64,000 nucleotides of DNA from a virus, in the IMG/VR virus record IMGVR_UViG_3300050821_001198, positions 1 to 64,000 of that record. The stretch is one strand, 5' to 3'. Positions 1 to 64,000 of this stretch are shown here, in pieces. Below the pieces are notes generated by a model. That model ran no database searches, was not told where the DNA came from, and saw only the letters and a program-made list of their open reading frames with translations. Every line of letters starts with the position of its first letter. Positions within the stretch are counted from its first letter, which is position 1. The position numbers and the translations under genes are program-made.

Positions 1-135
1 GACGCACACGAGATAGCCTTCATCGTCCTCGTACGGGCCGTCCCATTCATGATCACAGTGCAGGGCCTTGTGACGCTGACCCTCCATGTCACAGACCGGA
101 CCACATCTCTCGCTATGGAACGGGAGAATGATCAC
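1..135 (-). CDS. Partial small zinc-ribbon-like protein (cut by window edge)
   Basis: The reading frame opens with GTG at 135 and runs off the left edge. The visible 45 residues contain a C-x3-C pair followed by H, C-x-H and a final C, the spacing of a small metal-binding ribbon. The start overlaps the stop of the upstream gene by four bases (GTGA), the coupling used throughout this block. No family was recognised. Confidence 0.6.
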   Translation of the reverse strand, partial: MIILPFHSERCGPVCDMEGQRHKALHCDHEWDGPYEDDEGYLVCV

Positions 136-326
136 CGTCTCCGCCTTACCGGGTCACGCCATACAGAACACGCACAGATGAGACATACTGTCTCGCGAGT
201 CCAGTCGTGATCGGGGTAGCCGCCCTTTAGGAAGTTCACGATGATCAGTGAACTCCGACCCTCACGGGTGACGGGTGGCACTGTCTGATTACAGCAGTCA
301 GTGCGGATAAGCACGGGATGATTCAC
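132..326 (-). CDS. Hypothetical 64-residue protein with paired cysteines
   Basis: A 64-residue protein with two Cys groups (CC near residue 11, C-x2-C-x-C near residue 49), possibly metal-binding. It overlaps both neighbours by four bases (ATGA and GTGA), which argues for a real, translationally coupled gene. No family was recognised. Confidence 0.6.
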   Translation of the reverse strand: MNHPVLIRTDCCNQTVPPVTREGRSSLIIVNFLKGGYPDHDWTRETVCLICACSVWRDPVRRRR

Positions 327-514
327 GGCTTGGAGTACGGTACAACAACGAAAGGTACGTCGGGAAAGTCAGCGGGGCTTAGTTCGTTGCCGTACACCGT
401 CGCGGCTTGTTGGCTGTTGAATGGTCCCCTGACATAGAATGGCCGACTTGGGCTACCTCCGACCACAACCACGGCCCACTGCTTACGCTTGAGAATGTTC
501 ATGAGCGAGATCAT
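323..514 (-). CDS. Hypothetical 63-residue protein
   Basis: A small soluble protein that overlaps the cupin-like gene upstream and the next gene downstream by four bases each. It has an alternating hydrophobic segment near residues 13-20 and no recognisable domain. The case for it rests on coupling and coding density. Confidence 0.6.
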   Translation of the reverse strand: MISLMNILKRKQWAVVVVGGSPSRPFYVRGPFNSQQAATVYGNELSPADFPDVPFVVVPYSKP

Positions 515-1095
515 CTAAGTGCCTCATCGATCAGTGACCACAGCGTGCCGACATCGCCGGACCAGCGGTCATATGTGTTATCGGGTGGAGTACCAAGGGG
601 GCATAGCACACGCGGCTCGTGGTCGCGATAAATCGATACCTTCTCCATGAGCGTAGCGGTGAGCCCTCGCCAAGCAGTGTCGTGGAACGTGAGACCTGGC
701 TGAGTGTAGCTCTCGCCCTCCAAGACATACGTGATCTTCACTTCGTCGCCTCGATCTACACAGACACCCGTGGGCACGAGTTGATTGTCACGGTTGCGCC
801 CCGTGTCAGTCTTGGCCTGCCAGATTTCGTGCGTGGGTGGCCGGTCGATGCGCGGCTTGTACCGCTTCTGGATGAGCGTACCCTTGAGCACAGTGGATCG
901 CATGTCGAACTTGTGATCATGGATCGTGTTGACCGTGCTCTGACGCGGGAAGGTGTCACGATAGGCGGGCCAGACGTGCAGGCGCACACCGTCCGAGAGG
1001 TCAAGCTGTAGGAAGCCGTTAGGATGTACGCGAGGCTTCTCGTGGTCCGCGTCATAGAGACCGCGTACGGTGTCACGTACGAGATCAATAAGCAT
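511..1095 (-). CDS. Cupin-like protein
   Basis: A 194-residue protein with two short motifs of the cupin fold: H-D-H-K-F-D at residues 59-64 followed by a G-T turn, and a later F-H-D near 137-139. The H59/H61 pair with H138 could bind a metal. Cupins of this size include dioxygenases and sugar-modifying enzymes, but the substrate cannot be read from sequence. It is the largest gene in a run of tiny genes and is coupled to the next gene by ATGA. Confidence 0.6.
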   Translation of the reverse strand: MLIDLVRDTVRGLYDADHEKPRVHPNGFLQLDLSDGVRLHVWPAYRDTFPRQSTVNTIHDHKFDMRSTVLKGTLIQKRYKPRIDRPPTHEIWQAKTDTGRNRDNQLVPTGVCVDRGDEVKITYVLEGESYTQPGLTFHDTAWRGLTATLMEKVSIYRDHEPRVLCPLGTPPDNTYDRWSGDVGTLWSLIDEALR

Positions 1096-1261
1096 TGGTC
1101 ATCTCTTCGTCCTTGACGCGGATGAGATCAGGTCCCCACGAATTGTCATCGTGGGCACCGCAGGCATTGACGCCTCGGGCATCGCATCGCTGGCATCGCA
1201 CGATCGTATCACAGTCGCACTCGTGGTCAGTCGATTGGGGGATAGGCGGGTATATCCTCAC
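1085..1261 (-). CDS. Small Cys-rich zinc-finger-like protein (GTG start)
   Basis: A 58-residue frame starting at GTG 1261 and ending inside the start of the cupin-like gene. Its core has C-x-C, then C-x2-C, then C and H, a compact zinc-binding pattern. A purine-rich GAGGAAAG lies upstream of the GTG. It fills an otherwise empty gap and shares an 11-base overlap with the next gene. No family was recognised. Confidence 0.55.
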   Translation of the reverse strand: MRIYPPIPQSTDHECDCDTIVRCQRCDARGVNACGAHDDNSWGPDLIRVKDEEMTNAY

Positions 1262-1433
1262 CTGTCAGTTCTTTCCTCAGCGCCAGTAGGCGAATGTGCA
1301 TACGCCAGACGTCGCTCTCTAACTGATCAATGTGATCGACTACCTGACCTAGGTCGTCCTCAATGCCTAGAAGCTCCGCGAGTACAACTAGCTTGAGTGA
1401 CTCAAGCTCGGTTAGCAATTCATCAGGATCCAT
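1227..1433 (-). CDS. Hypothetical coiled-coil protein, 68 residues
   Basis: Leu- and Glu/Asp-rich through most of its length with heptad-like spacing, so a short coiled coil is likely. It overlaps genes on both sides. Function unknown. Confidence 0.65.
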   Translation of the reverse strand: MDPDELLTELESLKLVVLAELLGIEDDLGQVVDHIDQLESDVWRMHIRLLALRKELTGEDIPAYPPID

Positions 1434-1663
1434 GTACCCTCCCTCTGATCATCATGCCACGAGACATTCCAGCCCGCTCGTCTCCAATCCTCTAGGACGC
1501 GGTTACGAATATCGTATGGGATGCCGTACGGTGGCGTGACACTGATCGGAAGACTGCGAGCCGACTCTGCGGCTGCCGTGAGCGCCTCATCGAGCAGTGC
1601 GTAGTGACGATTCTGGATCGTGTAGATTCGGTCCTTGACCGTCTGGGGCTCGACGGGCGGCAT
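1412..1663 (-). CDS. Hypothetical 83-residue protein
   Basis: The second Met (1663) is preferred to the Met at 1684. It forms TAATG with the upstream stop and has GGGAGG about 11 bases upstream. The protein is soluble, has a helical centre, and ends in a Trp-rich segment with no known domain. Confidence 0.65.
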   Translation of the reverse strand: MPPVEPQTVKDRIYTIQNRHYALLDEALTAAAESARSLPISVTPPYGIPYDIRNRVLEDWRRAGWNVSWHDDQREGTWILMNC

Positions 1664-1974
1664 TAGCGCGGTGGCCTCCCGCACCCGACACAGCGAAGCT
1701 CTTTGTCAGCGCTCATCTCATAGATGTGGCCACGGGGCGCTGTCCAGGCGCACAGGCGCTCTCGGGCCTTCCGGGCACGCTTCTCTGCCTTCGCCGTCTC
1801 TCGGGCCGCAGCTTGGCGCTGGAAGGCTGCTAGCTTGGCCTCGTGGATGCTCTGGGTCTCGGCCGCCTGCCTAGCGACCGCACGAGCCTGACCAGCTTGA
1901 TAGCCCTTGCAACGGTCGCACGAGCCGCAGCCACGAGCACTCGGCATCTGACAGCTACTAGCCAAAGGTATCAC
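1663..1974 (-). CDS. Zinc-binding protein with central basic helix
   Basis: A 103-residue protein with C-x2-C-x2-C near residues 16-22 and a C-terminal C-x2-C, separated by a long Ala/Arg/Gln-rich helix. The two Cys pairs may form one zinc site across the helix. No function is assigned. Confidence 0.65.
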   Translation of the reverse strand: MIPLASSCQMPSARGCGSCDRCKGYQAGQARAVARQAAETQSIHEAKLAAFQRQAAARETAKAEKRARKARERLCAWTAPRGHIYEMSADKELRCVGCGRPPR

Positions 1975-2218
1975 CCGCTACCGCTAGCACATGGTTGACA
2001 TCAAAGTACCTGATCTCAACCTTATCGAGACAGACCTGTGAATGGACTACGACTTGGTACCGACCCGGCTTGTTGATGTAGCCCTGTGCGATCCCGAAAC
2101 GAAGTACATCGTCGGGCTCGGGATCTTGCTTATCGTGCCACTGTGTGTCGTAACGGAAAAGCCGCCGCAGCCAGAGACCGGATGTCTCGTAGGGAGCATC
2201 AAAGACCTCGAAGATCAT
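1958..2218 (-). CDS. Hypothetical 86-residue protein
   Basis: A mixed alpha/beta small protein with aromatic residues near the N terminus. It overlaps the next gene by 17 bases and is coupled to the previous one by four. No family was recognised. Confidence 0.65.
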   Translation of the reverse strand: MIFEVFDAPYETSGLWLRRLFRYDTQWHDKQDPEPDDVLRFGIAQGYINKPGRYQVVVHSQVCLDKVEIRYFDVNHVLAVAGDTFG

Positions 2219-2460
2219 CGGGTGAGATCAATTCGGTCGAAGCCCAGCAGTAGGTCGTCGTCAATGTCAGGCGGTGCCTCGGTCTCCGCCAGCAGCGTCA
2301 TGTCGCCGGTCACGTATGCACGGACGATGATGTCGCGATTATGCTCGTACCACGCCTCCATCCACTCTTTCGGGACGGAGAAGCGAAGCTCGGGAAGCGG
2401 ATTGGACACAACACTGACATCGAACAGTTGAAGGTCGTGGATCTCACGATCAGTCTGCAT
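2215..2460 (-). CDS. Hypothetical 81-residue acidic protein
   Basis: Start chosen at 2460 rather than 2538. The longer version would run through the 3' end of the upstream gene in a Thr/Arg-rich stretch that looks non-coding. The product is acidic at its C terminus and has no recognised domain. Confidence 0.6.
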   Translation of the reverse strand: MQTDREIHDLQLFDVSVVSNPLPELRFSVPKEWMEAWYEHNRDIIVRAYVTGDMTLLAETEAPPDIDDDLLLGFDRIDLTR

Positions 2461-2692
2461 TGCACTCCGCGTGGTGACATTCCTCGTCACCCTTGTAGTC
2501 ACAGTCCTCGGCGGGGTGACGCTCGTGGCGCAGTGCATACTTGAGGTTGGTTGCCTGCATCTCGTTGACGATACCGATTACTTCGAGATACGTCAAGTCC
2601 TCGTGCTTGGCCCACCAATCCTCGAACGCGCATTGGAGATCAAGCTTGGCCTTCGTCACAATGTTGGTCCGCTCGTGCAGTCGTAGGCTCAT
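2450..2692 (-). CDS. Hypothetical protein with C-terminal Cys/His cluster
   Basis: An 80-residue helical protein that ends in a cluster of Cys and His (C-x12-C-H-H-x3-C pattern), a likely metal site. It is coupled by ATGA to the upstream gene. Confidence 0.65.
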   Translation of the reverse strand: MSLRLHERTNIVTKAKLDLQCAFEDWWAKHEDLTYLEVIGIVNEMQATNLKYALRHERHPAEDCDYKGDEECHHAECNAD

Positions 2693-2919
2693 ATCCTCGA
2701 TCCGTCCGTCTCGCCTTTGTAGTAGACCGTGCCATCCCTCGTGACTAGGAAGTCTTCCATGACGGTCTGGAGGGCCTCAGCCAGCCGCTCGCGATGTGTC
2801 TTCACCGGCCGCAGGCAGTGAGCCTCGGCTTGCTCAAGAAAGCAAGCGCACTCCAGACACCGCACTTGGATCTCGCCCGATATATGACAGAGCTTGATCC
2901 AGACGTGATCAGAGTACAT
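2689..2919 (-). CDS. Small zinc-binding protein, 76 residues
   Basis: Start set at Met 2919, which avoids a Trp/Ser-rich extension antisense-like to the neighbouring frame. Four Cys and a His (C-L-E-C-A-C, then H-C) lie in the first half, with a basic helix and a short beta segment at the C terminus. Family unknown. Confidence 0.6.
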   Translation of the reverse strand: MYSDHVWIKLCHISGEIQVRCLECACFLEQAEAHCLRPVKTHRERLAEALQTVMEDFLVTRDGTVYYKGETDGSRI

Positions 2920-3313
2920 GCGCCAGCCCGTACGCCACCAGGAAGGCGACGATGACCAGCAGCAGCAGAAGCTCCCAACGACGGCGAGGCTGGCACGGGG
3001 GAGCCGGTGGACGCGGATACCAGTCGTCAACCGTGACGAAGTTGGCCGCTCCCCAGCGGTCGCAGACGGGGCACTTCAGGTTCTTGGGTGTCTCGGGGCA
3101 CAGTTCGTTCATGTGAGCCTTTAGTAGTAGTTCTCGTCGCCGGTACGTGCCCGTCGAGCGTCCGGGCGATGCGCTCGATGTCGCGTTGGGACACTTCACC
3201 CCGTGTTCGCGACAGATAACACCGTCGCACCAGTCGCTATCTCGGGCGCAGCGTGGCCTTTCGCTTTGCTCGGGGTGCGTCTGCTCGGGTTGCGCCTGAA
3301 TCTCGTCGCTCAT
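2909..3313 (-). CDS. Zinc-ribbon protein with C-terminal membrane anchor (possibly two genes)
   Basis: Read as one frame from ATG 3313: an acidic/Gln-rich N terminus, a first Cys cluster (residues ~22-40), a Ser/Arg-rich linker, a C-x12-C-P-x-C ribbon and a C-terminal transmembrane helix. The last 67 residues, from ATG 3112, form a convincing small protein on their own. The linker codons look better in another frame, which ends in TAA just before that ATG. Two genes, or a frameshift near 3200, are therefore possible. Confidence 0.5.
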   Translation of the reverse strand: MSDEIQAQPEQTHPEQSERPRCARDSDWCDGVICREHGVKCPNATSSASPGRSTGTYRRRELLLKAHMNELCPETPKNLKCPVCDRWGAANFVTVDDWYPRPPAPPCQPRRRWELLLLLVIVAFLVAYGLAHVL

Positions 3314-3654
3314 CGGTCCTCCTCGGGAACGATCGTTCGGAGGCGTTCGATCACTCCCAGCGTTGTGCCCTTGTCGCCTGCTGCGAATGCGTTGACGAGT
3401 TCCTGCACGGTCGCCCGGAGAAGGTCGTCGCCGTCGTCGGGCTCGATTACGAACATAAACGAGTAGCCGGGGATGAACAGCTTTGTATCGACGGTCAGCC
3501 GGGCTAGCTCTTGCTCGGTCCACGGCGTGTCCTTCGCGACCGTGGCTCGCAGCGTCGCGCGGTATTTCAGGCTGTCGGGTCCGTGGCCCACCGGCTGCGT
3601 GACGCTCGGGTCCAGCAGCACCTCAGTGTGCTCGCGTGGTGTGCTGTCGCTCAT
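3310..3654 (-). CDS. Hypothetical 114-residue protein
   Basis: A soluble alpha/beta protein coupled by ATGA on both sides. The central segment alternates hydrophobic and charged residues, and the C terminus is helical. No family was recognised. Confidence 0.65.
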   Translation of the reverse strand: MSDSTPREHTEVLLDPSVTQPVGHGPDSLKYRATLRATVAKDTPWTEQELARLTVDTKLFIPGYSFMFVIEPDDGDDLLRATVQELVNAFAAGDKGTTLGVIERLRTIVPEEDR

Positions 3655-3707
3655 AGCTGATCCTCCAGATTGCCGGTGGCGTCGAAGATGCTGTAGTCCA
3701 TCGCCAT
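3651..3707 (-). CDS. Micro-ORF, 18 residues, first gene of operon
   Basis: Reads MAMDYSIFDATGNLEDQL, with its stop overlapping the next ATG (ATGA). It sits directly behind a consensus promoter. The second ATG (3701) is seven bases past the -10 box, so the message may be leaderless there. It may act as a leader peptide or coupling device for the operon below. Confidence 0.45.
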   Translation of the reverse strand: MAMDYSIFDATGNLEDQL

Positions 3708-3708
3708 G

Positions 3709-3737
3709 ATGCTAGCGCCTCCCTGAATGAGTGTCAA
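3709..3737 (-). promoter_or_regulatory. Early promoter, TTGACA-17-TAGCAT
   Basis: The minus strand reads TTGACA (3737-3732), a 17-base spacer and TAGCAT (3714-3709). It drives the micro-ORF at 3651 and probably the whole run down to position 1, since no other promoter of this type lies between. Confidence 0.65.
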
Positions 3738-3739
3738 GC

Positions 3740-4018
3740 TCACGAGTTACCGCACCGCGTGCAGTTGGGTCCGTAGCCGAACGTACAGAGCCCGTTGGCG
3801 CACTTTGGCTTGGCGATCACTCGAACGCTCTCGGTCTCGTCCACGGCGAATACGGTCGGCGTCGGCTGCACGGGCACCACCTTGAACTCGAAGATCGATC
3901 CATAGTGTTCCGTGCGGTCACGGGATGCTTCACTTACCACGCACTCGATTCCGGCGTAAGCGCCGCGATGCGGAATTACGACATCGCCCACCTTGATACT
4001 CGCAGGGGCGGCCATCAT
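3740..4018 (-). CDS. Small beta protein with C-terminal zinc ribbon
   Basis: A 92-residue protein starting at ATG 4018, which overlaps the upstream stop (ATGA). The first part resembles a small SH3-like beta barrel (VGDVVIPHRG...). The end carries C-x4-C and C-x2-C, a typical ribbon. A longer frame upstream is Arg/Ser-rich and rejected. Confidence 0.65.
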   Translation of the reverse strand: MMAAPASIKVGDVVIPHRGAYAGIECVVSEASRDRTEHYGSIFEFKVVPVQPTPTVFAVDETESVRVIAKPKCANGLCTFGYGPNCTRCGNS

Positions 4019-4209
4019 GGCTCCAATGTTGAATCGGCGCGGGTGAAGGCGTGAAGCGGGTAGATGATGCTGTTTCCAACCTCGTCGCCTTCCGGCGGGT
4101 CGCGCGAGATGAGCAGCACACCCTCTTGAACTCGAAGATCGGTACAGCGGTCGTAGGTGGCGAGCTTGAGGCTTCCGCTGAAGACTCGAACGGTGCTGTA
4201 CGTGGGCAT
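4015..4209 (-). CDS. Hypothetical 64-residue protein
   Basis: A small beta-rich protein that overlaps the next gene by four bases and abuts the zinc protein upstream. No domain was recognised. Confidence 0.6.
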   Translation of the reverse strand: MPTYSTVRVFSGSLKLATYDRCTDLRVQEGVLLISRDPPEGDEVGNSIIYPLHAFTRADSTLEP

Positions 4210-4968
4210 TCAATCCTCCAGCTTGGGTAGGGACAGTAGACGGTCGATCCACCGATGAGCCTGGCTCTTCGAGAGACCGGCGTCGATCATGGCGGTGGCC
4301 TCTCGGCGCTCGTCAACGCTCAGGACGCGCTCGTCCATCAGGCGGTTGATGAAGGTGTGCTGGTCCTCGCTCATCGCGGGCGCTGCGGTGGCACGCAGGG
4401 CAGCGATACGGGCCTTGAGAGCGTTTATCTTGTCAGACGCCTCGCTGCGTGTAGAGACCACCGGAGGCATCTCGCCAAGCTCGGCAGCCAGCCTCCCGAT
4501 GAAGTCAACCTGCGGGCCAGTAGGACCGTCCTCGGTCCGCGTGACGTGGCCCTTGTGCCGGTCGGCGTCCGCGTCGGGATCGTAGTGCTCGGTGATGCGC
4601 GTGTCAGAAGCCCGCTTTGCCTCGGCCGTCATCTCAGGCCGGGGAACCTCGTGGACCGTGAGAATGTGGCCGCGTCCGTGATTGGCTCCGCCGCACGAGC
4701 AAGTACAATCGTGACCCTTGGCGTTGAGACAGCGAGCATCGCACTTGTGGTCCGGGGAGTAGGTCCCCTTGACCGCCCGGAGCATGAAGAACTTGTGGCC
4801 GTTCGTGCAGCGGGCGAAGACGCCGTTGTTGCCGACGCGCTTAGCGCCAGCACCGGCCGTGACAGCGCTGAAGTCCTCGACAAGCTCGATCTGCTCGTTC
4901 GTGGCGAACAGAGCGTAGTCGCAGGACTTGCAGCGTCCCAGGTAGGGCTTGTCACCGAGAGCGGTCAT
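4210..4968 (-). CDS. Protein with two N-terminal zinc sites and a helical C-terminal domain
   Basis: A 252-residue protein. Residues 13-58 carry C-x2-C...C-x3-H. Residues 76-97 carry a denser set (C76, C80, C88, C90, C92, H97) ending in a G-G-x-N-H-G turn. The second half (from ~150) is helical with a repeated region similar to small bacterial domains of unknown function. A DNA- or RNA-binding role is plausible but unproven. It lies in an early operon. Confidence 0.65.
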   Translation of the reverse strand: MTALGDKPYLGRCKSCDYALFATNEQIELVEDFSAVTAGAGAKRVGNNGVFARCTNGHKFFMLRAVKGTYSPDHKCDARCLNAKGHDCTCSCGGANHGRGHILTVHEVPRPEMTAEAKRASDTRITEHYDPDADADRHKGHVTRTEDGPTGPQVDFIGRLAAELGEMPPVVSTRSEASDKINALKARIAALRATAAPAMSEDQHTFINRLMDERVLSVDERREATAMIDAGLSKSQAHRWIDRLLSLPKLED

Positions 4969-5243
4969 TAGAGCGGCCTCACGATGGCGCGAAGCGCCGT
5001 GTCGATGTGGGTGTCGTTGTAGCCCTGATCGTAGAGATACTGGATCAGAGGTTGCGGGATGATGGGATCGTGCTCGGGACGATATGCGCCGTGGAGTAGA
5101 TCCCAGCGGTAGCGCTTGTCAAGGTTCTTGACGAGATCGGCTCGCGGGAAGTCGCCCGCCCGATACACACGACGTAGGGCGTCCGTCTCGATTCCCTCGA
5201 TGGCCGTCTTCACGATCTCGAAGTCTCTCGCTGACATCTTCAT
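4968..5243 (-). CDS. Hypothetical 91-residue protein
   Basis: A helical soluble protein starting directly before the zinc protein gene in transcription order. Part of the operon started at 5650. Function unknown. Confidence 0.65.
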   Translation of the reverse strand: MKMSARDFEIVKTAIEGIETDALRRVYRAGDFPRADLVKNLDKRYRWDLLHGAYRPEHDPIIPQPLIQYLYDQGYNDTHIDTALRAIVRPL

Positions 5244-5245
5244 GA

Positions 5246-5614
5246 TCAGAAGCCCTCCGGGCCGTAGATGGCCTCGTCGAGAAGGGCCAGAGCCTCGGCG
5301 AGGCGCTCAGCGGCGATCATCGGGGCGATGACCTCGGCGTAGTGCTCAGCCTCGTAGTCGGCCCGATCCTCGTCAACCTCGTACTCGACCTCGGGGGTGG
5401 GCTCGGTGACCTGAGCCAGCACGTCGCGGCGAAGGCCCTCGACCGTATCGGCCATGTCAAGCAGTGAGAAAGCGAGCCCGTGATTCTGAACCTCGTCGGC
5501 CCGATCTCGAAGATGGGCAACGCGGGCCTCAAGCGAGGTCAGGAGAAGATCGATGCGGGACTCGGTAAGCGTGATGCTCGCCATGCTGGCCTCCGTGATT
5601 GTGTTCGCGTCCAT
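5246..5614 (-). CDS. Hypothetical acidic helical protein, probably leaderless
   Basis: ATG 5614 lies seven bases past the TATAAT of the promoter at 5622-5650, so transcription and translation should start at about the same base. A frame beginning at 5650 would cover the promoter and is rejected. The 122-residue product is helical and strongly acidic in its second half. Confidence 0.65.
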   Translation of the reverse strand: MDANTITEASMASITLTESRIDLLLTSLEARVAHLRDRADEVQNHGLAFSLLDMADTVEGLRRDVLAQVTEPTPEVEYEVDEDRADYEAEHYAEVIAPMIAAERLAEALALLDEAIYGPEGF

Positions 5615-5621
5615 GGCTCGT

Positions 5622-5650
5622 ATTATAGCGTAGTCGGGTCGGTCGGTCAA
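5622..5650 (-). promoter_or_regulatory. Early promoter, TTGACC-17-TATAAT, leaderless output
   Basis: TTGACC (5650-5645), a 17-base spacer, then TATAAT (5627-5622). It overlaps the last codon of the phosphoglycosyl transferase gene and serves the operon that starts at 5614. Confidence 0.75.
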
Positions 5651-6231
5651 CCGCGTAGCCGCAAGACCTCAGGAAGCGTCAGCAACAGGACGCGGAGGTC
5701 GAACCGCAGAGACCAGTTCTCGATGTAGTGATTGTCGAACTCGACGCGGGTAGCGATAGGCGTCTGGCCGCGCAACCCGTTCACTTGAGCCCAGCCGGTG
5801 AGCCCCGGCTTGACGCGATGTCGGTCGGTGTAGCGGTGGATCTCGCGAGCGAACAGCGCTACGAACTCGGGCCGCTCGGGGCGCGGACCGACCAGGCTCA
5901 TGTCGCCACGCAAGACGTTGATCAGTTGGGGTAGCTCGTCAAGCGACGTAGCTCGCAGGTAACGGCCGATAGCGGTCCGCCTGTCCGCTCCCTCGACGCC
6001 GCCCGGTGCCATGCCCGTGGCAGGGACGAACTCGGACGTGTCCGAGACGCGCATCGTCCGGAACTTGAGCACGTCGAACTCGTGCCCGCCGAGACCGACC
6101 CGGCGCTGACGGAAGAGGATCGGACCACTTGAGGTCAGCTTGACCAGCAACGCGATCACAAGCAGCAGGAGACCGACCGCCAGTAGCAGCAGCGCGGCCA
6201 CCACGCGGTCGGCTGTGTGCTTGAGCGTCAC
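5647..6231 (-). CDS. Phosphoglycosyl transferase (bacterial sugar transferase family)
   Basis: A 194-residue protein with the compact layout of PglC/WcaJ-type monotopic phosphoglycosyl transferases, which move a sugar-1-phosphate onto undecaprenyl phosphate at the inner membrane. Visible features are one N-terminal hydrophobic segment (residues ~9-31), a K-F-R-T-M motif at 56-60, the catalytic Asp98-Glu99 dyad (LDELPQ), a GPRP loop and the KPGLTGW signature at 141-147. Only the catalytic core is present. It overlaps the helicase N-half gene by four bases, so the two are coupled. This is unusual cargo for a phage and probably came from a host polysaccharide locus. The sugar is unknown. Confidence 0.88.
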   Translation of the reverse strand: MTLKHTADRVVAALLLLAVGLLLLVIALLVKLTSSGPILFRQRRVGLGGHEFDVLKFRTMRVSDTSEFVPATGMAPGGVEGADRRTAIGRYLRATSLDELPQLINVLRGDMSLVGPRPERPEFVALFAREIHRYTDRHRVKPGLTGWAQVNGLRGQTPIATRVEFDNHYIENWSLRFDLRVLLLTLPEVLRLRG

Positions 6232-7178
6232 GCGGCCTCCAGTCCGACAACCTCGCTCGGCACCTTGTCGTAGCCCTCGACCCGGAGCGTGCCGGGGAGA
6301 AGGTCCAGGAACTTGTTGGCCGCTGAGGCGATGGCCGGACCGAACCGGAAGCTCTTGGTCAGCGGCAGGACGTGCTTGGCCTGGAAGCTGTCCAGCGCGT
6401 TGACCGCGCCCGTGAAGCCGTAGATTGCCTGGTTCTCGTCGCCCACCGCGATGACCTGTGCGTGCGTCTGGAGCTTGATGATGGCTGCGATCACGGGGTT
6501 GGCGTCCTGGGCCTCATCGAAGAGGATGACGCTCGCGTTGATCTTGGGGTTGCTCAAGTGGAAGAGCTTGAGGTAGATGTCGTGCGTCATGATCAGGCCC
6601 TTGTCCGTCATGCTGCTAGCCAGCGTCCAGTAGGTCTGGGCGAAGGGCAGGATGTCGGCCGCGAGCTTGGCGTGGCTGTTCTTGTCGAAGCCGTCCTGCT
6701 GCGGGACGTGGCGAGCGATGATCTCCTGGTCGGCGGAGCGGCAGAACTTGGCGACCGTGTTCTGAGCGATCCACGCGAGGGTGGAGGTCTTGAGAGTGCG
6801 CTGCGTCTGATTGCCCTCGTCATCGACTGTGATGTAGGTCTTGGTGGAGCGGATGCCCAACACCTTGGCGGCCTCCCAGGAGGGAGTCGGGTAGTTCTTG
6901 ACGCGGCCGAATGCGTTGTTGGGCTTGACGATGGCCTGATACGCGAAGCTGTGCGCCGTGCGGGCATCGGTGTTGTTGGGGAAGCGGCCCTTGGCCTCTT
7001 CCGCGATGTCCGTGTTGTAGGCGACGTAGGCCACGCTCGACTTCAGCATCGCCTCAGCGATCAGCGCCAGCGTGGAGGTCTTGCCGGTGCCCGCCAGAGC
7101 CTTGACCGTGACGTTCTCGCCCGTGAGGGCGGCGGCGATGATGTTCTCCTGCTCGGCGGTGGGTGCGAAGTTCGGCAA
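6228..7178 (-). CDS. UvrD/FBH1-like helicase, N-terminal half
   Basis: A 316-residue protein with the first half of an SF1 helicase: Walker A (AGTGKTS, ~31-37), motif II with D-E-A-Q-D, motif III (GDENQAIYGF) and motif IV start (S-F-R-F-G). It stops just where the family continues into its second RecA-like domain. The matching C-terminal half is a separate gene at 7482-8039, transcribed before this one. Start is TTG 7178 behind a GGAG site. Both halves would have to assemble to give ATP-driven DNA unwinding. Confidence 0.85.
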   Translation of the reverse strand: MPNFAPTAEQENIIAAALTGENVTVKALAGTGKTSTLALIAEAMLKSSVAYVAYNTDIAEEAKGRFPNNTDARTAHSFAYQAIVKPNNAFGRVKNYPTPSWEAAKVLGIRSTKTYITVDDEGNQTQRTLKTSTLAWIAQNTVAKFCRSADQEIIARHVPQQDGFDKNSHAKLAADILPFAQTYWTLASSMTDKGLIMTHDIYLKLFHLSNPKINASVILFDEAQDANPVIAAIIKLQTHAQVIAVGDENQAIYGFTGAVNALDSFQAKHVLPLTKSFRFGPAIASAANKFLDLLPGTLRVEGYDKVPSEVVGLEAA

Positions 7179-7210
7179 GGTGTCTCCGTTCTCAGTTGGT
7201 CGCTGCGCTT

Positions 7211-7240
7211 ATTATAGCGCAGTCTGACGGCGCTTGTCAA
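7211..7240 (-). promoter_or_regulatory. Promoter, TTGACA-18-TATAAT
   Basis: TTGACA (7240-7235) and a perfect TATAAT (7216-7211), 18 bases apart. It gives the helicase N-half and the sugar transferase their own transcription, with a leader of about 30 bases and a GGAG ribosome site. Confidence 0.75.
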
Positions 7241-7246
7241 GCACCG

Positions 7247-7480
7247 CTAGGACCCGAACTCACAGCTATGAGGGCCTTGATAAAGCTCTTTGAGCTTGTC
7301 GGCGGGGCAATGGAATTGCAGGCAGCCGTCGTATTCGCCGTGGTAGATCGTCTCGGTGTCGTCTGAGCCATGCTCTCCCAGCGCGATCCCGTTGGCCTTG
7401 GCGTACTCGATGAACTCGGCTTCTCGCTCACCCTCGTAGTACAGGTTGCGGCCGTCCGGGTAAAGAGCTTCGAGATCCAT
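7247..7480 (-). CDS. Hypothetical 77-residue protein between helicase halves
   Basis: Acidic alpha/beta protein. Start at ATG 7480 has GAGGG five bases upstream. A GTG at 7492 is the alternative. It separates the two helicase halves. No similarity to intein or intron proteins is visible. Confidence 0.65.
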   Translation of the reverse strand: MDLEALYPDGRNLYYEGEREAEFIEYAKANGIALGEHGSDDTETIYHGEYDGCLQFHCPADKLKELYQGPHSCEFGS

Positions 7481-7481
7481 G

Positions 7482-8039
7482 TCAACCCTCACAGTCGAGA
7501 TTGAAGACCCAATCGAGGGCCGTGGCGTCCAGGAAGAGCTTGGCGCGGGTGACCGCCACGTACATGAGCCGGATATCCGTCTCGCTCGGGCCGGTCTCGC
7601 TCTTGGCGGGCTTGAAGTCGCCGTGGATGAGCACGCGGTTCCACTCCAGCCCCTTGGCCTTGTGCGCCGTGATGATCGTCACGTCCGCCTGCTTGTTCCG
7701 CTGCTTCTTGTCAGCCCCGTCGATGCAGTTGGCCATCATCTCCACGATGGCATCGACGCCGTAGTTGTCGGCCAGCCGGACCATGGAGCGAAGCTCTGCG
7801 CCCTCGTCTGTCTGCGAGTACGCCTGCACGTCGGGCCAGTTGTTGAACGCCTGGAGCGCCGGGAACTTCCACGGGGACTCGCCGTTCATCAACATCTCGG
7901 CGGCCTCGCAGAACTTGCGGAGCCCTCCGAATCCACCGGACATGGTGACCTTGACCGTCTTGCCCTGGGCATGCTGCTCGATGGCCTGGGCGATGACTCC
8001 TGCGTTGGTCCGGCAGAGAATGGCGTCGAAGTCGCTCAC
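7482..8039 (-). CDS. UvrD/FBH1-like helicase, C-terminal half
   Basis: A 185-residue protein starting at GTG 8039 (GGAA-type ribosome site). It begins at the AILCRTNA motif that opens the second RecA-like domain, then has motif V (T-A-H-K-A-K-G-L-E-W) and motif VI (YVAVTRAK). It lacks a Walker A, which is in the gene at 6228-7178. The transcription order is C-half first, the reverse of the protein order. An upstream frame from 8102 covers the promoter and is rejected. Confidence 0.85.
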   Translation of the reverse strand: MSDFDAILCRTNAGVIAQAIEQHAQGKTVKVTMSGGFGGLRKFCEAAEMLMNGESPWKFPALQAFNNWPDVQAYSQTDEGAELRSMVRLADNYGVDAIVEMMANCIDGADKKQRNKQADVTIITAHKAKGLEWNRVLIHGDFKPAKSETGPSETDIRLMYVAVTRAKLFLDATALDWVFNLDCEG

Positions 8040-8072
8040 TTGGATTCCGTTCGTTCGGGGCTTGCTTCGCAC

Positions 8073-8102
8073 ATTATACCACATGATGTGGCGGGAGCGC
8101 AA
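8073..8102 (-). promoter_or_regulatory. Promoter with 13-base palindrome between boxes
   Basis: A perfect TATAAT (8078-8073) with TTGCGC 18 bases upstream. The spacer begins with CCACATGATGTGG (8079-8091), a perfect palindrome about a central base and a candidate operator. It precedes the helicase C-half gene. Confidence 0.5.
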
Positions 8103-8188
8103 GGCCCACTGTCAAGGTTATGAAATGGGTCGGCTAGTGGTAGCCCCCGATCTCGACGCCGTGTTCCTTCTGGGCACCGCTGCGCTCC

Positions 8189-8217
8189 ATTATACAGGAT
8201 CGGACCTCGGCTGTCAA
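8189..8217 (-). promoter_or_regulatory. Consensus promoter, TTGACA-17-TATAAT
   Basis: Both boxes match the SigA consensus exactly (8217-8212 and 8194-8189). The 110 bases down to the next promoter hold at most an 18-codon frame (ATG 8190), so this is a second, upstream promoter for the helicase C-half operon. Confidence 0.8.
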
Positions 8218-8220
8218 CAC

Positions 8221-8589
8221 TTAGTCGGTCGCATACTCCGCCTTGATCTTCGCCCAATCCTCGGGCACTCGGGTATCGATGGGGTCCGGATAGCCGGGTA
8301 GCTGCTCGTAGACGTGTGCCACGAACCATTGGCCAAGCTCTGCGCTCCCGATGTACTTCTTGCCCTCGGCGTGGAAGCGGTCGCCGGTCGTGACCACCAC
8401 GAACACACGGGGCGCAGACCGACACTCATAGTCACGGGGGACGGACCAATTCACCCCCGGGACCTCGGCCCACATGACTAGCATGTCGTTCTGCTTAGCC
8501 ACGGTGATAGGGTCCGCCTCGGCGGGCATCATGACTAGCTGCCGCCGGTCGGGCTCCAGCGTGTACTTGAGGATGCGCGTCTCGCTCAC
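8221..8589 (-). CDS. Conserved actinophage-type small protein
   Basis: A 122-residue protein starting at GTG 8589, overlapping the upstream stop (GTGA). The layout (beta strand with Y-x-L-E, a G-T-G-D-R-F loop, then W-F-V-A-H-V-Y-E) resembles a small family often seen in actinobacteria and their phages, whose function is unknown to me. The longer frame from 8628 is not needed. Confidence 0.65.
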   Translation of the reverse strand: MSETRILKYTLEPDRRQLVMMPAEADPITVAKQNDMLVMWAEVPGVNWSVPRDYECRSAPRVFVVVTTGDRFHAEGKKYIGSAELGQWFVAHVYEQLPGYPDPIDTRVPEDWAKIKAEYATD

Positions 8590-8891
8590 CGCCGAGAGAC
8601 CTCTCCGGTCCCGTGACAGCGCCAGCATCGCTCGGTGGCCTTGTTCGGGTGGTACCAGCCCGCCATCTCGAAGAGGGTGGCGAGCAAGATCCAGAGCCCG
8701 ATCAGCAGGGCGATACCAACCGCCATCCAGAGGATGATCTCGACCATACCTGGAAGCAGGCGAGCGCTCTTGGGGAACGGCCAGACAGTCTGGGAGCTTC
8801 CTCTGACTTCCCAGAGCCCAAACAGCGCTCCGAGAGCCATCGTCACCAGAATGGTGATTGCGGTGAACTTGGCGAAGACCTTGCGTGTCAT
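8586..8891 (-). CDS. Membrane protein with C-terminal DnaJ-like Cys motif
   Basis: A 101-residue protein with two predicted membrane helices (residues ~8-28 and ~48-75). A cytoplasmic tail ends in C-W-R-C-H-G-T-G, the half-zinc motif of DnaJ-type domains. The role is unknown. Confidence 0.7.
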   Translation of the reverse strand: MTRKVFAKFTAITILVTMALGALFGLWEVRGSSQTVWPFPKSARLLPGMVEIILWMAVGIALLIGLWILLATLFEMAGWYHPNKATERCWRCHGTGEVSRR

Positions 8892-8965
8892 TTCTTCGCG
8901 TCTCCCGTCTTGACCTTGTGGCCGCCCATGTTGAGGGACAGCCCGGTGACCTTGCTCACGCTCAT
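8888..8965 (-). CDS. Micro-ORF, 25 residues
   Basis: A basic peptide (Lys-rich C terminus) whose start and stop both overlap the neighbouring genes by ATGA. This double coupling makes it a likely translated gene in spite of its size. Confidence 0.55.
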   Translation of the reverse strand: MSVSKVTGLSLNMGGHKVKTGDAKK

Positions 8966-9147
8966 GACTGAGCCTTGGCGAGACGGAGCGCCTCGCGGGT
9001 ACCGGCGTGGCCGCGCGTGAGAGCCCTCTGGAGCTTCTCCTGCGTGCTCAGGCGGTCGTAGGCTGCCTGGCGGGTGTCCGCGTCCTCCTGGCGCTGTGCG
9101 AGCCTGTCAGGACGTGTGTGATTGTGACTGCGAGCACGATGGCCCAT
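8962..9147 (-). CDS. Small basic helical protein, 61 residues
   Basis: Start at ATG 9147 behind GAGAGG. Very rich in Arg, His, Gln and Ala. The helical second half (Q-R-A-L-x-R-G-H-x-G-T-R-E-x-x-R-L) could bind nucleic acid. A longer frame upstream is less likely. Confidence 0.6.
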   Translation of the reverse strand: MGHRARSHNHTRPDRLAQRQEDADTRQAAYDRLSTQEKLQRALTRGHAGTREALRLAKAQS

Positions 9148-9313
9148 ATGGTGCCTCTCCCCGCTGGCGAGACCGTGGCCGCGTCCAGCTTGAGTAGTAG
9201 GTGATGCGTGCCGGTTGTTCGCAAACGAACCGATCTCCGCTAGTGTAGGGACTCTCGAAGTCATCCGCAAGGACGTATTCGAGGAACTGCATCAGTTGGA
9301 GTAGCCGGATCAC
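9107..9313 (-). CDS. Hypothetical 68-residue protein
   Basis: GTG start at 9313 overlaps the upstream stop. The first 45 residues look coding. The Ser/Arg-rich tail overlaps the next gene by 41 bases, so its true end is less certain. Confidence 0.5.
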   Translation of the reverse strand: MIRLLQLMQFLEYVLADDFESPYTSGDRFVCEQPARITYYSSWTRPRSRQRGEAPYGPSCSQSQSHTS

Positions 9314-9519
9314 GACGCGGCAACCTCATCGAGAGAGGCGATCACTCGGTCAAGCTCACTGAAGGGCCGGACGGTGATGTAGTAGTTTGAGGTCTCATCG
9401 GCCGCAGCTTGCAGCCGGTCGATCTGATCCTGATTGTTGACCAGCACCCGAAAGAGGACCCGGCCGCCATAGCCGTCAGTGACCTCCGCGATCTTGGTCT
9501 TGAACTCCATGGCGGGCAT
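9310..9519 (-). CDS. Hypothetical 69-residue protein
   Basis: Start at ATG 9519 (TGATG with the upstream stop). An alpha/beta fold with a regular strand-helix-strand pattern. Function unknown. Confidence 0.6.
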   Translation of the reverse strand: MPAMEFKTKIAEVTDGYGGRVLFRVLVNNQDQIDRLQAAADETSNYYITVRPFSELDRVIASLDEVAAS

Positions 9520-9752
9520 CAGCGGTGGCTCCCCTGATCGTCTCCAACGTAGCCTCGTTGGCTCCATGCAGCCCGCTCGTTCGCGGCGCGGATGATCGCG
9601 TCAAACGCTTCGGTCCACGCCTGAACATTCCCTAGGTAGCTGTCCTGCGACCGGACCCACGCTCGGGCCTCGTCGCTGACGTGGATGTAGGCGTATGGCT
9701 GGCGATCAACGAGAGCGGCAAGCTGCTCGTCGGTAAGTTCGAGTGTGACCAT
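9519..9752 (-). CDS. Hypothetical 77-residue protein
   Basis: Start at ATG 9752 (TAATG junction). N-terminal T-D-E-Q-L-A-A-L helix, then a Trp-containing helical half. No family was recognised. Confidence 0.6.
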   Translation of the reverse strand: MVTLELTDEQLAALVDRQPYAYIHVSDEARAWVRSQDSYLGNVQAWTEAFDAIIRAANERAAWSQRGYVGDDQGSHR

Positions 9753-10180
9753 TACGAACCCCACTTCCCGGCCGTCAGGAGATCTTCGCGCGGCTCGTGA
9801 TCCGGAAAGAAGCTGCGGACGTGCATGACGGCTAGGCTCGTCTCGATAGGTAGCCGACTGTCTGAGTCAATGATCCGGGCGTTCGCCACGCTCCGGTCCT
9901 TACCGTCCGGCGAGTAGCAGTTCTTGAAGTAGCCGTAGACCTGGCTCAGCCATTCCTCGGTCGGCTCCATCTCAGCCGCTGCGTACAGCAGGGCGATCTC
10001 GGCCTTGATCTCGGCGGGCACGTAGTCCTGATCGATGGCATGCAAGAGGCTAAGGCTACTCGCCTCCTTGCCATTGGCATAGCGCTCGACCACATGGTAC
10101 TCACGCTGCGGTGAGCCCGGAGGGTCCAGGAAGCTACTCATGCTCCCGGCGACGATACGGAACTTGTTGGGGCGAGGCAT
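9752..10180 (-). CDS. Hypothetical 142-residue protein
   Basis: A soluble helical protein ending one base pair into the next gene's start. No motif of known function is visible. Confidence 0.65.
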   Translation of the reverse strand: MPRPNKFRIVAGSMSSFLDPPGSPQREYHVVERYANGKEASSLSLLHAIDQDYVPAEIKAEIALLYAAAEMEPTEEWLSQVYGYFKNCYSPDGKDRSVANARIIDSDSRLPIETSLAVMHVRSFFPDHEPREDLLTAGKWGS

Positions 10181-10413
10181 CAGACCTCCCGGAAATCGTA
10201 TTGGAGAGCGTTCTTGAGGATCTCGCGGAAGCCATCCTGCGGCGTCCCATAGGTGCCTGGCGTGAAGCCGAGACCAAGCTCGACCTCGGTTGAGTAGCTC
10301 GGGTGCGGCTGTCGGCGGAGGCGCTCCTGCTCGTCCTCGTCGTAGACGCCGTAAAGCTCCCAGCGGATCGATTGGCCGTTACCGGCCTCGTGTCGTTCGA
10401 GCTTGAGGATCAT
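10180..10413 (-). CDS. Hypothetical 77-residue protein
   Basis: ATG 10413 overlaps the upstream stop by four bases. The N-terminal beta strand and acidic centre show no recognised domain. Confidence 0.6.
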   Translation of the reverse strand: MILKLERHEAGNGQSIRWELYGVYDEDEQERLRRQPHPSYSTEVELGLGFTPGTYGTPQDGFREILKNALQYDFREV

Positions 10414-10715
10414 GACTCGTCCCGGTTGTAGTGAAGTTGGACGCACGGTGCGAAGTGAACATCGTGCAGATACGGCGAGTAGTCGGCGGGGTCGCTCGGG
10501 TCATACTGGAAGTTGCCCGGGTCGTAGATGTTCTGAACTACCTCATCGACGCTCGACGCCTCGATGGTCCAGCCGTTCTCAGCCTCTTCGCGAATGGCTC
10601 CGCGCTTGAGATCGGCGCAACCCTCGGCGTGGACGTGGAAGGTACCCTGGCGCTGAAGCGAGCCGGGAAGGTTGGGGCCGACGATTGTGACGCGCTGGCT
10701 CATGATTGTGGTCAT
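10410..10715 (-). CDS. Hypothetical 101-residue protein, leaderless
   Basis: ATG 10715 lies six bases past a TATTCT -10 box, so a leaderless message is expected. A start at 10733 would lie in the promoter. The protein is beta-rich with two Cys and two His and may bind metal. Confidence 0.65.
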   Translation of the reverse strand: MTTIMSQRVTIVGPNLPGSLQRQGTFHVHAEGCADLKRGAIREEAENGWTIEASSVDEVVQNIYDPGNFQYDPSDPADYSPYLHDVHFAPCVQLHYNRDES

Positions 10716-10721
10716 GGCTCT

Positions 10722-10751
10722 AGAATAGCACAAGTGCTAGTCCGTTGTCAA
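10722..10751 (-). promoter_or_regulatory. Promoter, TTGACA-18-TATTCT, leaderless output
   Basis: TTGACA (10751-10746) and TATTCT (10727-10722). The start codon of the gene below follows six bases later. It overlaps the 3' end of the upstream gene. Confidence 0.7.
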
Positions 10752-10934
10752 CCCGTCCCAGAGAACGGAGAAGTTCAGACCCGTCCTAACGACTCGACCG
10801 GCCTCATTGATGAAGTGCTCGACGCCGTTGGGCGTCGTAGCCCTCACCAGACCGTCTGTGTAGCCCTGTGAGACTGCCACGCGGCCGTGCTTGAGCGCGA
10901 GCCGCTCGATTGCGTTGTCGATCTCTCGGGCCAT
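10737..10934 (-). CDS. Hypothetical 65-residue protein
   Basis: A small alpha/beta protein joined to the micro-gene upstream by TGATG. No family was recognised. Confidence 0.6.
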   Translation of the reverse strand: MAREIDNAIERLALKHGRVAVSQGYTDGLVRATTPNGVEHFINEAGRVVRTGLNFSVLWDGLTTD

Positions 10935-11047
10935 CAGACGTTCCTCCGGATGTAGGCGGTCCCGTTGTCCTCGGCCATCTCACGGCGGAGATCGGCCACG
11001 CTCTCGCCGTATTCCTCGGCGTACTCGTAGATGTTGAGGCGGCTCAT
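10934..11047 (-). CDS. Micro-protein, 37 residues
   Basis: Starts at ATG 11047 (ATGA overlap with the upstream gene) and ends in TGATG with the next. Helical, with E-Y-A-E-E-Y-G-E-S-V-A-D-L-R-R resembling a short DNA-binding or toxin-antitoxin-like helix. It is too short to classify. Confidence 0.55.
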   Translation of the reverse strand: MSRLNIYEYAEEYGESVADLRREMAEDNGTAYIRRNV

Positions 11048-11346
11048 GACTCCACCCGGACTGCGAAGTCCATGCCGGTCGCCTTCGCGTTATTCGACCA
11101 ACGCTTGACGATGACGATGCGCTCACCGGTCCGGACGACGCGCCCCTCGACAACCTCACGCTGGCGCTCGCGGCCGACGGACGCGACGTGCACACAGGCG
11201 GTGTCCCACCGGCAAATCGCATAGGCGTAGTGGCCAGCGCTGCGACGGGTGTTGCGAACGACCCGACCGCCGTCACTGCGGACGACGGTGTGGACGACGT
11301 TGCGACCGGCCTGGCGGGCGGTGGCTGAGACAGTGATCTGGTTCAT
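11044..11346 (-). CDS. Hypothetical beta-rich protein, leaderless
   Basis: ATG 11346 follows TATAAT by seven bases. A 100-residue, Arg/Val-rich protein dominated by alternating strand patterns. Possibly nucleic-acid-binding. Unassigned. Confidence 0.65.
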   Translation of the reverse strand: MNQITVSATARQAGRNVVHTVVRSDGGRVVRNTRRSAGHYAYAICRWDTACVHVASVGRERQREVVEGRVVRTGERIVIVKRWSNNAKATGMDFAVRVES

Positions 11347-11353
11347 GTCGATC

Positions 11354-11382
11354 ATTATAGCGGGTGCCATAGTCCCTGTCAA
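11354..11382 (-). promoter_or_regulatory. Consensus promoter, TTGACA-17-TATAAT, leaderless output
   Basis: Perfect boxes at 11382-11377 and 11359-11354. The -35 box overlaps the stop region of the ardC-like gene. ATG 11346 sits at the expected transcription start. Confidence 0.8.
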
Positions 11383-12242
11383 CCCTCGTCCGTCTTAGGG
11401 CCTTCCAGGATGTACTCGGCCGCGTGAGTCGCCCGGTTGGCAGCGGTGACGACAAGCTTCTTGTCGTTGCCCAGCGCCTTGAGCCAAGAGGCGATGTAGG
11501 CCGCACTGTTCTCGACATCGGGAGCGATGCCGACCTTGGCGCAGACCATGGCGGAGCCGATCTCTGCCACAAGCTCTTCGCGGCTGTAGGTCTGTGAGCC
11601 AAACCGTCCGGCGGCGAGATCCTCGCGTGCGAGGCGCTTGCTGTGGCCCGTGCTGTGGATCAGTTCGTGGAACTGAGCCCGGTAGTAGTCCTCCAAGGTG
11701 TTGAACCGCTCGGGCTCGGGCATCCGAACCTCGTCCAGTTGCGGGTTGTAGCTTGCGGCGATGCTGTCGATCTTGTAGGCCGGGGCATCGACATAGCCAT
11801 CCAGCACCGAATCGCCGCGCTCTTCGCACGAGCGGTCTTCAAGGTAGCCGAGACCCTCGGTCATCGGCTCAAGCTCAAGGCCCTCGGTCTGACGGACGTT
11901 GAACACGTAGAAGTAGCGGAGCATCGGGATCTTCTTGGGCTTGCCCTTCGCGTCCACTTCCTTCTTGCTCTCCAGCATCTTGAAGAAGACGACGAGCGAG
12001 CCCTTCTCGCCCTTCTTGACCTTGCCGCCCTTGTCGCTGATCGCCTTGAACGTGCCCCAGCGAGGATCATCGTAGCCCTCGCAGCCCAGCAGCAGAATGT
12101 TGATCCCGCGATAGGGCCGCCCATCGAGATTGCGGGGCATACCTACGGCCGCATCCCAAGGCTTGGTCCAGGGCACGACGCCCTTCTCAAGCTGCGCCAC
12201 GATCTTGTCGGTGACTACCTGGTATGCGTCAAGCTTGGGCAT
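11379..12242 (-). CDS. ardC: ArdC-like antirestriction protein
   Basis: A 287-residue protein with the ArdC layout. The N-terminal ssDNA-binding domain (residues 1-~125) has the typical VPWTKPW and R-P-Y-R-G-I-N patterns. The metallopeptidase-like domain carries H-E-L-I-H at 192-196, followed by G-H-S-K-R and a downstream E-E-L-V-A-E-I-G third-ligand helix. In plasmids ArdC binds single-stranded DNA and protects incoming DNA from type I and II restriction. A phage would use it just after injection, consistent with its strong own promoter. The annotation is secure at family level. Activity is inferred. Confidence 0.88.
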   Translation of the reverse strand: MPKLDAYQVVTDKIVAQLEKGVVPWTKPWDAAVGMPRNLDGRPYRGINILLLGCEGYDDPRWGTFKAISDKGGKVKKGEKGSLVVFFKMLESKKEVDAKGKPKKIPMLRYFYVFNVRQTEGLELEPMTEGLGYLEDRSCEERGDSVLDGYVDAPAYKIDSIAASYNPQLDEVRMPEPERFNTLEDYYRAQFHELIHSTGHSKRLAREDLAAGRFGSQTYSREELVAEIGSAMVCAKVGIAPDVENSAAYIASWLKALGNDKKLVVTAANRATHAAEYILEGPKTDEG

Positions 12243-12273
12243 TTCTAGGTCCGTTCTCTCGGTTACAGGACAT

Positions 12274-12302
12274 AGAATAGCGCGATTGGCGATCTATGTC
12301 AA
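12274..12302 (-). promoter_or_regulatory. Promoter for ardC-like gene, TTGACA-17-TATTCT
   Basis: TTGACA (12302-12297) and TATTCT (12279-12274), with a leader of about 30 bases to ATG 12242. The -35 region lies within a 16-base direct repeat shared with the end of the upstream gene. Confidence 0.7.
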
Positions 12303-12348
12303 GTAAAGTCAAGCGGTGAGCCCGGAGGGTCCAGTAAAGTCAAGCGGT
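12302..12348. repeat. 16-base direct repeat, 2 copies
   Basis: AGTAAAGTCAAGCGGT occurs at 12302-12317 and 12333-12348. The second copy encodes residues near the C terminus of the gene at 12309, and the first covers its stop codon and the -35 box below. A short slippage duplication is the simplest explanation. Confidence 0.7.
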
Positions 12349-12632
12349 CTGATCCGGTAATCCTCCGGGACCCGGACGTGGTAGTGCTCACAGTACATGA
12401 GAGCTAGGTCGGCCATGACCATCTTCCGCGTCTCGTCGTCGGGGACCAATCTCCGCACGATCCCACTAACCTCGGCGCGGCTAGCGTTCCGGGCCGTCTG
12501 ACACGTTGCCCGTAGGTAATCAAGGGCATAGGTGTACGGGAATCTGGTCGGGATGAATGCCTGCTCCAACGTAGGCTCGTTGTAGTTGAGCGTCGTCAGA
12601 ACATCGTTAGTTGCGGCGGAGCGCCAAATCAT
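12309..12632 (-). CDS. Hypothetical 107-residue helical protein
   Basis: Soluble, mostly helical, with no recognised motif. Its last codons are part of the local direct repeat, so the C terminus may have been extended by that duplication. ATGA overlap with the upstream zinc protein. Confidence 0.65.
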   Translation of the reverse strand: MIWRSAATNDVLTTLNYNEPTLEQAFIPTRFPYTYALDYLRATCQTARNASRAEVSGIVRRLVPDDETRKMVMADLALMYCEHYHVRVPEDYRIRPLDFTGPSGLTA

Positions 12633-12823
12633 GTCTCGCCGCGCTTGCGAGCGTTGTCGATCACGTCCTGGACGTTGTAGCGGAACCCGCCCTTAGCACG
12701 CGGCTTCTCTTCGCCGCACCAGCAGCAGTAGTGAACCTGTTTCTTGACCGTAGCCATCGGATCGACGGCCACGGTCTTAGACCGGCAGAAGCAGTGCTTA
12801 CAGGGCTCGTTCAGACCGTACAT
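12629..12823 (-). CDS. Zinc-ribbon protein, 64 residues
   Basis: Start at ATG 12823 with GGAG upstream. Contains C-x2-C-x-C and later C-C-x2-C, enough for one or two zinc sites. Basic C terminus. A nucleic-acid-binding role is possible. Confidence 0.65.
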   Translation of the reverse strand: MYGLNEPCKHCFCRSKTVAVDPMATVKKQVHYCCWCGEEKPRAKGGFRYNVQDVIDNARKRGET

Positions 12824-12827
12824 TATC

Positions 12828-13169
12828 TCAGTCTCCAATCTCGACATCGACGCGGCCGACAACCTGGAAGGGAGACGGACCGGTGCGATTGTACTTGGGC
12901 CGCCGTGCCTCGCGTGCCTCAGCAGCGAGGTCGCGAACGGGCAGACGCTTGTTGCCCACCCTCACGAGCGACTGCTTCGAGACAAGCCCGATGAACTCAC
13001 CGCTCTCGGCGTGCTGGACGTAGACCATGCCGAACGTGCCATTGCGGGGTGTGTTCGGCGGCTGAACGATGTGGACCTCCTGGCCGGTGTGGCGCAGGAC
13101 TCGTGAGTCCGTGCGATCCATGAGACCGGCGGGGTCGATCCGGAAGACCTGTTGCTTGCGGACGCTCAT
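12828..13169 (-). CDS. Hypothetical 113-residue beta-rich protein
   Basis: Start at ATG 13169 (ATGA overlap). A central region similar to small SH3-like barrels (G-x-x-G-M-V-Y-V) and a basic stretch. Function unknown. Confidence 0.65.
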   Translation of the reverse strand: MSVRKQQVFRIDPAGLMDRTDSRVLRHTGQEVHIVQPPNTPRNGTFGMVYVQHAESGEFIGLVSKQSLVRVGNKRLPVRDLAAEAREARRPKYNRTGPSPFQVVGRVDVEIGD

Positions 13170-13447
13170 GCCGACTCTCCGATCTGTGAAAGCTGTCCGA
13201 ACCACTTGGCGAAACGAGCCGAGACCTGGCAGTTCGCCCCAAAGCGAGCATTGCCGCCCCGGTCGTCCACCGTGTGGAAAATGGGCTCACCGCTTGTGTC
13301 CACCGTGCCATCCCAATCGGCCGTGATGATCTCATCCACGACCTGGAACTGGTAGGCAACGCGGCGCTCAAGCTCGACGCCCCGGTAGCGGCCGACAAGG
13401 CGCTTCTTGCGCGGATGCCAAGTGAGTGTGTTCTCGTGTGTGCTCAT
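13166..13447 (-). CDS. Hypothetical 93-residue protein, leaderless
   Basis: ATG 13447 is six bases past a TATCAT -10 box. Mixed alpha/beta protein without recognised domain. It starts the operon that runs down to the ardC-like gene's neighbourhood. Confidence 0.65.
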   Translation of the reverse strand: MSTHENTLTWHPRKKRLVGRYRGVELERRVAYQFQVVDEIITADWDGTVDTSGEPIFHTVDDRGGNARFGANCQVSARFAKWFGQLSQIGESA

Positions 13448-13453
13448 GACTCT

Positions 13454-13482
13454 ATGATATCGTATCGCTGGCGGTTTGTCAA
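13454..13482 (-). promoter_or_regulatory. Promoter, TTGACA-17-TATCAT, leaderless output
   Basis: TTGACA (13482-13477) and TATCAT (13459-13454), with ATG six bases downstream of the -10 box. Confidence 0.7.
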
Positions 13483-13599
13483 CTACGCCGGATCTACGAT
13501 CTCGAAGTCGCCGCCGTCAATGGGGAACTCGTCCTCGTCGTTGATGCTCTGGCAGTTCGGACAGGCTACAGCGGGCTTAGGTGGGCTCTGGGCGGCCAT
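13483..13599 (-). CDS. Micro-protein with C-x2-C, 38 residues
   Basis: Starts at ATG 13599 in a TGATG junction with the gene upstream. One C-x2-C knuckle and an acidic tail. It may dimerise around zinc. Confidence 0.5.
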   Translation of the reverse strand: MAAQSPPKPAVACPNCQSINDEDEFPIDGGDFEIVDPA

Positions 13600-14042
13600 C
13601 AGGCGGCCATCAGTTCGCGGTAGATGAACCCCTTGCCGAGACACTTGGTGATGAACACCTTGTCGCCTCCGAGCTTGACTACCTCGCCGTTGTAGACGTA
13701 AGCGTACTTCGGAATCGAGAGACACCCCTTGACGAACTTCTCGCCGTCCTCGGTGACCCTCCACCAGCCCGCACGACCGCCGTCCGTGCGGACCTCTTCA
13801 CTCTCTTCAAGCAGCCCCCAGTATGCGAGCTTACCTTCCTCGCGGGACGCTCTGTCGGTCGTAGTCGGGACATGCTGCCACTCGCGACCGGACGCCTTAT
13901 ACATCGTGATCAGCGAGCGGGCCATCCCGCTGTTGACCGTCCGCTTGTAGATCTTGGCGAACTGGCCACAGCAGGGGCATTCGATCCCCTCTTCGAGGCC
14001 TCCGAAGAGAATGTCGATGGCCTGATCTAGCGTGAGGGACAT
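13599..14042 (-). CDS. Zinc-knuckle winged-helix-like protein
   Basis: A 147-residue protein with C-x2-C near residue 22 preceded by an amphipathic helix, then an alternating helix/strand layout ending in a basic hairpin (R-V-T-E-D-G-E-K-F-V-K-G) that resembles a winged helix. A DNA-binding role is possible. There is no firm family match. Confidence 0.65.
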   Translation of the reverse strand: MSLTLDQAIDILFGGLEEGIECPCCGQFAKIYKRTVNSGMARSLITMYKASGREWQHVPTTTDRASREEGKLAYWGLLEESEEVRTDGGRAGWWRVTEDGEKFVKGCLSIPKYAYVYNGEVVKLGGDKVFITKCLGKGFIYRELMAA

Positions 14043-14359
14043 GCGAGCCTTCCTGTCCAGTAGTTGATCTGTTCCGAGACCGGCCAGACTTCCTCGATCT
14101 CGCTCTCGCTCAGCGTCAGCGTCCGGCCGCTCGGGAGGGTGAGGATCAGGTCAGTGCCGCCGTGGCGGCCGTCCTCATCGGCGTCCTCCCAGCACTCGTA
14201 GCTGGTGACCTGGGCGAACTCATCCTCATCCTCGATCCAGACGCGACAGTCGGCGTAGTTCTCGAAGGTGGGCGGCACGTCGCCCTGGTTGCGCTGGTAG
14301 GGGGCCTCTAACCACTGATCGTAAGACATTGCGCCCTCACACGCTGGACACCACTTCAT
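14027..14359 (-). CDS. Hypothetical protein with N-terminal zinc knuckle
   Basis: A 110-residue acidic protein beginning M-K-W-C-P-A-C, with further Cys residues near 41 and 63. Start at ATG 14359, five bases after the upstream stop. A longer frame is Gly/Arg-rich and rejected. Confidence 0.65.
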   Translation of the reverse strand: MKWCPACEGAMSYDQWLEAPYQRNQGDVPPTFENYADCRVWIEDEDEFAQVTSYECWEDADEDGRHGGTDLILTLPSGRTLTLSESEIEEVWPVSEQINYWTGRLACPSR

Positions 14360-14361
14360 GG

Positions 14362-14724
14362 CTATGCCGCCACCGAGGCGCGGGGCAGGCGGGTGAGGAA
14401 GTCCGTGCTGGGGCCGTTGTACTGGGCCATCTGGCGGCACTGCGTCACGAAGTCCTCGACGCCCTTGTAGAAGCCGATGTGGGCCTCCGGGTCCTTGGCG
14501 AAGAGGTCTGCGATCAGCCAGCCCCATGCGGTCCAGGAGGCGGCGCGTCCCTCGCGACCGTTGCAGGCGCGGCGGCCCGTGTGACTGTTGCAGTAGAGGG
14601 TGATCGCGCCACGCTTGCCGACGAGAAGCTCGTCGATCCAGATATCGTGGCCCTGCTCGCGGGCGGCCTTGGCGGCCTGGACAACATCGCTGTGGGTGAG
14701 GGTGGTGCCGGTCTTGATGCGCAT
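14362..14724 (-). CDS. Hypothetical 120-residue protein
   Basis: A soluble alpha/beta protein with a GGAG ribosome site. The central G-K-R-G-A-I-T-L-Y segment is strand-like. It is the first gene of the operon started at 14783. Function unknown. Confidence 0.65.
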   Translation of the reverse strand: MRIKTGTTLTHSDVVQAAKAAREQGHDIWIDELLVGKRGAITLYCNSHTGRRACNGREGRAASWTAWGWLIADLFAKDPEAHIGFYKGVEDFVTQCRQMAQYNGPSTDFLTRLPRASVAA

Positions 14725-14754
14725 TCTGTACTCCGTTTCGCTTGCTGTTCCTAC

Positions 14755-14783
14755 AGTTTACCAGGTCAAAGAGTGACTGTCAA
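14755..14783 (-). promoter_or_regulatory. Promoter, TTGACA-17-TAAACT
   Basis: TTGACA (14783-14778) and TAAACT (14760-14755). The leader of about 25 bases carries a GGAG site before ATG 14724. Confidence 0.65.
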
Positions 14784-14869
14784 GGACCTAGAAGCCTCGG
14801 TCGGTCGAGAGTGTTTCGACTGCCCCGCCCTTGGCGCGACCCGACTTGAGCAATTGGTGCCTTGTTCAT
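14780..14869 (-). CDS. Leaderless micro-protein, 29 residues, basic
   Basis: ATG 14869 is six bases past TATTCT. The peptide is Arg/Gly-rich and ends where the next promoter begins, so it is a monocistronic unit of under 100 bases. Confidence 0.5.
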   Translation of the reverse strand: MNKAPIAQVGSRQGRGSRNTLDRPRLLGP

Positions 14870-14875
14870 GGACAT

Positions 14876-14904
14876 AGAATACCATGTCCGTGCGTCAATG
14901 TCAA
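14876..14904 (-). promoter_or_regulatory. Promoter, TTGACA-17-TATTCT, leaderless output
   Basis: TTGACA (14904-14899) and TATTCT (14881-14876). It serves only the 29-codon gene unless transcription continues into the next operon. Confidence 0.7.
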
Positions 14905-15107
14905 CCGGGTCCGCTGTAGGTGCTCTGCGGCAGGGCGGTCTCGAAGACATACTCGCCGTGCTCGAAACCCAGCGTGCCAACCGTATCGCCGTTGGCGTCA
15001 ACGAGAGTCCCGTTGCCGATGGTGATGGTCGGCAGGTTCTCCATGTTCTCGTTGAGCTTGTCCAGGAGACACTTGAGGTCCGCAAGCTCGTTGCTAGTCA
15101 GCGTCAT
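14901..15107 (-). CDS. Hypothetical 68-residue protein
   Basis: N-terminal helix followed by a regular beta-strand region (T-I-G-N-G-T-L-V-D...). Overlaps the upstream gene by 14 bases. Unassigned. Confidence 0.6.
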   Translation of the reverse strand: MTLTSNELADLKCLLDKLNENMENLPTITIGNGTLVDANGDTVGTLGFEHGEYVFETALPQSTYSGPG

Positions 15108-15255
15108 GGTTCCTCAGTTCGATTCGGGCGGCCTTTCGAGCCGCCTTGTGGTTGATCCTCTGATCGGCGTGAATACCGCCCTTCCGGCGGTGTGCATCGA
15201 CGGCGACCTTGGACGGTCCTAGATCCAGCTTGGGCTTGCGCTTGTTCCTGGCCAT
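15094..15255 (-). CDS. Small very basic protein, 53 residues
   Basis: Lys/Arg/His-rich, probably nucleic-acid-binding. ATG 15255 is nine bases past a TATAAT box. The frame stays open to 15405 and its upstream part also looks protein-like, so a 103-residue version that reads through the promoter cannot be excluded. Confidence 0.55.
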   Translation of the reverse strand: MARNKRKPKLDLGPSKVAVDAHRRKGGIHADQRINHKAARKAARIELRNHDAD

Positions 15256-15264
15256 ATGTCCGCC

Positions 15265-15294
15265 ATTATAGCAGAGGACTCCATCCAGATACAA
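15265..15294 (-). promoter_or_regulatory. Possible promoter, TTGTAT-18-TATAAT
   Basis: A perfect TATAAT (15270-15265) with a weaker -35 (15294-15289). Between it and the rIIB-like gene, 15295-15468 holds only the inverted repeat and the possible upstream extension of the gene below. Confidence 0.5.
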
Positions 15295-15418
15295 GCTAAC
15301 GGCTCCCCAGCGCTCCAGCGCCCGCTCAACCGCCCTCATCCGGTGCAGTTGCTCGTAGGGTTGCCCTGAAGCTCCCTGCGGCCTCTTACGGACCTCACAG
15401 ACCAATACAGAGGGTAGA

Positions 15419-15463
15419 TGTCGCCGTACGATGACATACTGCTCTTGACACCGTACGGCGACA
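15419..15463. repeat. 12-base inverted repeat downstream of rIIB
   Basis: TGTCGCCGTACG (15419-15430) and CGTACGGCGACA (15452-15463) form a perfect 12-base stem with a 21-base loop, just after the rIIB-like stop. There is no T-run, so it is not a typical intrinsic terminator. RNA stabilisation or protein binding is possible. Confidence 0.7.
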
Positions 15464-15468
15464 CCGTG

Positions 15469-16641
15469 CTACTCGTTGACCTTCCAGGACGAGCGCTTGC
15501 TCGGGTCCTCACTGATCAGGGTCCAGGGACCCATCTTGGTGGCGTACTTGACGAAGTTCTGACGCCTCGTCTTGGCCCGAACCTGCATCTTGGTGAATGC
15601 GCCCTTGGTCGGGTTCTTCACCGGCTCGTCTTCCTGCGGTGCCTCGGGCTCGGCAGCCGCGTCCTCGCCGCAGACACACCACTCGGGCGTGTTGCCGCAG
15701 ACGCACTCAACCTCGTCCTCGTCGTACTCGGGTTCCAGCCCGTCCTCATCGACAGGGATATCCTCGTCAATGGGGAACTCGTCCTCGTGCGTACGGACCG
15801 GCGGAGTCACGACGACATCCGGGTTCGTCAGCACCAGCGCGTCCTCGATCTTGCTCGTCACGCCGTCGCGGATGATCTCGTACGAGCACACCCGCATCTT
15901 CTGCGAGTCGCAATCGGTCGGGACCGAGACGACATCGCGGGGGTTGACATGGACTTCCAGCACCGTGCCAGAGCTATACATCCCCCTGGCGAAGCTGAAC
16001 GTGCCGACATGCAGCCCGGTTGAACACGGATTGCTCGGGTCGTGCTGGACGGCGCTACGAGCCATCTCCACGACGGAGCCGACGTTGTTGGGGACAGGAC
16101 CGCTCTCGTGCTCTTCGCCGTCCACGATGGCCGGACCGGAGAAGATGGACTCCCATGAAACGCCCTTCTTGGGAGACGCCTTGACACCCTTGTAGGCGAC
16201 GAACCGGCCGTCATCCGTGATCGCGAAGCTGTACCGGCCCAGCCAGTCGCAAAGCTGATCGCGGCTGTGGGGCTCGGGGTTGGCCAGCACGTTCTCGAAG
16301 AACCGCACGAGCGGACCGAACGGGAGATCGTCCGCCATGAAGCGGAGAATCTGACTGGTCAGCGCGTTGTCAACCTCATCGTGATCGACGTAGACGCGGC
16401 CGTCCTTGACAGAGATCCGGTCACTCAGCGGCTCGAACTTGCGAGCGGCGTCGGCAGCGAGATCAAGAAGCGTCTGGATCTCTTCCAGATCAGCGTTACC
16501 CTCAACCACGACGGCGTTGAAGATTTGCTGCCAGTTGGGATGGTCCTCGCGAATCGGCGGAAGAAACTCCCCACCCGCTACGAGCGTGAGGTTGAGATCG
16601 CCGTCTTCGTCACGGACCAGTGTGTACGTGTAACTGCTCAT
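15469..16641 (-). CDS. rIIB: rIIB-like protein
   Basis: A 390-residue protein with the rIIB signature in its first 250 residues (short N-terminal strands, a helical linker, then the F-A-I-T-D-D-G-R-F-V-A-Y-K-G-V segment and the CSTGLHVG-F motif). The last third is acidic and Pro-rich with a C-x-C / C-x-C pair (VECVCG, EWCVCG) that is not part of classical rIIB. In T4, rIIA and rIIB are membrane-associated and counter host or prophage exclusion. The homologous rIIA gene lies directly upstream with its own promoter. Confidence 0.85.
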   Translation of the reverse strand: MSSYTYTLVRDEDGDLNLTLVAGGEFLPPIREDHPNWQQIFNAVVVEGNADLEEIQTLLDLAADAARKFEPLSDRISVKDGRVYVDHDEVDNALTSQILRFMADDLPFGPLVRFFENVLANPEPHSRDQLCDWLGRYSFAITDDGRFVAYKGVKASPKKGVSWESIFSGPAIVDGEEHESGPVPNNVGSVVEMARSAVQHDPSNPCSTGLHVGTFSFARGMYSSGTVLEVHVNPRDVVSVPTDCDSQKMRVCSYEIIRDGVTSKIEDALVLTNPDVVVTPPVRTHEDEFPIDEDIPVDEDGLEPEYDEDEVECVCGNTPEWCVCGEDAAAEPEAPQEDEPVKNPTKGAFTKMQVRAKTRRQNFVKYATKMGPWTLISEDPSKRSSWKVNE

Positions 16642-16674
16642 CGTTGGATACCTCGGGTGGGATTCATGGTGGGT

Positions 16675-16704
16675 AGGTTAGCAGAGTGGTGGGCGGCTTG
16701 TCAA
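16675..16704 (-). promoter_or_regulatory. Promoter of rIIB, TTGACA-18-TAACCT
   Basis: TTGACA (16704-16699) overlaps the last codons of rIIA. TAACCT lies at 16680-16675. The leader is about 30 bases. Confidence 0.65.
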
Positions 16705-18758
16705 CAGCCCATGCCGTAGTCCGCGTCAGCGAATCGAGGCGAGGTTGCCTGGTCCGCAGCGTAGACCGCATTGATGTACATGTACTCGTGCTCTCGCGTC
16801 ACGTTGTCGGCGTAGTACCGGCCCGCCTGCACTAGCGGGTAACGATCAAGCGGGTTGACCCACTCGATGTCCCCGATCAGATTACGGCGTGCATAGTGGC
16901 CGAACCTGTCAGCCATCGCCTTCAGGCCCTTGATACTGTGGTTGGCGGCCCTGATCGCCGCGACAACGGCCGGATCATGGATCTTCTCGGGCTTGAGACT
17001 CTGAAGCACGCGCCTCGCGCCGTACTCGGAGTCAATGGCCAGCGCCAGCCGGTCCTCGTCCGTAATGCTCTCCTGCCACTCTGTGATGATCTCTCGGCAC
17101 TCGGGGGCGGCCTGCTGAGCATGAGGGAAGAGCCGCAGGAACTTGTCCCGCCGATTTGCCCACAACTCAATGAAGTAGAAACCGTCGTCGGCGTACCTGC
17201 GAGACAGGATGTCTCGCTCGGTCTTCGTGGAGCGATTCTTCTGGTACTCGACCCAGAAGATCGGTACCTCGGAATCGAAGTCCTCGGCAAGCATGAGGCT
17301 CGTATCGCTCTGGTCTCCAAGGATAGTCGTAACCTCGTACTCGCCAGCCGAGACGACGGTCTTACCGTCTGCGCCGACGCGAACGGGACGGCCAGCCACC
17401 GGGAGCTTGATCGCTTTGATGTCGGCCCACTCAAGAACGTGACTGTCATCGATCCACGTCTGATCGGGCATCTTGTCCACCAGCACGAAATGGTTGCACT
17501 CCGTCCGGTCTGTGAGCCCGGAAGCGATCTCTGCCTCGCGGCGATCCTCCAGCCACTTCATGAGCTTCTTCTTAGTGGTCGCGGTAAAGCGAGCCTGGTC
17601 CCAGCCCCGGACGAAGTATGTCTTAGGCAGGTAGGTGATATCAAGCGTGGTGATCAACTCGTGCGTGTTATAGTTCTGCCCGTAATCCTTCTCTGAGGAC
17701 GTGATCGCACCCTGTGCCGGGAGAGCCAGAGTAGCCGGGAAGTCCTTACCCCGATAGGTGTAGACAGCGCTCTGGTTACCCTTCATGCCGAACACCTTGC
17801 GGAGTCGGAGCAGGGTGGAAATGGCCTCGCGGGGAGTGCTCGCCTGCTGAATCTCGCGGTCGATGGCCTTGTCCCGCTCCGCCTTGTAGGCGTCTGCGAT
17901 GGCGGCTAGCGCGTCCTTTGTCTTGCGCGTGTAGCGCAGTCCCTCTCGGGCCGGTGTGAACTCCACAGTGCCGATGGGGACGAAGGCGAGAATGCCCTGC
18001 TCTTCACCGAGACCGTGATCGATGTACTGACGCTCAACGGGGTAGGCGACATTGCCCATGACCACGAGACTGTTCGTCTTCTCGCGGTAGCGGTCGGCTG
18101 CGATGACGTAGATCTCATCGGAGACCTTCATGCTGTAGGTAAATCGACGCGGCTCAGCACCGTTCAGCAGGACCGATCCCTCGGGCCAATACTGGAAGAG
18201 GTTGATCGCCTTGGCCTCCATCTGGTTGCTGCCACGGGCCGGGATGGTGACTTCCACGCCTGAAGGCTCGTCGGTCTCTTCGTTCGAGATGATGGTCATT
18301 GTTGCCGCGCCATCCTCGTCGCGAGAGACAGCCACCAAGATCTTGCGCCCGTCCTTGACAGACGAGAGCGTGAACTGATTGGTGTAGGCCAGTCCGGACT
18401 TGCAGCCCAGCCCCAACATGCCCTGAAAGTCATTCGAGCCGCGCTTGGTGGACGCTCCGTACTTGGAGTAGACATCCACAATGTCCTGCCGACTCAGACC
18501 GTTCCCGTAGTCCTTGACCCGCAGGTACGGGGACAGGAGAGACGGCGTGGTGACCTCAATGGGCCGCGACTCGCCCGCCTCGACATGGGCGTCCAGAGCG
18601 TTTGTGCTGTACTCGCGCACAGCGGCAAGCTCAGAGTCCGTGTACAAGTCGATGTACTGACTCATCAAGTGGATGAGCGAGTCTTCGTCCAGCGTCAGGC
18701 GAATATCGTCGCCGGTCATGGTGCTCTTGACGCTGATGTCGGGTGCGGTGGGAAGCAT
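16701..18758 (-). CDS. rIIA: rIIA-like GHKL ATPase
   Basis: A 685-residue protein whose N-terminal domain has the GHKL ATP-binding motifs: N-box (S-T-N-A-L-D-A-H), D-x-G-x-G (DYGNG) and the GLGCKSG lid. This matches rIIA of T4-like phages, which has a histidine-kinase-type fold. The remaining 500 residues are specific to rIIA and unassigned. Start at ATG 18758 follows AGAGAGG. A frame from TTG 18800 would start on the -10 box. It acts with rIIB at the membrane, probably against host defence (by family knowledge). Confidence 0.85.
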   Translation of the reverse strand: MLPTAPDISVKSTMTGDDIRLTLDEDSLIHLMSQYIDLYTDSELAAVREYSTNALDAHVEAGESRPIEVTTPSLLSPYLRVKDYGNGLSRQDIVDVYSKYGASTKRGSNDFQGMLGLGCKSGLAYTNQFTLSSVKDGRKILVAVSRDEDGAATMTIISNEETDEPSGVEVTIPARGSNQMEAKAINLFQYWPEGSVLLNGAEPRRFTYSMKVSDEIYVIAADRYREKTNSLVVMGNVAYPVERQYIDHGLGEEQGILAFVPIGTVEFTPAREGLRYTRKTKDALAAIADAYKAERDKAIDREIQQASTPREAISTLLRLRKVFGMKGNQSAVYTYRGKDFPATLALPAQGAITSSEKDYGQNYNTHELITTLDITYLPKTYFVRGWDQARFTATTKKKLMKWLEDRREAEIASGLTDRTECNHFVLVDKMPDQTWIDDSHVLEWADIKAIKLPVAGRPVRVGADGKTVVSAGEYEVTTILGDQSDTSLMLAEDFDSEVPIFWVEYQKNRSTKTERDILSRRYADDGFYFIELWANRRDKFLRLFPHAQQAAPECREIITEWQESITDEDRLALAIDSEYGARRVLQSLKPEKIHDPAVVAAIRAANHSIKGLKAMADRFGHYARRNLIGDIEWVNPLDRYPLVQAGRYYADNVTREHEYMYINAVYAADQATSPRFADADYGMGC

Positions 18759-18800
18759 TAGTTCCTCTCTGTAAGGACGACTTCGAGAACAGTGGTTCAA

Positions 18801-18829
18801 AGGATACTACATCGTGAGAGCGTTGTCAA
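18801..18829 (-). promoter_or_regulatory. Promoter of rIIA, TTGACA-17-TATCCT
   Basis: TTGACA (18829-18824) and TATCCT (18806-18801) overlap the 3' end of the small gene upstream. A leader of about 35 bases carries AGAGAGG. Confidence 0.65.
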
Positions 18830-18962
18830 GGGAGCGCAGAAGCTCCTTCACGTCACGCTCGTCGGCTACGTACTCCGCAGCTTGGGAGGCAGGGAGCCCT
18901 TCTCTTGCCGTAAGCGCGTTGATCCGCTTGCGCTCTTCATTTAGAACTTCATGCACCGTCAT
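18807..18962 (-). CDS. Small helical acidic protein, 51 residues
   Basis: Start at ATG 18962 behind AGAGAGG. Two amphipathic helices rich in Glu, Arg and Leu. It is the first minus-strand gene next to the divergent promoter region. A regulatory role is possible by position only. Confidence 0.6.
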   Translation of the reverse strand: MTVHEVLNEERKRINALTAREGLPASQAAEYVADERDVKELLRSLDNALTM

Positions 18963-19005
18963 GTGCGCCCTCTCTGTTGGTCTCTTGTGCCCTGCGCCGT
19001 TGATC

Positions 19006-19035
19006 ATTATACCAGATCCGAGACAAACGTTGCAA
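19006..19035 (-). promoter_or_regulatory. Leftward promoter of divergent region, TTGCAA-18-TATAAT
   Basis: TTGCAA (19035-19030) and a perfect TATAAT (19011-19006). With the rightward promoter at 19058 it makes a back-to-back pair separated by 22 bases. Confidence 0.6.
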
Positions 19036-19057
19036 ACCAACATCGACAATTTGCCAC

Positions 19058-19087
19058 TTGACTGGCAACCCCGGTCTGTGGTAGTCT
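19058..19087 (+). promoter_or_regulatory. Rightward promoter, TTGACT-18-TAGTCT, leaderless output
   Basis: TTGACT (19058-19063) and TAGTCT (19082-19087). GTG 19095 lies seven bases past the -10 box. An inverted repeat TTGCCA (19051-19056) / TGGCAA (19063-19068) flanks the -35 box and may be an operator. Confidence 0.7.
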
Positions 19088-19094
19088 ACGCCGC

Positions 19095-19268
19095 GTGAAC
19101 CCATATCGAGACCCGCATCTTGCGGCTACACTGAACTCGCTCGTGAACCTCGACTCCCTGTACTTCATGTACTGCGAGGATAGCGGCATCATCAGTCTGC
19201 TCGGCTACAAGAACGGTCGCCCGCGCTACACGAGTAGCTTCTCCACCACGACAAGGACTGTGACATGA
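19095..19268 (+). CDS. Leaderless 57-residue protein (GTG start)
   Basis: First gene of the plus-strand cassette. The GTG is at the predicted transcription start. Ends in ATGA with the next gene. The N-terminal helix, a Y-F-M-Y-C strand and a Thr/Ser-rich tail give no family match. Confidence 0.6.
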   Translation: MNPYRDPHLAATLNSLVNLDSLYFMYCEDSGIISLLGYKNGRPRYTSSFSTTTRTVT

Positions 19269-19552
19269 GACTGCAAATCAACTGCGGTGGTCTACTCATC
19301 GCCTTTGTCATCGGGTGCCTCGTATCGGCGCTGTTTGGCCTGTCCTTCGCCTGGTGCGTTGTCATCGGGGTGGGTGCGGTGCCCGCGCTGGACGTGACGC
19401 TCCGAATCTTGATCTGGATTCTCGACCGACCCATCTTCTACCGCATCGAGCGCTACTTCACTCGCCGCAAGCGAGCAAAGAACCAGAGGCGCATCGAAGC
19501 GGCCAAGGCAAAGCGTATCGAGACACGGAACCAGAAGAGGCTCAATGGCTAG
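19265..19552 (+). CDS. Small inner-membrane protein with basic tail
   Basis: A 95-residue protein with two adjoining hydrophobic segments (residues ~6-30 and ~34-50), followed by a long Arg/Lys-rich cytoplasmic helix. Coupled by ATGA to the gene before. Function unknown. Confidence 0.65.
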   Translation: MRLQINCGGLLIAFVIGCLVSALFGLSFAWCVVIGVGAVPALDVTLRILIWILDRPIFYRIERYFTRRKRAKNQRRIEAAKAKRIETRNQKRLNG

Positions 19553-19601
19553 GCCAGCCCACGAACCATTCGTATACGCTCCCGAAAGGCTGGCGGCATG
19601 A
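19545..19601 (+). CDS. Micro-ORF, 18 residues
   Basis: Reads MARPAHEPFVYAPERLAA. It has a good AGAGG site, overlaps the previous gene by eight bases and the next by four (ATGA). It may couple translation of the two larger genes. Confidence 0.5.
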   Translation: MARPAHEPFVYAPERLAA

Positions 19602-20419
19602 GCGGATCAAGACAGGAACGCCTCATCGAACTAGGGGCGATGATCGAGATGTACGAGGCGGGCTCTTCGCTGACCGAAGTCGGCCAGCACTTTGGGGTTA
19701 CCCGTCAGGCCGTCTACGCTCGTCTCAAGAAGGCCGGTGTCGTACGCAACAAGAAGGAAGCCAAGGCTGTAATACGCGAGCGTGAGACCGCTCGTGCTAT
19801 GGGGATGCAGGAGGTCATCCGGTCCGCTCTGCGCGGCGGCGATACACCTACAGCCGTTGCAGCAAAGCTCGAAGTGCTGCCTTCTGCGGTACGAGACATC
19901 TACAACACCTTCACGCCGCTCGACAAGAAAGAGATCCGCTACAAGGGCAGTGAGACCGCCTACAGCGATGAGGAACTTCTCGAATCTCTCCGTCTTGTCG
20001 CTGAGGTCTTTGGGGGCACGCCGGGGGTTACCGCGTACAGCAAGTATCGAGCCGCCTGGCCTGAACTTGCACTACCACATGCGATGACGATTGTCAAGCG
20101 CTTCGATGACTCATCCTCTGACCGTGGAGGATGGTCACTCGCCTGTGAGGCCGCCGGTCTGACACCGAATTCCAGACCGGCCGAGGGCACTGGAGAAGCC
20201 ACCTACGACCGTGAGGACATGGACGACGCTCTCAAACTCGTTCATCAGTGTGTCGGCTTCCCGCCTTCGATTGGTGACTACCGAGACTTCATGCTCGCAA
20301 ACTCCTGGAAAGACCCCCACACCAATCGTCCGCTACCCTCTCCTGGCACCATCATGAGAGAGTACGATGGCTGGATCAACGCACTAAGGGCGAACTTTGG
20401 TGACGATCCCGCCTTGTAA
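19598..20419 (+). CDS. HTH protein with homing-endonuclease-associated repeats
   Basis: A 273-residue protein. Residues ~10-50 form a helix-turn-helix (S-L-T-E-V-G-Q-H-F-G-V-T-R-Q-A-V-Y-A-R-L) like those of resolvases and sigma factors. Residues ~118-185 and ~203-270 are two copies of a roughly 65-residue helical repeat (S-D-E-E-L-L-E-S-L...W-x-A-C-E-A-A-G and D-M-D-D-A-L...W-I-N-A-L) resembling the repeat found beside HNH homing endonucleases. No nuclease motif is present. It is therefore more likely a DNA-binding regulator of this cassette than an endonuclease. Confidence 0.65.
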   Translation: MSGSRQERLIELGAMIEMYEAGSSLTEVGQHFGVTRQAVYARLKKAGVVRNKKEAKAVIRERETARAMGMQEVIRSALRGGDTPTAVAAKLEVLPSAVRDIYNTFTPLDKKEIRYKGSETAYSDEELLESLRLVAEVFGGTPGVTAYSKYRAAWPELALPHAMTIVKRFDDSSSDRGGWSLACEAAGLTPNSRPAEGTGEATYDREDMDDALKLVHQCVGFPPSIGDYRDFMLANSWKDPHTNRPLPSPGTIMREYDGWINALRANFGDDPAL

Positions 20420-20443
20420 GAATAGACCCTACCGAGGAACCTA

Positions 20444-21481
20444 ATGAAGAAACCTGCCGCACTCCTAGCTCTCCTGGCTGTCATTCTGGGCATCGCCTAC
20501 GGCACGAGCACATCGTCCCACAAGGTGACACCCAACGTCGCAGCCGCTCCGACACACCTAGTGACGCCCGGTGGTGTGGCTTCACGCTCGCCGTCTTTCG
20601 GTAAGCCCCCGACTGCCGCCGCTAGAGTGACAGTCGCGCTCCCCGGTAGTTCGGTGCTCGTGTATGACGCGGTGACTCCGCGCAACATCCCTTCGACGGC
20701 GAAGTATGCAGCCTGCTACGCATCAGGTCCGTACGCCAACTGTGGGGAGATGCACCTTCTCCTACCGCACGCGACCCTGGTAACTATCGCCACTACCGCG
20801 AGCGTCGAGGCACGCTGTCTCGACACAGAGCCTCAGGACGCGGTACCCTCGCAGGACGCCAGTTGGCTCCGGTGGGAGATCTATACCCTGCACGTCTATC
20901 ACCCCTGCATCTACTCGTCACTGAGTGAGATGAGCACTGTCGAGGACTACCTGCGTGTAAGCAGAATCCCGTCCTCGCTGTACTACCTCTGGGACGCGGA
21001 CTGGACCTACACCTACCACATCGATGCGGGCTTCGCGGCCACACAGTGGTTCAGCAACAACTTCATCGATCAGAGTGCATTCTCCACCTACTTCTTCGCG
21101 CCGCCTCCGCCGGTCGGCCCGTCTACAGCTACGATCCAGCACTGGATCAACGCTAAGGCAGCATCGGAGAAGGTGTTTCTTGAGCGTCCTTCGTGCGGTC
21201 ACGATCCGGCTACCTCCGGGTGTCACTTCTTCCTCCAGCGCACTCTCTACTTCCAGACCAAGCTTGTACACGCCAAGGTCTCGACACAGATCGTCCCGTG
21301 CTGGGGCAAGCATGCCACTCTGGGTAATCGCTTCTGTGAGGTAGTGCGCCCCACAGTGTCATACTGGTCGCACGCTCGTGACTCAAGCCAGCGAGCTTAT
21401 GAGCGCACTGGCTACGAGCTATTCCGCTCCCGTGTTGGGTACTTCCAGAACCGAATCAACGCCGCGTTCCGGCTTCAGTAA
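20444..21481 (+). CDS. Secreted or membrane-anchored protein, 345 residues
   Basis: Starts with a clear signal peptide or anchor (K-K, then a hydrophobic stretch, residues ~4-20), followed by a Thr/Ser/Pro-rich linker. The extracellular part is rich in Tyr, Trp and Cys (about ten Cys), suggesting disulfides. No catalytic motif of lysins, peptidases or glycosidases could be recognised. It sits just before small membrane proteins. Confidence 0.65.
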   Translation: MKKPAALLALLAVILGIAYGTSTSSHKVTPNVAAAPTHLVTPGGVASRSPSFGKPPTAAARVTVALPGSSVLVYDAVTPRNIPSTAKYAACYASGPYANCGEMHLLLPHATLVTIATTASVEARCLDTEPQDAVPSQDASWLRWEIYTLHVYHPCIYSSLSEMSTVEDYLRVSRIPSSLYYLWDADWTYTYHIDAGFAATQWFSNNFIDQSAFSTYFFAPPPPVGPSTATIQHWINAKAASEKVFLERPSCGHDPATSGCHFFLQRTLYFQTKLVHAKVSTQIVPCWGKHATLGNRFCEVVRPTVSYWSHARDSSQRAYERTGYELFRSRVGYFQNRINAAFRLQ

Positions 21482-21490
21482 GGAGACTCC

Positions 21491-21697
21491 ATGTCCGGTC
21501 GTACTTCAGTACGCATGGCTCGTATTCACGACCCGTCAAGGGGTCCGTTCGAGCCGCGCAGCCTAGAGCCGATCCAAGAGCGTGAGACGAACCCTCAGGG
21601 CGTCCGTCACCCGTTCAAGACAGAACAGGACAGCTTGCCCGTCGCCAAGCGGGATCGCGTCCTGGCCGCTCAGGCGCGGCGGGAGGCGATGCGCTGA
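21491..21697 (+). CDS. Small basic protein, 68 residues
   Basis: Very good AAGGAG ribosome site. Arg/Pro-rich with low hydrophobicity, probably poorly structured or nucleic-acid-binding. TGATG junction to the next gene. Confidence 0.6.
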   Translation: MSGRTSVRMARIHDPSRGPFEPRSLEPIQERETNPQGVRHPFKTEQDSLPVAKRDRVLAAQARREAMR

Positions 21698-22188
21698 TGT
21701 GTGTCATGTCAGTAGTGATGGACAAGTTCAATCCGCAGTTCCCTTCGCCCAACCAATGGCCCGCATTCCCGCAGCAGCCGATCCAACCGCAGCCGTGGCC
21801 GGGTACCGCCCCCGATGCTCCGCAAATCATCCCTACCGTGGACCCGGTGGAAATCAAGCGGATGGATGACCTGATCAGGACCTTCCGAGAGGCTGTTGAG
21901 GCCGCCGAGATCATCGACCGGGTGACAGAGCAGCCGGACTGTGTAGACCCGGAGAAGGAGAAGCTCCTTGAGCGCGTAGACGCCCTGGAAGCTCGTATCC
22001 GGGAACTCCAAGGGACCGTCCGTGTTCGTTCCACGCTAGTAGTCGCGCTCGATTACACGCTTGAGGACTTCGATCTAGAGAGCGGGGACGCCGTTGTCAC
22101 CTTCCTTCAGGATGGTGGACCTAACGAGCTTTGGGAAGCCATCGAGCACGGTGCTTCGTTCACGTATACAGTCGAACTTATCGACTGA
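21697..22188 (+). CDS. Coiled-coil protein with Pro/Gln-rich N terminus
   Basis: A 163-residue protein. Residues ~10-50 are Pro/Gln-rich, ~50-110 a long coiled coil (L-L-E-R-V-D-A-L-E-A-R-I-R-E-L), then an alpha/beta tail. A scaffold-like role is possible. It may start at the internal Met 21718 instead. Confidence 0.6.
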   Translation: MCVMSVVMDKFNPQFPSPNQWPAFPQQPIQPQPWPGTAPDAPQIIPTVDPVEIKRMDDLIRTFREAVEAAEIIDRVTEQPDCVDPEKEKLLERVDALEARIRELQGTVRVRSTLVVALDYTLEDFDLESGDAVVTFLQDGGPNELWEAIEHGASFTYTVELID

Positions 22189-22231
22189 CGCAATCCTTCA
22201 AGATCAAGTCCCGCTCGTAGTAAAGGACGGG

Positions 22232-22444
22232 ATGTCAGTCGCGCATTTCGACCGTCGCAGTAATCGGGTCTACGTAGTTGGAACCCAGATTCATCATGGC
22301 GCTGTCGGTGTGTCGCTTGTGCTCATGGGACTCCTAGGGAGAGTCGTCCATCCGCCGGTCACGCGCCTGCTCCTGGTGTCCACGGGCGTCATGCTGATGA
22401 TAGATGATTGGCACGACTTTCCTTGGACGGGCAACTCCCCCTAG
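22232..22444 (+). CDS. Small membrane protein, 70 residues
   Basis: Start at ATG 22232 behind AAAGGACGG. A longer frame from 22094 lies over the previous gene. Two hydrophobic segments are joined by a short basic turn, ending in the conserved-looking D-D-W-H-D-F-P-W. Similar W-H-D-F-P-W tails occur in small phage membrane proteins. Function unknown. Confidence 0.65.
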   Translation: MSVAHFDRRSNRVYVVGTQIHHGAVGVSLVLMGLLGRVVHPPVTRLLLVSTGVMLMIDDWHDFPWTGNSP

Positions 22445-22475
22445 GGAAACCCTCTTGCGCTACGCCTAAAGTAAG

Positions 22476-22829
22476 ATGGCGGACACACCTTTCACCAACG
22501 GCCACGGGCAGGCTTATGAGATGTCAAGACGCATTGATGACCTAGGCGTCCAGATGCGCTCATTCGATAGCAAGCTTGACCAAACGCGAATGCACCTGGA
22601 CAATAAGCTCGATGACCACAAGATCCACGTCGATACCAAATTGGACGAGATTATCACTACACTCGCTGAGGTCAAAGAGGCCAAGGCGGTCGATGAGGCG
22701 GCTATAAAAGTGGACAAGGAAGATCGGGAACGCGCCCTCAAGGCACGTACATTTGTTCTAGAGATGGTCTCGGCGTTCGCGCTTATCGCCTCTGTGTTCG
22801 CGAGCGCGGTTGCCGCGCATGTCATCTAG
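22476..22829 (+). CDS. Coiled-coil protein with C-terminal membrane helix
   Basis: A 117-residue protein: residues ~18-85 form a coiled coil with an 11-residue-like periodicity (L-D-x-K-L-D-x-H), and residues ~93-115 a single membrane helix. Tail-anchored layout. Holin, spanin or signalling partner roles are all conceivable. Confidence 0.65.
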   Translation: MADTPFTNGHGQAYEMSRRIDDLGVQMRSFDSKLDQTRMHLDNKLDDHKIHVDTKLDEIITTLAEVKEAKAVDEAAIKVDKEDRERALKARTFVLEMVSAFALIASVFASAVAAHVI

Positions 22830-22846
22830 AGATCACGCGAGCGCGT

Positions 22847-23233
22847 ATGACCGACGACAATTGGTTCCGTAACTCGATAGCCGCCTTGATCCTGATCGTC
22901 ATGACGGCGGCGCTTGTTGTTGGCATTCTCGGCCTCTCTAAAAGCGCCAGCCAAGAGGGTCAGCTAAAGACTCAACAGGGTCAGCTTGTAGCCCAGCAGG
23001 GCCAGTTGAAACAGCAGGAGCAAGCCCTAAAGGCCAACGTACTCGATCAGGTTACAAACCGTGCCCGAAACGTCTACACTTGGTGCGGGGCTATCGATGC
23101 AGAGCGCACGATCCTAGTGACGTATATTGCCCATGTCAGCGGCCAGTACAAGAACGTTCCAGTGCTAGACCTCCCCCAACTTGACTGCAAGGCTATTGCC
23201 GACCGAACCCTGGCATCAGCGAGGCATAAGTAA
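22847..23233 (+). CDS. Membrane-anchored protein with Gln-rich heptads
   Basis: A 128-residue protein with one N-terminal membrane helix (residues ~10-30), then a coiled segment with four G-Q-L-x2-Q-Q repeats, and an exported C-terminal domain with two Cys. The topology matches an inner-membrane spanin-like or sensor protein, though no family can be named. One-base overlap with the next gene. Confidence 0.65.
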   Translation: MTDDNWFRNSIAALILIVMTAALVVGILGLSKSASQEGQLKTQQGQLVAQQGQLKQQEQALKANVLDQVTNRARNVYTWCGAIDAERTILVTYIAHVSGQYKNVPVLDLPQLDCKAIADRTLASARHK

Positions 23234-23472
23234 TGCGTCTCCGTAGGCGAGCCAGTGAGATTGACCCTCTGTGGCAAGAGCTTCATGACGTGGAGTACCG
23301 CGTCCGCCGCATCGAGGATGAAGAGCTAGCTGAAGAGGCCGAGGCCCGGGGCGCTGTCAAAGAGACACAGCGGCGGCTCTCCAGACGACATAAGCTTCTC
23401 GTAACTGTCAGCGGCGGTGTCGCCTTCATCTCGACCGTCATTACCATCCTTACCAAGCTCCACGTTCTCTAG
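23233..23472 (+). CDS. Small membrane protein, holin-like topology
   Basis: A 79-residue protein: charged Glu/Arg helix (1-55), then a C-terminal membrane helix (~58-78). Overlaps the kinase-like gene start (TAGTG). Could be a holin or a membrane partner of the kinase-like protein. Confidence 0.6.
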   Translation: MRLRRRASEIDPLWQELHDVEYRVRRIEDEELAEEAEARGAVKETQRRLSRRHKLLVTVSGGVAFISTVITILTKLHVL

Positions 23473-25091
23473 TGGAGGACTGGACCCCGACATCCCTAGG
23501 CGTACCTCACGCTGACGATTTGCGGTCACCGATCTTCGACCTACGCGAGTGGCTAGATCAGTTCCCGTCTGAGCCTCTTCCTCTAACGCCGCATTTACGA
23601 GGCGTTACGGCCGATTCCGGGGATAACGCATCAAAAGAGCAGCTTTGTAAAGAGTGTGGTCGTGAGCACGAGCCCGGTGTTCCGTGTCCGGAGATGAGCG
23701 GTGGACCCACCGTCATGCCCGCGCCACCCAAGACGGCACGTCGTAAGACGGCTCGCCCCGGTGAAGACATGGATACGCCCGTCATTGAGTGCCCACATTG
23801 CTGGGAGCTAGTTGACGACCCCGGTAGCCTCCCCTATAACCAGATTACCTGTCCTGAGTGTGGCGAGAACGTCGAGGGCGGAATTCACTACAAGAGCCGC
23901 AAAGAGGCGTACGGAACAGACGAGGAAGAGGACAAGAGCAAGTTCACCGACCCCCGGTCACCATCATGGGGCGACGACGAGCACCACAACGAACTGAACC
24001 GTCAGAAGGCATGGGGCGGAGTACCTCCGGAGATGCTCGCTGAGAACCCGATCAACAACTTCAATGTTCTGGGCGGCGGCATCAACGACACTTACACGGG
24101 GGACCTGGAGGGTGACGGCCGTGTCATCCTCAAGTCAAAGGCCCAAGAGCGTTCCCCTGAGCGCGAAGATGACGATGACCTAGATGACAATGGGAACTTC
24201 CACCCGACACGTTGGTCAATCAGCCCCGGCTACGACGCTGAGCGCGAGAAGGCGGCTCACATCATCAGTAAGCATCTCGATCTCCCCGGTGCCCGTGTGC
24301 CCACCACAGACATTCGCCACGTTGAGTACCCGGAGTCGGTGTTCAATGAGGATGCGGACTACGACGTACCCACTAGCTGGCAGAGCGGCCCTACGTCCGT
24401 TCAGCACATGATCCCGAACGCCGAGGCGTACGATGAAGGTTACAGGCTCGACCCTGACGAGCTTCGTAATGCCGCACTCTTCGACAGCATCATCGGTAAC
24501 CATGACCGCCACGGTGCCAACGGCCTGATCACCGATGCAGGATTCGTACCCATCGATCATGGCCTTAGCTTCCCTGACAACTCGATCCACGAGCCTTCTG
24601 GGAACTACGACCTCCATGAGTACAACCGCGACTTCTTGGATGGCGCTGAGCTTCAGAGGCACGAGAGGGATCACCTTCAGCGGCTCCTAAACCACCCTAC
24701 CATGTGGAACGAACTGAACGACCTGGATCTGCCTCCTAACACGATTCCCTTTACCCGCAACCGTATACAGGCGATGATCGGCAACAACAAGATGCTCGAC
24801 AACGCCGACATGACAGTGGCGCACGGCGGCGACCCCAATGAGCAGCCGGAATGCGTGCACTGCGGTACTTGGAGGGTCCCCATGGGAGGGAAGCTCGAAT
24901 GCGCCAATGGCTGTGACGAGTGGGAGGACGACCCGGACGCCGACACATGGTCTGGCAACGGCGCAGAACAGCGTGAGCAGGCTCAGCAGGCCCTTAGGCA
25001 GCAGTACCCGCAGCAGCCACTCGATTCAAACATGTTCGCTCCCGGCCAGCCCGAGTGGCCCGAACACCCTCAGTGGCAGACGGTGGGTTGA
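23472..25091 (+). CDS. PI3/4-kinase-like protein with three zinc ribbons
   Basis: A 539-residue protein with GTG start. Two zinc ribbons (C59-x2-C62...C72 and C107-x2-C110...C127-x2-C130) precede a kinase-like domain. That domain has a Gly-rich loop (GGGIND, 201-206), a putative ATP-binding Lys at 221, acidic helix residues near 257-259, a catalytic loop G-N-H-D-R-H-x2-N (342-350) and a metal-binding I-D-H-G at 361-364. This loop order is that of bacterial PI3/4-kinase-like and HipA-related kinases. A third ribbon lies near residue 460, followed by a Gln/Pro tail. Substrate unknown. It ends the plus-strand cassette behind small membrane proteins. Confidence 0.78.
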   Translation: MEDWTPTSLGVPHADDLRSPIFDLREWLDQFPSEPLPLTPHLRGVTADSGDNASKEQLCKECGREHEPGVPCPEMSGGPTVMPAPPKTARRKTARPGEDMDTPVIECPHCWELVDDPGSLPYNQITCPECGENVEGGIHYKSRKEAYGTDEEEDKSKFTDPRSPSWGDDEHHNELNRQKAWGGVPPEMLAENPINNFNVLGGGINDTYTGDLEGDGRVILKSKAQERSPEREDDDDLDDNGNFHPTRWSISPGYDAEREKAAHIISKHLDLPGARVPTTDIRHVEYPESVFNEDADYDVPTSWQSGPTSVQHMIPNAEAYDEGYRLDPDELRNAALFDSIIGNHDRHGANGLITDAGFVPIDHGLSFPDNSIHEPSGNYDLHEYNRDFLDGAELQRHERDHLQRLLNHPTMWNELNDLDLPPNTIPFTRNRIQAMIGNNKMLDNADMTVAHGGDPNEQPECVHCGTWRVPMGGKLECANGCDEWEDDPDADTWSGNGAEQREQAQQALRQQYPQQPLDSNMFAPGQPEWPEHPQWQTVG

Positions 25092-25116
25092 CTCATGCAC
25101 TCTGATCTGCTAGAAT
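25088..25116 (+). promoter_or_regulatory. Promoter, TTGACT-17-TAGAAT, leaderless output
   Basis: TTGACT (25088-25093) overlaps the stop of the kinase-like gene. TAGAAT is at 25111-25116. ATG 25125 follows eight bases later with no ribosome site. Confidence 0.7.
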
Positions 25117-25124
25117 AGCCTCCT

Positions 25125-25376
25125 ATGAACCGTTTGTCATTCCATGATCGAGAGGACGGCCATGAACTTGGTGCCGTCGAAGTCCGTGACGGCATCGCTA
25201 TCCCGACGAACGACTACGCTGCTCGCCGTATGAAGATCACCCTCGGCCATCAGCATCACGACGCTCGGCCCGAACAGGGCTCCAACTTCCTGGCGGCCCT
25301 GTTCGAGCACTACCGGCGAAGCTCAGGCGTAGCCGTGAAGTCCGACGCCGGTCATTCTCAGGGCCTTCACTCGTAG
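25125..25376 (+). CDS. Leaderless 83-residue hypothetical protein
   Basis: Last gene of the plus-strand segment, with its own promoter. His/Arg-rich centre (G-H-Q-H-H-D), no known domain. Its 3' end overlaps the convergent glycosyltransferase gene by ten bases. Confidence 0.65.
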   Translation: MNRLSFHDREDGHELGAVEVRDGIAIPTNDYAARRMKITLGHQHHDARPEQGSNFLAALFEHYRRSSGVAVKSDAGHSQGLHS

Positions 25377-26446
25377 AAGCCGTCGCCCCAGAGGCCCATC
25401 AGCCGCTTGAAGTACACGTCGTACTTAGCGCCGACGACCTCCGTGCTGAATCTGGCTTGTGCGTGATTCCGGATCTCCGCGTTGTTGAGATACTGAAGCT
25501 GGCCGGTAGCCGCCTCAAACTCCTTCAGCGTCCGACAGCGGAACCCGTCTACACCGTCCCTCACGGTCTCTGTGAAGGCTCCCCAATCCGTAGTGAGAAC
25601 GGGGGTGCCGCAGAGCATGGCTTCCGCCACGACGCCGCCAAACGGCTCTAGGTAGAGCGTGGGGCACAATAGGGCCTTGCAGGACGAGAGTAGTTGCCCG
25701 CGAGTCTCTGTGTCGGCATACCCGACGTACTCAACATGATCGTGCTGAGGTCTATCTCCGCCGGTCCCCGCCACGATAAGCTTTGCTCCGAGACGCCTGG
25801 TCAACTCGATGGCGATGTCGTAACCCTTGCGAGGGGTCATTCGAGACATGAAGAGGTACGATTCTGAATCGCCGTTGAGGCGGCGCTCAGGAAACTCGTC
25901 TGCGTCGTAGTAGTTCGGGATGACTGCATCATAGAACCGACCATCCGCCGACGACGGTCCCATCTTCCCGTACACAGTGTGCATCCATGCGTAGCTCTCG
26001 AACACGCGATAGGGCGCGTACACACCCTCATAGCCAATCCCGTACTCCACCGACATGTTCGACGGGAAACTCTCGATGATGCTAGCCTGGGGACTCCCGG
26101 TGATGAAGCAGATGAAGTCCTGAGGTTCGATGCGCTCGCTGATCTCTGCAATGACCCGATGGTTGAAGCTCCGCCAATAGGGAAGCTCACTATTCCAATC
26201 GAGCCCGAACCACTCCTTATTGACCCACCACGGATACTTCCGAAATTGTCGCTGCTGTGCGTCTAGTGAGAGCACGGGAATGTGCTCCGTGCATTCCGCC
26301 TCGTTTCGCCCCGATGAGTACAGGAAGACCTCGTAGCCGCGACGAGTCATCATCGTGGCGAACTTGCGGACCTTAGCCGTATAGGCGCACTGGTTGTAGT
26401 CGGAGGTCGTCTCGGTGTGAGGGAGTCCGATTACGTGGAGGCGCAC
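25367..26446 (-). CDS. Glycosyltransferase, GT4-like (GT-B fold)
   Basis: A 359-residue protein. The C-terminal half has the GT4 donor-site pattern: S-R-M-T-P-R-K-G-Y-D, V-G-Y, then E-P-F-G-G-V-V-A-E-A-M-L-C-G-T-P-V with the E-x7-E pair. It transfers a sugar from a nucleotide sugar to an unknown acceptor. GTG 26446 lies six bases past the -10 box (leaderless). It lies directly downstream of the collagen-like fibre genes, so fibre glycosylation is a reasonable guess. Modifying the host surface is the alternative. Confidence 0.85.
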   Translation of the reverse strand: MRLHVIGLPHTETTSDYNQCAYTAKVRKFATMMTRRGYEVFLYSSGRNEAECTEHIPVLSLDAQQRQFRKYPWWVNKEWFGLDWNSELPYWRSFNHRVIAEISERIEPQDFICFITGSPQASIIESFPSNMSVEYGIGYEGVYAPYRVFESYAWMHTVYGKMGPSSADGRFYDAVIPNYYDADEFPERRLNGDSESYLFMSRMTPRKGYDIAIELTRRLGAKLIVAGTGGDRPQHDHVEYVGYADTETRGQLLSSCKALLCPTLYLEPFGGVVAEAMLCGTPVLTTDWGAFTETVRDGVDGFRCRTLKEFEAATGQLQYLNNAEIRNHAQARFSTEVVGAKYDVYFKRLMGLWGDGFYE

Positions 26447-26452
26447 AAGGAA

Positions 26453-26481
26453 ATCGTAACAGGCGGGTCGCGCCGTGTCAA
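26453..26481 (-). promoter_or_regulatory. Promoter, TTGACA-17-TACGAT, leaderless output
   Basis: TTGACA (26481-26476) and TACGAT (26458-26453) separate glycosyltransferase transcription from the fibre operon and suggest early rather than late expression. Confidence 0.65.
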
Positions 26482-26482
26482 G

Positions 26483-28186
26483 TTACGCCACGCGGACAAC
26501 GCTGAGATAGTTATTGGTGCTGTCGTTACCGTCAGGGTATCCAGATGTCGTTACATTGGTCTGGAACCAAAGCTCAAGGTAGTCACCGGCATTACACAAG
26601 AGGATATCTGAGATTGCGAGAGCCGTTAGAGACCCGGCGGCCCCCGCTGCCGTTGCCATGCACACTCCATGTGTGACGACGGTACCATTCTGGTAAATCG
26701 CAAGGTAGTTCTGAGCGCCGCCCGCTACCGCTGTATTCAAGAGAATCTGTCCACTGACCTGGTAATAGCCCGCAACACGACAACTGTACCGATGATTCGT
26801 GAGACTCCAGTTGCCGCCCGGGTCATAATCAACCGTATCAAACGCGATCTTCTGCCATCCACTACCGTAAGCCGAGGGAGTTGAAGCTACATGTGCTCGC
26901 CCAATAGTGTTCGACCCTATTAGGGGTCCTTGGTTCTGCTGGGTCTTCAGCGCCTCTGTAGGGTTAGAGGCGTAGTAGTTGGCGATTCCAGCAAAATCGT
27001 AGGCCGCTACGATCCCTGTACCCGCCGAGTTAGGATGAATCTGATCGGTCTCCGTGAAGTAGTACACATTCTTGGCGATAGCTGTGTCCGCTCCTGTCGG
27101 CACAATGACGCGACCATCGGAATAAAGAGCGGCAACCGCCTGTAGCGCACTAAGCACAGATGCGACCCCCGCGTCATTCAGCGCGTATGGACGGGTCAAC
27201 CCCTCTACTGAATATCCGGTGCTTGTCAATCGTAGCGGTGGCTCCAGAATCACAAGCGGTGGCACATCCGCCTCAATACCCCACCAGTCGAAGAAGACAC
27301 CCTTGGTCTGAGCGTTGGTGAATGTAAGTGTGACATTCTGAGCCCCCGCAGCTAGAGTCCCGGCCGGTACGCGAATAGTCGCAGTTCCGTAATGAGCATT
27401 GGTGGTGGTATTGTTGAAGGCTGCCCAGATAGTACCCAAGTTGATCGTATTGCCGATGGGGTTACCTAGGTGATCCGTGGCCGCAATGGTACCCGCAAAC
27501 CCCGTAGGCCACGGTGTCGCGTCATTGATGATAGTGCCAAAGCACACGCCTTCACCGTTGTAGTCCGAGGGCAACGCGATAGTAATTGTGGCGGAGGCGG
27601 AGGCTGTTCGGTGAGCCGTTGTCCCAGAACTCTGAGTATTGGCGGTGAACGTGCTGGTTGTCCATGTTCCGGTCGAATAGGTAACCGTGGCATCGCCATC
27701 CTCGAAGACCTCTGCACAGCGAATCCGATCCACCGCCGCCTGCATGGCCGCCTCGAAAACTGTCGTGAACCCGGACCCAAACATGCCGTAGTCGTTGATG
27801 CCGTAGATAAAGAGAACAGCCCCCAAGTTGGTGACATACGGTGCTCCCGAAAGGGTGGGCGAGAAGGTAGAGTAGATTGTCGGCCAGCCGCCTGTGGCTG
27901 CTGCTCCTGATAGGCCGGACCCGTTCTCAAGGCAGATGCACGAGCCGCCTATCCCGTAGTTAGACTCAGTGGCACCCATCGCTTGAGCGATACGTGTCGA
28001 TTGCCTGTCGTTGACCGAGTAGGCGGGAGTAGCGTTCGTGAGGCCATTACCCTGAGCGTATGAGTGTCCAAACACCATCAGGTTCTTGGGAAGCGCGGGA
28101 ATTGTTCCCGTAGGCCCGGTCGGCCCGGTTGGGCCGGTAGGTCCAGTTGGACCGCCTGTGCCTGTTACTAGAGTGGAAGTTGCCAT
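26483..28186 (-). CDS. Fibre protein: collagen-like stem, SGNH hydrolase, C1q-like tip
   Basis: A 567-residue protein. Residues 10-28 are (G-P-T) triplets. Residues ~36-390 form an SGNH/GDSL hydrolase: G-H-S-Y nucleophile block with Ser42, G-I-N-D block, and D-Q-I-H-P-N carrying the catalytic Asp/His. The last ~140 residues (G-W-Q-K-I-A-F-D-T ... L-E-L-W-F) resemble a C1q/TNF-like jelly roll. Such a fibre could deacetylate or de-esterify surface polysaccharide and bind it at the tip. Ten bases downstream of the adjacent tail gene. Confidence 0.82.
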   Translation of the reverse strand: MATSTLVTGTGGPTGPTGPTGPTGPTGTIPALPKNLMVFGHSYAQGNGLTNATPAYSVNDRQSTRIAQAMGATESNYGIGGSCICLENGSGLSGAAATGGWPTIYSTFSPTLSGAPYVTNLGAVLFIYGINDYGMFGSGFTTVFEAAMQAAVDRIRCAEVFEDGDATVTYSTGTWTTSTFTANTQSSGTTAHRTASASATITIALPSDYNGEGVCFGTIINDATPWPTGFAGTIAATDHLGNPIGNTINLGTIWAAFNNTTTNAHYGTATIRVPAGTLAAGAQNVTLTFTNAQTKGVFFDWWGIEADVPPLVILEPPLRLTSTGYSVEGLTRPYALNDAGVASVLSALQAVAALYSDGRVIVPTGADTAIAKNVYYFTETDQIHPNSAGTGIVAAYDFAGIANYYASNPTEALKTQQNQGPLIGSNTIGRAHVASTPSAYGSGWQKIAFDTVDYDPGGNWSLTNHRYSCRVAGYYQVSGQILLNTAVAGGAQNYLAIYQNGTVVTHGVCMATAAGAAGSLTALAISDILLCNAGDYLELWFQTNVTTSGYPDGNDSTNNYLSVVRVA

Positions 28187-28195
28187 GACCGGAAC

Positions 28196-28857
28196 CTAGG
28201 AATACGTCGCAATTGCGCCTACGAGACTTAGGCCAGAGGTATGCGGGGTAAACGTGCAGGTTGGGGTCACCGTTGTATTGACGATTTGATACCCCATACC
28301 GAAAAAGTCGTTGTTCGTATCTCCCGTTGCGATGTCAACCCATCCGCTCGACGGGGTGATGGTTGTACCGGCTACTGCGTTCCCAGCAAGGCTCGCTACA
28401 GCGACGAGAAGTTCCGGCGAATGCGCCGTTGTAGCACAGTTTACCGTGACACTAGCCGTTCCTGTGCCGGTCGCTGTTTTATCAAGCGTTGGTCCGGTTC
28501 CAAGCACCAACAGGAGGGTGAACCCCCAATTGCCGCTAGATGAAGCGGGCGTGATTGTCCAAGTGCTGCCTTTGGCAAGCGCAGTTGTAATTGTCGCGCG
28601 AAAGATGTGAGCAACAGGGCCGCCCGCATTCTCAACTACATCTAGGTGATATGTATTGCCCCCGGCATCAGCTATCTCAGACGTTGTAAGACTGACGCCG
28701 CCGCCTGACTTAGCGCCTGCGATCAATGTGGCACCTACCGGAACAGGAGATGTCAATGTGCAACTGAGGGAGGTAACGTTTGTTTCCGTGTAAGCGTTGC
28801 CAGGGGTTGAAACGAAGCGCGGGCGATGAGGTTGAAAGGGCGCTCTGCGACGAGTCA

Positions 28858-28858
<1 letters not shown>
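28196..28858 (-). CDS. Tail-associated beta-rich protein
   Basis: A 220-residue Thr/Ser/Gly-rich protein of repeated strands, starting with GTG 28858 in a TAGTG junction with the collagen-like gene. The pattern is that of small phage or surface receptor-binding domains. No enzyme motif was seen. Confidence 0.65.
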
Positions 28859-31163
<2,305 letters not shown>

Positions 31164-31167
<4 letters not shown>

Positions 31168-31652
31168 GGGGTTGGACTGATAAGAGCGATTGTCCCGATA
31201 ACGGGGAAGTAGTTGTTGGTGTCAGTATCAATGACTTCGATGTTGAAGTCGTACGAGCCCACAGCGAAAACGGACATCTGAGTGCCGGTAAACTTGACGG
31301 CCACGGTACCCTCCGTGCCTCCCATGGTGGCGGCGACGGTCACGCTCGGACCGGACGGGTTACCCGTTGTGGCTATAGTGGCAGAACCCGTCCACCCCGT
31401 AAGGTTGAGCTTATCAAGCGGAGCCCAATTAGTACCTCCGTCCGTGACGGGGTTGTCATTCTCTGCGATCTCATTGAGCGAGGCGTAGACATTCGCATCG
31501 GCACCCGCTACCATAGCGTTGACGGGGTAGGTGCGAAATGGCTGCCAGATTCCGTACCAGACGTACTCAAGATTCCCGTCGAAAAGAGTGATCTGCGTAT
31601 CGAAGGTCCCGCCTACGACACCCTGGAACGCGATATTGGCAGGCTGAATCAT
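31164..31652 (-). CDS. Small tail or baseplate protein, BppU-like features
   Basis: A 162-residue beta-rich protein with an N-terminal segment (Q-G-D/V[13 protein letters not shown]) like the N-terminal domain of phage baseplate proteins that hold fibres. It precedes the fibre genes, so it probably connects the collagen-like fibre to the tail. Confidence 0.6.
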
Positions 31653-31693
31653 ACGTAGATTACTCAGCCGCGAGGGCGAGTTTCTACGCGACC

Positions 31694-34600
31694 CTACTTA
31701 TATACCCGTCTCGGCCCGGTCTGTCCGGGTGGTAGTTGCTGCGAGGGCCGAACCTGGCCCGGATCAAGGTAGCCAATGGCGAATCGTGCCTCGCCCGGAC
31801 CGTTGTCGTCCATGGAGAACATGACTTCGGTCCACCCTGTCATCTCGTCCTGCGCCTGTACCTCGCCCGTGCGTGGGGAGCCGTCAGGACGCCTAGCCGT
31901 GACGAGAACATACTGCCCTGCGCCACCCTGCTCCTGCATGTACTCGTCTTCCATCAACTGGACGATCTGTCCATTCTGGTACTGTGCCGCCCACACGAAC
32001 TTAGAGTATGTGCCGGGACTCTGCACGGGGTTGAACGGGCTCGTGGGCTTGGCGCCCGGTACCGAGACCGCCCACGGAGGGGATGGCTGACCGCCATCTG
32101 TGGTGCCCGGTCCCTGCCACTGCTCCCATAGCTGCATCTGCTGGCCGGGGAACGGCGGGATGACGCCCTGGGGCTGTGCTCGCTGCTGCGGCTGAGCCTG
32201 CTGTGCCGGTGGCATCCCCGGAAGCGGCTGCTGACCCTGATCGGCCGGGAACATGTCCCCGTTAGGCATGAACGTACGTGGGCCGCTGGGAGCCTCTCTG
32301 ACGCCAATCGGCGCTGGGGCGGGTGCTGGGCCGCCTTTCGGCGCTCCTGGCCCCGGAGGGCCTCCTGGCTGCCCTGGGAGCCCGGGTGGACCGCCTGGGG
32401 CTGGAGCCGGTTGCCCAGAGGGTCCCTGTTGCTCGTCATCGTCGTCTACAGGGGCTGAGAGGCTCTTCCAGTATAGCGCGAGAACGTGAGAGCACGGACG
32501 CTGCTCGTACTTCTTCCACTTGCGAGTGCGATCAAATGAGAACTGAGCCCATGGGCACTGGCAGTTGTGAACATTCACCCCATAGACACGGAATGAGTGA
32601 TCCTCTTCGACCTCCATGTCAAACACGGGGCCGTCGTAATCCTCGAAGGTAACGCTCTCGATCTTATACCAAGACTTGCCATCGCGGACGAACCGAGGAT
32701 TGCAGCGAGCGCCGGTCGCCCACCGCACTCGGTAAATCCGTCGCCAGTTCTTGACGAATCCATTACCACTGTTCTCGTCATTCCATGTAAGCGAGGTAGC
32801 ATGACCGAGACGATCAAGAATAAGGCGAAGCTGATGTGCCATCGACCCACTTGTTGTGATGATAGAGGTTCGATTGCCGTCTACATGGCCGTCGCCCGCG
32901 ACATAGGCATCGATAAAAGCCCTCTGGACGGCCAACGGGGCTCGAAGTAGGGAAGGATGAAGTTGCTTCAAATGAGACCCGGTTCCTACCGCCTCTGTCA
33001 CAAGGGCTCGTAGACCCCCGTCCGATACTCGGAAGTCTGTCGTGTCCATACGATCCGTTCCGGGCCATGTATTCATGCGAATGGTCCCCGGCGTCCCGAA
33101 CTTACGTTCGATGATCTCAGATAGCTTCTTGGCGATGGGTCGCTCGTCCCGATGCATACTAAAACCGATCCGATTCTTTGTTGCCTTGATCACGAACCCT
33201 TCAGCCGCATACCATCCCAAGACGGTCCCCATATCCTCATCGATAGTGACGCCAGCAATCACGCAAGTCTCTTCCTCCTGAATCGGAGTGGATGACAGAT
33301 AGCCACCCGCTTGAAGCTTGTTTGCCTGCTCCCACCCGAACCTCGGGTTTAGCGGCCCCTCCCCAAGCTTGATCTTGCCGCGCCAACCAACACAGTCTTG
33401 CAGGTAGTAATCGTCGTTGGCCGACCAGAACTGGTGGTCCTCGGTGCAGACAATAGGCTCATCCACCCCCTGAAGCTTGATTGTCGCCAGCCGCCCTCGG
33501 TAGGGCTTTGACCAATGAGTAAGAACAGCCCGCGAGTTACCCTCATGAGTGAGAACGTGGTCGCCAACACCGATATCCTTGATTGCACGTCGAGTCCCGT
33601 CTGCCATTGTGACAGGGGCATCGGGGAGGAAACAATGCCAGTTGGTGATCACCCGTGACTCCGGGTCCTGGCGGCCGATCTCTACCTCGTACTGACCGTG
33701 GTCGCCCTGCACGGTGCCAACGATGTTCGTGGTGCCGTTGCGGAGTAGGATGACCTGATTACCCTGGATGAGCCGCTTGGCCTTCTCCATGATGTCGTTC
33801 CAGTCTGCCGTCTTGATAGCGCTCTCCCGCCGTTGAACGGCTATGCGCCTAATCCGTTCTGGTGGGATTGGCTCAACTACCCGCCATCCTGAACTCATCA
33901 GCGAAGTGCCAGCCTTACCTCCCGGTAAGAAGTTTTCAGGATCTTCGTATATCGGTCCAGTTGGTTCAACTCGGTAGACATTTGCTTGATCGCCCCCGTA
34001 TAAGCCAGCCTGATCAGGATCAACATGAGCATATGCCATCGTAGGGTGATAGGATTGATTGCGTACCCCTTCGACTTCGCTGAAGTTACCAGGATGTCCT
34101 ATCTCAGAAGCCGGTTGTACGACGTCACCAGGATTGAGTAGAGCATTGGTGCCATGGTAAAAAGGTCCTTCACCCTCATAGGGATAGAAAGGTGATTCAT
34201 CGGTTGGTGGCGGTGTAATACGTCGCATTCCTATCGTTCTGCGACGGGTATTCGGAACGTTTGCGCCAGGGGCATAGTAACTCTCATATGCCCATTGGGA
34301 TGGGTCCATCAACTCTAGGCGATCAGGGGATATCGGCTGAGTCGTCATAGCGGCATCTTCAGGAGGGGATCCCAAGTATGGGTCACCTACAAGAGGTAAA
34401 CCCTCATGACGAACGCGCCACACATCATAGGGGACATGGAAATCAAAGTACTTCATCGCAGCATAATCGTGAGCACTATGTTCATCGCCCCAAAGATAAT
34501 TGCCCTCTGGTGCCTCGATACTCGCATCGGCACCCCGAGCGTGGTCCAAACCATACTGGAGGATGCTATCACGGGAATCAGAGGGCGCAACGTGGTACAT

Positions 34601-35191
34601 CACCTGTGGTGTGCTTGATATTCGGCTCGGATTACATTCTGGGCAACTAGGATTTACCTCAGATGATTCACCTTCATGATATCCCAATTGGTGTGCCAAG
34701 GTTTGCGCTGGTCCTCCGCTAGCCCACGATACATACCGTTGATAATGAGGATGGTCAGGTGGGACTATTTCGGGGCCTGGATGCTGTCCACTTGTCGTGT
34801 CTACGATAGTTCCATCTGGCGCTACATTCCAAGAATGATCGCCGGGGCCAAGTCTTGGACGTACATAGAAACCCGCATCTTGTCTCAGATGCGGCCATTG
34901 ACGTGCTACGGCACTGGCTAGTTCGTAGCACTCTTCCTTGGCTCGATATTTGGCTAATTCATCGCGTGACGGGATCACCTGTGGTGTGCCCGGGTCATAC
35001 TCGCTATCCTCCGTTGGCTCATCCGGCATCTCGGTCTCGGCCAGCTTATACCCATGGTACGCTAGCTCGATCTCCGCGACCTCTCGAAGCGGTCCTCGCG
35101 AGAACACGATCACGCCCTGATCCGTCTTGAGACAGGAAGCGTGCTGAGTGAACCCGATGCAAGGGCGATCTAGGATCTCTTGAAGTTCCAC
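31694..35191 (-). CDS. Multidomain virion protein: ADP-ribosyltransferase-like, SWIM finger, intein
   Basis: A 1165-residue precursor, 808 after splicing. Order: a Cys88/His119/Asp131 module (papain-like pattern), a C-x2-C knuckle (183-186), an ADP-ribosyltransferase-like domain (196-300; Y-H-V-A...G-L), a second, Arr-like one (343-452; FYHGT with His346, N-V-Y-R-V-E-P-T-G-P-I-Y-E-D with Asp417), a DNA-binding-like region, the intein (520-876), a SWIM zinc finger completed by splicing (C877-x-C879...C900-x-H902), a Pro/Gly/Gln-rich linker and a beta C-terminal domain. Arr enzymes modify rifampicin or other hydroxyl groups with NAD+. Here target and activity are unknown. Location upstream of fibre genes suggests a virion component. 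Confidence 0.8.
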   Translation of the reverse strand: MELQEILDRPCIGFTQHASCLKTDQGVIVFSRGPLREVAEIELAYHGYKLAETEMPDEPTEDSEYDPGTPQVIPSRDELAKYRAKEECYELASAVARQWPHLRQDAGFYVRPRLGPGDHSWNVAPDGTIVDTTSGQHPGPEIVPPDHPHYQRYVSWASGGPAQTLAHQLGYHEGESSEVNPSCPECNPSRISSTPQVMYHVAPSDSRDSILQYGLDHARGADASIEAPEGNYLWGDEHSAHDYAAMKYFDFHVPYDVWRVRHEGLPLVGDPYLGSPPEDAAMTTQPISPDRLELMDPSQWAYESYYAPGANVPNTRRRTIGMRRITPPPTDESPFYPYEGEGPFYHGTNALLNPGDVVQPASEIGHPGNFSEVEGVRNQSYHPTMAYAHVDPDQAGLYGGDQANVYRVEPTGPIYEDPENFLPGGKAGTSLMSSGWRVVEPIPPERIRRIAVQRRESAIKTADWNDIMEKAKRLIQGNQVILLRNGTTNIVGTVQGDHGQYEVEIGRQDPESRVITNWHCFLPDAPVTMADGTRRAIKDIGVGDHVLTHEGNSRAVLTHWSKPYRGRLATIKLQGVDEPIVCTEDHQFWSANDDYYLQDCVGWRGKIKLGEGPLNPRFGWEQANKLQAGGYLSSTPIQEEETCVIAGVTIDEDMGTVLGWYAAEGFVIKATKNRIGFSMHRDERPIAKKLSEIIERKFGTPGTIRMNTWPGTDRMDTTDFRVSDGGLRALVTEAVGTGSHLKQLHPSLLRAPLAVQRAFIDAYVAGDGHVDGNRTSIITTSGSMAHQLRLILDRLGHATSLTWNDENSGNGFVKNWRRIYRVRWATGARCNPRFVRDGKSWYKIESVTFEDYDGPVFDMEVEEDHSFRVYGVNVHNCQCPWAQFSFDRTRKWKKYEQRPCSHVLALYWKSLSAPVDDDDEQQGPSGQPAPAPGGPPGLPGQPGGPPGPGAPKGGPAPAPAPIGVREAPSGPRTFMPNGDMFPADQGQQPLPGMPPAQQAQPQQRAQPQGVIPPFPGQQMQLWEQWQGPGTTDGGQPSPPWAVSVPGAKPTSPFNPVQSPGTYSKFVWAAQYQNGQIVQLMEDEYMQEQGGAGQYVLVTARRPDGSPRTGEVQAQDEMTGWTEVMFSMDDNGPGEARFAIGYLDPGQVRPSQQLPPGQTGPRRVYK
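32564..33634 (-). mobile_element. Intein with LAGLIDADG endonuclease
   Basis: A 357-residue intein from Cys520 to Asn876. Block A starts C-F-L-P-D-A-P-V-T-M, block B has T-x2-H (583-586), and block G ends V-H-N followed by Cys877. Two LAGLIDADG helices at ~655-665 (catalytic Glu664) and ~758-768 (Asp767) keep their acidic residues, so the homing nuclease may be active. The +1 Cys is itself the first zinc ligand of the host protein's SWIM finger. Confidence 0.92.
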
Positions 35192-35209
35192 GTCTATTAC
35201 CAGGCCGTT

Positions 35210-36313
35210 CTAGTAGATCCGAACGCCCAACTGCTTGAGCTTCTCGCCATACCCACGATTCATGATCATCTTGTACGCCAGGTTGCTCGCAGAGAAGTCA
35301 CCCTTACCGGAGGTTTGATCTCTCTGCCGCCGCCGATGGATGACCCCGTAATACTGAACAGCCTTCTCGGGCTCGAACTTGAGTAGGGTGTTCATCTTGT
35401 CGCAGACCTCAAGCGCGTACGTGTAGTCGGCGTGACGCTCTCGTTCAACATCGTGGCTCATACTGTGATCGGGCGGGACGATCCACTTACGGGTCTCAAG
35501 GTCGTACGCGGAACGCAGCCCCGGCTTGTACAGGTCGTGGACCGTCAGCGTCTTCGAGACCACGAACGCCTGGATGTCGTGAGCAGTGCCCGGTAGGAGG
35601 ATACCGTCGAACTCCTTGACCATGACACCGATCATCTCGCCACGGGACCACTCGGGGAGCCCTGAGACGAAAAGGCTGATGTCGCAGTCTGAGTGTGCGC
35701 TGTACTGGTACGTAGTAAGAGAGCCTGTGAGGACGAGCTTGAGCCACCTATTCGGACCCTCGTAGCCGTGCCGCTCCAGCGCTCCGTAGATCGTCTTGTG
35801 AATCCAGTCGTTGAGCTTGGGCTTCAACTGTGGGGTGGCGGTATTCGGGGCGATCCATACGGCCGGATCGAGATAGGGCTGGATTGGATCGAGGATATTG
35901 GCGTCCTTGAAGTGCGGTGCCAACACTAACTCCACCACGTTGTGAAGGTTCTTCTCTAGCAATTCGGCCTGACCTTCGTCTAGATCAAGCTCGTGCGGGA
36001 GCTTGACATCTACCTTCACGTCCTTGGGAGTGATCTCCGTGTCGTACACAGCGTCGGGTGTTTGACACTCAGTCTCAAGGGCGGAAACCTTGACCTTATG
36101 CCAACCCGGTGCCTTCACGTCCCACTCATAGTCCTCGCTGCCCACGTCGATCTTGTAGTTCGGGTACTCCTTCTCGGCCGCCTTCTGGACCTTGCTGAAC
36201 AGTTCGGTCGGATCAGCGTCACCTAGGACGATCTGGACCTTCTTCTCGGCATCATTGACGTAGATCTCTCCGTAGTCAATCGACTCGCCCACCTGATGCT
36301 TGAGGCTATCCAT
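35210..36313 (-). CDS. Nucleotidyltransferase-fold protein
   Basis: A 367-residue protein starting at ATG 36313. The core has the Pol-beta/MNT superfamily signature: G-S at 197-198, then S-D-x-D-I-S with Asp209 and Asp211. The N-terminal 150 residues are acidic alpha/beta and unassigned. This fold transfers NMP to RNA, proteins or antibiotics. The target is unknown. It sits among large virion-type genes and not with RNA genes, so a modifying enzyme delivered in the particle is as likely as tRNA nucleotidyl addition. Confidence 0.75.
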   Translation of the reverse strand: MDSLKHQVGESIDYGEIYVNDAEKKVQIVLGDADPTELFSKVQKAAEKEYPNYKIDVGSEDYEWDVKAPGWHKVKVSALETECQTPDAVYDTEITPKDVKVDVKLPHELDLDEGQAELLEKNLHNVVELVLAPHFKDANILDPIQPYLDPAVWIAPNTATPQLKPKLNDWIHKTIYGALERHGYEGPNRWLKLVLTGSLTTYQYSAHSDCDISLFVSGLPEWSRGEMIGVMVKEFDGILLPGTAHDIQAFVVSKTLTVHDLYKPGLRSAYDLETRKWIVPPDHSMSHDVERERHADYTYALEVCDKMNTLLKFEPEKAVQYYGVIHRRRQRDQTSGKGDFSASNLAYKMIMNRGYGEKLKQLGVRIY

Positions 36314-38270
36314 GCCAGTCCGCCAATCTCGTATCTCCGCCGCCATCGTCTCGAAGATGCAAGCTCTTGACCTCTAGGGTCGGGAACTTGGCGTACCAGA
36401 GCTTGAGGAAGTAGTTGGCCGTCCACGGCATGTTGGTGAAGGTGTGGATTATGACCTTGCCGCTCGGGTCATAGACACCATCCACGATCCCTCCGGGGGT
36501 GAACTGCCCAGGGATGTCGGAGACGGTGGTACCCGGCTGACCCGTTGTGATCGTATCATCCTTGATGTCGTAGATGAACGGAAGCGGTCCTGCAAGGCTC
36601 TCGCCCGGAGTCGTCCTGTTGGTAAGCGCTACCTTGACCAGAAGAGCGTTTATATCTTCAGGTCGTCCGGCGACTCCGGACACCCGGTCATCCCCCGTGA
36701 GCCGTGCAATAGCCGATATACCAGCATGTCGCCAAGCCACGAGGTAATGATCCGATTCTGCGCTACTGGTCCTTTCCGAAATTCCTCGTAGGTGCGAGCC
36801 GAGGTTTCCGGCTTGAGCAGCCGTGACGTGGGCAACGTAAGGAAACTGATCCTCGAAGCGGTTAGACGGTGAAGGGTTGTCGGGGTCCCGTAGCTCGGGC
36901 ATGTGGGAGTCGTCCGGAAGAGGCGCTCCGTCCACGGCGGGATTGAGACTTTCTTCACGGTGTTGATGTTCGAGGTATTCGCTATAGGTCGGGTATACTG
37001 CGCCGCAGTGTTCACACTTGAATGCTCCACCATTGGTGGAACCAGATTCATTCTCGTAACGCGCCGGATACTGGATGTCATCTGGCTGCGTAGGATTCGG
37101 GTCGGCGTTGTTGTGAAGGTCAAGATGCTCAAGGGGTTTCACCACGTTATCGTTGTAGGCTAGTAGAGTGTGTCCCTGATCCTCGCACCACTCGCTGAGA
37201 CAGGCGAACACGCGCTTGTCATCCTCGAATGCGACGTGACGCATGGACAAAGGGTAATCGGGCTGAGTCAAAACTTGTACACGGGTATAACCGCTCGTGG
37301 TTGTCAGCGCCCCGGTAATGCGGGAATCTTCAACCAGCGAAAGAGCACCATACCGATGGACAATCACCAACTCGCCCGCATTCGTATACGCAAAGTAGGT
37401 CCGACTGCTGGACTTGCCGAGGAACGCTTCATCGTCTATAGGCGTCCCGTCAGCCTGGGCAAGCCCTCCCCAACTCCAGCCAGCGTGCTTCCCGTAGTCC
37501 TTGAGGACTCGCATGAGAGCGTTGGGGCTAATGTTCCCGGTTGCATGCCAGAATGCTACCCCATCTGACACATCTACTGTCCCTGCTGACATTGGTCCCA
37601 TGTGATTGGGCTCCGCTCCCGTGTGGCCTAGGAGGTCTTCGTGGCTGTGGAACGGTGACACTTCGAGGGACCCGTTAGCGTAGACGTACTTGTACTCGCC
37701 ATTGGCTGTGTCGGTGAGATCGTCGTGCATATAACGCTGGTCCATGTCGTCAATATTCTGTGGCGTCTCGCCCGGATAGGCGTCCCCAATCATGTCGGCA
37801 AACTTATGGAGCGCATCAGGGTTGTCGAAGAGCCGGTTAGCACGCTGAGCAAATCGCGCGGCCCGTTCATTGTTGAGCGCGGGCACAATCTCAATGCCAG
37901 CGTAGAACGGGTGAGAAGACTTCTTGAAGACGACAGGACCCGGCCGGTGGCTACGGTGTCGAGGCTGTAGCTCCAGTCCGGTGTCGTCGGGGTGAATCTT
38001 CATCCCGTTGAGAGATGGGTGTGCGGGCTTCTGAGCGAAGAGATCGCCGGTCAGGTCTAGGACGTACTTCCCGTCCTTACTGAGCCACACGTAGTGGCCG
38101 TCCTTGCGTGCGACGTGTCCACCGAGGCGATTGGCCAGCCAAGAAGCTGTGACGTAGCATTGCCCCGCCGACCGCTGCGGGTGACCCTTGAACGCCGGGT
38201 GACGTGTGTCATCGTCCCATGCACGCTCTGCGGCCTCTCGTAGAAGGTGAAGCTCGCCCTGGCTGAGCAT
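36306..38270 (-). CDS. Large multidomain protein with putative Cys-His-Asp module and C2H2 finger
   Basis: A 654-residue protein. Residues 30-80 show A-G-Q-C-Y-V (Cys38), G-H-Y-V-W-L (His59) and V-L-D-L-T (Asp72), the order of papain/transglutaminase-like enzymes and the same pattern as the N terminus of the 1165-residue protein. A central region is unassigned. A C2H2-like finger (F-K-C-E-H-C...H-Q-H) lies near residue 425, and a beta-rich end follows. Probably a virion protein by position. Catalysis is inferred. Confidence 0.65.
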   Translation of the reverse strand: MLSQGELHLLREAAERAWDDDTRHPAFKGHPQRSAGQCYVTASWLANRLGGHVARKDGHYVWLSKDGKYVLDLTGDLFAQKPAHPSLNGMKIHPDDTGLELQPRHRSHRPGPVVFKKSSHPFYAGIEIVPALNNERAARFAQRANRLFDNPDALHKFADMIGDAYPGETPQNIDDMDQRYMHDDLTDTANGEYKYVYANGSLEVSPFHSHEDLLGHTGAEPNHMGPMSAGTVDVSDGVAFWHATGNISPNALMRVLKDYGKHAGWSWGGLAQADGTPIDDEAFLGKSSSRTYFAYTNAGELVIVHRYGALSLVEDSRITGALTTTSGYTRVQVLTQPDYPLSMRHVAFEDDKRVFACLSEWCEDQGHTLLAYNDNVVKPLEHLDLHNNADPNPTQPDDIQYPARYENESGSTNGGAFKCEHCGAVYPTYSEYLEHQHREESLNPAVDGAPLPDDSHMPELRDPDNPSPSNRFEDQFPYVAHVTAAQAGNLGSHLRGISERTSSAESDHYLVAWRHAGISAIARLTGDDRVSGVAGRPEDINALLVKVALTNRTTPGESLAGPLPFIYDIKDDTITTGQPGTTVSDIPGQFTPGGIVDGVYDPSGKVIIHTFTNMPWTANYFLKLWYAKFPTLEVKSLHLRDDGGGDTRLADWHG

Positions 38271-39037
38271 TAGAACGGCATCTCCGAATGTGGCTCGGTG
38301 GTCTCGGGCATAGCGTCGTTGTTCGGAAGCATGTAAGGGTTACGGAACGGAACTTCCTCTAGAAGTCGGTAAGTGCCATTTGGCCGGTAGAAGCCGATGC
38401 CTGTTCGGGGCTGTCCGCGATAGCTCCCCCAGGGCTCATTGAGGGTGAACGGCTTGACGTAAATGTCGGCCAGTGAACGTCGGAAATCCAGCGCCACGAG
38501 CACGCCCAGAATCCCCTTGTAGCCCGCCTCTGCTGCGGCTGCGTTCTTGGTGATCTTCTCATCTGGCCCCACATTGAACTGAAGGGCGGCGTTGTCAACG
38601 TTGTACGACCGGACTTCGATACCCCATTCCTCGGTAGCCATGTCAAGGGGCGACGTGTAAGTGGGAGAGGTCCACACGATCTTCCCGTACCCGGGCAAGT
38701 ACCCGATCTCTTTGAGCAGGTTCTCCCCGATGTCTCCCTGCTCCTTGAGTGACAACCCGGAGCGAGTGGCACCGCCGGGGCCAACCGCCAATTGCATCTG
38801 GGCGTTGCCCATCTGGTCGGCCATCTCAGGCGTTGTGCCGCAGTTCGGACAGGTCTGTGTAAGGCTGAGTCCAGGGGCGTGCATGAAACCGCACCCATTG
38901 TGGGCGCAGGGAGAAAACCCCGCGTCCATGAGGTTAGTGCGCTCATTCTGGTCATAGGCAAGCTGTCCTGTTCCCTGTCCCGGGACTTGGGACTCTGGTT
39001 CCTGTGTCGGATCGGCTAGCGGGTCCTCGGGGTTCAT
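38270..39037 (-). CDS. Zinc-ribbon protein with PD-(D/E)XK-like domain
   Basis: A 255-residue protein. N terminus acidic/Pro-rich. A zinc site (C44...C49, C63-x2-C66) follows. Residues ~98-195 have helix-D-strand-E-x-R order (G-D-I-G-E-N helix, Asp132, then Glu141-Val-Arg143), resembling restriction-endonuclease-fold nucleases with Arg in place of Lys. It could be a packaged or maturation nuclease. Activity is uncertain because of the Lys-to-Arg change. Confidence 0.65.
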   Translation of the reverse strand: MNPEDPLADPTQEPESQVPGQGTGQLAYDQNERTNLMDAGFSPCAHNGCGFMHAPGLSLTQTCPNCGTTPEMADQMGNAQMQLAVGPGGATRSGLSLKEQGDIGENLLKEIGYLPGYGKIVWTSPTYTSPLDMATEEWGIEVRSYNVDNAALQFNVGPDEKITKNAAAAEAGYKGILGVLVALDFRRSLADIYVKPFTLNEPWGSYRGQPRTGIGFYRPNGTYRLLEEVPFRNPYMLPNNDAMPETTEPHSEMPF

Positions 39038-39040
39038 ACA

Positions 39041-39053
39041 ACCCTTATCGGGT
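39041..39053 (-). other. GATAA-loop hairpin before gene start
   Basis: The minus strand reads ACCC-GATAA-GGGT three bases before ATG 39037. The same loop occurs in a stronger hairpin at 55841-55857. Possible translational control or RNA processing site. Confidence 0.4.
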
Positions 39054-39055
39054 CG

Positions 39056-39265
39056 CTAGACCGGCTTACGCTTGTCGTGCTCGCGGATCGCCGCTAGGTG
39101 AGCGCCGCCGTCACAGTGGGCACACAGCACAACAGGAAGAGTAGGACGGAAGAAGCCGCTGGCCGTTACCTCGTCCGGCAATACGATGATGCGATGCTCG
39201 GGCACGTCTCCGTGCTTTGCCCGCCTGCATACTGTTGGGATCTCAGGTGGCTCTACGGTCGCCAT
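39056..39265 (-). CDS. Small zinc-binding protein, 69 residues
   Basis: One Cys near residue 13, then C-x2-C near 48-51 with a His nearby. Beta-strand centre. Function unknown. Confidence 0.6.
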   Translation of the reverse strand: MATVEPPEIPTVCRRAKHGDVPEHRIIVLPDEVTASGFFRPTLPVVLCAHCDGGAHLAAIREHDKRKPV

Positions 39266-39268
39266 TGC

Positions 39269-39490
39269 TTACCTTGGAATCTCGATACAGCCAAACCCGC
39301 AAGTAAACGCTCGACCGCGCCTGCGACAAGTGCGAGTGCATCGGTTGCAGTGAACGAGCCCCTTGGAACAAGTGGAGTATCTCGCGGACGGCACCGCGTA
39401 TACAGTGCCCCCGTGCTCGCACTCGTACTCATGCTTGATCGGTCGGTCGTTGATGACCTCTCGCGGGATAACCTGTGGCTGTCCATCCAT
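39269..39490 (-). CDS. Cys-rich small protein, 73 residues
   Basis: Eight Cys, including C-x2-C-x3-C and a final C-x3-C, with many Arg residues. It looks like a double zinc ribbon. Another frame here (Ser/Thr/Arg-rich) is judged non-coding. Confidence 0.6.
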   Translation of the reverse strand: MDGQPQVIPREVINDRPIKHEYECEHGGTVYAVPSARYSTCSKGLVHCNRCTRTCRRRGRAFTCGFGCIEIPR

Positions 39491-39495
39491 GATCC

Positions 39496-40098
39496 TTAGT
39501 CCTTGCGGTTGACGATCTGCTTCATCACGTCACCAGCGATAGTGACGAATGCCGTCTGAGCGGCCTGACCGGCGGTCTCATCAATCTGAGCGCCAAAGAA
39601 GTAGGGAGCAAGTCTGCCACTGTCATCCGGAGCCGGTGCGACTGTGACCACCATGAAGGCCGCTCCTGAGGTCATTACCTCGATGGCCTTGCGAAGCATC
39701 CCGGCGTAGTTGTCGATCTCTTCCTCATCGGTAGGCGGTGCTGCTCCTGCTGTTGCTAGAAGGCGTCGTAGGATCTCCGACTCGACCCCTTCCTGACCGC
39801 CTAGCACGGGCGTCGGTTCCTCGATGTCCTCGGGGATCTCTTCCTCGGTGATCTCCGGGGGAGCGATTACCTCAAAGTGGGCGGCGTAGGTCCACATGTT
39901 CCGCTCGTTGTTGTAACGCATGTGCTTCTTATCCCAGATTACAAGGATACGCTCGAACTTCTCGGGATCGATTGTGTACTCCCCGATGGTTGCCTCGGCA
40001 CCAGCAAAGGACAATGGGTACACCTTGTCGTACCCCGGACGTAGGCGGACTCGGGACCCCTTGGTGTATGGAAGTGGCTCGTTACTAGTCTCTGACAC
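39496..40098 (-). CDS. Hypothetical 200-residue protein
   Basis: N-terminal small beta barrel (G-S-R-V-R-L-R-P-G-Y), an acidic Pro/Glu linker (residues ~83-105), then an alpha/beta C-terminal half. Not assigned to a family. Confidence 0.65.
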   Translation of the reverse strand: MSETSNEPLPYTKGSRVRLRPGYDKVYPLSFAGAEATIGEYTIDPEKFERILVIWDKKHMRYNNERNMWTYAAHFEVIAPPEITEEEIPEDIEEPTPVLGGQEGVESEILRRLLATAGAAPPTDEEEIDNYAGMLRKAIEVMTSGAAFMVVTVAPAPDDSGRLAPYFFGAQIDETAGQAAQTAFVTIAGDVMKQIVNRKD

Positions 40099-40327
40099 TT
40101 GTCCGCGCTATCAAGGAGATGAGTCGGTCGGCTGTTCTGAGGCCGACATACACCATGACCACCTTCGACAGACGGTTTAGTGCCTTGACAGGGAGGGTGG
40201 CCGTCAGCGCCGCTGTGGCCATCACAAGCATGTCCGGATCAGTAAGTGCAGATTCATAGATGCCCCTGCCAACGGCCGTGGCAAACTCAGGAAACTGCCG
40301 TTCTTTGTCTGTGAGAATCGTCGTCAT
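40085..40327 (-). CDS. Hypothetical 80-residue helical protein
   Basis: Start at ATG 40327 (ATGA overlap with the kinase). Mostly helical with an Ala/Leu-rich centre. It may be membrane-associated. No known family. Confidence 0.6.
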   Translation of the reverse strand: MTTILTDKERQFPEFATAVGRGIYESALTDPDMLVMATAALTATLPVKALNRLSKVVMVYVGLRTADRLISLIARTSVRD

Positions 40328-40788
40328 CGGTAACTTCCAACTGAAGTGACTGAACTGTAGCACTCTTGAGGGAGTCGTACAAGTGTGTCACTATAGAGGT
40401 CAACAAACCCCTCCATTACCTCAGGGGGAACCCGCGTTTCGTCGGGTCGGGCAGCATTACGAGCCCGTGCCTCATCGAGATTCTTGAACAGGATGAAGTG
40501 GGTATCGGCGTGACAATCGCTAGCCACGTCCCGGATTCGCTGACGATGCTCCACGGTCAGAAAGGTTGCGTCGGCAACCACATCAACGTCGTGCTGAAGG
40601 GCCGTAGCAATCTCCCCGTAGAACACATCCCAAGGCTTGATGTCCTCCCGATGCGCCTCTTTGAGCGATCCGGCTAGGCGCTTGCGAATCACATCGGACG
40701 AGACGATCTTGTAGTGGTATCGGAATAGCTCTGCCAGTGTGCTCTTCCCGCAACCCGGGACTCCAGCGAGGATGATTAGGTTACTCAT
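40324..40788 (-). CDS. P-loop polynucleotide-kinase-like protein
   Basis: A 154-residue protein starting at ATG 40788: Walker A G-V-P-G-C-G-K-S-T (9-17), then S-S-D-V-I-R-K-R-L substrate loop, a D-A-T-F-L strand and R-x-R lid. This is the kinase half of T4 Pnkp-type or zeta-toxin-like enzymes. It lacks the phosphatase domain. With the RNA ligase (56315) and HAD phosphatase (41427) it could repair cleaved tRNA. A nucleoside kinase is the alternative. Confidence 0.75.
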   Translation of the reverse strand: MSNLIILAGVPGCGKSTLAELFRYHYKIVSSDVIRKRLAGSLKEAHREDIKPWDVFYGEIATALQHDVDVVADATFLTVEHRQRIRDVASDCHADTHFILFKNLDEARARNAARPDETRVPPEVMEGFVDLYSDTLVRLPQECYSSVTSVGSYR

Positions 40789-40975
40789 CGACGCCCACCG
40801 CGTCATACCCGAACTCTGACAGGACGGACAACACAGCCACCTTGACCTCTTCAACCGGCATCTCCATATCGGGGCTCTTAGCCATGAAGACGGCCGTCGT
40901 CGCCCCCGCAATCAGATAGGCAAGCTCCTTGAGCTTGGTGGCGCTAAGCGTGTATTGGGTCTCGGTGGCTGTCAT
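40781..40975 (-). CDS. Hypothetical 64-residue helical protein
   Basis: Helical, Ala/Val/Met-rich, overlapping both neighbours. No family was recognised. Confidence 0.6.
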   Translation of the reverse strand: MTATETQYTLSATKLKELAYLIAGATTAVFMAKSPDMEMPVEEVKVAVLSVLSEFGYDAVGVDE

Positions 40976-41244
40976 TTCCCTGCCGCCTCTAGTGCGTTGT
41001 GGAGAGTGAAGAAGTCCTCATCGGATAGATGAGACGCACCATGATTGAGCCAGTCCCGGATCTCATCCAGGGCAGCCCCATAACGCGCCGTCTGAGCCGC
41101 CGTCTTCTGGACGCCCACCGCGTTCTCGATAGCAGCCTCATAGAGAGTCTTGTACTTGACGGCATCTTGCTCAGCGGGAGTAGCGGGCCGGTCAAGGCGC
41201 TCTTGTTCCTGGGCAAATGCACTCTTATCACTGAACAGGCTCAT
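40972..41244 (-). CDS. Hypothetical 90-residue helical protein
   Basis: Ala/Gln/Glu-rich, almost entirely helical. ATGA overlap downstream. Unassigned. Confidence 0.65.
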   Translation of the reverse strand: MSLFSDKSAFAQEQERLDRPATPAEQDAVKYKTLYEAAIENAVGVQKTAAQTARYGAALDEIRDWLNHGASHLSDEDFFTLHNALEAAGK

Positions 41245-41434
41245 CGTCTATCTTCTCCGCAAGAAGCGCCAGTGTCGCCTCTAGATCTAGGGTGATTGGT
41301 GAGGAACGGTTCTGCCGATTTAGCTTGAGATAGCTGTCGGACAGATCCCGGACGTAGAAGAAGTTGTAGGCCGCAGTGAGGCTCTCGATGACACGATTTG
41401 CCTCTACCTCGGTGAGAGTGATCGCTTTAGGCAT
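41228..41434 (-). CDS. Hypothetical 68-residue protein
   Basis: Two helices around an aromatic turn (Y-N-F-F-Y-V), with overlaps on both sides. Unassigned. Confidence 0.6.
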   Translation of the reverse strand: MPKAITLTEVEANRVIESLTAAYNFFYVRDLSDSYLKLNRQNRSSPITLDLEATLALLAEKIDDEPVQ

Positions 41435-42053
41435 TGAGCAGTTGTCCCTTCTCGACTAGGTAGGTTCGCAGGAGAGCCCAGGACGGTGCCAGGTACACAC
41501 CGGGGACATCCGTGAGTGAGAGGTTCTGAGTGACATGAAGTCCGAATCCCAGACGACGCATGTCATCGTTCTGCGAACCGTGCTTGTACTTCCAGTCGAA
41601 GTCATACACGAACTCTACCAGAGTCTTAGCCCGGTCGTCAATGATGTACTGACAGTGACGAACGCGCGGGATCTTGCTCTCGAAGGTGCAAATGAGATTC
41701 CCGGCGGGGAAACCACAATTGTCAAGCCACTGTGCGGTTGCATCGTAGGTCTTTGGAGCGCGGGTCGAGATGTAGGTGATCTCATTGCCCGCCTCACAAA
41801 TCTCGTTGAGGACATCGACGGCATCCTTGAACGGCTCTTGAGACAAAATGCAGTCATCCTCGTGAACCTTGGCGATCACGTCATCGAAGAACCCGTTACA
41901 TAGCTCCCCGGCCGAACGCCAGTCCGACCAGATGGAGTAGGCAGCCTGCTTGGCTCGCTGGGCATCTTCACCCGGCCAGTCAATCAGTTCTTGCCGTGCG
42001 GCCTGGCAGAACGAGTAGAGAGTGTCATCGATGTCGATTGCGACGTGGGTCAC
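41427..42053 (-). CDS. HAD-family phosphatase, 5'-nucleotidase-like
   Basis: A 208-residue protein with HAD motif I D-I-D-D-T (7-11), motif II in Y-I-S-T-R, and motif IV-type I-I-D-D-R. Size and order match deoxy 5'-nucleotidases and phage nucleotide phosphatases. It lies next to the dNMP kinase, which suggests nucleotide pool control. It could equally provide the phosphatase step missing from the nearby kinase. Confidence 0.8.
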   Translation of the reverse strand: MTHVAIDIDDTLYSFCQAARQELIDWPGEDAQRAKQAAYSIWSDWRSAGELCNGFFDDVIAKVHEDDCILSQEPFKDAVDVLNEICEAGNEITYISTRAPKTYDATAQWLDNCGFPAGNLICTFESKIPRVRHCQYIIDDRAKTLVEFVYDFDWKYKHGSQNDDMRRLGFGLHVTQNLSLTDVPGVYLAPSWALLRTYLVEKGQLLNA

Positions 42054-42695
42054 TCAGACGCACCCACAGGGGACTTCAAGCGCCGCATCGTGGTCATAGT
42101 GGCTGATTGCCTCCACGATCTTGTCGCGTAGCTCATCGACGGTTCCACCATTGATGATGCAGCGGTGGATCAGGGTGGGGTCAAGACCCGACTCAGAAGC
42201 GTGTGCGCTCTCGATTATCTCGTCTCCGGTCGGCCGAATGATGTTCCAGATCACCCCGCCATTCTCGATGACTCGCGCCGCCTCGTTGGGAAAACGAACA
42301 TCGGTGACCACCACCATCTCCTTCTTGGGATTCCACAGAGGCGGGAGTGTCTGATCGACCCAGAAGCTATCCGAGAAGACCTCTCTGTGAGCTTCCGTGC
42401 CATACCATTGCAAATACTCTCGACCGCTCAGGACGGCGTAATACGGCTTCCCCGACATGGACTCCACCTTGATGATGGCGTCACCCTTGAGAGCGTTGCA
42501 GAAGTCGATACAGGCAGCCGCGTTACCCTTGAACCCCAGGGCACGGGCCGCCGACACCTTGAGCGGATCAGCGAACGCTCGCCGTACAACCCCAAAGCCC
42601 TTCAGGGCCGCTCCTGATAGCTCACCGATCTCGGTGAGCAGTTGGTAGGTGAGATCTTTGCCTGCCCCGGCACGCCCCGTCAGTCCGAGGATCAC
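42054..42695 (-). CDS. Deoxynucleoside monophosphate kinase
   Basis: A 213-residue P-loop kinase: G-R-A-G-A-G-K-D (7-14), with the extra-long insert and D-V-R-F-P-N-E-A motif of phage dNMP kinases (T4 gp1-like), which phosphorylate dGMP, dTMP and modified dCMP. Joins the RNR/ThyX/deaminase set in making DNA precursors. ATGA overlap with the Cys-rich gene. Confidence 0.85.
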   Translation of the reverse strand: MILGLTGRAGAGKDLTYQLLTEIGELSGAALKGFGVVRRAFADPLKVSAARALGFKGNAAACIDFCNALKGDAIIKVESMSGKPYYAVLSGREYLQWYGTEAHREVFSDSFWVDQTLPPLWNPKKEMVVVTDVRFPNEAARVIENGGVIWNIIRPTGDEIIESAHASESGLDPTLIHRCIINGGTVDELRDKIVEAISHYDHDAALEVPCGCV

Positions 42696-43294
42696 AGTTC
42701 ACCAATCGCATGGAGAAGCTCTGCCGCGTCGAGGACTTCCGGGGTCTCGCTATAGTCGTCGCCCGCAATCGCGAACAGACGCGCGATCACCCTGCCCCGT
42801 AGATCGGGGTACACAGCCGTCACCTTATACTCGTACGTGGTGTCCGCTCCGAACGGATGCGGCCCGACCTCTGAGTAGGAGACGCCCGGAGGGTCATACT
42901 GGTCCCGTGGATCGCAGTCACTCGTACATACCTCGCCGGGTCCACATGTGCATGGACCGTAGCTGATCTCCGTTTTCGGCGGCGGACAGTCAGAACACGC
43001 ATCGCCATCAACACAGGGGCAGGAGCCCCCTGGTGGACACGTACCGCCGCAGGCGCAGTCTGCGCTCTCGTAAGAGACATCATCCTCGTATTCCTGGCGT
43101 TCGGCAATGCAGTGAAGGCAATCACAGAAACCGTCGTCACTCGCCCCCTCATCGACGTTACCGGCACCGAACACTCCGACGAGGAAGTCCGAGAACCCTG
43201 TTACCACCTGTTTGGTGGGTTGATCGTCTACTGCTAGTGCAACTTCGTCGTGACAGGCGCAGTTGGCGTCTTCACATTCAGCGGTGAAAGGCAT
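42692..43294 (-). CDS. Cys-rich acidic protein
   Basis: A 200-residue protein with 17 Cys in its first ~130 residues, many as C-x-C or C-x2-C, in a Gly/Pro/Asp-rich context. Metallothionein-like or multi-zinc binding is suggested. The last 60 residues form a compact alpha/beta domain. Strongly acidic, so DNA binding is unlikely. Confidence 0.7.
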   Translation of the reverse strand: MPFTAECEDANCACHDEVALAVDDQPTKQVVTGFSDFLVGVFGAGNVDEGASDDGFCDCLHCIAERQEYEDDVSYESADCACGGTCPPGGSCPCVDGDACSDCPPPKTEISYGPCTCGPGEVCTSDCDPRDQYDPPGVSYSEVGPHPFGADTTYEYKVTAVYPDLRGRVIARLFAIAGDDYSETPEVLDAAELLHAIGEL

Positions 43295-43410
43295 ACTGTT
43301 CTCCGTAGGGATACGATCAGCCTGAGCATGCGCCCAAGCCGGTCCAGGGCTTTATCTAGTCGATGTGCAGGTTCCGGCTTACGTCTGTGTAAATGAGAGT
43401 AGGAACCCAT
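43234..43410 (-). CDS. Possible small basic helical protein, 58 residues
   Basis: ATG 43410 has GGGAGAC directly upstream and the frame covers an otherwise empty 85-base gap, but it overlaps the neighbouring genes by 32 and 61 bases. Residues ~15-38 form a Leu/Arg amphipathic helix. Uncertain. Confidence 0.35.
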   Translation of the reverse strand: MGSYSHLHRRKPEPAHRLDKALDRLGRMLRLIVSLRRTVCLSPLNVKTPTAPVTTKLH

Positions 43411-43585
43411 GTCTCCCAGAAACCTCGTTGACTGTGTTGACGATCTCCGTAACAACGTCATCGGGAAGGACGTTACCATATCCGTCCCACACAGTCAAGT
43501 GAACCGCATTCGAGCGTTCGACGTACCCCTCTTTGCGCCGCTTCGAGGGCTTGCGGGGCGGCTTACGGGCTTTCTTCTCTGCCAT
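43379..43585 (-). CDS. Small protein with Lys/Arg-rich N terminus
   Basis: A 68-residue protein starting at ATG 43585 (TAATG). The first 20 residues are Lys/Arg-rich, the rest alpha/beta. Could bind nucleic acid. Confidence 0.6.
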   Translation of the reverse strand: MAEKKARKPPRKPSKRRKEGYVERSNAVHLTVWDGYGNVLPDDVVTEIVNTVNEVSGRHGFLLSFTQT

Positions 43586-43707
43586 TAGATTCCCTGTACC
43601 CGATCCCAGATGCGATTCAGCATCCGTGTTGTGTGGAAGCGAAGCATGGCATACTTCAGAAGCCCCTTGTCGTAGCGGTAATACGGTGTCGTTGTGGGAG
43701 TGGCCAT
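43585..43707 (-). CDS. Micro-protein, 40 residues
   Basis: TAATG junctions at both ends. Basic, Tyr-rich, with one amphipathic helix. No family. Confidence 0.55.
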   Translation of the reverse strand: MATPTTTPYYRYDKGLLKYAMLRFHTTRMLNRIWDRVQGI

Positions 43708-44198
43708 TAGACGATCCTGTCACCCTTCGTGCGATTACATGGAATGTGAGATGGCTGCACGTTGATGTAACCGTGCCGCCCTCCCCTGGCTAGCGGGATC
43801 ACATGGTCTACTTCAAACTCACCATTGATGAATTCCTTGCAGATTCCACACATCCCTCCGTGCATACGGAAGACCACATTGCGGTCTATGTCTTCGATAA
43901 ACGCTCCGAGAATCCTTGCCCTACGTCGGTGTACACCAAGCATCGCATTAGCTTTCCGCTTCTCCGTATGCTTGGCATAATCTCGTTGAGCCATCTCATA
44001 GAGCTTATCTGGGTTCTTCGCTCTCCAATCGGCTCGTGCCTCATTCTGACACGAGCGGCACTTCCCCACACGACCATCTCGGCCTGCCGTACCATTACGT
44101 ACGAAGTCCTCGTGCGGTTTTACAAGTCCACACGGTCCGTTACATCGCTTTAGTCCTAGCAGACGCAATCGTTCAAACTCGGGTTGTATGCCCTTCAT
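43707..44198 (-). CDS. HNH homing endonuclease
   Basis: A 163-residue protein starting at ATG 44198. A first zinc site (C19-x3-C23, C47-x2-C50) is followed by an HNH domain with C117-x2-C120, E-V-D-H (His132), N-V and C154-N-R-T-K-G. This is a free-standing phage-type HNH nuclease, coupled to the phosphoesterase gene by TAATG. Probably a selfish insertion between structural genes. Confidence 0.85.
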   Translation of the reverse strand: MKGIQPEFERLRLLGLKRCNGPCGLVKPHEDFVRNGTAGRDGRVGKCRSCQNEARADWRAKNPDKLYEMAQRDYAKHTEKRKANAMLGVHRRRARILGAFIEDIDRNVVFRMHGGMCGICKEFINGEFEVDHVIPLARGGRHGYINVQPSHIPCNRTKGDRIV

Positions 44199-45493
44199 TA
44201 GGAGTAACGCTGATCCCGAAAGTACAGGACATCGTTGACGTACGTTGCAAGCTCTAGCTTGAACTTGCCATCGGGCCACACGGTAGCCGTGCCAAAGCCC
44301 TGCTGCCAGTCGGGGTTGACTGTGTAGCCTAGCCCATCAGACGTACACATACAGCCAGTCTCCATCGCCGCGATCACGCCGGGGTTACCGTCGATGTCAT
44401 GGATCGTCTTGTGAACGATTGACTGGCGGTGAACATGGCCGATCACGATTGAGTGACCTAGCGTCTCAAGAGTGGCTAGTGCTGACGCACCGGCACCCTT
44501 GCGAACAAGCCAACCGTGGCGAGCGGCGAGATTCTGACACACCTTGTGCGCCGCCTGCTCGTATTCGCCATCCGGCGTGATGTACTTGATCCCTAGTTCG
44601 TCCAGACGGAGTAGGTAAGGAATCGACATGACTGGTAGCTCTTCCTTCTGACCGGGCACTAGGGCTCGGCGGACACCGTAGATCCGTGGCATCTTGGCGA
44701 GGATGGCATCACGCATTCGTGCATCATGGTTACCTTCAAGCATGACCCACTCGGTGGACTCACTGGCTTGCACATACTCGCGCTTGACCATGTAGGTCTC
44801 ATCGAGACAGACCTGAACGGCCTCGTCCCACTCGGGGTTGTCGGGATACTTCGACAACTGCGAGAAGTCACCAGAGTCACCCATCATGACACCCTCGTCG
44901 GGCTTGTTGTACTCAAGCCACTCGCAGAAGAGTCCGTGGAGTCTCCGGTCGTGCTTGGGGGCCTGCTGGTCACCGACGAACACGATCCTGCGGATGTTGT
45001 TGTCGCCGTCGTATCTGACTGCTAGCGGCCGTCTCCGGATGTAGTCACCGGGGACGCGGGCCGGGATGATGAGTGTCAACGGAGCCTTCCGCTTGTAGTT
45101 CACCGTCAACTGCTTCATCAGCACGATGCGGTTGTCACCACTGGCCTTGTCTGAGGTCATGGCGTTCCACTCATTGACCTTGAGATTCACTACCTCCCAA
45201 TCGTCGGGCTCTAGGCCGCGCTCACGGAGAAGATCGTCGGGAGTGTTGACGGTTGTACCGGGCTGGGTGATGATCTCCGCGTCATCGCCCTCTAGCTTGA
45301 AACTTGCCTTGACGGCTGGACTCTTCCGAATCCCCCACCTACGCACTGCGCGGCGAACTGAATGGCGGGTAGTTTGCAGATCGTGACAATCTTCTAGGAT
45401 GTCTGCAATCTGCTGGTATGAGCGCCCTTCGTTCACGCAGTTCGTGATCAGATCACGGTACGCTTCGATGGGGCTCGGATTATTTAGGCTCAA
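44198..45493 (-). CDS. HTH-metallophosphoesterase
   Basis: A 431-residue protein. Residues 10-55 form a helix-turn-helix-like region (S-Y-Q-Q-I-A-D-I-L). The calcineurin-like core has D175-x-Q (instead of D-x-H), G-D-x2-D (206-209), G-N-H-D (254-257) and G-H-V-H (352-355). The Gln in motif I alters one metal ligand. Phosphodiesterase or nuclease activity is likely. A role in DNA processing during packaging is suggested by coupling to the portal gene (ATGA). Confidence 0.78.
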   Translation of the reverse strand: MSLNNPSPIEAYRDLITNCVNEGRSYQQIADILEDCHDLQTTRHSVRRAVRRWGIRKSPAVKASFKLEGDDAEIITQPGTTVNTPDDLLRERGLEPDDWEVVNLKVNEWNAMTSDKASGDNRIVLMKQLTVNYKRKAPLTLIIPARVPGDYIRRRPLAVRYDGDNNIRRIVFVGDQQAPKHDRRLHGLFCEWLEYNKPDEGVMMGDSGDFSQLSKYPDNPEWDEAVQVCLDETYMVKREYVQASESTEWVMLEGNHDARMRDAILAKMPRIYGVRRALVPGQKEELPVMSIPYLLRLDELGIKYITPDGEYEQAAHKVCQNLAARHGWLVRKGAGASALATLETLGHSIVIGHVHRQSIVHKTIHDIDGNPGVIAAMETGCMCTSDGLGYTVNPDWQQGFGTATVWPDGKFKLELATYVNDVLYFRDQRYS

Positions 45494-48060
45494 TCCTCAT
45501 CCAGTAGTCGATATCTTCGTTTCTTACTAGCCTGCGGAAGCCGGATAACTGTGTCATCCACTCTTGCTTCTTTTGTCCGCACACCTTCAGATTCGCTTTC
45601 ATCGTCGTGGACAGTATCAGTTTTACCCTGGTGTTTCAAGTCTTCTGGGTTCTCGTCTGGCGGGTGACCGTAAGTGAACCATGCCGAGTCACTCGGGTCT
45701 GTGGTTTCATACGAACCGGAGGCAAGCTCATAGGGACTGAAATTCTGACTCCAAGCGTTACTGCAATCGGTCTTATACTGGCGGTGACCCTTATTACCGT
45801 CTAGATGAAGTGTCAAAGGGTGATTCTCGCCGCGATAGTGGTCGGGCTCGGGAATGCCAGCCACTTGATCAATGGGCGGGAAGTTGACAATCTTGCCGTA
45901 CTGCCCGGGATCAATGTTGTACGGGTAGCGAGGGCCACTGTCCTCTAGCTCGAAGTCACCATCGGGGCCATCCTCGACTGAGCCTCCGTAGAAGAGTCCC
46001 GGCCGCCGCTCGTTACTGATGTCGGGTACGGTCCCTGCTGGACCCGGCTGCATCCCTCCACGGGGCGGCGCTCCGCCTCCGGGGGTTGCTCCACCGATGC
46101 CGCCCGGACCAAGCTGTCCTGGGCCACCCGGGGCTCCCATAGCGCCACCGATCCCGCCGGGAGGTCCGGGCATCACGATTGGGCTTCCAGGGCCGCCGTG
46201 GGGTCCCTGACCGCCTCCTGGGGGCATGGGCGGCTGTGTCGGTCCGCCGCCACCCGTTGGCGGGGGCGGAGTGCCACCGTTGCGGCTCGCCTCGACCTCT
46301 GCCTTGAGATCCGGTGGGATCGGGTACCCTGCCGCAGCGAGAGCGTTGTAGGTCTTGACCTTTGCGGCCTGCTGGGCGATGGTCTTCTTCTCCAGGTCTT
46401 CGTTGTACTTGATGACCATTTCGTCAAAATCGATGTTCACACCGATCATCAGATTCTCGTCCGGGATCGGGACGCCCTGCTGACGTAGGGCCTGGAAGAA
46501 CTGACGCTCGGTGGCCTCATCACGGAGGTCCAGCACAGAGAAGTCCAATTCAACGTCAATGAGCTTGTGTCGCTCTTCGACATGCTTGTTACCATCTTCA
46601 TCCTCAACCACAACCTCTTCCATGATCGGCACACGAGTCTCGCCGCGTGTCTCGTAGTCATAGTGACCTTGAGCCTCAGCGACAACCATCGCCCGCTCCT
46701 GGAAGTGCCGCTTCAAGTGGCCTTGGTAGGTGCGAAGAACCTGGTTCATGAACTCAGCTTGCAGTGCGCTCGATGCGTACGGCTGCGAGTTGGCACCGGC
46801 CGAGAGCAGTGACGGGTTGATCCCGAAAATCTGCATCAGTCGCCGCTCGATGCGGTCGAAGTCGTCACCGAGACGTGGCATCTGCTCGCGGCCAAAGACG
46901 TTCGTGATGTCGAGACCCATGTGGTGAACTAAGAGCCGGAAATCGGACGAGAGCGCCACATCCATATCGTCACGGAGAGCGTCAAGCTCGTCGGGAGACG
47001 GGAACCACGGACCCTGACCATCGCCCAGATCGGTAATCCCCATCTTGGCTAGGATCAGGGGAGAGTACAGGCGCTCTGCGATAGCGTCCTGTGAAGCCAG
47101 TAGCTTCTCTTCGTGGATGAGCGTGCGTAGTCCGCGCAGCAACATCGGAGTGCCATGGTCGTCCCACGACGTAAACTTGTTAGCTACCTGCTTGAGCAAC
47201 ACGTCGCTGATCGGGATGTGTTCGTTCTTGCGTAGGTACGGGATCAACTCTGGGAAGTTCATCTCCAGCATCCGGTACTCGCGAGCAGGCTGCTTTGTCT
47301 GTGCTAGCTTCTTGAGGTAATCCGGCGGAACGATCTTCAGCGCACGAGAGCCCAAGAGCGGGAAGTTCTCGATGATGATGTCCTCTGGGTTCAATAGCTC
47401 TTCGCGCTCCCAGATACCTAGTGTGTCATCAAACGACGCGAGCGGGAATGCCTCACCGACTAGGAAGTGCTCGCGACCGAGGCCGACGAAGAACTCCGGG
47501 TAGTTGAGGTCATTGAGGAACAGTTCCTCGTAGAACTTGGTGGCCCGCTTGTCCTTGCACCGGATCTCCATGCCCGACAGAGGGAAGCGGGTGAAGATGT
47601 CGATGAGAATGGGAACTAGGTAGTGAGTCGCGTAGTAGAGCCGCAGCCACTTGTGGAGCTTGTGCCGGTGGCCTTCGTCTGCCATGTTCCAGGGAAGTCC
47701 GGTGATGTCCCAATACTCCAGGGGGTCGTAGAACCGAGGCATAGCCGCGAAGACATCTCCGCCGCCTCCCGTGCCGATGTTGGCGTTCTTCCGCATGCTC
47801 GACGCGGTACGCTGGCGCTTCATCTCTCGGATGATGCGGGTGTTCTGCTGGATGTCGTCGGCCGCACTCTCTGAGTTAGCGGACGTGTCAAGGAATCCGT
47901 AGCGCCTAGACGATCCGGGCTGAGCACCCGCCATCTTGTGGATTGACAGAGCCTCTACCTGGGCTCTAGCGGCGTTGCGAGGTAGTGACACGCCACGAGC
48001 ACGGAGGTTGTCTACCATCGCGTTCAGTTGCTTCGTGTTACGTGCGCTCTGACCTGACAT
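45490..48060 (-). CDS. Portal protein
   Basis: An 856-residue protein. Residues ~90-600 have the portal pattern (F-Y-D-P-L-E-Y-W near the start of the crown, a long stem helix, R-R-L-M-Q-I-F-G-I-N-P-S-L-L near residue 415). A Gly/Pro-rich insert at ~625-730 and a basic tail make it longer than most portals. Located downstream of the terminase, as usual. It forms the dodecameric DNA entry ring of the head. Confidence 0.82.
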   Translation of the reverse strand: MSGQSARNTKQLNAMVDNLRARGVSLPRNAARAQVEALSIHKMAGAQPGSSRRYGFLDTSANSESAADDIQQNTRIIREMKRQRTASSMRKNANIGTGGGGDVFAAMPRFYDPLEYWDITGLPWNMADEGHRHKLHKWLRLYYATHYLVPILIDIFTRFPLSGMEIRCKDKRATKFYEELFLNDLNYPEFFVGLGREHFLVGEAFPLASFDDTLGIWEREELLNPEDIIIENFPLLGSRALKIVPPDYLKKLAQTKQPAREYRMLEMNFPELIPYLRKNEHIPISDVLLKQVANKFTSWDDHGTPMLLRGLRTLIHEEKLLASQDAIAERLYSPLILAKMGITDLGDGQGPWFPSPDELDALRDDMDVALSSDFRLLVHHMGLDITNVFGREQMPRLGDDFDRIERRLMQIFGINPSLLSAGANSQPYASSALQAEFMNQVLRTYQGHLKRHFQERAMVVAEAQGHYDYETRGETRVPIMEEVVVEDEDGNKHVEERHKLIDVELDFSVLDLRDEATERQFFQALRQQGVPIPDENLMIGVNIDFDEMVIKYNEDLEKKTIAQQAAKVKTYNALAAAGYPIPPDLKAEVEASRNGGTPPPPTGGGGPTQPPMPPGGGQGPHGGPGSPIVMPGPPGGIGGAMGAPGGPGQLGPGGIGGATPGGGAPPRGGMQPGPAGTVPDISNERRPGLFYGGSVEDGPDGDFELEDSGPRYPYNIDPGQYGKIVNFPPIDQVAGIPEPDHYRGENHPLTLHLDGNKGHRQYKTDCSNAWSQNFSPYELASGSYETTDPSDSAWFTYGHPPDENPEDLKHQGKTDTVHDDESESEGVRTKEARVDDTVIRLPQASKKRRYRLLDED

Positions 48061-48146
48061 CAGAACTTACTACGGCGTTTGAGCCCGAAAGAGGGTAAGT
48101 TTGTCGCGAGTTTCTCCAAGAAAACCGGGACGGTCAAGAAAAGTCG

Positions 48147-48335
48147 TTACGAGTTTTCGTCCGGGTCGTATCCGTCCTCGGGCTTCCAGGTGTTACAGAC
48201 CAGATCGCCCTCGACGGGGTAATCGCTGTAACCCTTGCAGACGAGAGACTTCTTGTCGAACATTTCACAATTACTGCATGAGTGCTTGCCGTGCGACAAG
48301 CGGAGGTTAGGTGGCGTCTTAGGACTTGAAGGCAC
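48147..48335 (-). CDS. Small Cys4 metal-binding protein
   Basis: A frame from GTG 48335 (62 residues) or TTG 48299 (50). C-x2-C-x9-C ... C-x-W layout, as in small phage proteins with a four-Cys zinc or iron site. The last 80 bases before the portal gene hold no further gene. Confidence 0.55.
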   Translation of the reverse strand: MPSSPKTPPNLRLSHGKHSCSNCEMFDKKSLVCKGYSDYPVEGDLVCNTWKPEDGYDPDENS

Positions 48336-49590
48336 TGATGGCCGCCTGGAGATCGCTCTCAGGTAGGACACCGTGCTCGGCCCGCAGAGACTCGCGGATT
48401 GGGTTCTTGTCCGGGTCGCCAGACGCGGTATGCTGACCCTCTTCGCACTTGCAGTGCTCGACGTTATACCCACAGTCGGGACACTCATTGCGCTGAAGCT
48501 TCTTCTGACGTGTGAGAATCTCACTCTCGTCATCCGGAGTGGCGTCGTCCTCATACATATCGCCAGAGAAGTTACCGTGCCCGTTGGACTTCTTGGGGAA
48601 TGCCTCGTCCCCCACACCGGACGGCTGCTGACCCTTGTCACCGAACGTGCGTGTCGGATACTGAGTCTGGTTCTTGTCACCGTTGAAACCAGCACCATCA
48701 ACCGAGTCAGTGCCCTTGAGGGTCTCCTGCTCGGTCACGGCGTTTGTCTGCTCCTTGAAGTCTCGTGTGTGGTCCGTAGACCGGCTGATGTCGTGATGCT
48801 CGGTCGGGTGGGGTGAGCCCGCGCCCTCCGTATCAATCGGCTTCAGGTTACCCTCATCATTGAGGGCGTTCGGCTTCCAGTCCTTCTTGTCGATCTTGGG
48901 AGACGGTCCGTGACTCCAAGGGTCACTACCGAACGAGTTGTCGGGTAGCTTCTCGGTCTCTAGGGCCTCCCCTACGACGTTCCACCGTGCCATGACAGGC
49001 GACGGGGGTCCTACAGACTGCGGGGCGGCAGCGGGAGCCTGAGTGACTCCAGGGTGCGTATCGAACTCTGAGAAGTCAGAGCCGCAGTTCGAGCACTGAT
49101 AGTGGTCGCGGTTGCCTAGCTTACCGACAAGCTGGCCAGGAGACTCGCAGGCGGGGCAGTACCCGTACCGTGCCACCTTGTCGCGAAAGGTGCCTCCGGA
49201 AGCGGCTTCCTTATCGATGTCGCCTTCGGAGTCATCATCGTCTGACGACCCTCCGTCTGAAGTACCGCATGTGCAGCCAGCCTTAGGACCGCTCTTCCAC
49301 TTACGACAGTCATCGCAGAATCCACCGGCCGCTAGGACTGAGGTAACTGATGCCTCGACGTTATCAACGTCTCCGCCATACTCAGACACCACGTCAGCGA
49401 CAACCTGCTTGAGATCCATCTCGATGAGATCGAACCGTGCGGCGATCTCGTGCCCGTCACTTCCTTGGAGGAAGCTCCCGAAACGCTGTCGGCAACGTGC
49501 AAGAGCAGCGGCAGTAGCACGCTTGCCCTGATTGGCGGCGTCCGTGTCGTTGGCGAGATCAATGTCGAAGATCGATGCGATGTAGTCCAT
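48319..49590 (-). CDS. Acidic protein with several zinc ribbons
   Basis: A 423-residue protein between terminase and portal: helical N terminus (~1-85), zinc ribbons at ~92-110 (C-x2-C...C-x-C), ~145-170 (C-x2-C...C-x2-C) and ~375-390, with a long Asp/Gly/Pro-rich disordered middle. No known family. A scaffold or packaging accessory is possible by position. Confidence 0.65.
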   Translation of the reverse strand: MDYIASIFDIDLANDTDAANQGKRATAAALARCRQRFGSFLQGSDGHEIAARFDLIEMDLKQVVADVVSEYGGDVDNVEASVTSVLAAGGFCDDCRKWKSGPKAGCTCGTSDGGSSDDDDSEGDIDKEAASGGTFRDKVARYGYCPACESPGQLVGKLGNRDHYQCSNCGSDFSEFDTHPGVTQAPAAAPQSVGPPSPVMARWNVVGEALETEKLPDNSFGSDPWSHGPSPKIDKKDWKPNALNDEGNLKPIDTEGAGSPHPTEHHDISRSTDHTRDFKEQTNAVTEQETLKGTDSVDGAGFNGDKNQTQYPTRTFGDKGQQPSGVGDEAFPKKSNGHGNFSGDMYEDDATPDDESEILTRQKKLQRNECPDCGYNVEHCKCEEGQHTASGDPDKNPIRESLRAEHGVLPESDLQAAISAFKS

Positions 49591-49763
49591 TAGGGTCTGC
49601 GGAGCGTGGCGACGTACTTGTAGTACGGAGCTAGTTCCGGGTGATACGCCTCAAGCTGATGAACGTGGCCCTGCTGGCACACTACCATAGCTGGAGGATA
49701 CTCGACGCAATGAAAGGGAAAATGTGTCCTGCACTGGCGGCAGTAGACAGTCGTTTGCTCCAT
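49590..49763 (-). CDS. Small zinc-ribbon protein, 57 residues
   Basis: Starts at ATG 49763 and ends in TAATG with the next gene. C-x2-C, then C and C-x3-H-x-H, giving one or two metal sites. Tyr-rich tail. Confidence 0.6.
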   Translation of the reverse strand: MEQTTVYCRQCRTHFPFHCVEYPPAMVVCQQGHVHQLEAYHPELAPYYKYVATLRRP

Positions 49764-50842
49764 TACGAGAAGAGGATATCATCCGGCATTGACTCGTACA
49801 AGTCTGCCTCGGCTGCCGCCTCCTTTGCGATGGTCTGCTTACGGTTAGCATATGCCTCCCGACGAGCACTCTCGACGCGCTCGACCCAAAGCTCTGTGAT
49901 CTTCTCACGGATCTCCGGGCGCGCTGCGGCGACCTTGCTCTCAATGAAACTGGTAGCTAGGCTAGCGGTAAGGCCCTGGTCGGCTAGCGGGCCGCTCTCA
50001 AGCTCAGCGACGAACACAGCGGGTCCCTCGTTGAGCATCTTGTCGAAGTCTGTAGCGTCGGCCTCTTCGATCATGTCCTGGGCAACCTTGTCGAGCCAGC
50101 CCGCGTCTCCCCGCCCAACGTGCTCCTGCTCAACGACCCGCGAGAGGATCGGAGTCGGCGGTGCCATAGGCTCGGCGTCCTCTAGGTAAGCTAGAGCATC
50201 CCTGACCTCTGAAGCCTCATAGGCCGCCTCGGCGCGAATAGTGTCAAGCTCAGTGACCTCTTCAGTGCTGGCGGACCGACGCGAGCCAAGCTCGGTGGCG
50301 ATCTCCTGAATCTCCTGAAGATCCGCGAGGCGAGTCTTGAGTGAAAGACCGTCGCCATCAGCAACTTCAGCTAGCTTCTCACGAAGGAACTCGATCCGGT
50401 CCTCGCTCGACGCCTGCGCCTTGGCGGATGCGACGGCACGAAGCGGCTTCGCGTCAGAAGTAAAGGTGAAATCGTCGGTGACCTCTAGGCGAGCGATGTG
50501 TCCGTTCTCGAAGCGGACAGTAACCTCGTCACTCCAGAGACCCGGCACAACCTGACCCATGATCTTGCCCTTGAGGCCGTTCGGGGTGACAATGTGTGTG
50601 GCAACCTTGGCACTGGAGCCGTGACCGAAGCCACCTAGGCCCTCGGTGTCGCCGTCGTAAGAGGTCTCCTGAGAGCGAATACCAAGTTCTGCCTTGGCGT
50701 GCTCAGTGACTGTCTCTAGGGCCTGTACATCCTGCCCGTTTAGAGCGATCTTGTCGAGGGTCTCGGCAAAGGCGATGACTTGCCCGTTCTCGATGGCGTA
50801 TACTCCGTCATCTCGGAAGGCGTAAGAGATCTTGCGGCTCAT
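49763..50842 (-). CDS. Structural-region protein, 359 residues
   Basis: A strongly acidic, helical protein with a small beta N-terminal domain, directly after the large terminase. The long Glu/Ala-rich helices fit a scaffold or head-completion protein, but no family was recognised. Confidence 0.65.
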   Translation of the reverse strand: MSRKISYAFRDDGVYAIENGQVIAFAETLDKIALNGQDVQALETVTEHAKAELGIRSQETSYDGDTEGLGGFGHGSSAKVATHIVTPNGLKGKIMGQVVPGLWSDEVTVRFENGHIARLEVTDDFTFTSDAKPLRAVASAKAQASSEDRIEFLREKLAEVADGDGLSLKTRLADLQEIQEIATELGSRRSASTEEVTELDTIRAEAAYEASEVRDALAYLEDAEPMAPPTPILSRVVEQEHVGRGDAGWLDKVAQDMIEEADATDFDKMLNEGPAVFVAELESGPLADQGLTASLATSFIESKVAAARPEIREKITELWVERVESARREAYANRKQTIAKEAAAEADLYESMPDDILFS

Positions 50843-50872
50843 CGTATCTTACTTGTTGCTGGCTCTTAGAAC

Positions 50873-52921
50873 CTAGTACCGATTCCGACGTGTGTATCCC
50901 GGCTTTGCCCCGTAGCTCCGATTGGGAGTCGCCCTGCGGCTGCCCTTACTCTGACCTTCGCGCCCACCAGCCCGCCTGAGGATCTCATTGTGCGCCATGT
51001 TGAGGGTCATCTTCCCTAACGGGTGCCGGTCCTCTCCCAACAGCATGGGGTAGCCCCCGGCAGCCCCGGATCGGAGACCTTCGTCAAGGATGGCGCGAGT
51101 GTCATTCGCTAGCAAGTCGCCAATCAGAGACTCGGTGACCGTCATGATGCAGTCCGCGATATCCTTCGTCTGGCAGTCACCAGTAGTCTGATGCTCAACC
51201 CTCGGGATCTGTCCGGTGGCGATCTTCTGAAGGCGCTTCAACTCTAGAGCCGAATACTGAGCCTCCTTGATATCGAAGGGAGCGTGTACGAGCCCACGGT
51301 AGAGTGCTGTCTTGAAGACCTCGGCGCGATTCCAGTTGACGGACGCCGTTGCCACCTTCTCGTAAATTCGGACCTCTCCGTAGTTCGCCTTCTGACACCG
51401 CTTACGCAGTCCTCCGACGATGGCCGGTGACTGGAACTGGTCGGTCGTGATCTCCTTGGGCCGGAAGATCCCGATGTACTGCATCAATTCCTCCATGACC
51501 TCATCAGGGTCAATGACACCACCGAACTGCTCGGCGGTCCATCGCTTTACTATGTCGAAACAGACGTGTGGCACGCCAGCGTAGTAGTCTATGTGACCAA
51601 GAGCAAATCCAAAACCGGCAGTGGTGGATGACGGGTCAAGGTGGCCGACGTACTGGTACATATAGGACGACTCTCGGAAGTTGGTCTTCATTGGCGTGTA
51701 GCCGGTGACCTTGCCTTCCTCGCTCAAGACCGGCGTGCCCGCATACATAGCGTCAACCTTCTCAGGCATGAGGTAAGCGTCGATAGTCTCAGCCCATTGG
51801 CCTCGGCGCTCGACCTTGAACTTCTCGGGGTTCTCCTGTTCCTCCTGCCGTGCCTGCTCGATAAGCTCGCGATCCTTGCGAGTGTAGAAGTAGGTGCTGT
51901 CCCCCTTACGCCGCTCGGGGTCCCAATCGGGGCTCGCCTGCTGACACTGCTGCGGACCATCGTATTCGGCTTCCTCGTCCCACCAACCCTCATAGAGAGC
52001 CCAGGAAGGGATCTGGATGACAAAGATGTTGTCGTAGAGAGGTACGCCGTCATCGTCCACCGCCATACCGGCCTGGAAGCGCTCGTAGAACTTTCCGACC
52101 TTCGACGCCGGGGACGACTTGATGAACAGCATGGCCTCCTTTCCGAACTGGTCAAGAGATGGCTTCAGGGCCTCATAGCACTCACTGTCAGACTGTGCGG
52201 AGTCACCCTGCATGAAGAACGCGAACTCGTCAAAGTCGGCTACGAGTGTCGCCTGGCCACGGATGGATGCCTGGTTAGCCGGGAGGGCGTTGGCCCGGAG
52301 CATAGCCGTGTCTCGAACCACCTTGCGGCCCTGACGCTTCTCTAGATCGGCACGGCGTAGGTCAGACTGTGTGTTGACGCTGCACTCAAGCTCCTGCGTC
52401 TTCTGGATGTACTTCTGCATCGCCTTACAGGCGTTGATCGTAGACGCAAGGTCTGCGTACTGGAGCTTCTTGGCCTGATCCTGAGCCGTGGCGATGCAAG
52501 ACCAATAGATCTCCTTGGTGCCCTCTTCCGGTAGAGAGAAGTGCTTGCGGGGGTCATCGATCCGCAACACGTCGTACATCGTCTTTGCCATGGCGAGCCC
52601 GGCGAGGTGGCCCTTGGAGGCGCGGCGACCAGCAACCACCACTACCTCTCGGAAGTGACTGTTACCCTTCTCTCGAAGCCGCTTGATCCGCTCCCGGATG
52701 TCAGGCGAGATAACGATTTCGTCACCGCCTCGACCACCAGCAATCCAGTAGTCGAGAACCTTCTCTTCGTACTCGTTCAGTTCCTCTAGGAAAATCAGTT
52801 TGAGTAGGAGCCGCTGCCTCGGATACAGCGGCTTCCCACAGAACTTCTTGCTCTCCGAGAACTCAGCAATCCCGACAGGCTTTGTGTCGAAGTTGGATTG
52901 TAGCTGAGATAGGAAGTCCAC
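50873..52921 (-). CDS. terL: Terminase large subunit
   Basis: A 682-residue protein with GTG start. Walker A-like A-G-R-R-A-S-K-G-H at ~97-105, Walker B with V-A-D-F-D-E-F near 228-234, then the coupling region and a C-terminal RNase-H-like nuclease with Asp in H-L-D-P-S and T-T-D-Q. It powers DNA packaging through the portal and cuts the concatemer. The gene overlaps neither neighbour, and its GTG abuts the upstream stop. Confidence 0.9.
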   Translation of the reverse strand: MDFLSQLQSNFDTKPVGIAEFSESKKFCGKPLYPRQRLLLKLIFLEELNEYEEKVLDYWIAGGRGGDEIVISPDIRERIKRLREKGNSHFREVVVVAGRRASKGHLAGLAMAKTMYDVLRIDDPRKHFSLPEEGTKEIYWSCIATAQDQAKKLQYADLASTINACKAMQKYIQKTQELECSVNTQSDLRRADLEKRQGRKVVRDTAMLRANALPANQASIRGQATLVADFDEFAFFMQGDSAQSDSECYEALKPSLDQFGKEAMLFIKSSPASKVGKFYERFQAGMAVDDDGVPLYDNIFVIQIPSWALYEGWWDEEAEYDGPQQCQQASPDWDPERRKGDSTYFYTRKDRELIEQARQEEQENPEKFKVERRGQWAETIDAYLMPEKVDAMYAGTPVLSEEGKVTGYTPMKTNFRESSYMYQYVGHLDPSSTTAGFGFALGHIDYYAGVPHVCFDIVKRWTAEQFGGVIDPDEVMEELMQYIGIFRPKEITTDQFQSPAIVGGLRKRCQKANYGEVRIYEKVATASVNWNRAEVFKTALYRGLVHAPFDIKEAQYSALELKRLQKIATGQIPRVEHQTTGDCQTKDIADCIMTVTESLIGDLLANDTRAILDEGLRSGAAGGYPMLLGEDRHPLGKMTLNMAHNEILRRAGGREGQSKGSRRATPNRSYGAKPGYTRRNRY

Positions 52922-53398
52922 TTAGGACCCCTTGCGCTTCTCTCGTTCGGCCGCGTCACGCTTCTTAGCTGGCGTCGAATCGGCATGTTCCTTCTCGCCC
53001 AGGAAGAACTCACCGCGTGCATGTGCCTTCTGGACCTCCCACTGCTTGCGCTCGTGATCCATGCCGTACTCGGCTCGCTCCGTGCCGCTCATGTGACCAA
53101 CGATCTCGACCACCGGGGGCTCCCCGTTGAGCACGGGTGCCACATCGACCGTCGCCAGGATGCCGCCCTTCGCTAGCAATTCGAGAATCTCGTCACGCAT
53201 CTGCTCCAGGTTCTTGACCGTGCATGCGCGACTCGACCACTTCTGGCTCATCTTGACCATGACGTTGGCCACGAACTTGGCCTCGGTGTCCTGAAGCTCA
53301 GAAGCAAACTCCACAAGCTGTTTGCGGTTCTGAATCTTGTCGTCAGCCACCGGCATCTGATGCACGGGCGGCGGGAGGGTGAAATCTGATGCGCTCAT
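52922..53398 (-). CDS. Protein upstream of terL, 158 residues (small terminase candidate)
   Basis: Mostly helical with Lys/Glu-rich ends. One base upstream of terL. The position is that of a small terminase subunit, but no HTH could be made out, so this is only a positional suggestion. Confidence 0.55.
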   Translation of the reverse strand: MSASDFTLPPPVHQMPVADDKIQNRKQLVEFASELQDTEAKFVANVMVKMSQKWSSRACTVKNLEQMRDEILELLAKGGILATVDVAPVLNGEPPVVEIVGHMSGTERAEYGMDHERKQWEVQKAHARGEFFLGEKEHADSTPAKKRDAAEREKRKGS

Positions 53399-53431
53399 CT
53401 TTTCCTTACTTGTCTATACAGATTTACATTC

Positions 53432-53462
53432 GGAGGGCTCCCGTTTATAGTGGGAGCCCTCC
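53432..53462. terminator. Strong 11-base hairpin between structural genes
   Basis: GGAGGGCTCCC / GGGAGCCCTCC with a nine-base loop, located between the terminase operon and the gene at 53479. No T-run on either side. It could end or attenuate transcription from upstream or protect the terminase message. Confidence 0.5.
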
Positions 53463-53478
53463 GTAACGGGGGTTGCGA

Positions 53479-54069
53479 TTAGCCGCGAGGGGCTACGTCG
53501 GTCACGTTGGCCTGAGTGACATCAGTCACGCTCGTACCGACCAGAACATGATCGATGGCAAGCGTGCCGGTGAGCGCCGCAGGAGCGACCGGCGAGACTG
53601 CCGGGGTTCCTTCAACGTTCGTGATGGCACCCGTGGTCTCGTTGACCGCAATGGTGTCGATACGAGGATGCGAACTGGAGGCCGCAGCCAAGGTGGTCGA
53701 TCCACCGACAGACACCGTGGTCACGCCGGTCGAACGGGTCTTGAGGACACCGGACGAGACAGTGATCACGAGATCAGAGCCATCGGCGGTGGCGACGAGG
53801 CCGCTTGACACAACGACGGGAGCGTTCGTAGACGTGAGCGGACCCACAACTAGAAGCTGACCGATTGACGAGTGGTAGGCGACTTCCTTCCACACCGGAT
53901 CTCCACCCTCGACCTCTGCACCGAGATCGACATACGTCGGTCCGGTCTGGTCGTTCGGTGGGTATTGCGTGATGCTGCTGTAGATCTGCGCGAAGGACGC
54001 GACTAGCTGGTTGTCAATCCGGATCTTACTAGATCGGTTGAGGGCAACCACTGGTAGGTATGGGGGCAT
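53479..54069 (-). CDS. Tail or baseplate structural protein
   Basis: A 196-residue Thr/Val/Ser-rich beta protein with the segment H-P-R-I-D-T-I-A-V-N ... G-A-I-T-N-V-E-G-T-P, a common feature of phage minor tail and upper-baseplate proteins. GGAG ribosome site before ATG 54069. Confidence 0.68.
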   Translation of the reverse strand: MPPYLPVVALNRSSKIRIDNQLVASFAQIYSSITQYPPNDQTGPTYVDLGAEVEGGDPVWKEVAYHSSIGQLLVVGPLTSTNAPVVVSSGLVATADGSDLVITVSSGVLKTRSTGVTTVSVGGSTTLAAASSSHPRIDTIAVNETTGAITNVEGTPAVSPVAPAALTGTLAIDHVLVGTSVTDVTQANVTDVAPRG

Positions 54070-54121
54070 GAGTCTCCTGGATTCGTAGGGTAAGGTTCAA
54101 GCCTTATTAGAGAGTCTCGCC

Positions 54122-54150
54122 TTGAAAGTAGGGTCAATCTCCCCTATAGT
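54122..54150 (+). promoter_or_regulatory. Plus-strand promoter of the LAGLIDADG gene, TTGAAA-17-TATAGT
   Basis: TTGAAA (54122-54127) and TATAGT (54145-54150). ATG 54158 lies seven bases past the -10 box. The same bases also offer GAGGGAG as ribosome site. Confidence 0.6.
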
Positions 54151-54157
54151 GAGGGAG

Positions 54158-54565
54158 ATGGACGAATCGCTTGGTTACTGGCTCTCTGGAATGATTGACA
54201 GTGGTGCCAACTTCATCATTCGACCAAAGGCCGGATGTCGATTCCGATTGCCCTTCCTGATTGAAGATTGGGAGTGCCTCCAGGAAGTCCAAATGCAAAC
54301 CTCGATTGGGAGTTTGTACCCACAGAAGGTTTACGGGGCTACTAGGCCACGCGGCCATTGGGAGATCCAATCGAAGCCAGACTGTGTTGCCCTGACACGG
54401 GTCCTCGACCTCTATCCGTTACGTACACGTAAACAGGATGCCTACATGGTGTGGAAACGGGCGGTGTTCTACTGGACGAGAGATGAGGACTCGGGAGAAC
54501 GGCATGAAGCCCTCTCCTACCTACGCACCCGTCTCCTAGAGGTAACGGCGGGCGATAGGAATTAG
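54158..54565 (+). CDS. LAGLIDADG-type homing endonuclease, plus strand
   Basis: A 135-residue protein, against the direction of all neighbours. It begins Y-W-L-S-G-M-I-D-S-G-A-N-F, aligned with the LAGLIDADG helix but with Gly in place of the catalytic acid. The rest has the F-x-L ... P ... D-C ... L-x3-P-L-R-T-x-K pattern of single-motif homing endonucleases. It is probably a decayed or modified nuclease. Its stop overlaps the convergent fibre gene by four bases. Confidence 0.72.
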   Translation: MDESLGYWLSGMIDSGANFIIRPKAGCRFRLPFLIEDWECLQEVQMQTSIGSLYPQKVYGATRPRGHWEIQSKPDCVALTRVLDLYPLRTRKQDAYMVWKRAVFYWTRDEDSGERHEALSYLRTRLLEVTAGDRN

Positions 54566-55479
54566 GTCAGGCTGAAGCTGACCCCGTCAAAGGTGATCTG
54601 GACATCCGTCTCTTCATTGGATACCTGACCATTCGTTGCAACGGCATACTGGCCAGCGTCGAGAATGACGGGGGACGCCGGACGGGCACCAACAGGGAGG
54701 GTAAACCCAACCACATCAGACGACGGTACGTTTGGACTCCCGCGAAGCCAGACACGATCCTCGATAACTCGATACGAGGCGGGATAGTAACCTACAGAAT
54801 TAGTCCAACCGTTGGCGAGCGTTACAGAAACCCAACCAGTATCCAATCCCCCTCCAACAATGAACCAGTCGGTTCCGTTAGCGTAGAGCGTGACATATGC
54901 GCCACCGGCACCCAAATCCATACTCGTGCTCAACACCCCATTACCCAAGATCACCCCGCTCGAAGCGGTGATAGCCGTGGGAGAGGTCGCGAAGTCTCCG
55001 CCGTTCCAAATGGAGATAAGCGATCCGGACGTAGGCGTCGGAAGTGTAACGGCGACACCGGCGGTTGAGACCTCGTAGAGGTTACCGTCTGCCGCAGTGA
55101 AGGCAGAAGTCTTGGTAGACACAGTGAGACGCGCAACACCGGCCGCCAACTGTTCAAGGGTAATTCCTGCGCTGTTACTGATCTGCGAGGACGTGATAGT
55201 GTTGTTCGCGATCTGCGCGGCGGTAATCGTGTTGTTCGCGATCAGGGCGGCCGTAATCGTCTCGTCCGCGATCTTGTCGCCCGTAATGGTTGCGGCGGCG
55301 ATCAGCGCGTCAGTGATCGTCTCGTTGACAATCGCCTCGGCGGCGTTTAGCTGTGTTCCCTTACCCGGAGAGTGGTCGTGACCATCCACAAGTGCGAAGT
55401 TGGTGGCTAGCTGGGTGTGGTCGAAATCGTCATCCGAACTAGTCCACGCGGTAAGGCTCATGTTTGGGGTGATGACCAT
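54562..55479 (-). CDS. Tail fibre or spike protein with N-terminal tail-binding repeat region
   Basis: A 305-residue protein. Residues ~50-115 contain isoleucine/Asn repeats of about ten residues (I-T-D-A-L-I, I-T-A-A-L-I, I-T-A-A-Q-I, I-T-S-S-Q-I), a left-handed beta-helix or triple-coil pattern, followed by a beta-sandwich C terminus. Typical short phage tail fibre. Confidence 0.75.
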   Translation of the reverse strand: MVITPNMSLTAWTSSDDDFDHTQLATNFALVDGHDHSPGKGTQLNAAEAIVNETITDALIAAATITGDKIADETITAALIANNTITAAQIANNTITSSQISNSAGITLEQLAAGVARLTVSTKTSAFTAADGNLYEVSTAGVAVTLPTPTSGSLISIWNGGDFATSPTAITASSGVILGNGVLSTSMDLGAGGAYVTLYANGTDWFIVGGGLDTGWVSVTLANGWTNSVGYYPASYRVIEDRVWLRGSPNVPSSDVVGFTLPVGARPASPVILDAGQYAVATNGQVSNEETDVQITFDGVSFSLT

Positions 55480-55490
55480 GCGCTAATTAC

Positions 55491-55841
55491 CTATGAGTTG
55501 TCGCGAGTTTTCATGTCTTCTAGATGTCGCACAATTTCTAGAATGCTGATCTCTAGGCCCTCGATCCGCTTCAAGACCTCTTCAGAGTGGTCGGAGGACT
55601 TCCCTCCAACATAGGCTAGCGCGGGCTGCGTGATAGCGCTGTAGACCGTCAGCCAGTAGAGCAGCCAGAACCCGTGCGGGTCAGCGTGCGGGAAGAGCAA
55701 CTCGAAGATGACAATGAGTGCCGTGATCAGGAAGGTTTGCCACACTCCCCTGGGCGACATGAACCATTCACTGAAGATGACCAGCGCTCGGTTCGGAAGG
55801 TCCGTGAATAGGAAGTTCTGGATACGCCTGACAGTCTTCAC
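55491..55841 (-). CDS. Small membrane protein with C-terminal coiled coil
   Basis: A 116-residue protein with GTG start: two membrane helices (~33-50 and ~57-75) and a C-terminal coiled coil (L-K-R-I-E-G-L-E-I-S-I). Size and topology fit a holin. A low-affinity-iron-permease-like family is the alternative. Hairpin over the start codon. Confidence 0.6.
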   Translation of the reverse strand: MKTVRRIQNFLFTDLPNRALVIFSEWFMSPRGVWQTFLITALIVIFELLFPHADPHGFWLLYWLTVYSAITQPALAYVGGKSSDHSEEVLKRIEGLEISILEIVRHLEDMKTRDNS

Positions 55842-55857
55842 GCCCCTTATCGGGGCG
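55841..55857 (-). promoter_or_regulatory. Hairpin covering the GTG start of 55491-55841
   Basis: CGCCCC-GATAA-GGGGCG on the minus strand. The 3' arm provides the purine-rich ribosome site and the first base of GTG, so pairing would block initiation. Confidence 0.5.
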
Positions 55858-55863
55858 GTGACC

Positions 55864-56337
55864 CTATGAACTCAGGCGAGGGCTCTTGCAGTTGTTCAGG
55901 AACTCCACCGGGAGGTTCCTAACAGTCCACGATCCATCGTTCGTACGTTCGGCGTAGATCACGTTCCGAATGTCCGACGCGAGCAAAAGCTGAGCACACG
56001 ACGCACAAGGCTTAGAGACCTGAGCAAAGTTGTCACTCCGGGTCAACGTCACTACGAGACAGTCGATATCTCTCGTGCCCCTCCAGATGTTCCAGAGCCC
56101 TTGCAGGGCATGCCGCTCGGCATGAACCGACCGTAGCTCGCCTGCAAGGTCGGAATCGTGAGAGCACCCGTTTGACAAGATGGTGTTGCCCCTAAAGAGG
56201 ACTGCGCCGACCCGGTGCCTACGGAAGACTGAACGCTGAGCCTGCTTAGTCGCACGCCGCCACATCTCTAGAGGCGCGGCCGTCTCCAAGAGACTATCAG
56301 GCGGGACGCTCCCCTTAGGCTCCCTTTGGGGTCTCAT
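55864..56337 (-). CDS. Deoxycytidylate deaminase-like protein
   Basis: A 157-residue zinc deaminase: H72-A-E74 and P-C111-x2-C114, which hold the catalytic zinc and proton shuttle. It would turn dCMP into dUMP for ThyX. Start at ATG 56337 is chosen over 56439 because the longer form is Arg-rich and lies inside the RNA ligase gene. Cytidine deaminase or a DNA-modifying relative are alternatives. Confidence 0.8.
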   Translation of the reverse strand: MRPQREPKGSVPPDSLLETAAPLEMWRRATKQAQRSVFRRHRVGAVLFRGNTILSNGCSHDSDLAGELRSVHAERHALQGLWNIWRGTRDIDCLVVTLTRSDNFAQVSKPCASCAQLLLASDIRNVIYAERTNDGSWTVRNLPVEFLNNCKSPRLSS

Positions 56338-57013
56338 CGTTCTCGCACATGACCTTGTACAGATCATTTGTGGCCGTGTGGAAGACAACGACACCCTCGG
56401 GCGGGAAGAACCCCGGTGACGCCTTCGAGCCGGACGCACGAAGCATCCCTACCACCGAATTGATGCGCTCGGTGGAGAAGGTATGGATGTCGAGGACCGG
56501 GACGGTGTGCAGGTTCTCGGTGAAGAAATCGGGAGCATCCGGATTCATGACAGACGACCACTTCTTGACGTTGAAGAGCGAGAACTTCTTGACACCCTTC
56601 TCTAGTCCGTAGCCCCGCTGGATGCCGGAACCCCACCACTCGCCAAAGTGATATCCGTCGCCCAGGTCCATCGCCAGGCTCACTGCGTTGTCGAATACCC
56701 ACTGAGCGAAGTTGAAGTTGTCCTGCTCTGGAGTGATGAGACGCTTCCGACTCTGGCACCCGACCCAGACAAGCTGTCCGTCAGCCGGATTGATGACGAT
56801 GGTGCCACCCTCGTACCGAATGTGGTCGAACACGCCCTCGTGGGCCACCCGTTCCTTGATGTACTCGGGAACAAGATCGTAGCTGATTATCACCGCTGCA
56901 TTCGTGCCGTCAATCTTCTCGGTGACGACCACGTTGCGATTCAAGCGGCCAATCTTAGGCCACGCCCGAAACTCGGGCTTGATCTCAGTGGCCTCGATTG
57001 TTGCTGAAGACAT
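56315..57013 (-). CDS. RNA ligase (Rnl2-like)
   Basis: A 232-residue nucleotidyltransferase: Lys33 in E-K-I-D-G forms the AMP-lysine intermediate, followed by the N-A-A-V strand, F-x-F ... E-W-W-G-S-G and a C-terminal E-G-V-V-V-F motif. T4 Rnl2-type ligases seal nicks in double-stranded RNA. It may repair tRNAs cut by host defence nucleases. The C-terminal domain of Rnl2 is missing or very short. Confidence 0.85.
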   Translation of the reverse strand: MSSATIEATEIKPEFRAWPKIGRLNRNVVVTEKIDGTNAAVIISYDLVPEYIKERVAHEGVFDHIRYEGGTIVINPADGQLVWVGCQSRKRLITPEQDNFNFAQWVFDNAVSLAMDLGDGYHFGEWWGSGIQRGYGLEKGVKKFSLFNVKKWSSVMNPDAPDFFTENLHTVPVLDIHTFSTERINSVVGMLRASGSKASPGFFPPEGVVVFHTATNDLYKVMCENDETPKGA

Positions 57014-57203
57014 CTCGCTCACCTTCTGCTCGCATTTCGATCTCGTGGGCAATCGTGGAGTCGATCCTGTAGACCTGATCTCCGTCCTCGTCTCGGCCCT
57101 GGTAGGCCGGTCCTAGACACTCTCGCCAACGGGCATCCGTCGCCGCGCCAGCACGGACCCGATCTAGTCGGATCTCTCTATTCGGCTTGAGGACAAACCT
57201 CAT
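56985..57203 (-). CDS. Hypothetical 72-residue protein
   Basis: Small, charged, with an Arg/Glu/Asp-rich profile. ATGA overlap with the gene above. Unassigned. Confidence 0.6.
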   Translation of the reverse strand: MRFVLKPNREIRLDRVRAGAATDARWRECLGPAYQGRDEDGDQVYRIDSTIAHEIEMRAEGERDVFSNNRGH

Positions 57204-57382
57204 GAGCTTGTCGCATTCCGGGAATCCGCCTGGATTCTCGACGTAGGCCGACGACCGTTACCGTTGGGTGACGACTTGTGCCGGTTCATCGAACCCGGCT
57301 TGTGAGTGCTGGGGTTGATCTTGCCCGCGCCAGCGATACGACGTTCTAGGCGTGCGGTCTGCCTATCAAGTGGTTTAGCCAT
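57200..57382 (-). CDS. Leaderless small basic protein, 60 residues
   Basis: ATG 57382 is six bases past the -10 box of the promoter that overlaps the upstream terminator. Arg/Lys/Ser-rich, probably disordered or RNA-binding. It starts the operon with RNA ligase and deaminase. Confidence 0.6.
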   Translation of the reverse strand: MAKPLDRQTARLERRIAGAGKINPSTHKPGSMNRHKSSPNGNGRRPTSRIQADSRNATSS

Positions 57383-57388
57383 AAACGG

Positions 57389-57417
57389 ACAGTAGCAAAC
57401 AACAAAGCCCCGGTCAA
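57389..57417 (-). promoter_or_regulatory. Promoter whose -35 box lies in the terminator stem
   Basis: TTGACC (57417-57412) is formed by the 3' arm of the terminator hairpin. TACTGT is at 57394-57389 after 17 bases. The operon starting at ATG 57382 is therefore insulated from readthrough and restarted at once. Confidence 0.65.
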
Positions 57418-57436
57418 GCTTCTGGCTTGCCGGGGC
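57390..57436 (-). terminator. Intrinsic terminator after NAMPT-tRNA unit
   Basis: On the minus strand GCCCCGG-CAAGC-CAGAA-GCTTG-A-CCGGGGC forms a 12-base-pair stem followed by TTTGTTGTTT. It closes the NMNAT-NAMPT-tRNA transcription unit. Confidence 0.8.
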
Positions 57437-57446
57437 GATGTTCAGG

Positions 57447-57526
57447 ATGCGGAGGTAGGAATCGAACCGTTTATGACGACCTTCTGGTTATGAGCCAGAC
57501 GAGCTACCTAGCTGCTCTACTCCACG
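57447..57526 (-). tRNA. tRNA-Met(CAT), initiator-like, unusual T-arm
   Basis: The D-arm, anticodon arm (TCTGG-CTCATAA-CCAGA) and variable start A-G-G-T-C-G-T-C are almost those of bacterial initiator tRNA. The first base pair would be C1 x A72, a hallmark of initiators. However, there are about six more bases than normal between the anticodon stem and the TTCGATT T-loop, so the T-stem pairs poorly. CCA is not encoded. It may be decayed or structurally unusual. Confidence 0.75.
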
Positions 57527-57533
57527 GTACTTA

Positions 57534-58946
57534 CTACAACGCTAGGGCCGCATTGTTACGTACCTGATCGAATGTCTGGTACCTGGAGAGCGATCCGTTC
57601 TCGAAGACCTGTTCGAGCAGATTGTGCCCTCCAACCTCGGCCTCCCGCACGGTTCGGACTTCCCCGTTGTTGCTATAAAGAGCCAGCCTGCCTCGCTTGC
57701 TCTTCTTGGTCGAATCCACCGGGTCCTTCCAGACATCGTGCCACTCCCCGTTTCGTCTCTGCGACGATGACTTGAAAGCGTTTCGTTGTGTGTCTCGGTC
57801 GTGCTTCTGGTGCAGCCCTCCGCCCATTCCGAGAGCAGCTATGTTCTCGGGTGCCCACCCGGCATCCACCACCGCCTGCATGATCTCGAAGACAGCCTCA
57901 GGAGTCGGGATACCGTCTCCCCAGAGAGTCCGGATCTGACTCGGGAGCAACTTGAGCCCCTTAGAGTTGTGCTGGATGTAGCCGGTCAGGTTGGCTCCCA
58001 TGCGGTTCAGGAGCGCCACCATCAGTGCGGGCGGCGTCGGATGCTGCTTGGTTGTCGAATCCGGCCGCACCACGAACGGCATGGTGCGGTTCATGATCGT
58101 CGGGAGCCATGGTCCGGTGACCTGATCCACGAAGTCGTAGATGTTGTAAGAGTCGCCCACTTCCGAGAGAATTGAGTCCGGATTGTCCTTCATGATCCTA
58201 AGGGCTTGTTCGTACTCGCCATCTCGACCCAGGGCCGTCATCGTGCTGTGCTCGGTGGCCGCCACAGAGTACGCCAGAGTGTCGAGGTTAGCGTTGTAGT
58301 AGTCCAGAGCCAACTCCATGGCGACAGGAGTATCACTGCCCGCGAAGTTGATTAGGTGACCGGCACCGCCGACTGCGGCCGATTCGTCAGAGGACGCGCC
58401 TCTGTAACCAAAGTCGTGAAGCATGTACGGGAGCCCATCCAGACCGTCTCCGTAGGTCTTCAAGAAACCTGCTAGGCCCTCCTTGATTGTCCGACTGATC
58501 GTCGCAACGTTGGACGAAGACCAGACGTGTGTCAGAAGCGACTCAAGAGCGTTGGTGAGCCAAAAGCAGTCGGGGTCCGTGTTCTCCACGGTCATCATGA
58601 CGTTGGAGATCGGCACAGGAGTCCCCTCGGGGACGGCACTGATACGTAGCGGAAGTCTGCCTCCGTGCTTGTCGATGATGTGCTGCCACCCTTCCTCATG
58701 GAAGAGGGGACGGCCAAAGTGCGCCAGCGCTAGCTTCTTGGCGTGTGCCAACTTCTCCGGTGTCACAACCTGACCCTCTAGGTATTCCTGAAGGAGATAC
58801 TGGAGTCCAAAGAAGACCGTGTATGGGTACTTGGCTCCGTCACGGCTCTCGAAGTAACTGTAGACGCCGGTCGTGTTCGTCGGGTACTGCTTCCAGTGTG
58901 TCAGCTTGTAGCTGTCAGTCTTGGTGATGATGTTCTTGGTTCTCAT
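57534..58946 (-). CDS. nadV: Nicotinamide phosphoribosyltransferase (NAMPT)
   Basis: A 470-residue protein, near the usual NAMPT length. N terminus T-D-S-Y-K-L-T-H-W-K-Q-Y-P, F-F-G-L-Q-Y, H-D-F-G-Y-R-G-x-S-S, catalytic His233 in A-T-E-H-S-T, phosphate-binding R-P-D at 294-296 and G-G-G-L-H-Q-K near the end. It makes NMN from nicotinamide and PRPP, the first step of NAD+ rebuilding. Second gene of the NAD unit, 21 bases behind the adenylyltransferase and followed by a tRNA and terminator. Confidence 0.95.
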   Translation of the reverse strand: MRTKNIITKTDSYKLTHWKQYPTNTTGVYSYFESRDGAKYPYTVFFGLQYLLQEYLEGQVVTPEKLAHAKKLALAHFGRPLFHEEGWQHIIDKHGGRLPLRISAVPEGTPVPISNVMMTVENTDPDCFWLTNALESLLTHVWSSSNVATISRTIKEGLAGFLKTYGDGLDGLPYMLHDFGYRGASSDESAAVGGAGHLINFAGSDTPVAMELALDYYNANLDTLAYSVAATEHSTMTALGRDGEYEQALRIMKDNPDSILSEVGDSYNIYDFVDQVTGPWLPTIMNRTMPFVVRPDSTTKQHPTPPALMVALLNRMGANLTGYIQHNSKGLKLLPSQIRTLWGDGIPTPEAVFEIMQAVVDAGWAPENIAALGMGGGLHQKHDRDTQRNAFKSSSQRRNGEWHDVWKDPVDSTKKSKRGRLALYSNNGEVRTVREAEVGGHNLLEQVFENGSLSRYQTFDQVRNNAALAL

Positions 58947-58967
58947 GGTATCTGTAATCCTTGAGCG

Positions 58968-59870
58968 TTAGGCCCACGCAAGGCCAAGAGCCTCGATGAG
59001 CGGGTGGTGTGTGGGAACGATGTCCCGTTTGTACAAGCCGTCCGCAGGGAACCAACGGATCTCCGCCAGATCATCTCCCGCTTCAAGCGGTCCGTGCAGG
59101 AGCTTCGCACGGAAGAGGAATGTCATGATGCCGTCTGGCTCGCCCTTATACCGCCAGTCATCAACGACAAGAGAGGCGACGTACTCGGGATCAGTGATTG
59201 AAGCGCTTGTCTCTTCGCCCATCTCGCGGCGGGCCGCCGCCTCGGCACTACTGTCAGAGGGGTCGATGAATCCTCCGGGGAAGCGGAACTCAGTCTCTTC
59301 GGGTTTACGCCCCAGCAAGACCTTCGACCCATCCTCGTTGAAGCATGCGATGTCCACGGTGGGGTAAGTCGTATCCCAGCGATTGAAGGTCGCCCAGATG
59401 ACACCCTCTCTGAATTCCGGTGTGGCCTTGGTGCTCCGGGATGCGATCTCCTTCCGCATCTCCGTGCCGCTGACGTAGGATTCCTGCTCGAACTCCCGCG
59501 TTGGGAGCGTTCCGTGGTAGCGAGAGATGAATCCGTCACGTCCTCCATAGACGCACACCGACTGCGAGGGGGTCAAGTTCTTACGGACCTCCCGGTCGAA
59601 GTTGCGGGACCAGAGACGGTCCGACCACGAGTCATCGATGTACCCGACCGTGACGTTCGGGAACTCAGCAAGGACCATCTGCTTCCTCGCCTCGTAGTCG
59701 AGCGGGTTGCCCTGAGAGTTGCGAATCGGGGCGAGCCCGATAAAGACCAGCACTTTGTCGTGCCGATCACAGACCTGTTGGATCAGGTCTCGGTGCGCCC
59801 AATGCAGGGACGCTACCTGGAATCGTCCGACGACGACTCCAACGTCGTATGGCTCTTCTTTGAGCTTCAT
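58968..59870 (-). CDS. natV: Bifunctional NMN adenylyltransferase / Nudix hydrolase
   Basis: A 300-residue protein starting at ATG 59870 (GAGGAA site). The N-terminal nucleotidyltransferase has G-R-F-Q (15-18), an H-x3-H motif (22-26 region) and V-S-G-T-x-M-R (134-140) and converts NMN to NAD+. The C-terminal Nudix domain carries G-G-F-I-D ... R-R-E-M-G-E-E near 200-222, with one extra residue compared with the standard box. It probably hydrolyses ADP-ribose. The pairing with NAMPT is the same as NadV/NatV of phage KVP40 and the NAD+ reconstitution pathway 2 described in phages. Confidence 0.92.
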   Translation of the reverse strand: MKLKEEPYDVGVVVGRFQVASLHWAHRDLIQQVCDRHDKVLVFIGLAPIRNSQGNPLDYEARKQMVLAEFPNVTVGYIDDSWSDRLWSRNFDREVRKNLTPSQSVCVYGGRDGFISRYHGTLPTREFEQESYVSGTEMRKEIASRSTKATPEFREGVIWATFNRWDTTYPTVDIACFNEDGSKVLLGRKPEETEFRFPGGFIDPSDSSAEAAARREMGEETSASITDPEYVASLVVDDWRYKGEPDGIMTFLFRAKLLHGPLEAGDDLAEIRWFPADGLYKRDIVPTHHPLIEALGLAWA

Positions 59871-59937
59871 GTGTTCCTCACGGTTGTATCTGTAAACCCT
59901 CGTAGGGGAACTGCTATTCAGTTGGTACTTACGTGAG

Positions 59938-59966
59938 AGGGTATCAGCCGTATCTAGGTCCGTCAA
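59938..59966 (-). promoter_or_regulatory. Promoter of the NAD+ unit, TTGACG-17-TACCCT
   Basis: TTGACG (59966-59961) and TACCCT (59943-59938) overlap the end of the upstream gene. A leader of about 65 bases precedes ATG 59870. Confidence 0.6.
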
Positions 59967-60138
59967 GCGGATCTAGGTCGTTCATCTTCCGGAGGAAGTC
60001 CTTATCCCAATCGTCTGTGATCTGAGATTGGACTCGGATGCAAAGCGCACAGAGGTAGCGCCCGTTAGCGACCATGATGTTCGGAATGAACTCCGCTCCG
60101 CACTCAGAGCACTTAGGTTTATTGAGATTTGCAGGCAT
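59944..60138 (-). CDS. Small zinc-ribbon protein, 64 residues
   Basis: Start at ATG 60138. C-x2-C near residue 11 and C-x2-C near 35 form a ribbon, then an acidic helix ending D-P-L-D-G. It resembles its upstream neighbour and may be a duplicate. Confidence 0.6.
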   Translation of the reverse strand: MPANLNKPKCSECGAEFIPNIMVANGRYLCALCIRVQSQITDDWDKDFLRKMNDLDPLDGPRYG

Positions 60139-60142
60139 TTTG

Positions 60143-60400
60143 CTATCGGGCTCGTCTTTGAATCTCATCCCACCACTCGTTGAGATCTGCAAGGAAAGCG
60201 TCGTCCCAATCATCCCCGTGGGCTTCAAGGATGCGGCCCACCTGTTCATCTGGACTACCCTTGACCTTGGCGAGCACTGGCGCTTCACAATCCGGGCAGA
60301 GGGCAAGTCTACGGTACGCCACGATATCGATTGGCTCATCGCAGACCTTGCAGTAGAAGTGGTCTCCGTCGCCAGACGAGAAGTTGAATGCACCGGGCAT
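60143..60400 (-). CDS. Zinc-ribbon protein, 85 residues
   Basis: C-x2-C near residue 17 and C-x2-C near 35, followed by an acidic helical tail with W-D-x-A-F-L-x-D-L-N. The same tail style in the next gene suggests a paralogous pair. Function unknown. Confidence 0.65.
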   Translation of the reverse strand: MPGAFNFSSGDGDHFYCKVCDEPIDIVAYRRLALCPDCEAPVLAKVKGSPDEQVGRILEAHGDDWDDAFLADLNEWWDEIQRRAR

Positions 60401-60407
60401 GACTAAG

Positions 60408-60481
60408 CTGGGGAGGCAGGGCTCGAACCTGCGACATGCGGACTAACCACCACGCCGCTCTACCAACTGAGCTACTCCCCA
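60408..60481 (-). tRNA. tRNA, probably Thr(GGT) (Asn(GTT) possible)
   Basis: Acceptor TGGGGAG / CTCCCCA (7 pairs), D-arm GCTC/GAGC and T-arm GCAGG-TTCGAGC-CCTGC are all sound. The anticodon arm has a mismatched stem and an apparently eight-base loop. With U33 in register the anticodon is GGT. Overall similarity is to tRNA-Asn. CCA is not encoded. Confidence 0.75.
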
Positions 60482-60488
60482 AGGAGCC

Positions 60489-61211
60489 CTACCGAACCTC
60501 ATCTACAAACCCTAGCTTGAGAGCATCGTCGGCCGTCATCCACCAGTCCTTACGATCCCAATTGCGCTTGATGAACGCCTTGGTGGTCTTGGGATTGATG
60601 GGCTTCGACCGTTCCTCGAAGATATCAAGGATACGCTCGTGAAACAAGCTCATGAGACGAACCCGATCCTCGACCTGGGCAAAATCACCGATTGCGCCCA
60701 ACGATCCCTGATGGAGTAGGAGGATGCAGTTCTTGCCCATGATCCGCGTCGTGCCAACCTGGAGGATGACGCCGCCCATCGACGCTGCCACCCCAAGAGC
60801 CACCGTGTTGACAGTGTGACCCTTGTCTTGGAGAGACCTGATGAAGTCCACAAGCGCAAGGCCCGCGAAGATCGATCCACCGGGCGAGTTGATCTGAACC
60901 TCAATCTCGCACTCGGGGTTGAGACGTGACCACTCGGTCAGTTTGGTAATGCACGACTTCACCGTATTGTCATCGACTTGTTTGTCGAAGACGTAGACGA
61001 AGTTGTTGGAGTTGTTGGCTTGCTCGGCCGCTTCCTCGCGCTGCTTCGTGCGTAGATTGATGGCACTGATCATGGCATCGTTGCCCGCCTTCTGGGCCTG
61101 TGCCGAGAAGAGGTCGCGTTCGGCCAAGCGAACCTCGGCCAACGCCTCGAATGCGGCGATCTCCGCCTTATGAAGCGGTCGGGTAGTGTCTGCCTTGTCT
61201 GGGGCTGGCAT
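60489..61211 (-). CDS. clpP: ClpP-like serine protease
   Basis: A 240-residue protein. After a charged helical N-terminal extension of ~70 residues comes the ClpP/crotonase-like core: N-S-P-G-G-S (108-113), catalytic Ser144 in A-S-M-G, His167 in L-L-L-H-Q-G. In phages such proteins may mature the head or act with host Clp ATPases. No scaffold or capsid gene is adjacent, so a role in proteolysis rather than head maturation is suggested. Confidence 0.88.
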   Translation of the reverse strand: MPAPDKADTTRPLHKAEIAAFEALAEVRLAERDLFSAQAQKAGNDAMISAINLRTKQREEAAEQANNSNNFVYVFDKQVDDNTVKSCITKLTEWSRLNPECEIEVQINSPGGSIFAGLALVDFIRSLQDKGHTVNTVALGVAASMGGVILQVGTTRIMGKNCILLLHQGSLGAIGDFAQVEDRVRLMSLFHERILDIFEERSKPINPKTTKAFIKRNWDRKDWWMTADDALKLGFVDEVR

Positions 61212-61223
61212 AAATGCTCCTGG

Positions 61224-61916
61224 TTATGGTGCCACGCGGCCCGCAGCCACGAAAGCTCGATGGGTTGTCGGCAAATGCCTAGCGAAGATTCCCTCTATCG
61301 CCTCTGCATACCGTCTGATCTCGTACATTGCTCCGGGTGAGTTTCGGAGGGCGAGGAAGTTCATCAGAGAGCGACTATTGGCCGTCCAGCGAATCTCCGT
61401 ATACAAGTTGAGAGGAAGAGAGATACGGGCCTGCTCCTTAGCCACACCGCGCCTAAGCCACTTCTTGTAGAAGTTCCAGGCAGCTTGGTTGGCCTCGGCT
61501 AGATCGTCTAGGTACTCCGCGTACATCTCCGGATCTTCTATGGTCTCGAAGGTGTAGGCTCCGGGCCGCCCCTTCTGGACTCGAAGGTGATCGGGCTCAA
61601 AGAAGTCGCCCCGCATCTCCACGTACCGTCCGCTCTCTTCGTTGACCGAGAATCCGATCCGATGCCGAATCCACTCACGCATCACGAATACCGGGAGACG
61701 GATGTGCCACATCGAATAGAACCCCTGCTCAAATGGTGATCCATGCTTGTTCTTGAGCAAGTAGTTGATCAACCTAGCGTCATCGTTGCTGAATTCCAGG
61801 CTTTCCTTGGCGAAAGAGACGCGAGCCGCGTTCACGATGTCCAACTCGCTCCCGATCCATTTGGTTAGTTCGACAAATCCATGGGGCTCGAAGATGACTT
61901 GCGCGTCCTCCGTCAT
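61224..61916 (-). CDS. thyX: Flavin-dependent thymidylate synthase
   Basis: A 230-residue protein with the ThyX signature R-H-R-x3-S-x-N-E-x-S-x-R-Y (84-98). It makes dTMP from dUMP using FAD, NADPH and methylene-tetrahydrofolate. It sits between the RNR and ClpP-like genes and follows a 13-codon leaderless frame. Start at ATG 61916. Confidence 0.95.
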   Translation of the reverse strand: MTEDAQVIFEPHGFVELTKWIGSELDIVNAARVSFAKESLEFSNDDARLINYLLKNKHGSPFEQGFYSMWHIRLPVFVMREWIRHRIGFSVNEESGRYVEMRGDFFEPDHLRVQKGRPGAYTFETIEDPEMYAEYLDDLAEANQAAWNFYKKWLRRGVAKEQARISLPLNLYTEIRWTANSRSLMNFLALRNSPGAMYEIRRYAEAIEGIFARHLPTTHRAFVAAGRVAP

Positions 61917-61958
61917 TCAGTCGCCCCAGCCAGGGTCTCGGTTTCGGGCGGATCTCAT
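61917..61958 (-). CDS. Leaderless 13-residue leader peptide before thyX
   Basis: MRSARNRDPGWGD, starting seven bases past the -10 box and ending one base before the thyX ATG. It may serve only to load ribosomes on a leaderless message so that thyX is translated by restart. Confidence 0.4.
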   Translation of the reverse strand: MRSARNRDPGWGD

Positions 61959-61965
61959 GCGGAGG

Positions 61966-61994
61966 ACCGTATCAGGCCCTCCGCCTTCTGTCAA
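61966..61994 (-). promoter_or_regulatory. Promoter of thyX operon, TTGACA-17-TACGGT
   Basis: TTGACA (61994-61989) abuts the RNR stop codon. TACGGT is at 61971-61966. Confidence 0.65.
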
Positions 61995-63908
61995 CTAGTA
62001 AGTAACCTCGCAGGCACCACCGACGCACGCAAGCTCCTGGGTGGCCTCTGTGTGGTCCTCAAGCTCGATTGCGGTAAGAAGCGACCAGTCGATATCTGTC
62101 GGCATAGTCTGAACAAATTGTTCATACTCGTCCTCGGTGATCTCCTGATAGGGTGCCTGCTGGTAGATGTGATCGGAGTGTGGCAGAAAGGATACCCCGC
62201 TCATCTGATCCCAATGTCGGTACACGAAGTCACCCACAGCAAGCCACTCGCTCTCGCGAACAGTGATCGTCACGGACGGCTTGTGCTCGCACCAGTGCTC
62301 GGCGTACATCAACCAGATCTCTAGCTGATCAATGGCCGACATCTGGCCACGGGTGATGAGCCCAGGCGGAGCCTTCATAGGCCACGAAAAGACCCACATG
62401 GTATCCGGATGGTGGATCTCGTCCTCATAGGGCACTCCCTGCATCATTAGCAACTGACCTACAGGATCAGTCTTGTTGAGCCGGTTGGTGCGGATGTACC
62501 AGTGACCGTGACCCGCGTGGATGCCCGAAGCGTAGGTCTGACATAGCTCTGACGTGTTTCCGCTTGGCTTGTTACAGGTGATCGCCGTGGCAGGGTTGAT
62601 CCCTAGCTTAGCGGCCCATACGGCATTGGTCTCCACCGAGTGCTCCCGCAAGCGTCCGAGAAGACCCTTACATTCATCGGTCACTTGTGAAAGGATCGAG
62701 TGTGCCATAACACCTGTCAGTGACACCCCTAGGAGACGCTCTTCCTCGCAGTTCTTCTTCCACTGAGCAGACAGGTAACGGAAGTCGGTGTACGTACTCT
62801 GGATCGTACCCAGAATCGTCGCCAGTTCGACCTTACGCATCAGTTCGGCCTCGGTGTCACCCGGGCGAACGATTACCTCGGTGAGATTGCAGGTCTGACG
62901 ATCCCGAAGAATGATCTCTGAACAGGGGTTGACTCCGAACTCATGATCGGGGTCACGACGACCGTACTTGGCCGCTTGCTTCTTGGCCGCTTCACGAGAG
63001 AAGATACCTCGCTCTCCGGACTTGGACTTGATGAGCGAGATCCACTCGTCTAGGAACCGTTCCATGGAAGGTTTCTCGGTCCATGCCGCCGAGTTATTGG
63101 CTAGCGCGTAGTGAGGATTCTCGATATCCCACCGACCACTCTTGGCCTCTCGCATGCGGTCATCGGAGGGATTCGACAGTGACAAAAGAGCGCTGCGACG
63201 GACGCCTCCGACAACTACGATATCACCGATCTTGCACATGATCCCGTGACACTCCAGAGACGTGAGCTTACGCCCCTGAGCCTCCTTGAAGATGGCCACG
63301 GTGTACCGAAACAACTCGTCAAGGGGAACGGGTCCAGAGGACCGCCCTCCCATGGTCTTGAGCCGCGCTCCAGCGGGACGTAGCTTGCTGAGATCCCATG
63401 AAGGGGTCCCGCCAGCGTACAGGGCTGCTAGGAGCCTACGAAACGCAGAAGCCCAGCCCTGCTTGGAATCCGCGACGACGATTACGTCATCGACGGGATA
63501 GAGAGTTGGTACTTCAGGAAGCTGGTTGACATACTGGCGTTCGACCGAGAAGCCAACACCTGTTCCGCACATGAGGACATACATGGCTTCGTCAAAGGCG
63601 TGGACCCGATTGATCGCCAGATAGGCGCAGTTGTAGCCAGCGATGTTGTCGCGGTCGAGAGCCGGACCCGCTGTCATGAGTGCTCGCATTGACGGCACTA
63701 GCTCCAGATTCAAGATGGCATTTCTGATCTGGTCGTACTCACCGTTGAGAGTGAATTCGTGTTTCTCGGACTGCCGCTGAATAGCTGACATGTAACGGTC
63801 AACGGTTTCCGTCCAGGTCTCGCGGCGCTTGAGGTCTTCGTTCCATCGCGCGTACTTCGTCTGATGGATTTGTTCTTGGTATGGCGTGGGGAGGCCGACT
63901 TGTGTCAC
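61995..63908 (-). CDS. nrdJ: Class II (adenosylcobalamin-dependent) ribonucleotide reductase
   Basis: A 637-residue protein with GTG start. Catalytic motifs: Cys94 (G-Y-N-C), Met-Cys-G-T-G-V-G-F loop (113-120), N-P-C-S-E (327-331, thiyl Cys329 and Glu331), partner Cys340 (Q-T-C-N-L) and a C-terminal C-x4-C (628/633) for thioredoxin reduction. No R2 or NrdG gene is near, and the layout is that of the single-chain B12 enzyme acting on ribonucleoside triphosphates. The host must supply or make cobalamin, as many actinobacteria do. The 92 bases upstream show no clear promoter. Confidence 0.92.
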   Translation of the reverse strand: MTQVGLPTPYQEQIHQTKYARWNEDLKRRETWTETVDRYMSAIQRQSEKHEFTLNGEYDQIRNAILNLELVPSMRALMTAGPALDRDNIAGYNCAYLAINRVHAFDEAMYVLMCGTGVGFSVERQYVNQLPEVPTLYPVDDVIVVADSKQGWASAFRRLLAALYAGGTPSWDLSKLRPAGARLKTMGGRSSGPVPLDELFRYTVAIFKEAQGRKLTSLECHGIMCKIGDIVVVGGVRRSALLSLSNPSDDRMREAKSGRWDIENPHYALANNSAAWTEKPSMERFLDEWISLIKSKSGERGIFSREAAKKQAAKYGRRDPDHEFGVNPCSEIILRDRQTCNLTEVIVRPGDTEAELMRKVELATILGTIQSTYTDFRYLSAQWKKNCEEERLLGVSLTGVMAHSILSQVTDECKGLLGRLREHSVETNAVWAAKLGINPATAITCNKPSGNTSELCQTYASGIHAGHGHWYIRTNRLNKTDPVGQLLMMQGVPYEDEIHHPDTMWVFSWPMKAPPGLITRGQMSAIDQLEIWLMYAEHWCEHKPSVTITVRESEWLAVGDFVYRHWDQMSGVSFLPHSDHIYQQAPYQEITEDEYEQFVQTMPTDIDWSLLTAIELEDHTEATQELACVGGACEVTY

Positions 63909-64000
63909 TTGGCCCTTTCTATTCGGTTCAAAGCGTAACCGTTACCGGATAGCTAGACAGTACCAGAAAGGGGGAAGAACTGTGGCGTTCTAACACACAT

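What the first reader, a model, noticed from the sequence alone, without database searches (positions are those of the whole stretch)
6228..8039. SF1 helicase split into two genes in swapped order
The UvrD/FBH1-like helicase is cut cleanly between its two RecA-like domains. The C-terminal half is transcribed first, then a 77-codon gene and a promoter, then the N-terminal half. Simple fission would keep the order, so a duplication with reciprocal loss or a circular permutation is needed. No intein or intron remnant was seen.
Basis: partly seen in the sequence, partly recalled or inferred. Interest (0 to 1): 0.72.

Follow-up and report, generated by a model that had tools for sequence, protein, structure and literature searches.

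The report
Phage helicase in two swapped genes
A soil-type phage encodes one DNA-unwinding motor as two separate proteins whose genes stand in the reverse of the usual order; both pieces look intact and probably snap together into a working enzyme, a rare twist on the known habit of phages to carry enzymes in pieces.

Summary
On the minus strand of a 128-kb phage record the order is C-half (8039-7482), a 77-codon ORF (7480-7247), a 12/12 sigma-70-like promoter (7240-7211), then N-half (7178-6228). Both halves belong to one family (PHROG 1967; FBH1-like SF1 helicase), cover it without a missing stretch, and keep the family's invariant residues. Each half is predicted to fold well alone, and both share a strong codon bias that the small ORF lacks. 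In a census of fetched relatives, 408 loci (335 distinct) carry the helicase as one intact N-then-C frame; only the window has C before N. Clean splits in normal order occur in another phage group (L112, L104, L228, probably L116), some with genes lodged between the halves.

The cut lies inside the second RecA-like domain (after motif IV, before motif IVa), not between the two domains. Duplication or circular permutation is not required: fission followed by movement of one half would also do. No remnant was found that could decide. Most likely the two proteins reassemble into one helicase, as in other phage genes-in-pieces; this is inferred, not shown. It is a new variant of a known kind.

The parts
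7482..8039 (-). C-half of the helicase, GTG start, 185 aa: rest of domain 2A with motif IVa (AILCRTN, about 8004-8024), motif V (TAHKAKGLEW, about 7641-7676) and motif VI (MYVAVTRAK, about 7536-7568)
   Evidence: PHROG 1967 482-665 and PF13361 (on the 206-aa frame); keeps 97% of 33 conserved columns; AlphaFold pLDDT 92, pTM 0.85; best PDB fold match FBH1 9xzj
7247..7480 (-). 77-codon ORF M between the halves; its ATG lies one base after the C-half stop (TGAcATG); no known relatives
   Evidence: no Pfam, NCBIfam, phage or IMG/VR relative; its GC3 of 0.74 is that of an ordinary gene of this phage
7211..7240 (-). sigma-70-like promoter upstream of the N-half: TTGACA-18-TATAAT, 12 of 12
6228..7178 (-). 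N-half of the helicase, TTG start after GGAG, 316 aa: domains 1A/1B with motif I (ALAGTGKT, about 7077-7100), II (FDEAQD, about 6504-6521) and III (about 6420-6443), plus the first strand and helix of domain 2A with motif IV (LTKSFRFG, about 6339-6362)
   Evidence: PF00580, PHROG 1967 150-449; AlphaFold pLDDT 95.6, pTM 0.91; best PDB match FBH1, TM 0.76
8189..8217 (-). sigma-70-like promoter upstream of the C-half/M pair: TTGACA-17-TATAAT, 12 of 12; a second TATAAT box lies near 8070
5647..6231 (-). neighbour: WcaJ-like sugar transferase; its GTG start overlaps the N-half stop (GTGA)
   Evidence: PF02397 E 1.4e-62; TIGR03023 E 2.7e-84, below that model's cut-off
4210..4968 (-). neighbour g7; a homologue lies downstream of the intact helicase in all four near relatives, so the N-half keeps the ancestral downstream neighbour

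Best explanation
This is one FBH1-like superfamily 1A helicase gene that has become two genes in swapped order, both still in use. The N-half protein carries the ATP-binding domain (1A, with 1B) and the first strand and helix of domain 2A. The C-half protein carries the rest of 2A, including the motif V and VI arginine-finger region. ATP binds between 1A and 2A, so neither half has a complete active site; the two proteins most likely bind each other without a covalent link and rebuild domain 2A. Shown by computation: the split, the order, completeness, kept motifs, shared codon bias and confident folds. Inferred: that the halves associate and that the complex unwinds DNA. How the order was reversed (tandem duplication with loss of opposite halves, or fission followed by movement of one half) cannot be told from this sequence. 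Nothing suggests that the 77-codon ORF between them takes part.
For: The halves cover PHROG 1967 in complementary stretches. In the alignment the N-half ends where the C-half starts, with about 4 columns of overlap and nothing missing. All residues invariant in 46 and 35 homologues are present, and conserved columns are kept as well as in intact relatives: 0.918 against 0.916 for N, 0.970 against 0.905 for C. GC3 of the halves is 0.922 and 0.902, rank 1 and 3 of 97 genes (mean 0.69, sd 0.07), against 0.74 for the ORF between them; in the four intact near relatives the helicase also has raised GC3. Each half is predicted to fold confidently, and both have FBH1 as best PDB match. In phages, split RNR and split DNA polymerase are functional (PMC2988022). 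Gene ends are ordinary and both units have their own promoter.
Against: No second genome with this arrangement was found, so conservation of the split itself is untested. Both halves sit on fairly long branches (1.09 and 0.86, about twice the median). The record may be incomplete (linear, 128 kb; several relatives are 140-170 kb), so an intact second copy outside it is not excluded.
Confidence: 0.7

Rival explanations
1. The helicase as such is lost: the halves are relics or have separate new jobs. The N-half would act alone as an ATPase, for example as a decoy or DNA-binding protein, and the C-half would be drifting.
For: Helicase presence is patchy in this phage group: only 5 of 31 capsid-related records have it, several of the 31 being short fragments. 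Fragments of Plasmodium UvrD cut within motif IV were reported to have ATPase and helicase activity on their own (PMC3503981).
Against: Both halves keep conserved columns and codon bias equally well, each has a start codon, a promoter and a confident fold, and motifs V and VI in the C-half are intact though they have no known use without motifs I and II.
Confidence: 0.17
2. Assembly artefact: a chimeric contig or a tandem repeat collapsed in the wrong order.
For: Only one metagenome-derived record has the arrangement, and an exact junction sequence was found nowhere else in IMG/VR; that collection may leave out near-identical records.
Against: Both cut ends are proper gene ends: the N-half stops within about one residue of the cut in GTGA overlap with the next gene, and the C-half starts at the cut with a ribosome-binding-like site and a promoter. 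A misjoin would run on into unrelated frames. No left-over copy of either half is present.
Confidence: 0.04
3. The two polypeptides are joined after synthesis, for example by a split intein or by trans-splicing of the RNA, giving a single-chain helicase.
For: The cut is clean and loses no residues, as splicing would require.
Against: The N-half stops and the C-half starts without extra residues that could form an intein; no intron family matches 5500-8800 even at E up to 1.
Confidence: 0.02

Closest known systems
Intact phage FBH1-like helicases of PHROG 1967 (e.g. L002 in IMGVR_UViG_3300048502_000015, 474 aa)
   Same: Same motifs, same order along the polypeptide when N and C are joined, 48% identity in each half
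   Different: One reading frame, N before C, in all 335 distinct intact members examined
Collinear split helicases of another phage group found here (L112, L104, L228, probably L116)
   Same: Same family, cut in the same loop between motif IV and motif IVa; genes may be inserted between the halves
   Different: N before C in L112, L104 and L228, cut about 20 residues earlier, adjoining genes overlapping by ATGA in L112 and L104; different phage group (about 25-30% identity)
Phage genes-in-pieces: Aeh1 nrdA split by mobE, phage 25 gene 43A/43B, T4 topoisomerase gene 60 with mobA (PMC2988022)
   Same: One enzyme encoded as two polypeptides that must reassemble
   Different: Those are tied to a homing endonuclease or an intercistronic insert at the cut; here there is none between the halves and the order is reversed
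Split DNA polymerase III alpha of group 2.2 jumbo phages (PMC7824862)
   Same: A replication enzyme split into N and C proteins likely to reconstitute
   Different: Halves encoded far apart; a polymerase, not a helicase
Circularly permuted proteins arising by duplication or by fission and fusion (PMC3320104)
   Same: Order of the halves exchanged, as an unfused intermediate of the fission-and-fusion model would show
   Different: Not fused: two genes with an unrelated ORF and a promoter between

Membership tests
UvrD-like superfamily 1A helicase (PHROG 1967, FBH1-like) | Walker A/B and motif III in a UvrD N-terminal domain | tested here: met
   PF00580 67.1 bits over cut-off 23; G30, G32, K33, T34, D221, E222, Q224, D225, G246, D247 and Q250 invariant with 45 relatives
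UvrD-like superfamily 1A helicase (PHROG 1967, FBH1-like) | Motifs V and VI in a UvrD C-terminal domain | tested here: met
   PF13361 45.8 bits over cut-off 25.6 (206-aa frame); T124, H126, K129, G130, Y160 and R165 invariant with 34 relatives
UvrD-like superfamily 1A helicase (PHROG 1967, FBH1-like) | Both halves in one polypeptide in N-then-C order | tested here: not met
   Two frames, C before N
UvrD-like superfamily 1A helicase (PHROG 1967, FBH1-like) | ATP-dependent 3'-5' unwinding | not testable with these tools
   Needs purified proteins
Phage genes-in-pieces | Gene split into separate frames that together cover the intact relative | tested here: met
Phage genes-in-pieces | Homing endonuclease or intercistronic insert at the cut | tested here: not met
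   The ORF between the halves has no family match; a GIY-YIG gene exists only about 120 kb away
Phage genes-in-pieces | Polypeptides reassemble into an active enzyme | not testable with these tools
   No complex prediction or assay available
Circularly permuted protein | Single polypeptide with C part before N part | tested here: not met
   Stop codons, an ORF and a promoter separate the parts; no relative has C before N in one frame

The most novel reading that the evidence does not exclude
The swapped two-gene helicase is a live intermediate on the way to a circularly permuted SF1 helicase, and separate promoters for the C- and N-halves let the phage set the time or level at which the motor is completed, with the ORF between them (M) as a possible regulator or third subunit.
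Probability: 0.1. Interest if true: 0.7.

Novelty: new variant of a known kind. Interest (0 to 1): 0.45.

Why it matters
Phages with enzymes in pieces are known for RNR, DNA polymerase, RNA polymerase and topoisomerase. My text searches of the held library found no paper on a phage SF1 helicase split in this way or in reversed order. The split falls inside a RecA-like domain, so if it works, a helicase motor domain can be completed in trans. Taken with the collinear splits and gene insertions in L112, L104 and L228, it offers a natural series from intact gene through split gene and split gene with inserted genes to reversed order. That is the kind of intermediate expected by the fission-and-fusion model of circular permutation and rarely seen.

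Tried and rejected
Remnants of the missing halves: profile search of six frames over 4000-11000 with filters off found only the two known halves; nucleotide comparison of the halves with their flanks gave only 9-14 base chance matches. Trees of each half to see whether they come from different sources: the window is an unresolved deep branch in both, so they neither prove nor exclude different origins. Relatives of the 77-codon ORF in phages, IMG/VR, Pfam and NCBIfam: none. RNA intron families: none. Horizontal transfer as cause of the high GC3: less likely, because the intact helicase is also GC3-rich for its genome in four relatives. Cases that looked split but are not clean: contig ends (L028, L075, L102, L115, L268, L294), broken bacterial copies (L499, L504, L509) and L042 (a low-scoring C part within one very long frame), all set aside. 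Relatives cannot be drawn for a virus record. Exact junction search in IMG/VR: nothing.

Full report
What is there. The window is the first 64 kb of a 128,248-base virus record classed as linear. It is a myovirus-like phage: capsid protein 50-53% identical to Mycobacterium phages (such as Tonenili and Alice) and Rhodococcus phages Finch and E3, plus DnaE polymerase, RecA, RuvC, a class II ribonucleotide reductase and RIIA/RIIB. On the minus strand the order is: promoter 8217-8189 (12/12 match to TTGACA/TATAAT), C-half 8039-7482, ORF M 7480-7247, promoter 7240-7211 (12/12), N-half 7178-6228, and a WcaJ-like sugar transferase 6231-5647 whose GTG overlaps the N-half stop. No terminator-like site was found between M and the N-half, so all may also be read through from the first promoter (inference).

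The two halves are one helicase. N matches PF00580 and PHROG 1967 positions 150-449; C matches PF13361 and PHROG 1967 positions 482-665. Joined, they align end to end with intact relatives: the N tail SEVVGLEAA and the C head VSDFDAILCRTN lie over STVEILSDPDAILCRTN of L002, with about four columns of overlap and nothing missing. L002 is the nearest intact protein to both halves (48.2% and 48.5%), and the identities of N and C to the relatives in the alignment rise and fall together (Spearman 0.72).

Where the cut is. N residues 195-298 align with E. coli UvrD 193-304 (3lfu), which runs past motif IV. The predicted structure of N ends with strand 269-273 and helix 281-291. By the standard domain map of UvrD (my knowledge) these are the first elements of domain 2A. 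The C-half starts with a strand followed by the R10/N12 pair that corresponds to motif IVa, whose Arg362 and Asn364 touch single-stranded DNA in D. radiodurans UvrD (PMC3797037). So the cut is in the loop between motif IV and motif IVa inside the second RecA-like domain, not between the two RecA-like domains. The same loop is used in the collinear splits described below, though about 20 residues earlier, so it may be a tolerant site.

Both halves look alive. All columns invariant over 46 N and 35 C sequences are kept; conserved columns are kept as well as in intact relatives. AlphaFold models are confident (N pLDDT 95.6, pTM 0.91; C pLDDT 92.0, pTM 0.85), and the best PDB fold match for both is FBH1, 9xzj/9xzm. 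GC3 is 0.922 for N and 0.902 for C, first and third of 97 genes of at least 120 aa (mean 0.69, sd 0.07), while M has 0.74. In four intact near relatives the helicase also has higher GC3 than its neighbours (0.72 against 0.56; 0.77 against 0.53; 0.66 against 0.42; 0.79 against 0.70). So the two halves share a codon signature of the gene, and M does not.

How unusual is the order. Profile searches for N and C in the six frames of all fetched loci found 408 loci with both in one frame (335 distinct), always N then C. Exceptions with clean gene ends: the window (C, M, N); L112 (N and C overlapping by ATGA); L104, about 93% identical in the C-half, where a 54-codon ORF sits exactly at that ATGA junction; L228 (N, then about 1.3 kb with small ORFs, then C); and L116 (C preceded by an ATGA-overlapping 251-aa ORF, N off the contig). 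Thirty records with a related capsid gene were searched along with this one: five of 31 have the helicase and four of those have it intact. In all four a homologue of window gene 4210-4968 lies downstream of the helicase; in the window it lies downstream of the N-half, so the C-half is the part found in a new place, relative to that one marker.

How it arose. Two routes remain: tandem duplication with loss of the first N and the second C, or fission in place (as in L112) followed by movement of one half with its promoter. The roughly four-column overlap of the two linker ends would fit duplication, but the linker is variable and the point is weak. No remnants were found.

How it most likely works. 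By analogy with split RNR and split DNA polymerase of T4-like phages, which are functional (PMC2988022), the two proteins are expected to bind and rebuild domain 2A, bringing motifs I-IV of one chain and V-VI of the other around ATP, which sits between 1A and 2A (PMC3797037). That they bind and unwind DNA is inference. The role of the helicase in the phage (recombination or repair, as suggested for UvrD-type helicases of jumbo phages in PMC7824862) is also inference.

Limits. One record, no reads, possibly incomplete; no complex prediction; near-identical records may be hidden from the searches. The literature library held no report of a split phage SF1 helicase by my terms, but it lacks most subscription papers.

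Noticed in passing
L112:1680-1860, L104:2260-2560, L228:2029-4792, L116:409-1772: Another phage group carries the same helicase as two genes in normal order; in L104 a 54-codon ORF has been inserted exactly at the ATGA junction that is empty in the close relative L112, i.e. gene insertion between split halves.
   Followed up: partly
window 5647-6231: A stand-alone catalytic domain of a WcaJ/EPS-type sugar transferase in a phage, overlapping the N-half stop; possibly alters the host's surface polysaccharide.
   Followed up: partly
window 60407-60481: ARAGORN reports a tRNA with a four-base anticodon (ggtt) next to a Clp protease-like gene (60489-61211).
   Followed up: no
L132:3862-4413 (record 126862-127413): GIY-YIG endonuclease gene near the right end of the record, the only homing-endonuclease-like gene noticed; far from the helicase.
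   Followed up: no
L130:1198-4266 (record 84198-87266): A 1022-aa protein with the N-terminal domain of the major tropism determinant (Mtd_N), otherwise known from a diversity-generating retroelement target.
   Followed up: no
whole record: Helicase halves and many genes of the 4-19 kb region have higher GC3 than the structural genes, which suggests strong codon selection in an early region.
   Followed up: partly

What the first reader, a model, noticed from the sequence alone, without database searches (positions are those of the whole stretch)
57390..59966. Self-contained NAD+ rebuilding unit: promoter, NMNAT-Nudix, NAMPT, tRNA, terminator
The sequence shows NAMPT and a bifunctional NMN adenylyltransferase/Nudix protein in one unit with its own promoter and an intrinsic terminator. 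Phages are known to use NAMPT plus NMNAT (NARP2; KVP40 NadV/NatV) to restore NAD+ after host defences such as Thoeris or SIR2 systems deplete it. New here is the co-transcription with an initiator-like tRNA and the co-existence with phage ADP-ribosyltransferase-like domains that would themselves use NAD+.
Basis: partly seen in the sequence, partly recalled or inferred. Interest (0 to 1): 0.7.

Follow-up and report, generated by a model that had tools for sequence, protein, structure and literature searches.

The report
Phage NAD+ cassette with odd tRNA
A phage that probably infects actinobacteria carries a known kind of two-enzyme kit for remaking NAD+, and the kit ends in a start-codon tRNA with a conserved six-base insertion in one stem, a shape I found in many phages and in almost no bacterial genome, and for which I found no published description.

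Summary
On the minus strand there is a candidate SigA-type promoter, an NMN adenylyltransferase-Nudix gene, a nicotinamide phosphoribosyltransferase (NAMPT) gene, a tRNA(CAU) 7 nt after the NAMPT stop, and a strong terminator hairpin. Both enzymes keep their catalytic motifs. The pair is a known phage NAD+ salvage module (NadV + NadM-Nudix, cited as NARP2); both genes lie within about 1.1 kb in all nine relatives read. So the enzymes are a new member of a known kind. The NAMPT lacks the Namat signature of NARP1. No PRPP synthetase was found in the 128-kb record. One ADP-ribosyltransferase-like domain (Arr-ms) lies about 23 kb away.

The unexpected part is the tRNA. It is initiator-like (C1.A72, CUCAUAA loop) but has 6 extra nt in the 5' T-stem strand. 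The same insertion occurs in Streptomyces phages and in over 20 other viral contigs; co-variation places it as a 5-nt bulge between pairs 50:64 and 51:63 plus a 1-nt bulge between 51:63 and 52:62. Elongator tRNAs of the same contigs and bacterial initiators essentially lack it. The nearest relative of the NAD pair sits beside the same tRNA. A role in EF-Tu/IF2 discrimination or nuclease evasion is inference only.

The parts
59938..59966 (-). candidate promoter TTGACG-N17-TACCCT
   Evidence: sequence; weak consensus match, not found; motif class enriched in this genome, 35 vs 4.5 expected
58968..59870 (-). NMN adenylyltransferase-Nudix (NadM/NatV type), 300 aa, GRFQ...HWAH, SGTEMR, Nudix REMGEE
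   Evidence: AlphaFold model (mean pLDDT 75, pTM 0.50) has the bifunctional NadM/ADPR pyrophosphatase structures as its best five PDB matches
57534..58946 (-). NAMPT (NadV type), 470 aa, catalytic residues kept
58948..58957 (-). TTACAGATAC just upstream of NAMPT; its only other copy in the 128 kb is upstream of NMNAT-Nudix (59895-59886)
   Evidence: role unknown
57445..57526 (-). initiator-like tRNA(CAU), 82 nt, C1.A72, with 6-nt insertion in the 5' T-stem strand (GU-CAUAA-A-C-GG opposite CCUAC)
57393..57436 (-). intrinsic terminator: hairpin 57436-57407 plus T-rich tract
   Evidence: -27.3 kcal/mol, z -3.66, 1 of 200 shuffles as stable
60407..60481 (-). upstream tRNA, Asn-like body with 8-nt anticodon loop (ARAGORN reads a 4-base anticodon GGTT)
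   Evidence: flanks the unit
56315..57052 (-). RNA ligase downstream of the unit, closest to Streptomyces phage RNA ligases
   Evidence: Pfam RNA_ligase 2e-12, PHROG 548 4.9e-28, blastn about 72% over 190 bases

Best explanation
An NAD+ salvage cassette of the known phage NadV + NadM-Nudix (NARP2) kind, in a large myovirus whose host is probably an actinobacterium (inferred). NAMPT joins nicotinamide, a by-product of NAD+-cleaving defences, to host PRPP to give NMN. The NMNAT domain adenylates NMN to NAD+. The Nudix domain most likely cleaves ADP-ribose (the other by-product) or surplus NAD+. Genes and tRNA form one transcript, judged from arrangement only. The last gene is an initiator-like tRNA of a phage-associated class with a conserved bulge in the 5' strand of the T-stem. 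That insertion lies among the T-stem pairs that set EF-Tu affinity (49:65, 50:64, 51:63) and next to the 51-52 region linked to IF2 binding. The likeliest role is to keep the tRNA out of elongation and/or hide it from host factors that read the T-arm, while it supplies phage initiation. Shown: enzyme families, motifs, pairing, transcript layout, conservation of the bulge and its restriction to initiators in the contigs examined. Inferred: enzyme activities, counter-defence role, role of the bulge.
For: Families, motifs and fold. Both genes within about 1.1 kb in all nine other phage loci read, NMNAT first in eight (annotation). Known biology: PMC9503650 section 3.6, NARP2 in PMC11984713. Not Namat: it has GMGGGLHQKHDRD instead of the aromatic GSX..TRD signature. 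tRNA class: +6 insertion in pSt2308, Alone3, GiJojo and more than 20 viral contigs. Insertions of +1, +3, +6, +7, +8 all in the 5' T-stem strand, 87 distinct inserted initiators. Pair 51:63 is Watson-Crick in 26 of 26 distinct +6..+8 tRNAs (A-U 21, G-C 5), against 6 of 26 in the naive register. Elongator tRNAs of the same contigs: 824 of 831 have a normal T-stem, and the 5 flagged fits look like chance. A scan of 84,980 bacterial and archaeal genomes found the +6 pattern in four MAG contigs, one of them an N-run artefact; all four genomes also have an ordinary copy. T-stem and EF-Tu/IF2: PMC11231383. The closest relative of the NAD pair (L026, 53-56% identity) sits 49 nt from the same odd tRNA in a 25-tRNA array.
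Against: No activity or transcript data. The candidate promoter is weak. The host is unknown, so whether it has NAD+-depleting defences is unknown. The window tRNA has two, not three, G:C pairs at 29-31:39-41 and scores low (34.8 bits). Bulged initiators are a minority of phage initiator tRNAs: 0 of 80 listed in an unselected scan. The bulge function is not tested.
Confidence: 0.78

Rival explanations
1. The cassette is mainly a metabolic booster: it raises NAD(H) for phage nucleotide synthesis (ribonucleotide reductase, ThyX and dCMP deaminase lie nearby) and has no specific counter-defence role.
For: Neighbours on the same strand are a ribonucleotide reductase, ThyX and a dCMP deaminase. NAMPT alone is widespread in phages.
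Against: The NadV + NadM-Nudix combination is interpreted in the literature as reconstitution after NADase attack (PMC9503650, PMC11984713). An RNA ligase and altered tRNAs flank the unit.
Confidence: 0.3
2. The tRNA is a decaying pseudogene with a damaged T-stem.
For: Low covariance score (34.8 bits) and poor single-sequence fold, z -0.65.
Against: The insertion, with two main alleles, recurs in isolates of different labs, in many contigs and in several host groups, while acceptor and anticodon stems vary and stay paired.
Confidence: 0.07
3. The insertion is a tiny intron that is removed and religated (the phage has an RNA ligase).
For: The RNA ligase gene lies about 400 bp downstream, and the Streptomyces phages with the +6 tRNA also carry related RNA ligases.
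Against: The co-variation splits the extra bases into a 5-nt and a 1-nt bulge on either side of a paired 51:63, which does not fit one excised piece. +1 bulges form the largest class.
Confidence: 0.08
4. The bulge protects the initiator tRNA from a host tRNA-targeting defence that recognises the T-arm, rather than tuning EF-Tu/IF2.
For: Phage tRNAs are reported to evade anticodon nucleases by mutation (PMC10264068), and Cas12a3 contacts the T-arm (PMC12851939). The flanking Asn-like tRNA also has an altered anticodon loop.
Against: The bulge is confined to initiators, whereas a general T-arm nuclease would press on all tRNAs. Known initiator-specific cleavage by VapC targets the anticodon (PMC10264068).
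Confidence: 0.3

Closest known systems
Phage NadV + NadM-Nudix salvage (Vibrio phage type; NARP2)
   Same: Same two enzymes, same fusion of NMNAT and Nudix, adjacent, NMNAT first; predicted nicotinamide -> NMN -> NAD+.
   Different: NMNAT-Nudix about 23% identical to the Vibrio phage version. Found in a phage with an actinophage-type baseplate protein; tblastn of this NMNAT-Nudix found no actinobacteriophage among annotated phages. Followed directly by an initiator-like tRNA.
NARP1 (Adps + Namat)
   Same: Namat is NAMPT-related and also rebuilds NAD+ after NADase attack.
   Different: Window NAMPT lacks the Namat signature, and the partner is an NMNAT instead of Adps.
Bacterial initiator tRNA-fMet
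   Same: CUCAUAA anticodon loop, C1.A72 mismatch, A11:U24.
   Different: 6 extra nt in the 5' T-stem strand, 2 of 3 anticodon-stem G:C pairs, no encoded CCA.
Phage tRNAs altered in the anticodon loop to evade nucleases (PMC10264068)
   Same: Phage-specific structural change of a tRNA.
   Different: Here the change is in the T-stem and is confined to initiators.

Membership tests
Phage NadV + NadM-Nudix salvage (NARP2-like) | NAMPT-family enzyme with intact active site (human Y18, D219, H247, R311, D313, R392, K400 equivalents) | tested here: met
   Y13, D205, H233, R294, D296, R384, K392 invariant in the ten sequences and aligned to a solved NAMPT; residue equivalences from own knowledge
Phage NadV + NadM-Nudix salvage (NARP2-like) | NMNAT domain (GRFQ, second His of the H-x-x-H motif, SxTxxR) | tested here: met
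   G15-Q18, H26, R139 invariant; PHROG 395; 2qjo/2qjt are top sequence and structure hits
Phage NadV + NadM-Nudix salvage (NARP2-like) | fused Nudix domain with REXXEE | tested here: met
   Pfam NUDIX 8.5e-16; REMGEE present; the Nudix box has a one-residue irregularity before it
Phage NadV + NadM-Nudix salvage (NARP2-like) | the two genes adjacent | tested here: met
   21-nt gap here; both genes within about 1.1 kb in nine relatives
Phage NadV + NadM-Nudix salvage (NARP2-like) | NAD+ synthesis and protection from NAD-depleting defence | not testable with these tools
   needs enzyme and plaque assays
NARP1 (Namat) | GSX..X..X..TRD signature with aromatic residues | tested here: not met
   window has GMGGGLHQKHDRD (signature from PMC12774641)
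Bacterial initiator tRNA | CAU anticodon with 1:72 mismatch | tested here: met
   C1.A72
Bacterial initiator tRNA | three G:C pairs at 29-31:39-41 | tested here: not met
   U29-A41, G30-C40, G31-C39; relatives pSt2308 and Alone3 have all three
Bacterial initiator tRNA | standard 5-bp T-stem without insertion | tested here: not met
   6-nt insertion

The most novel reading that the evidence does not exclude
Phages carry a distinct, so far undescribed class of initiator tRNA whose T-stem has a conserved bulge (1, 3 or 6-8 extra nt in the 5' strand) that makes it an initiation-only or host-invisible tRNA. In at least two phages it is physically coupled to an NAD+ rebuilding cassette, here within a possible counter-defence island (NAD+ restoration, tRNA replacement, RNA ligase).
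Probability: 0.4. Interest if true: 0.75.

Novelty: new variant of a known kind. Interest (0 to 1): 0.5.

Why it matters
The enzymes extend a known counter-defence pathway to a phage with actinophage-type structural genes. The tRNA matters more. T-stem pairs 49:65 to 51:63 decide EF-Tu affinity, and a natural bulge there, restricted to initiator tRNAs of phages, would be a natural experiment on how initiator and elongator tRNAs are told apart, or a sign of an unrecognised host attack on initiator tRNA. Both are directly testable in standard in vitro translation and binding assays.

Tried and rejected
The simple promoter/terminator scan found neither element; the terminator was then shown by folding, and the promoter is only supported by genome-wide motif enrichment. 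TTACAGATAC upstream of both enzyme genes is not a genome-wide motif (only two copies), so I draw nothing from it. I first took the tRNA T-stem as broken and considered damage by template switching with the inverted copy CCGTTTATGG at the next start codon; conservation of the insertion in other phages ruled that out. I considered a bulge directly after an adjacent pair 51 (naive register); only 6 of 26 pair there. Apparent +11 and +12 insertions (two Caulobacter phage genomes and one contig) are variable-loop expansions with an intact T-stem, not this class. The structure model of NMNAT-Nudix is only moderate (pTM 0.50), so its domain arrangement is not interpreted. The window RNA ligase had no tblastn match in the loci held.

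Full report
Setting. The window is the first 64 kb of a 128,248-bp virus record. Its Baseplate_J protein matches only phages of actinobacteria in the annotated collection (Mycobacterium 196, Gordonia 9, Rhodococcus 4, Mycolicibacterium 1, Eggerthella 1), so the virus is probably a contractile-tailed phage of an actinobacterium (inferred). GC is 56-59%.

Observation. On the minus strand the unit reads: candidate promoter 59966-59938, NMNAT-Nudix 59870-58968, NAMPT 58946-57534, tRNA(CAU) 57526-57445, terminator hairpin 57436-57407 with T-rich tail. NMNAT-Nudix most likely starts at ATG 59870, not at 59966. The hairpin region folds at -27.3 kcal/mol, z -3.7. The promoter is weak by consensus, but TTGACN-N16-18-TANNNT occurs 35 times in the record against 4.5 expected, so the phage appears to use SigA-like promoters. 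The 7-nt gap between the NAMPT stop and the tRNA leaves no room for a separate promoter, so co-transcription is likely but not shown.

Enzymes. NAMPT; catalytic positions conserved. NMNAT-Nudix: GRFQ, H26, SGT..R and REMGEE; best PDB relatives by sequence and by fold are the bifunctional NadM/Nudix enzymes 2qjo, 2qjt, 2r5w (model only moderate). The NAMPT lacks the Namat signature of NARP1. Both genes lie within about 1.1 kb in all nine relatives read. [quoted passage not shown] PMC11984713 cites NARP2 as replenishing NAD+. Membership in this known kind is supported except for the biochemical criterion, which cannot be tested here. No PRPP synthetase was found in the virus record, while the control found one in all 14 reference genomes.

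ART claim. There is one Arr-ms match (34162-33935, E 4.5e-7) in a 1165-aa ORF that also carries intein/LAGLIDADG domains. Phages combining ARTs with NAD+ salvage genes are already described (PMC9503650).

The tRNA. Infernal aligns it as a tRNA with an odd variable/T region. Against ordinary initiators it has 6 extra nt in the 5' strand of the T-stem, and the same insertion is in Streptomyces phage pSt2308. Streptomyces phages Alone3 and GiJojo carry it too, and LuckySocke matches over the full length by BLAST. Pattern scans of IMG/VR found 21 contigs with +6 and G52-C62, 50 with any insertion of 1-28 nt, and 101 when pair 52:62 is left free. Lengths in the loci held are +1 (64), +3 (3), +6 (28), +7 (3), +8 (2), plus a few others (counts include copies). 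The bulge fits uniquely after pair 51 or pair 52 in most +1 cases. In the 26 distinct +6 to +8 sequences the arrangement 49:65, 50:64, 5-7-nt bulge, 51:63, 1-nt bulge, 52:62, 53:61 gives full pairing in all, with A-U (21) and G-C (5) at 51:63, against 6 of 26 in the naive register. These sequences are related, so the co-variation rests on few independent events.

Controls. In the same contigs, 824 of 831 elongator tRNAs have an ordinary T-stem and 5 are flagged by the bulge fit, probably by chance. The one remaining CAU case outside the initiator pattern (L044, CCCATAA loop) is itself an initiator-type tRNA with the +6 insertion. A scan of 84,980 bacterial and archaeal genomes for +6 gave four MAG contigs, one an artefact with Ns; all four genomes also carry an ordinary copy. 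Of 296 Bacteroidota genomes, one (the same MAG) has an inserted initiator, whereas the ordinary pattern was found in 20 of 61. An unselected viral scan listed 80 initiators, all ordinary, so the bulged class is a minority. Two cautions: the loci were partly chosen by the bulge pattern, and ARAGORN may miss other odd tRNAs.

Link to the NAD genes. The nearest relative of the pair, L026 (53 and 56% identity), has the same +6 tRNA 49 nt upstream of NMNAT-Nudix inside a 25-tRNA array. In L003, NAMPT is followed by eight tRNAs. The seven other loci with the pair show no tRNA in the stretch held. So the pair is sometimes embedded in tRNA arrays, and the window looks like a reduced array with two tRNAs.

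Mechanism. NAD+ part: nicotinamide from NADase attack + host PRPP -> NMN -> NAD+; the Nudix domain may clear ADP-ribose to AMP + ribose-5-phosphate, which the host can turn back into PRPP (inferred). tRNA part: T-stem pairs 49:65, 50:64 and 51:63 set EF-Tu affinity, and a G51-G52 motif aids IF2 binding (PMC11231383). A bulge there is expected to weaken EF-Tu binding, which suits an initiator; evasion of a T-arm-reading nuclease is the main alternative. Neither is tested.

Literature. Searches for phage tRNA with T-stem, bulge, insertion and initiator terms found no description of such a class. The library lacks most subscription journals, so this is weak evidence of novelty. Named phages simply annotate it as tRNA-Met.

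Verdict. The NAD+ cassette is real and known in kind. The novelty, if it holds, lies in the initiator-tRNA class that ends it.

Noticed in passing
window 60407-60481 (-): tRNA resembling tRNA-Asn but with one extra base in the anticodon loop (8-nt loop, ARAGORN reads 4-base anticodon GGTT); folds well (z -2.9). Could be a frameshift-type tRNA or one altered to escape anticodon nucleases.
   Followed up: partly
window 31694-35191 (-): 1165-aa ORF with an Arr-like ADP-ribosyltransferase domain (aa 344-419) followed by an intein with LAGLIDADG endonuclease (about aa 520-876).
   Followed up: partly
window 58957-58948 and 59895-59886 (-): TTACAGATAC occurs exactly twice in the 128-kb record, each just upstream of one of the two NAD genes.
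   Followed up: partly
window 56315-57052 (-): RNA ligase next to the altered tRNAs; the Streptomyces phages with the +6 tRNA carry related RNA ligases.
   Followed up: partly
   Followed up: partly
window 23472-25091 (+): 539-aa ORF with a weak PI3/PI4-kinase-like match (E 9e-5, below cut-off).
   Followed up: no
window 11379-12242 (-): ArdC-like anti-restriction protein with zincin metallopeptidase domain.
   Followed up: no
L008:10271-11908 (+): FtsH-like protein (AAA + M41 peptidase) encoded by the phage.
   Followed up: no
window 60489-61211 (-): ClpP-fold protein (PHROG head maturation protease) placed between ThyX and the Asn-like tRNA.
   Followed up: no
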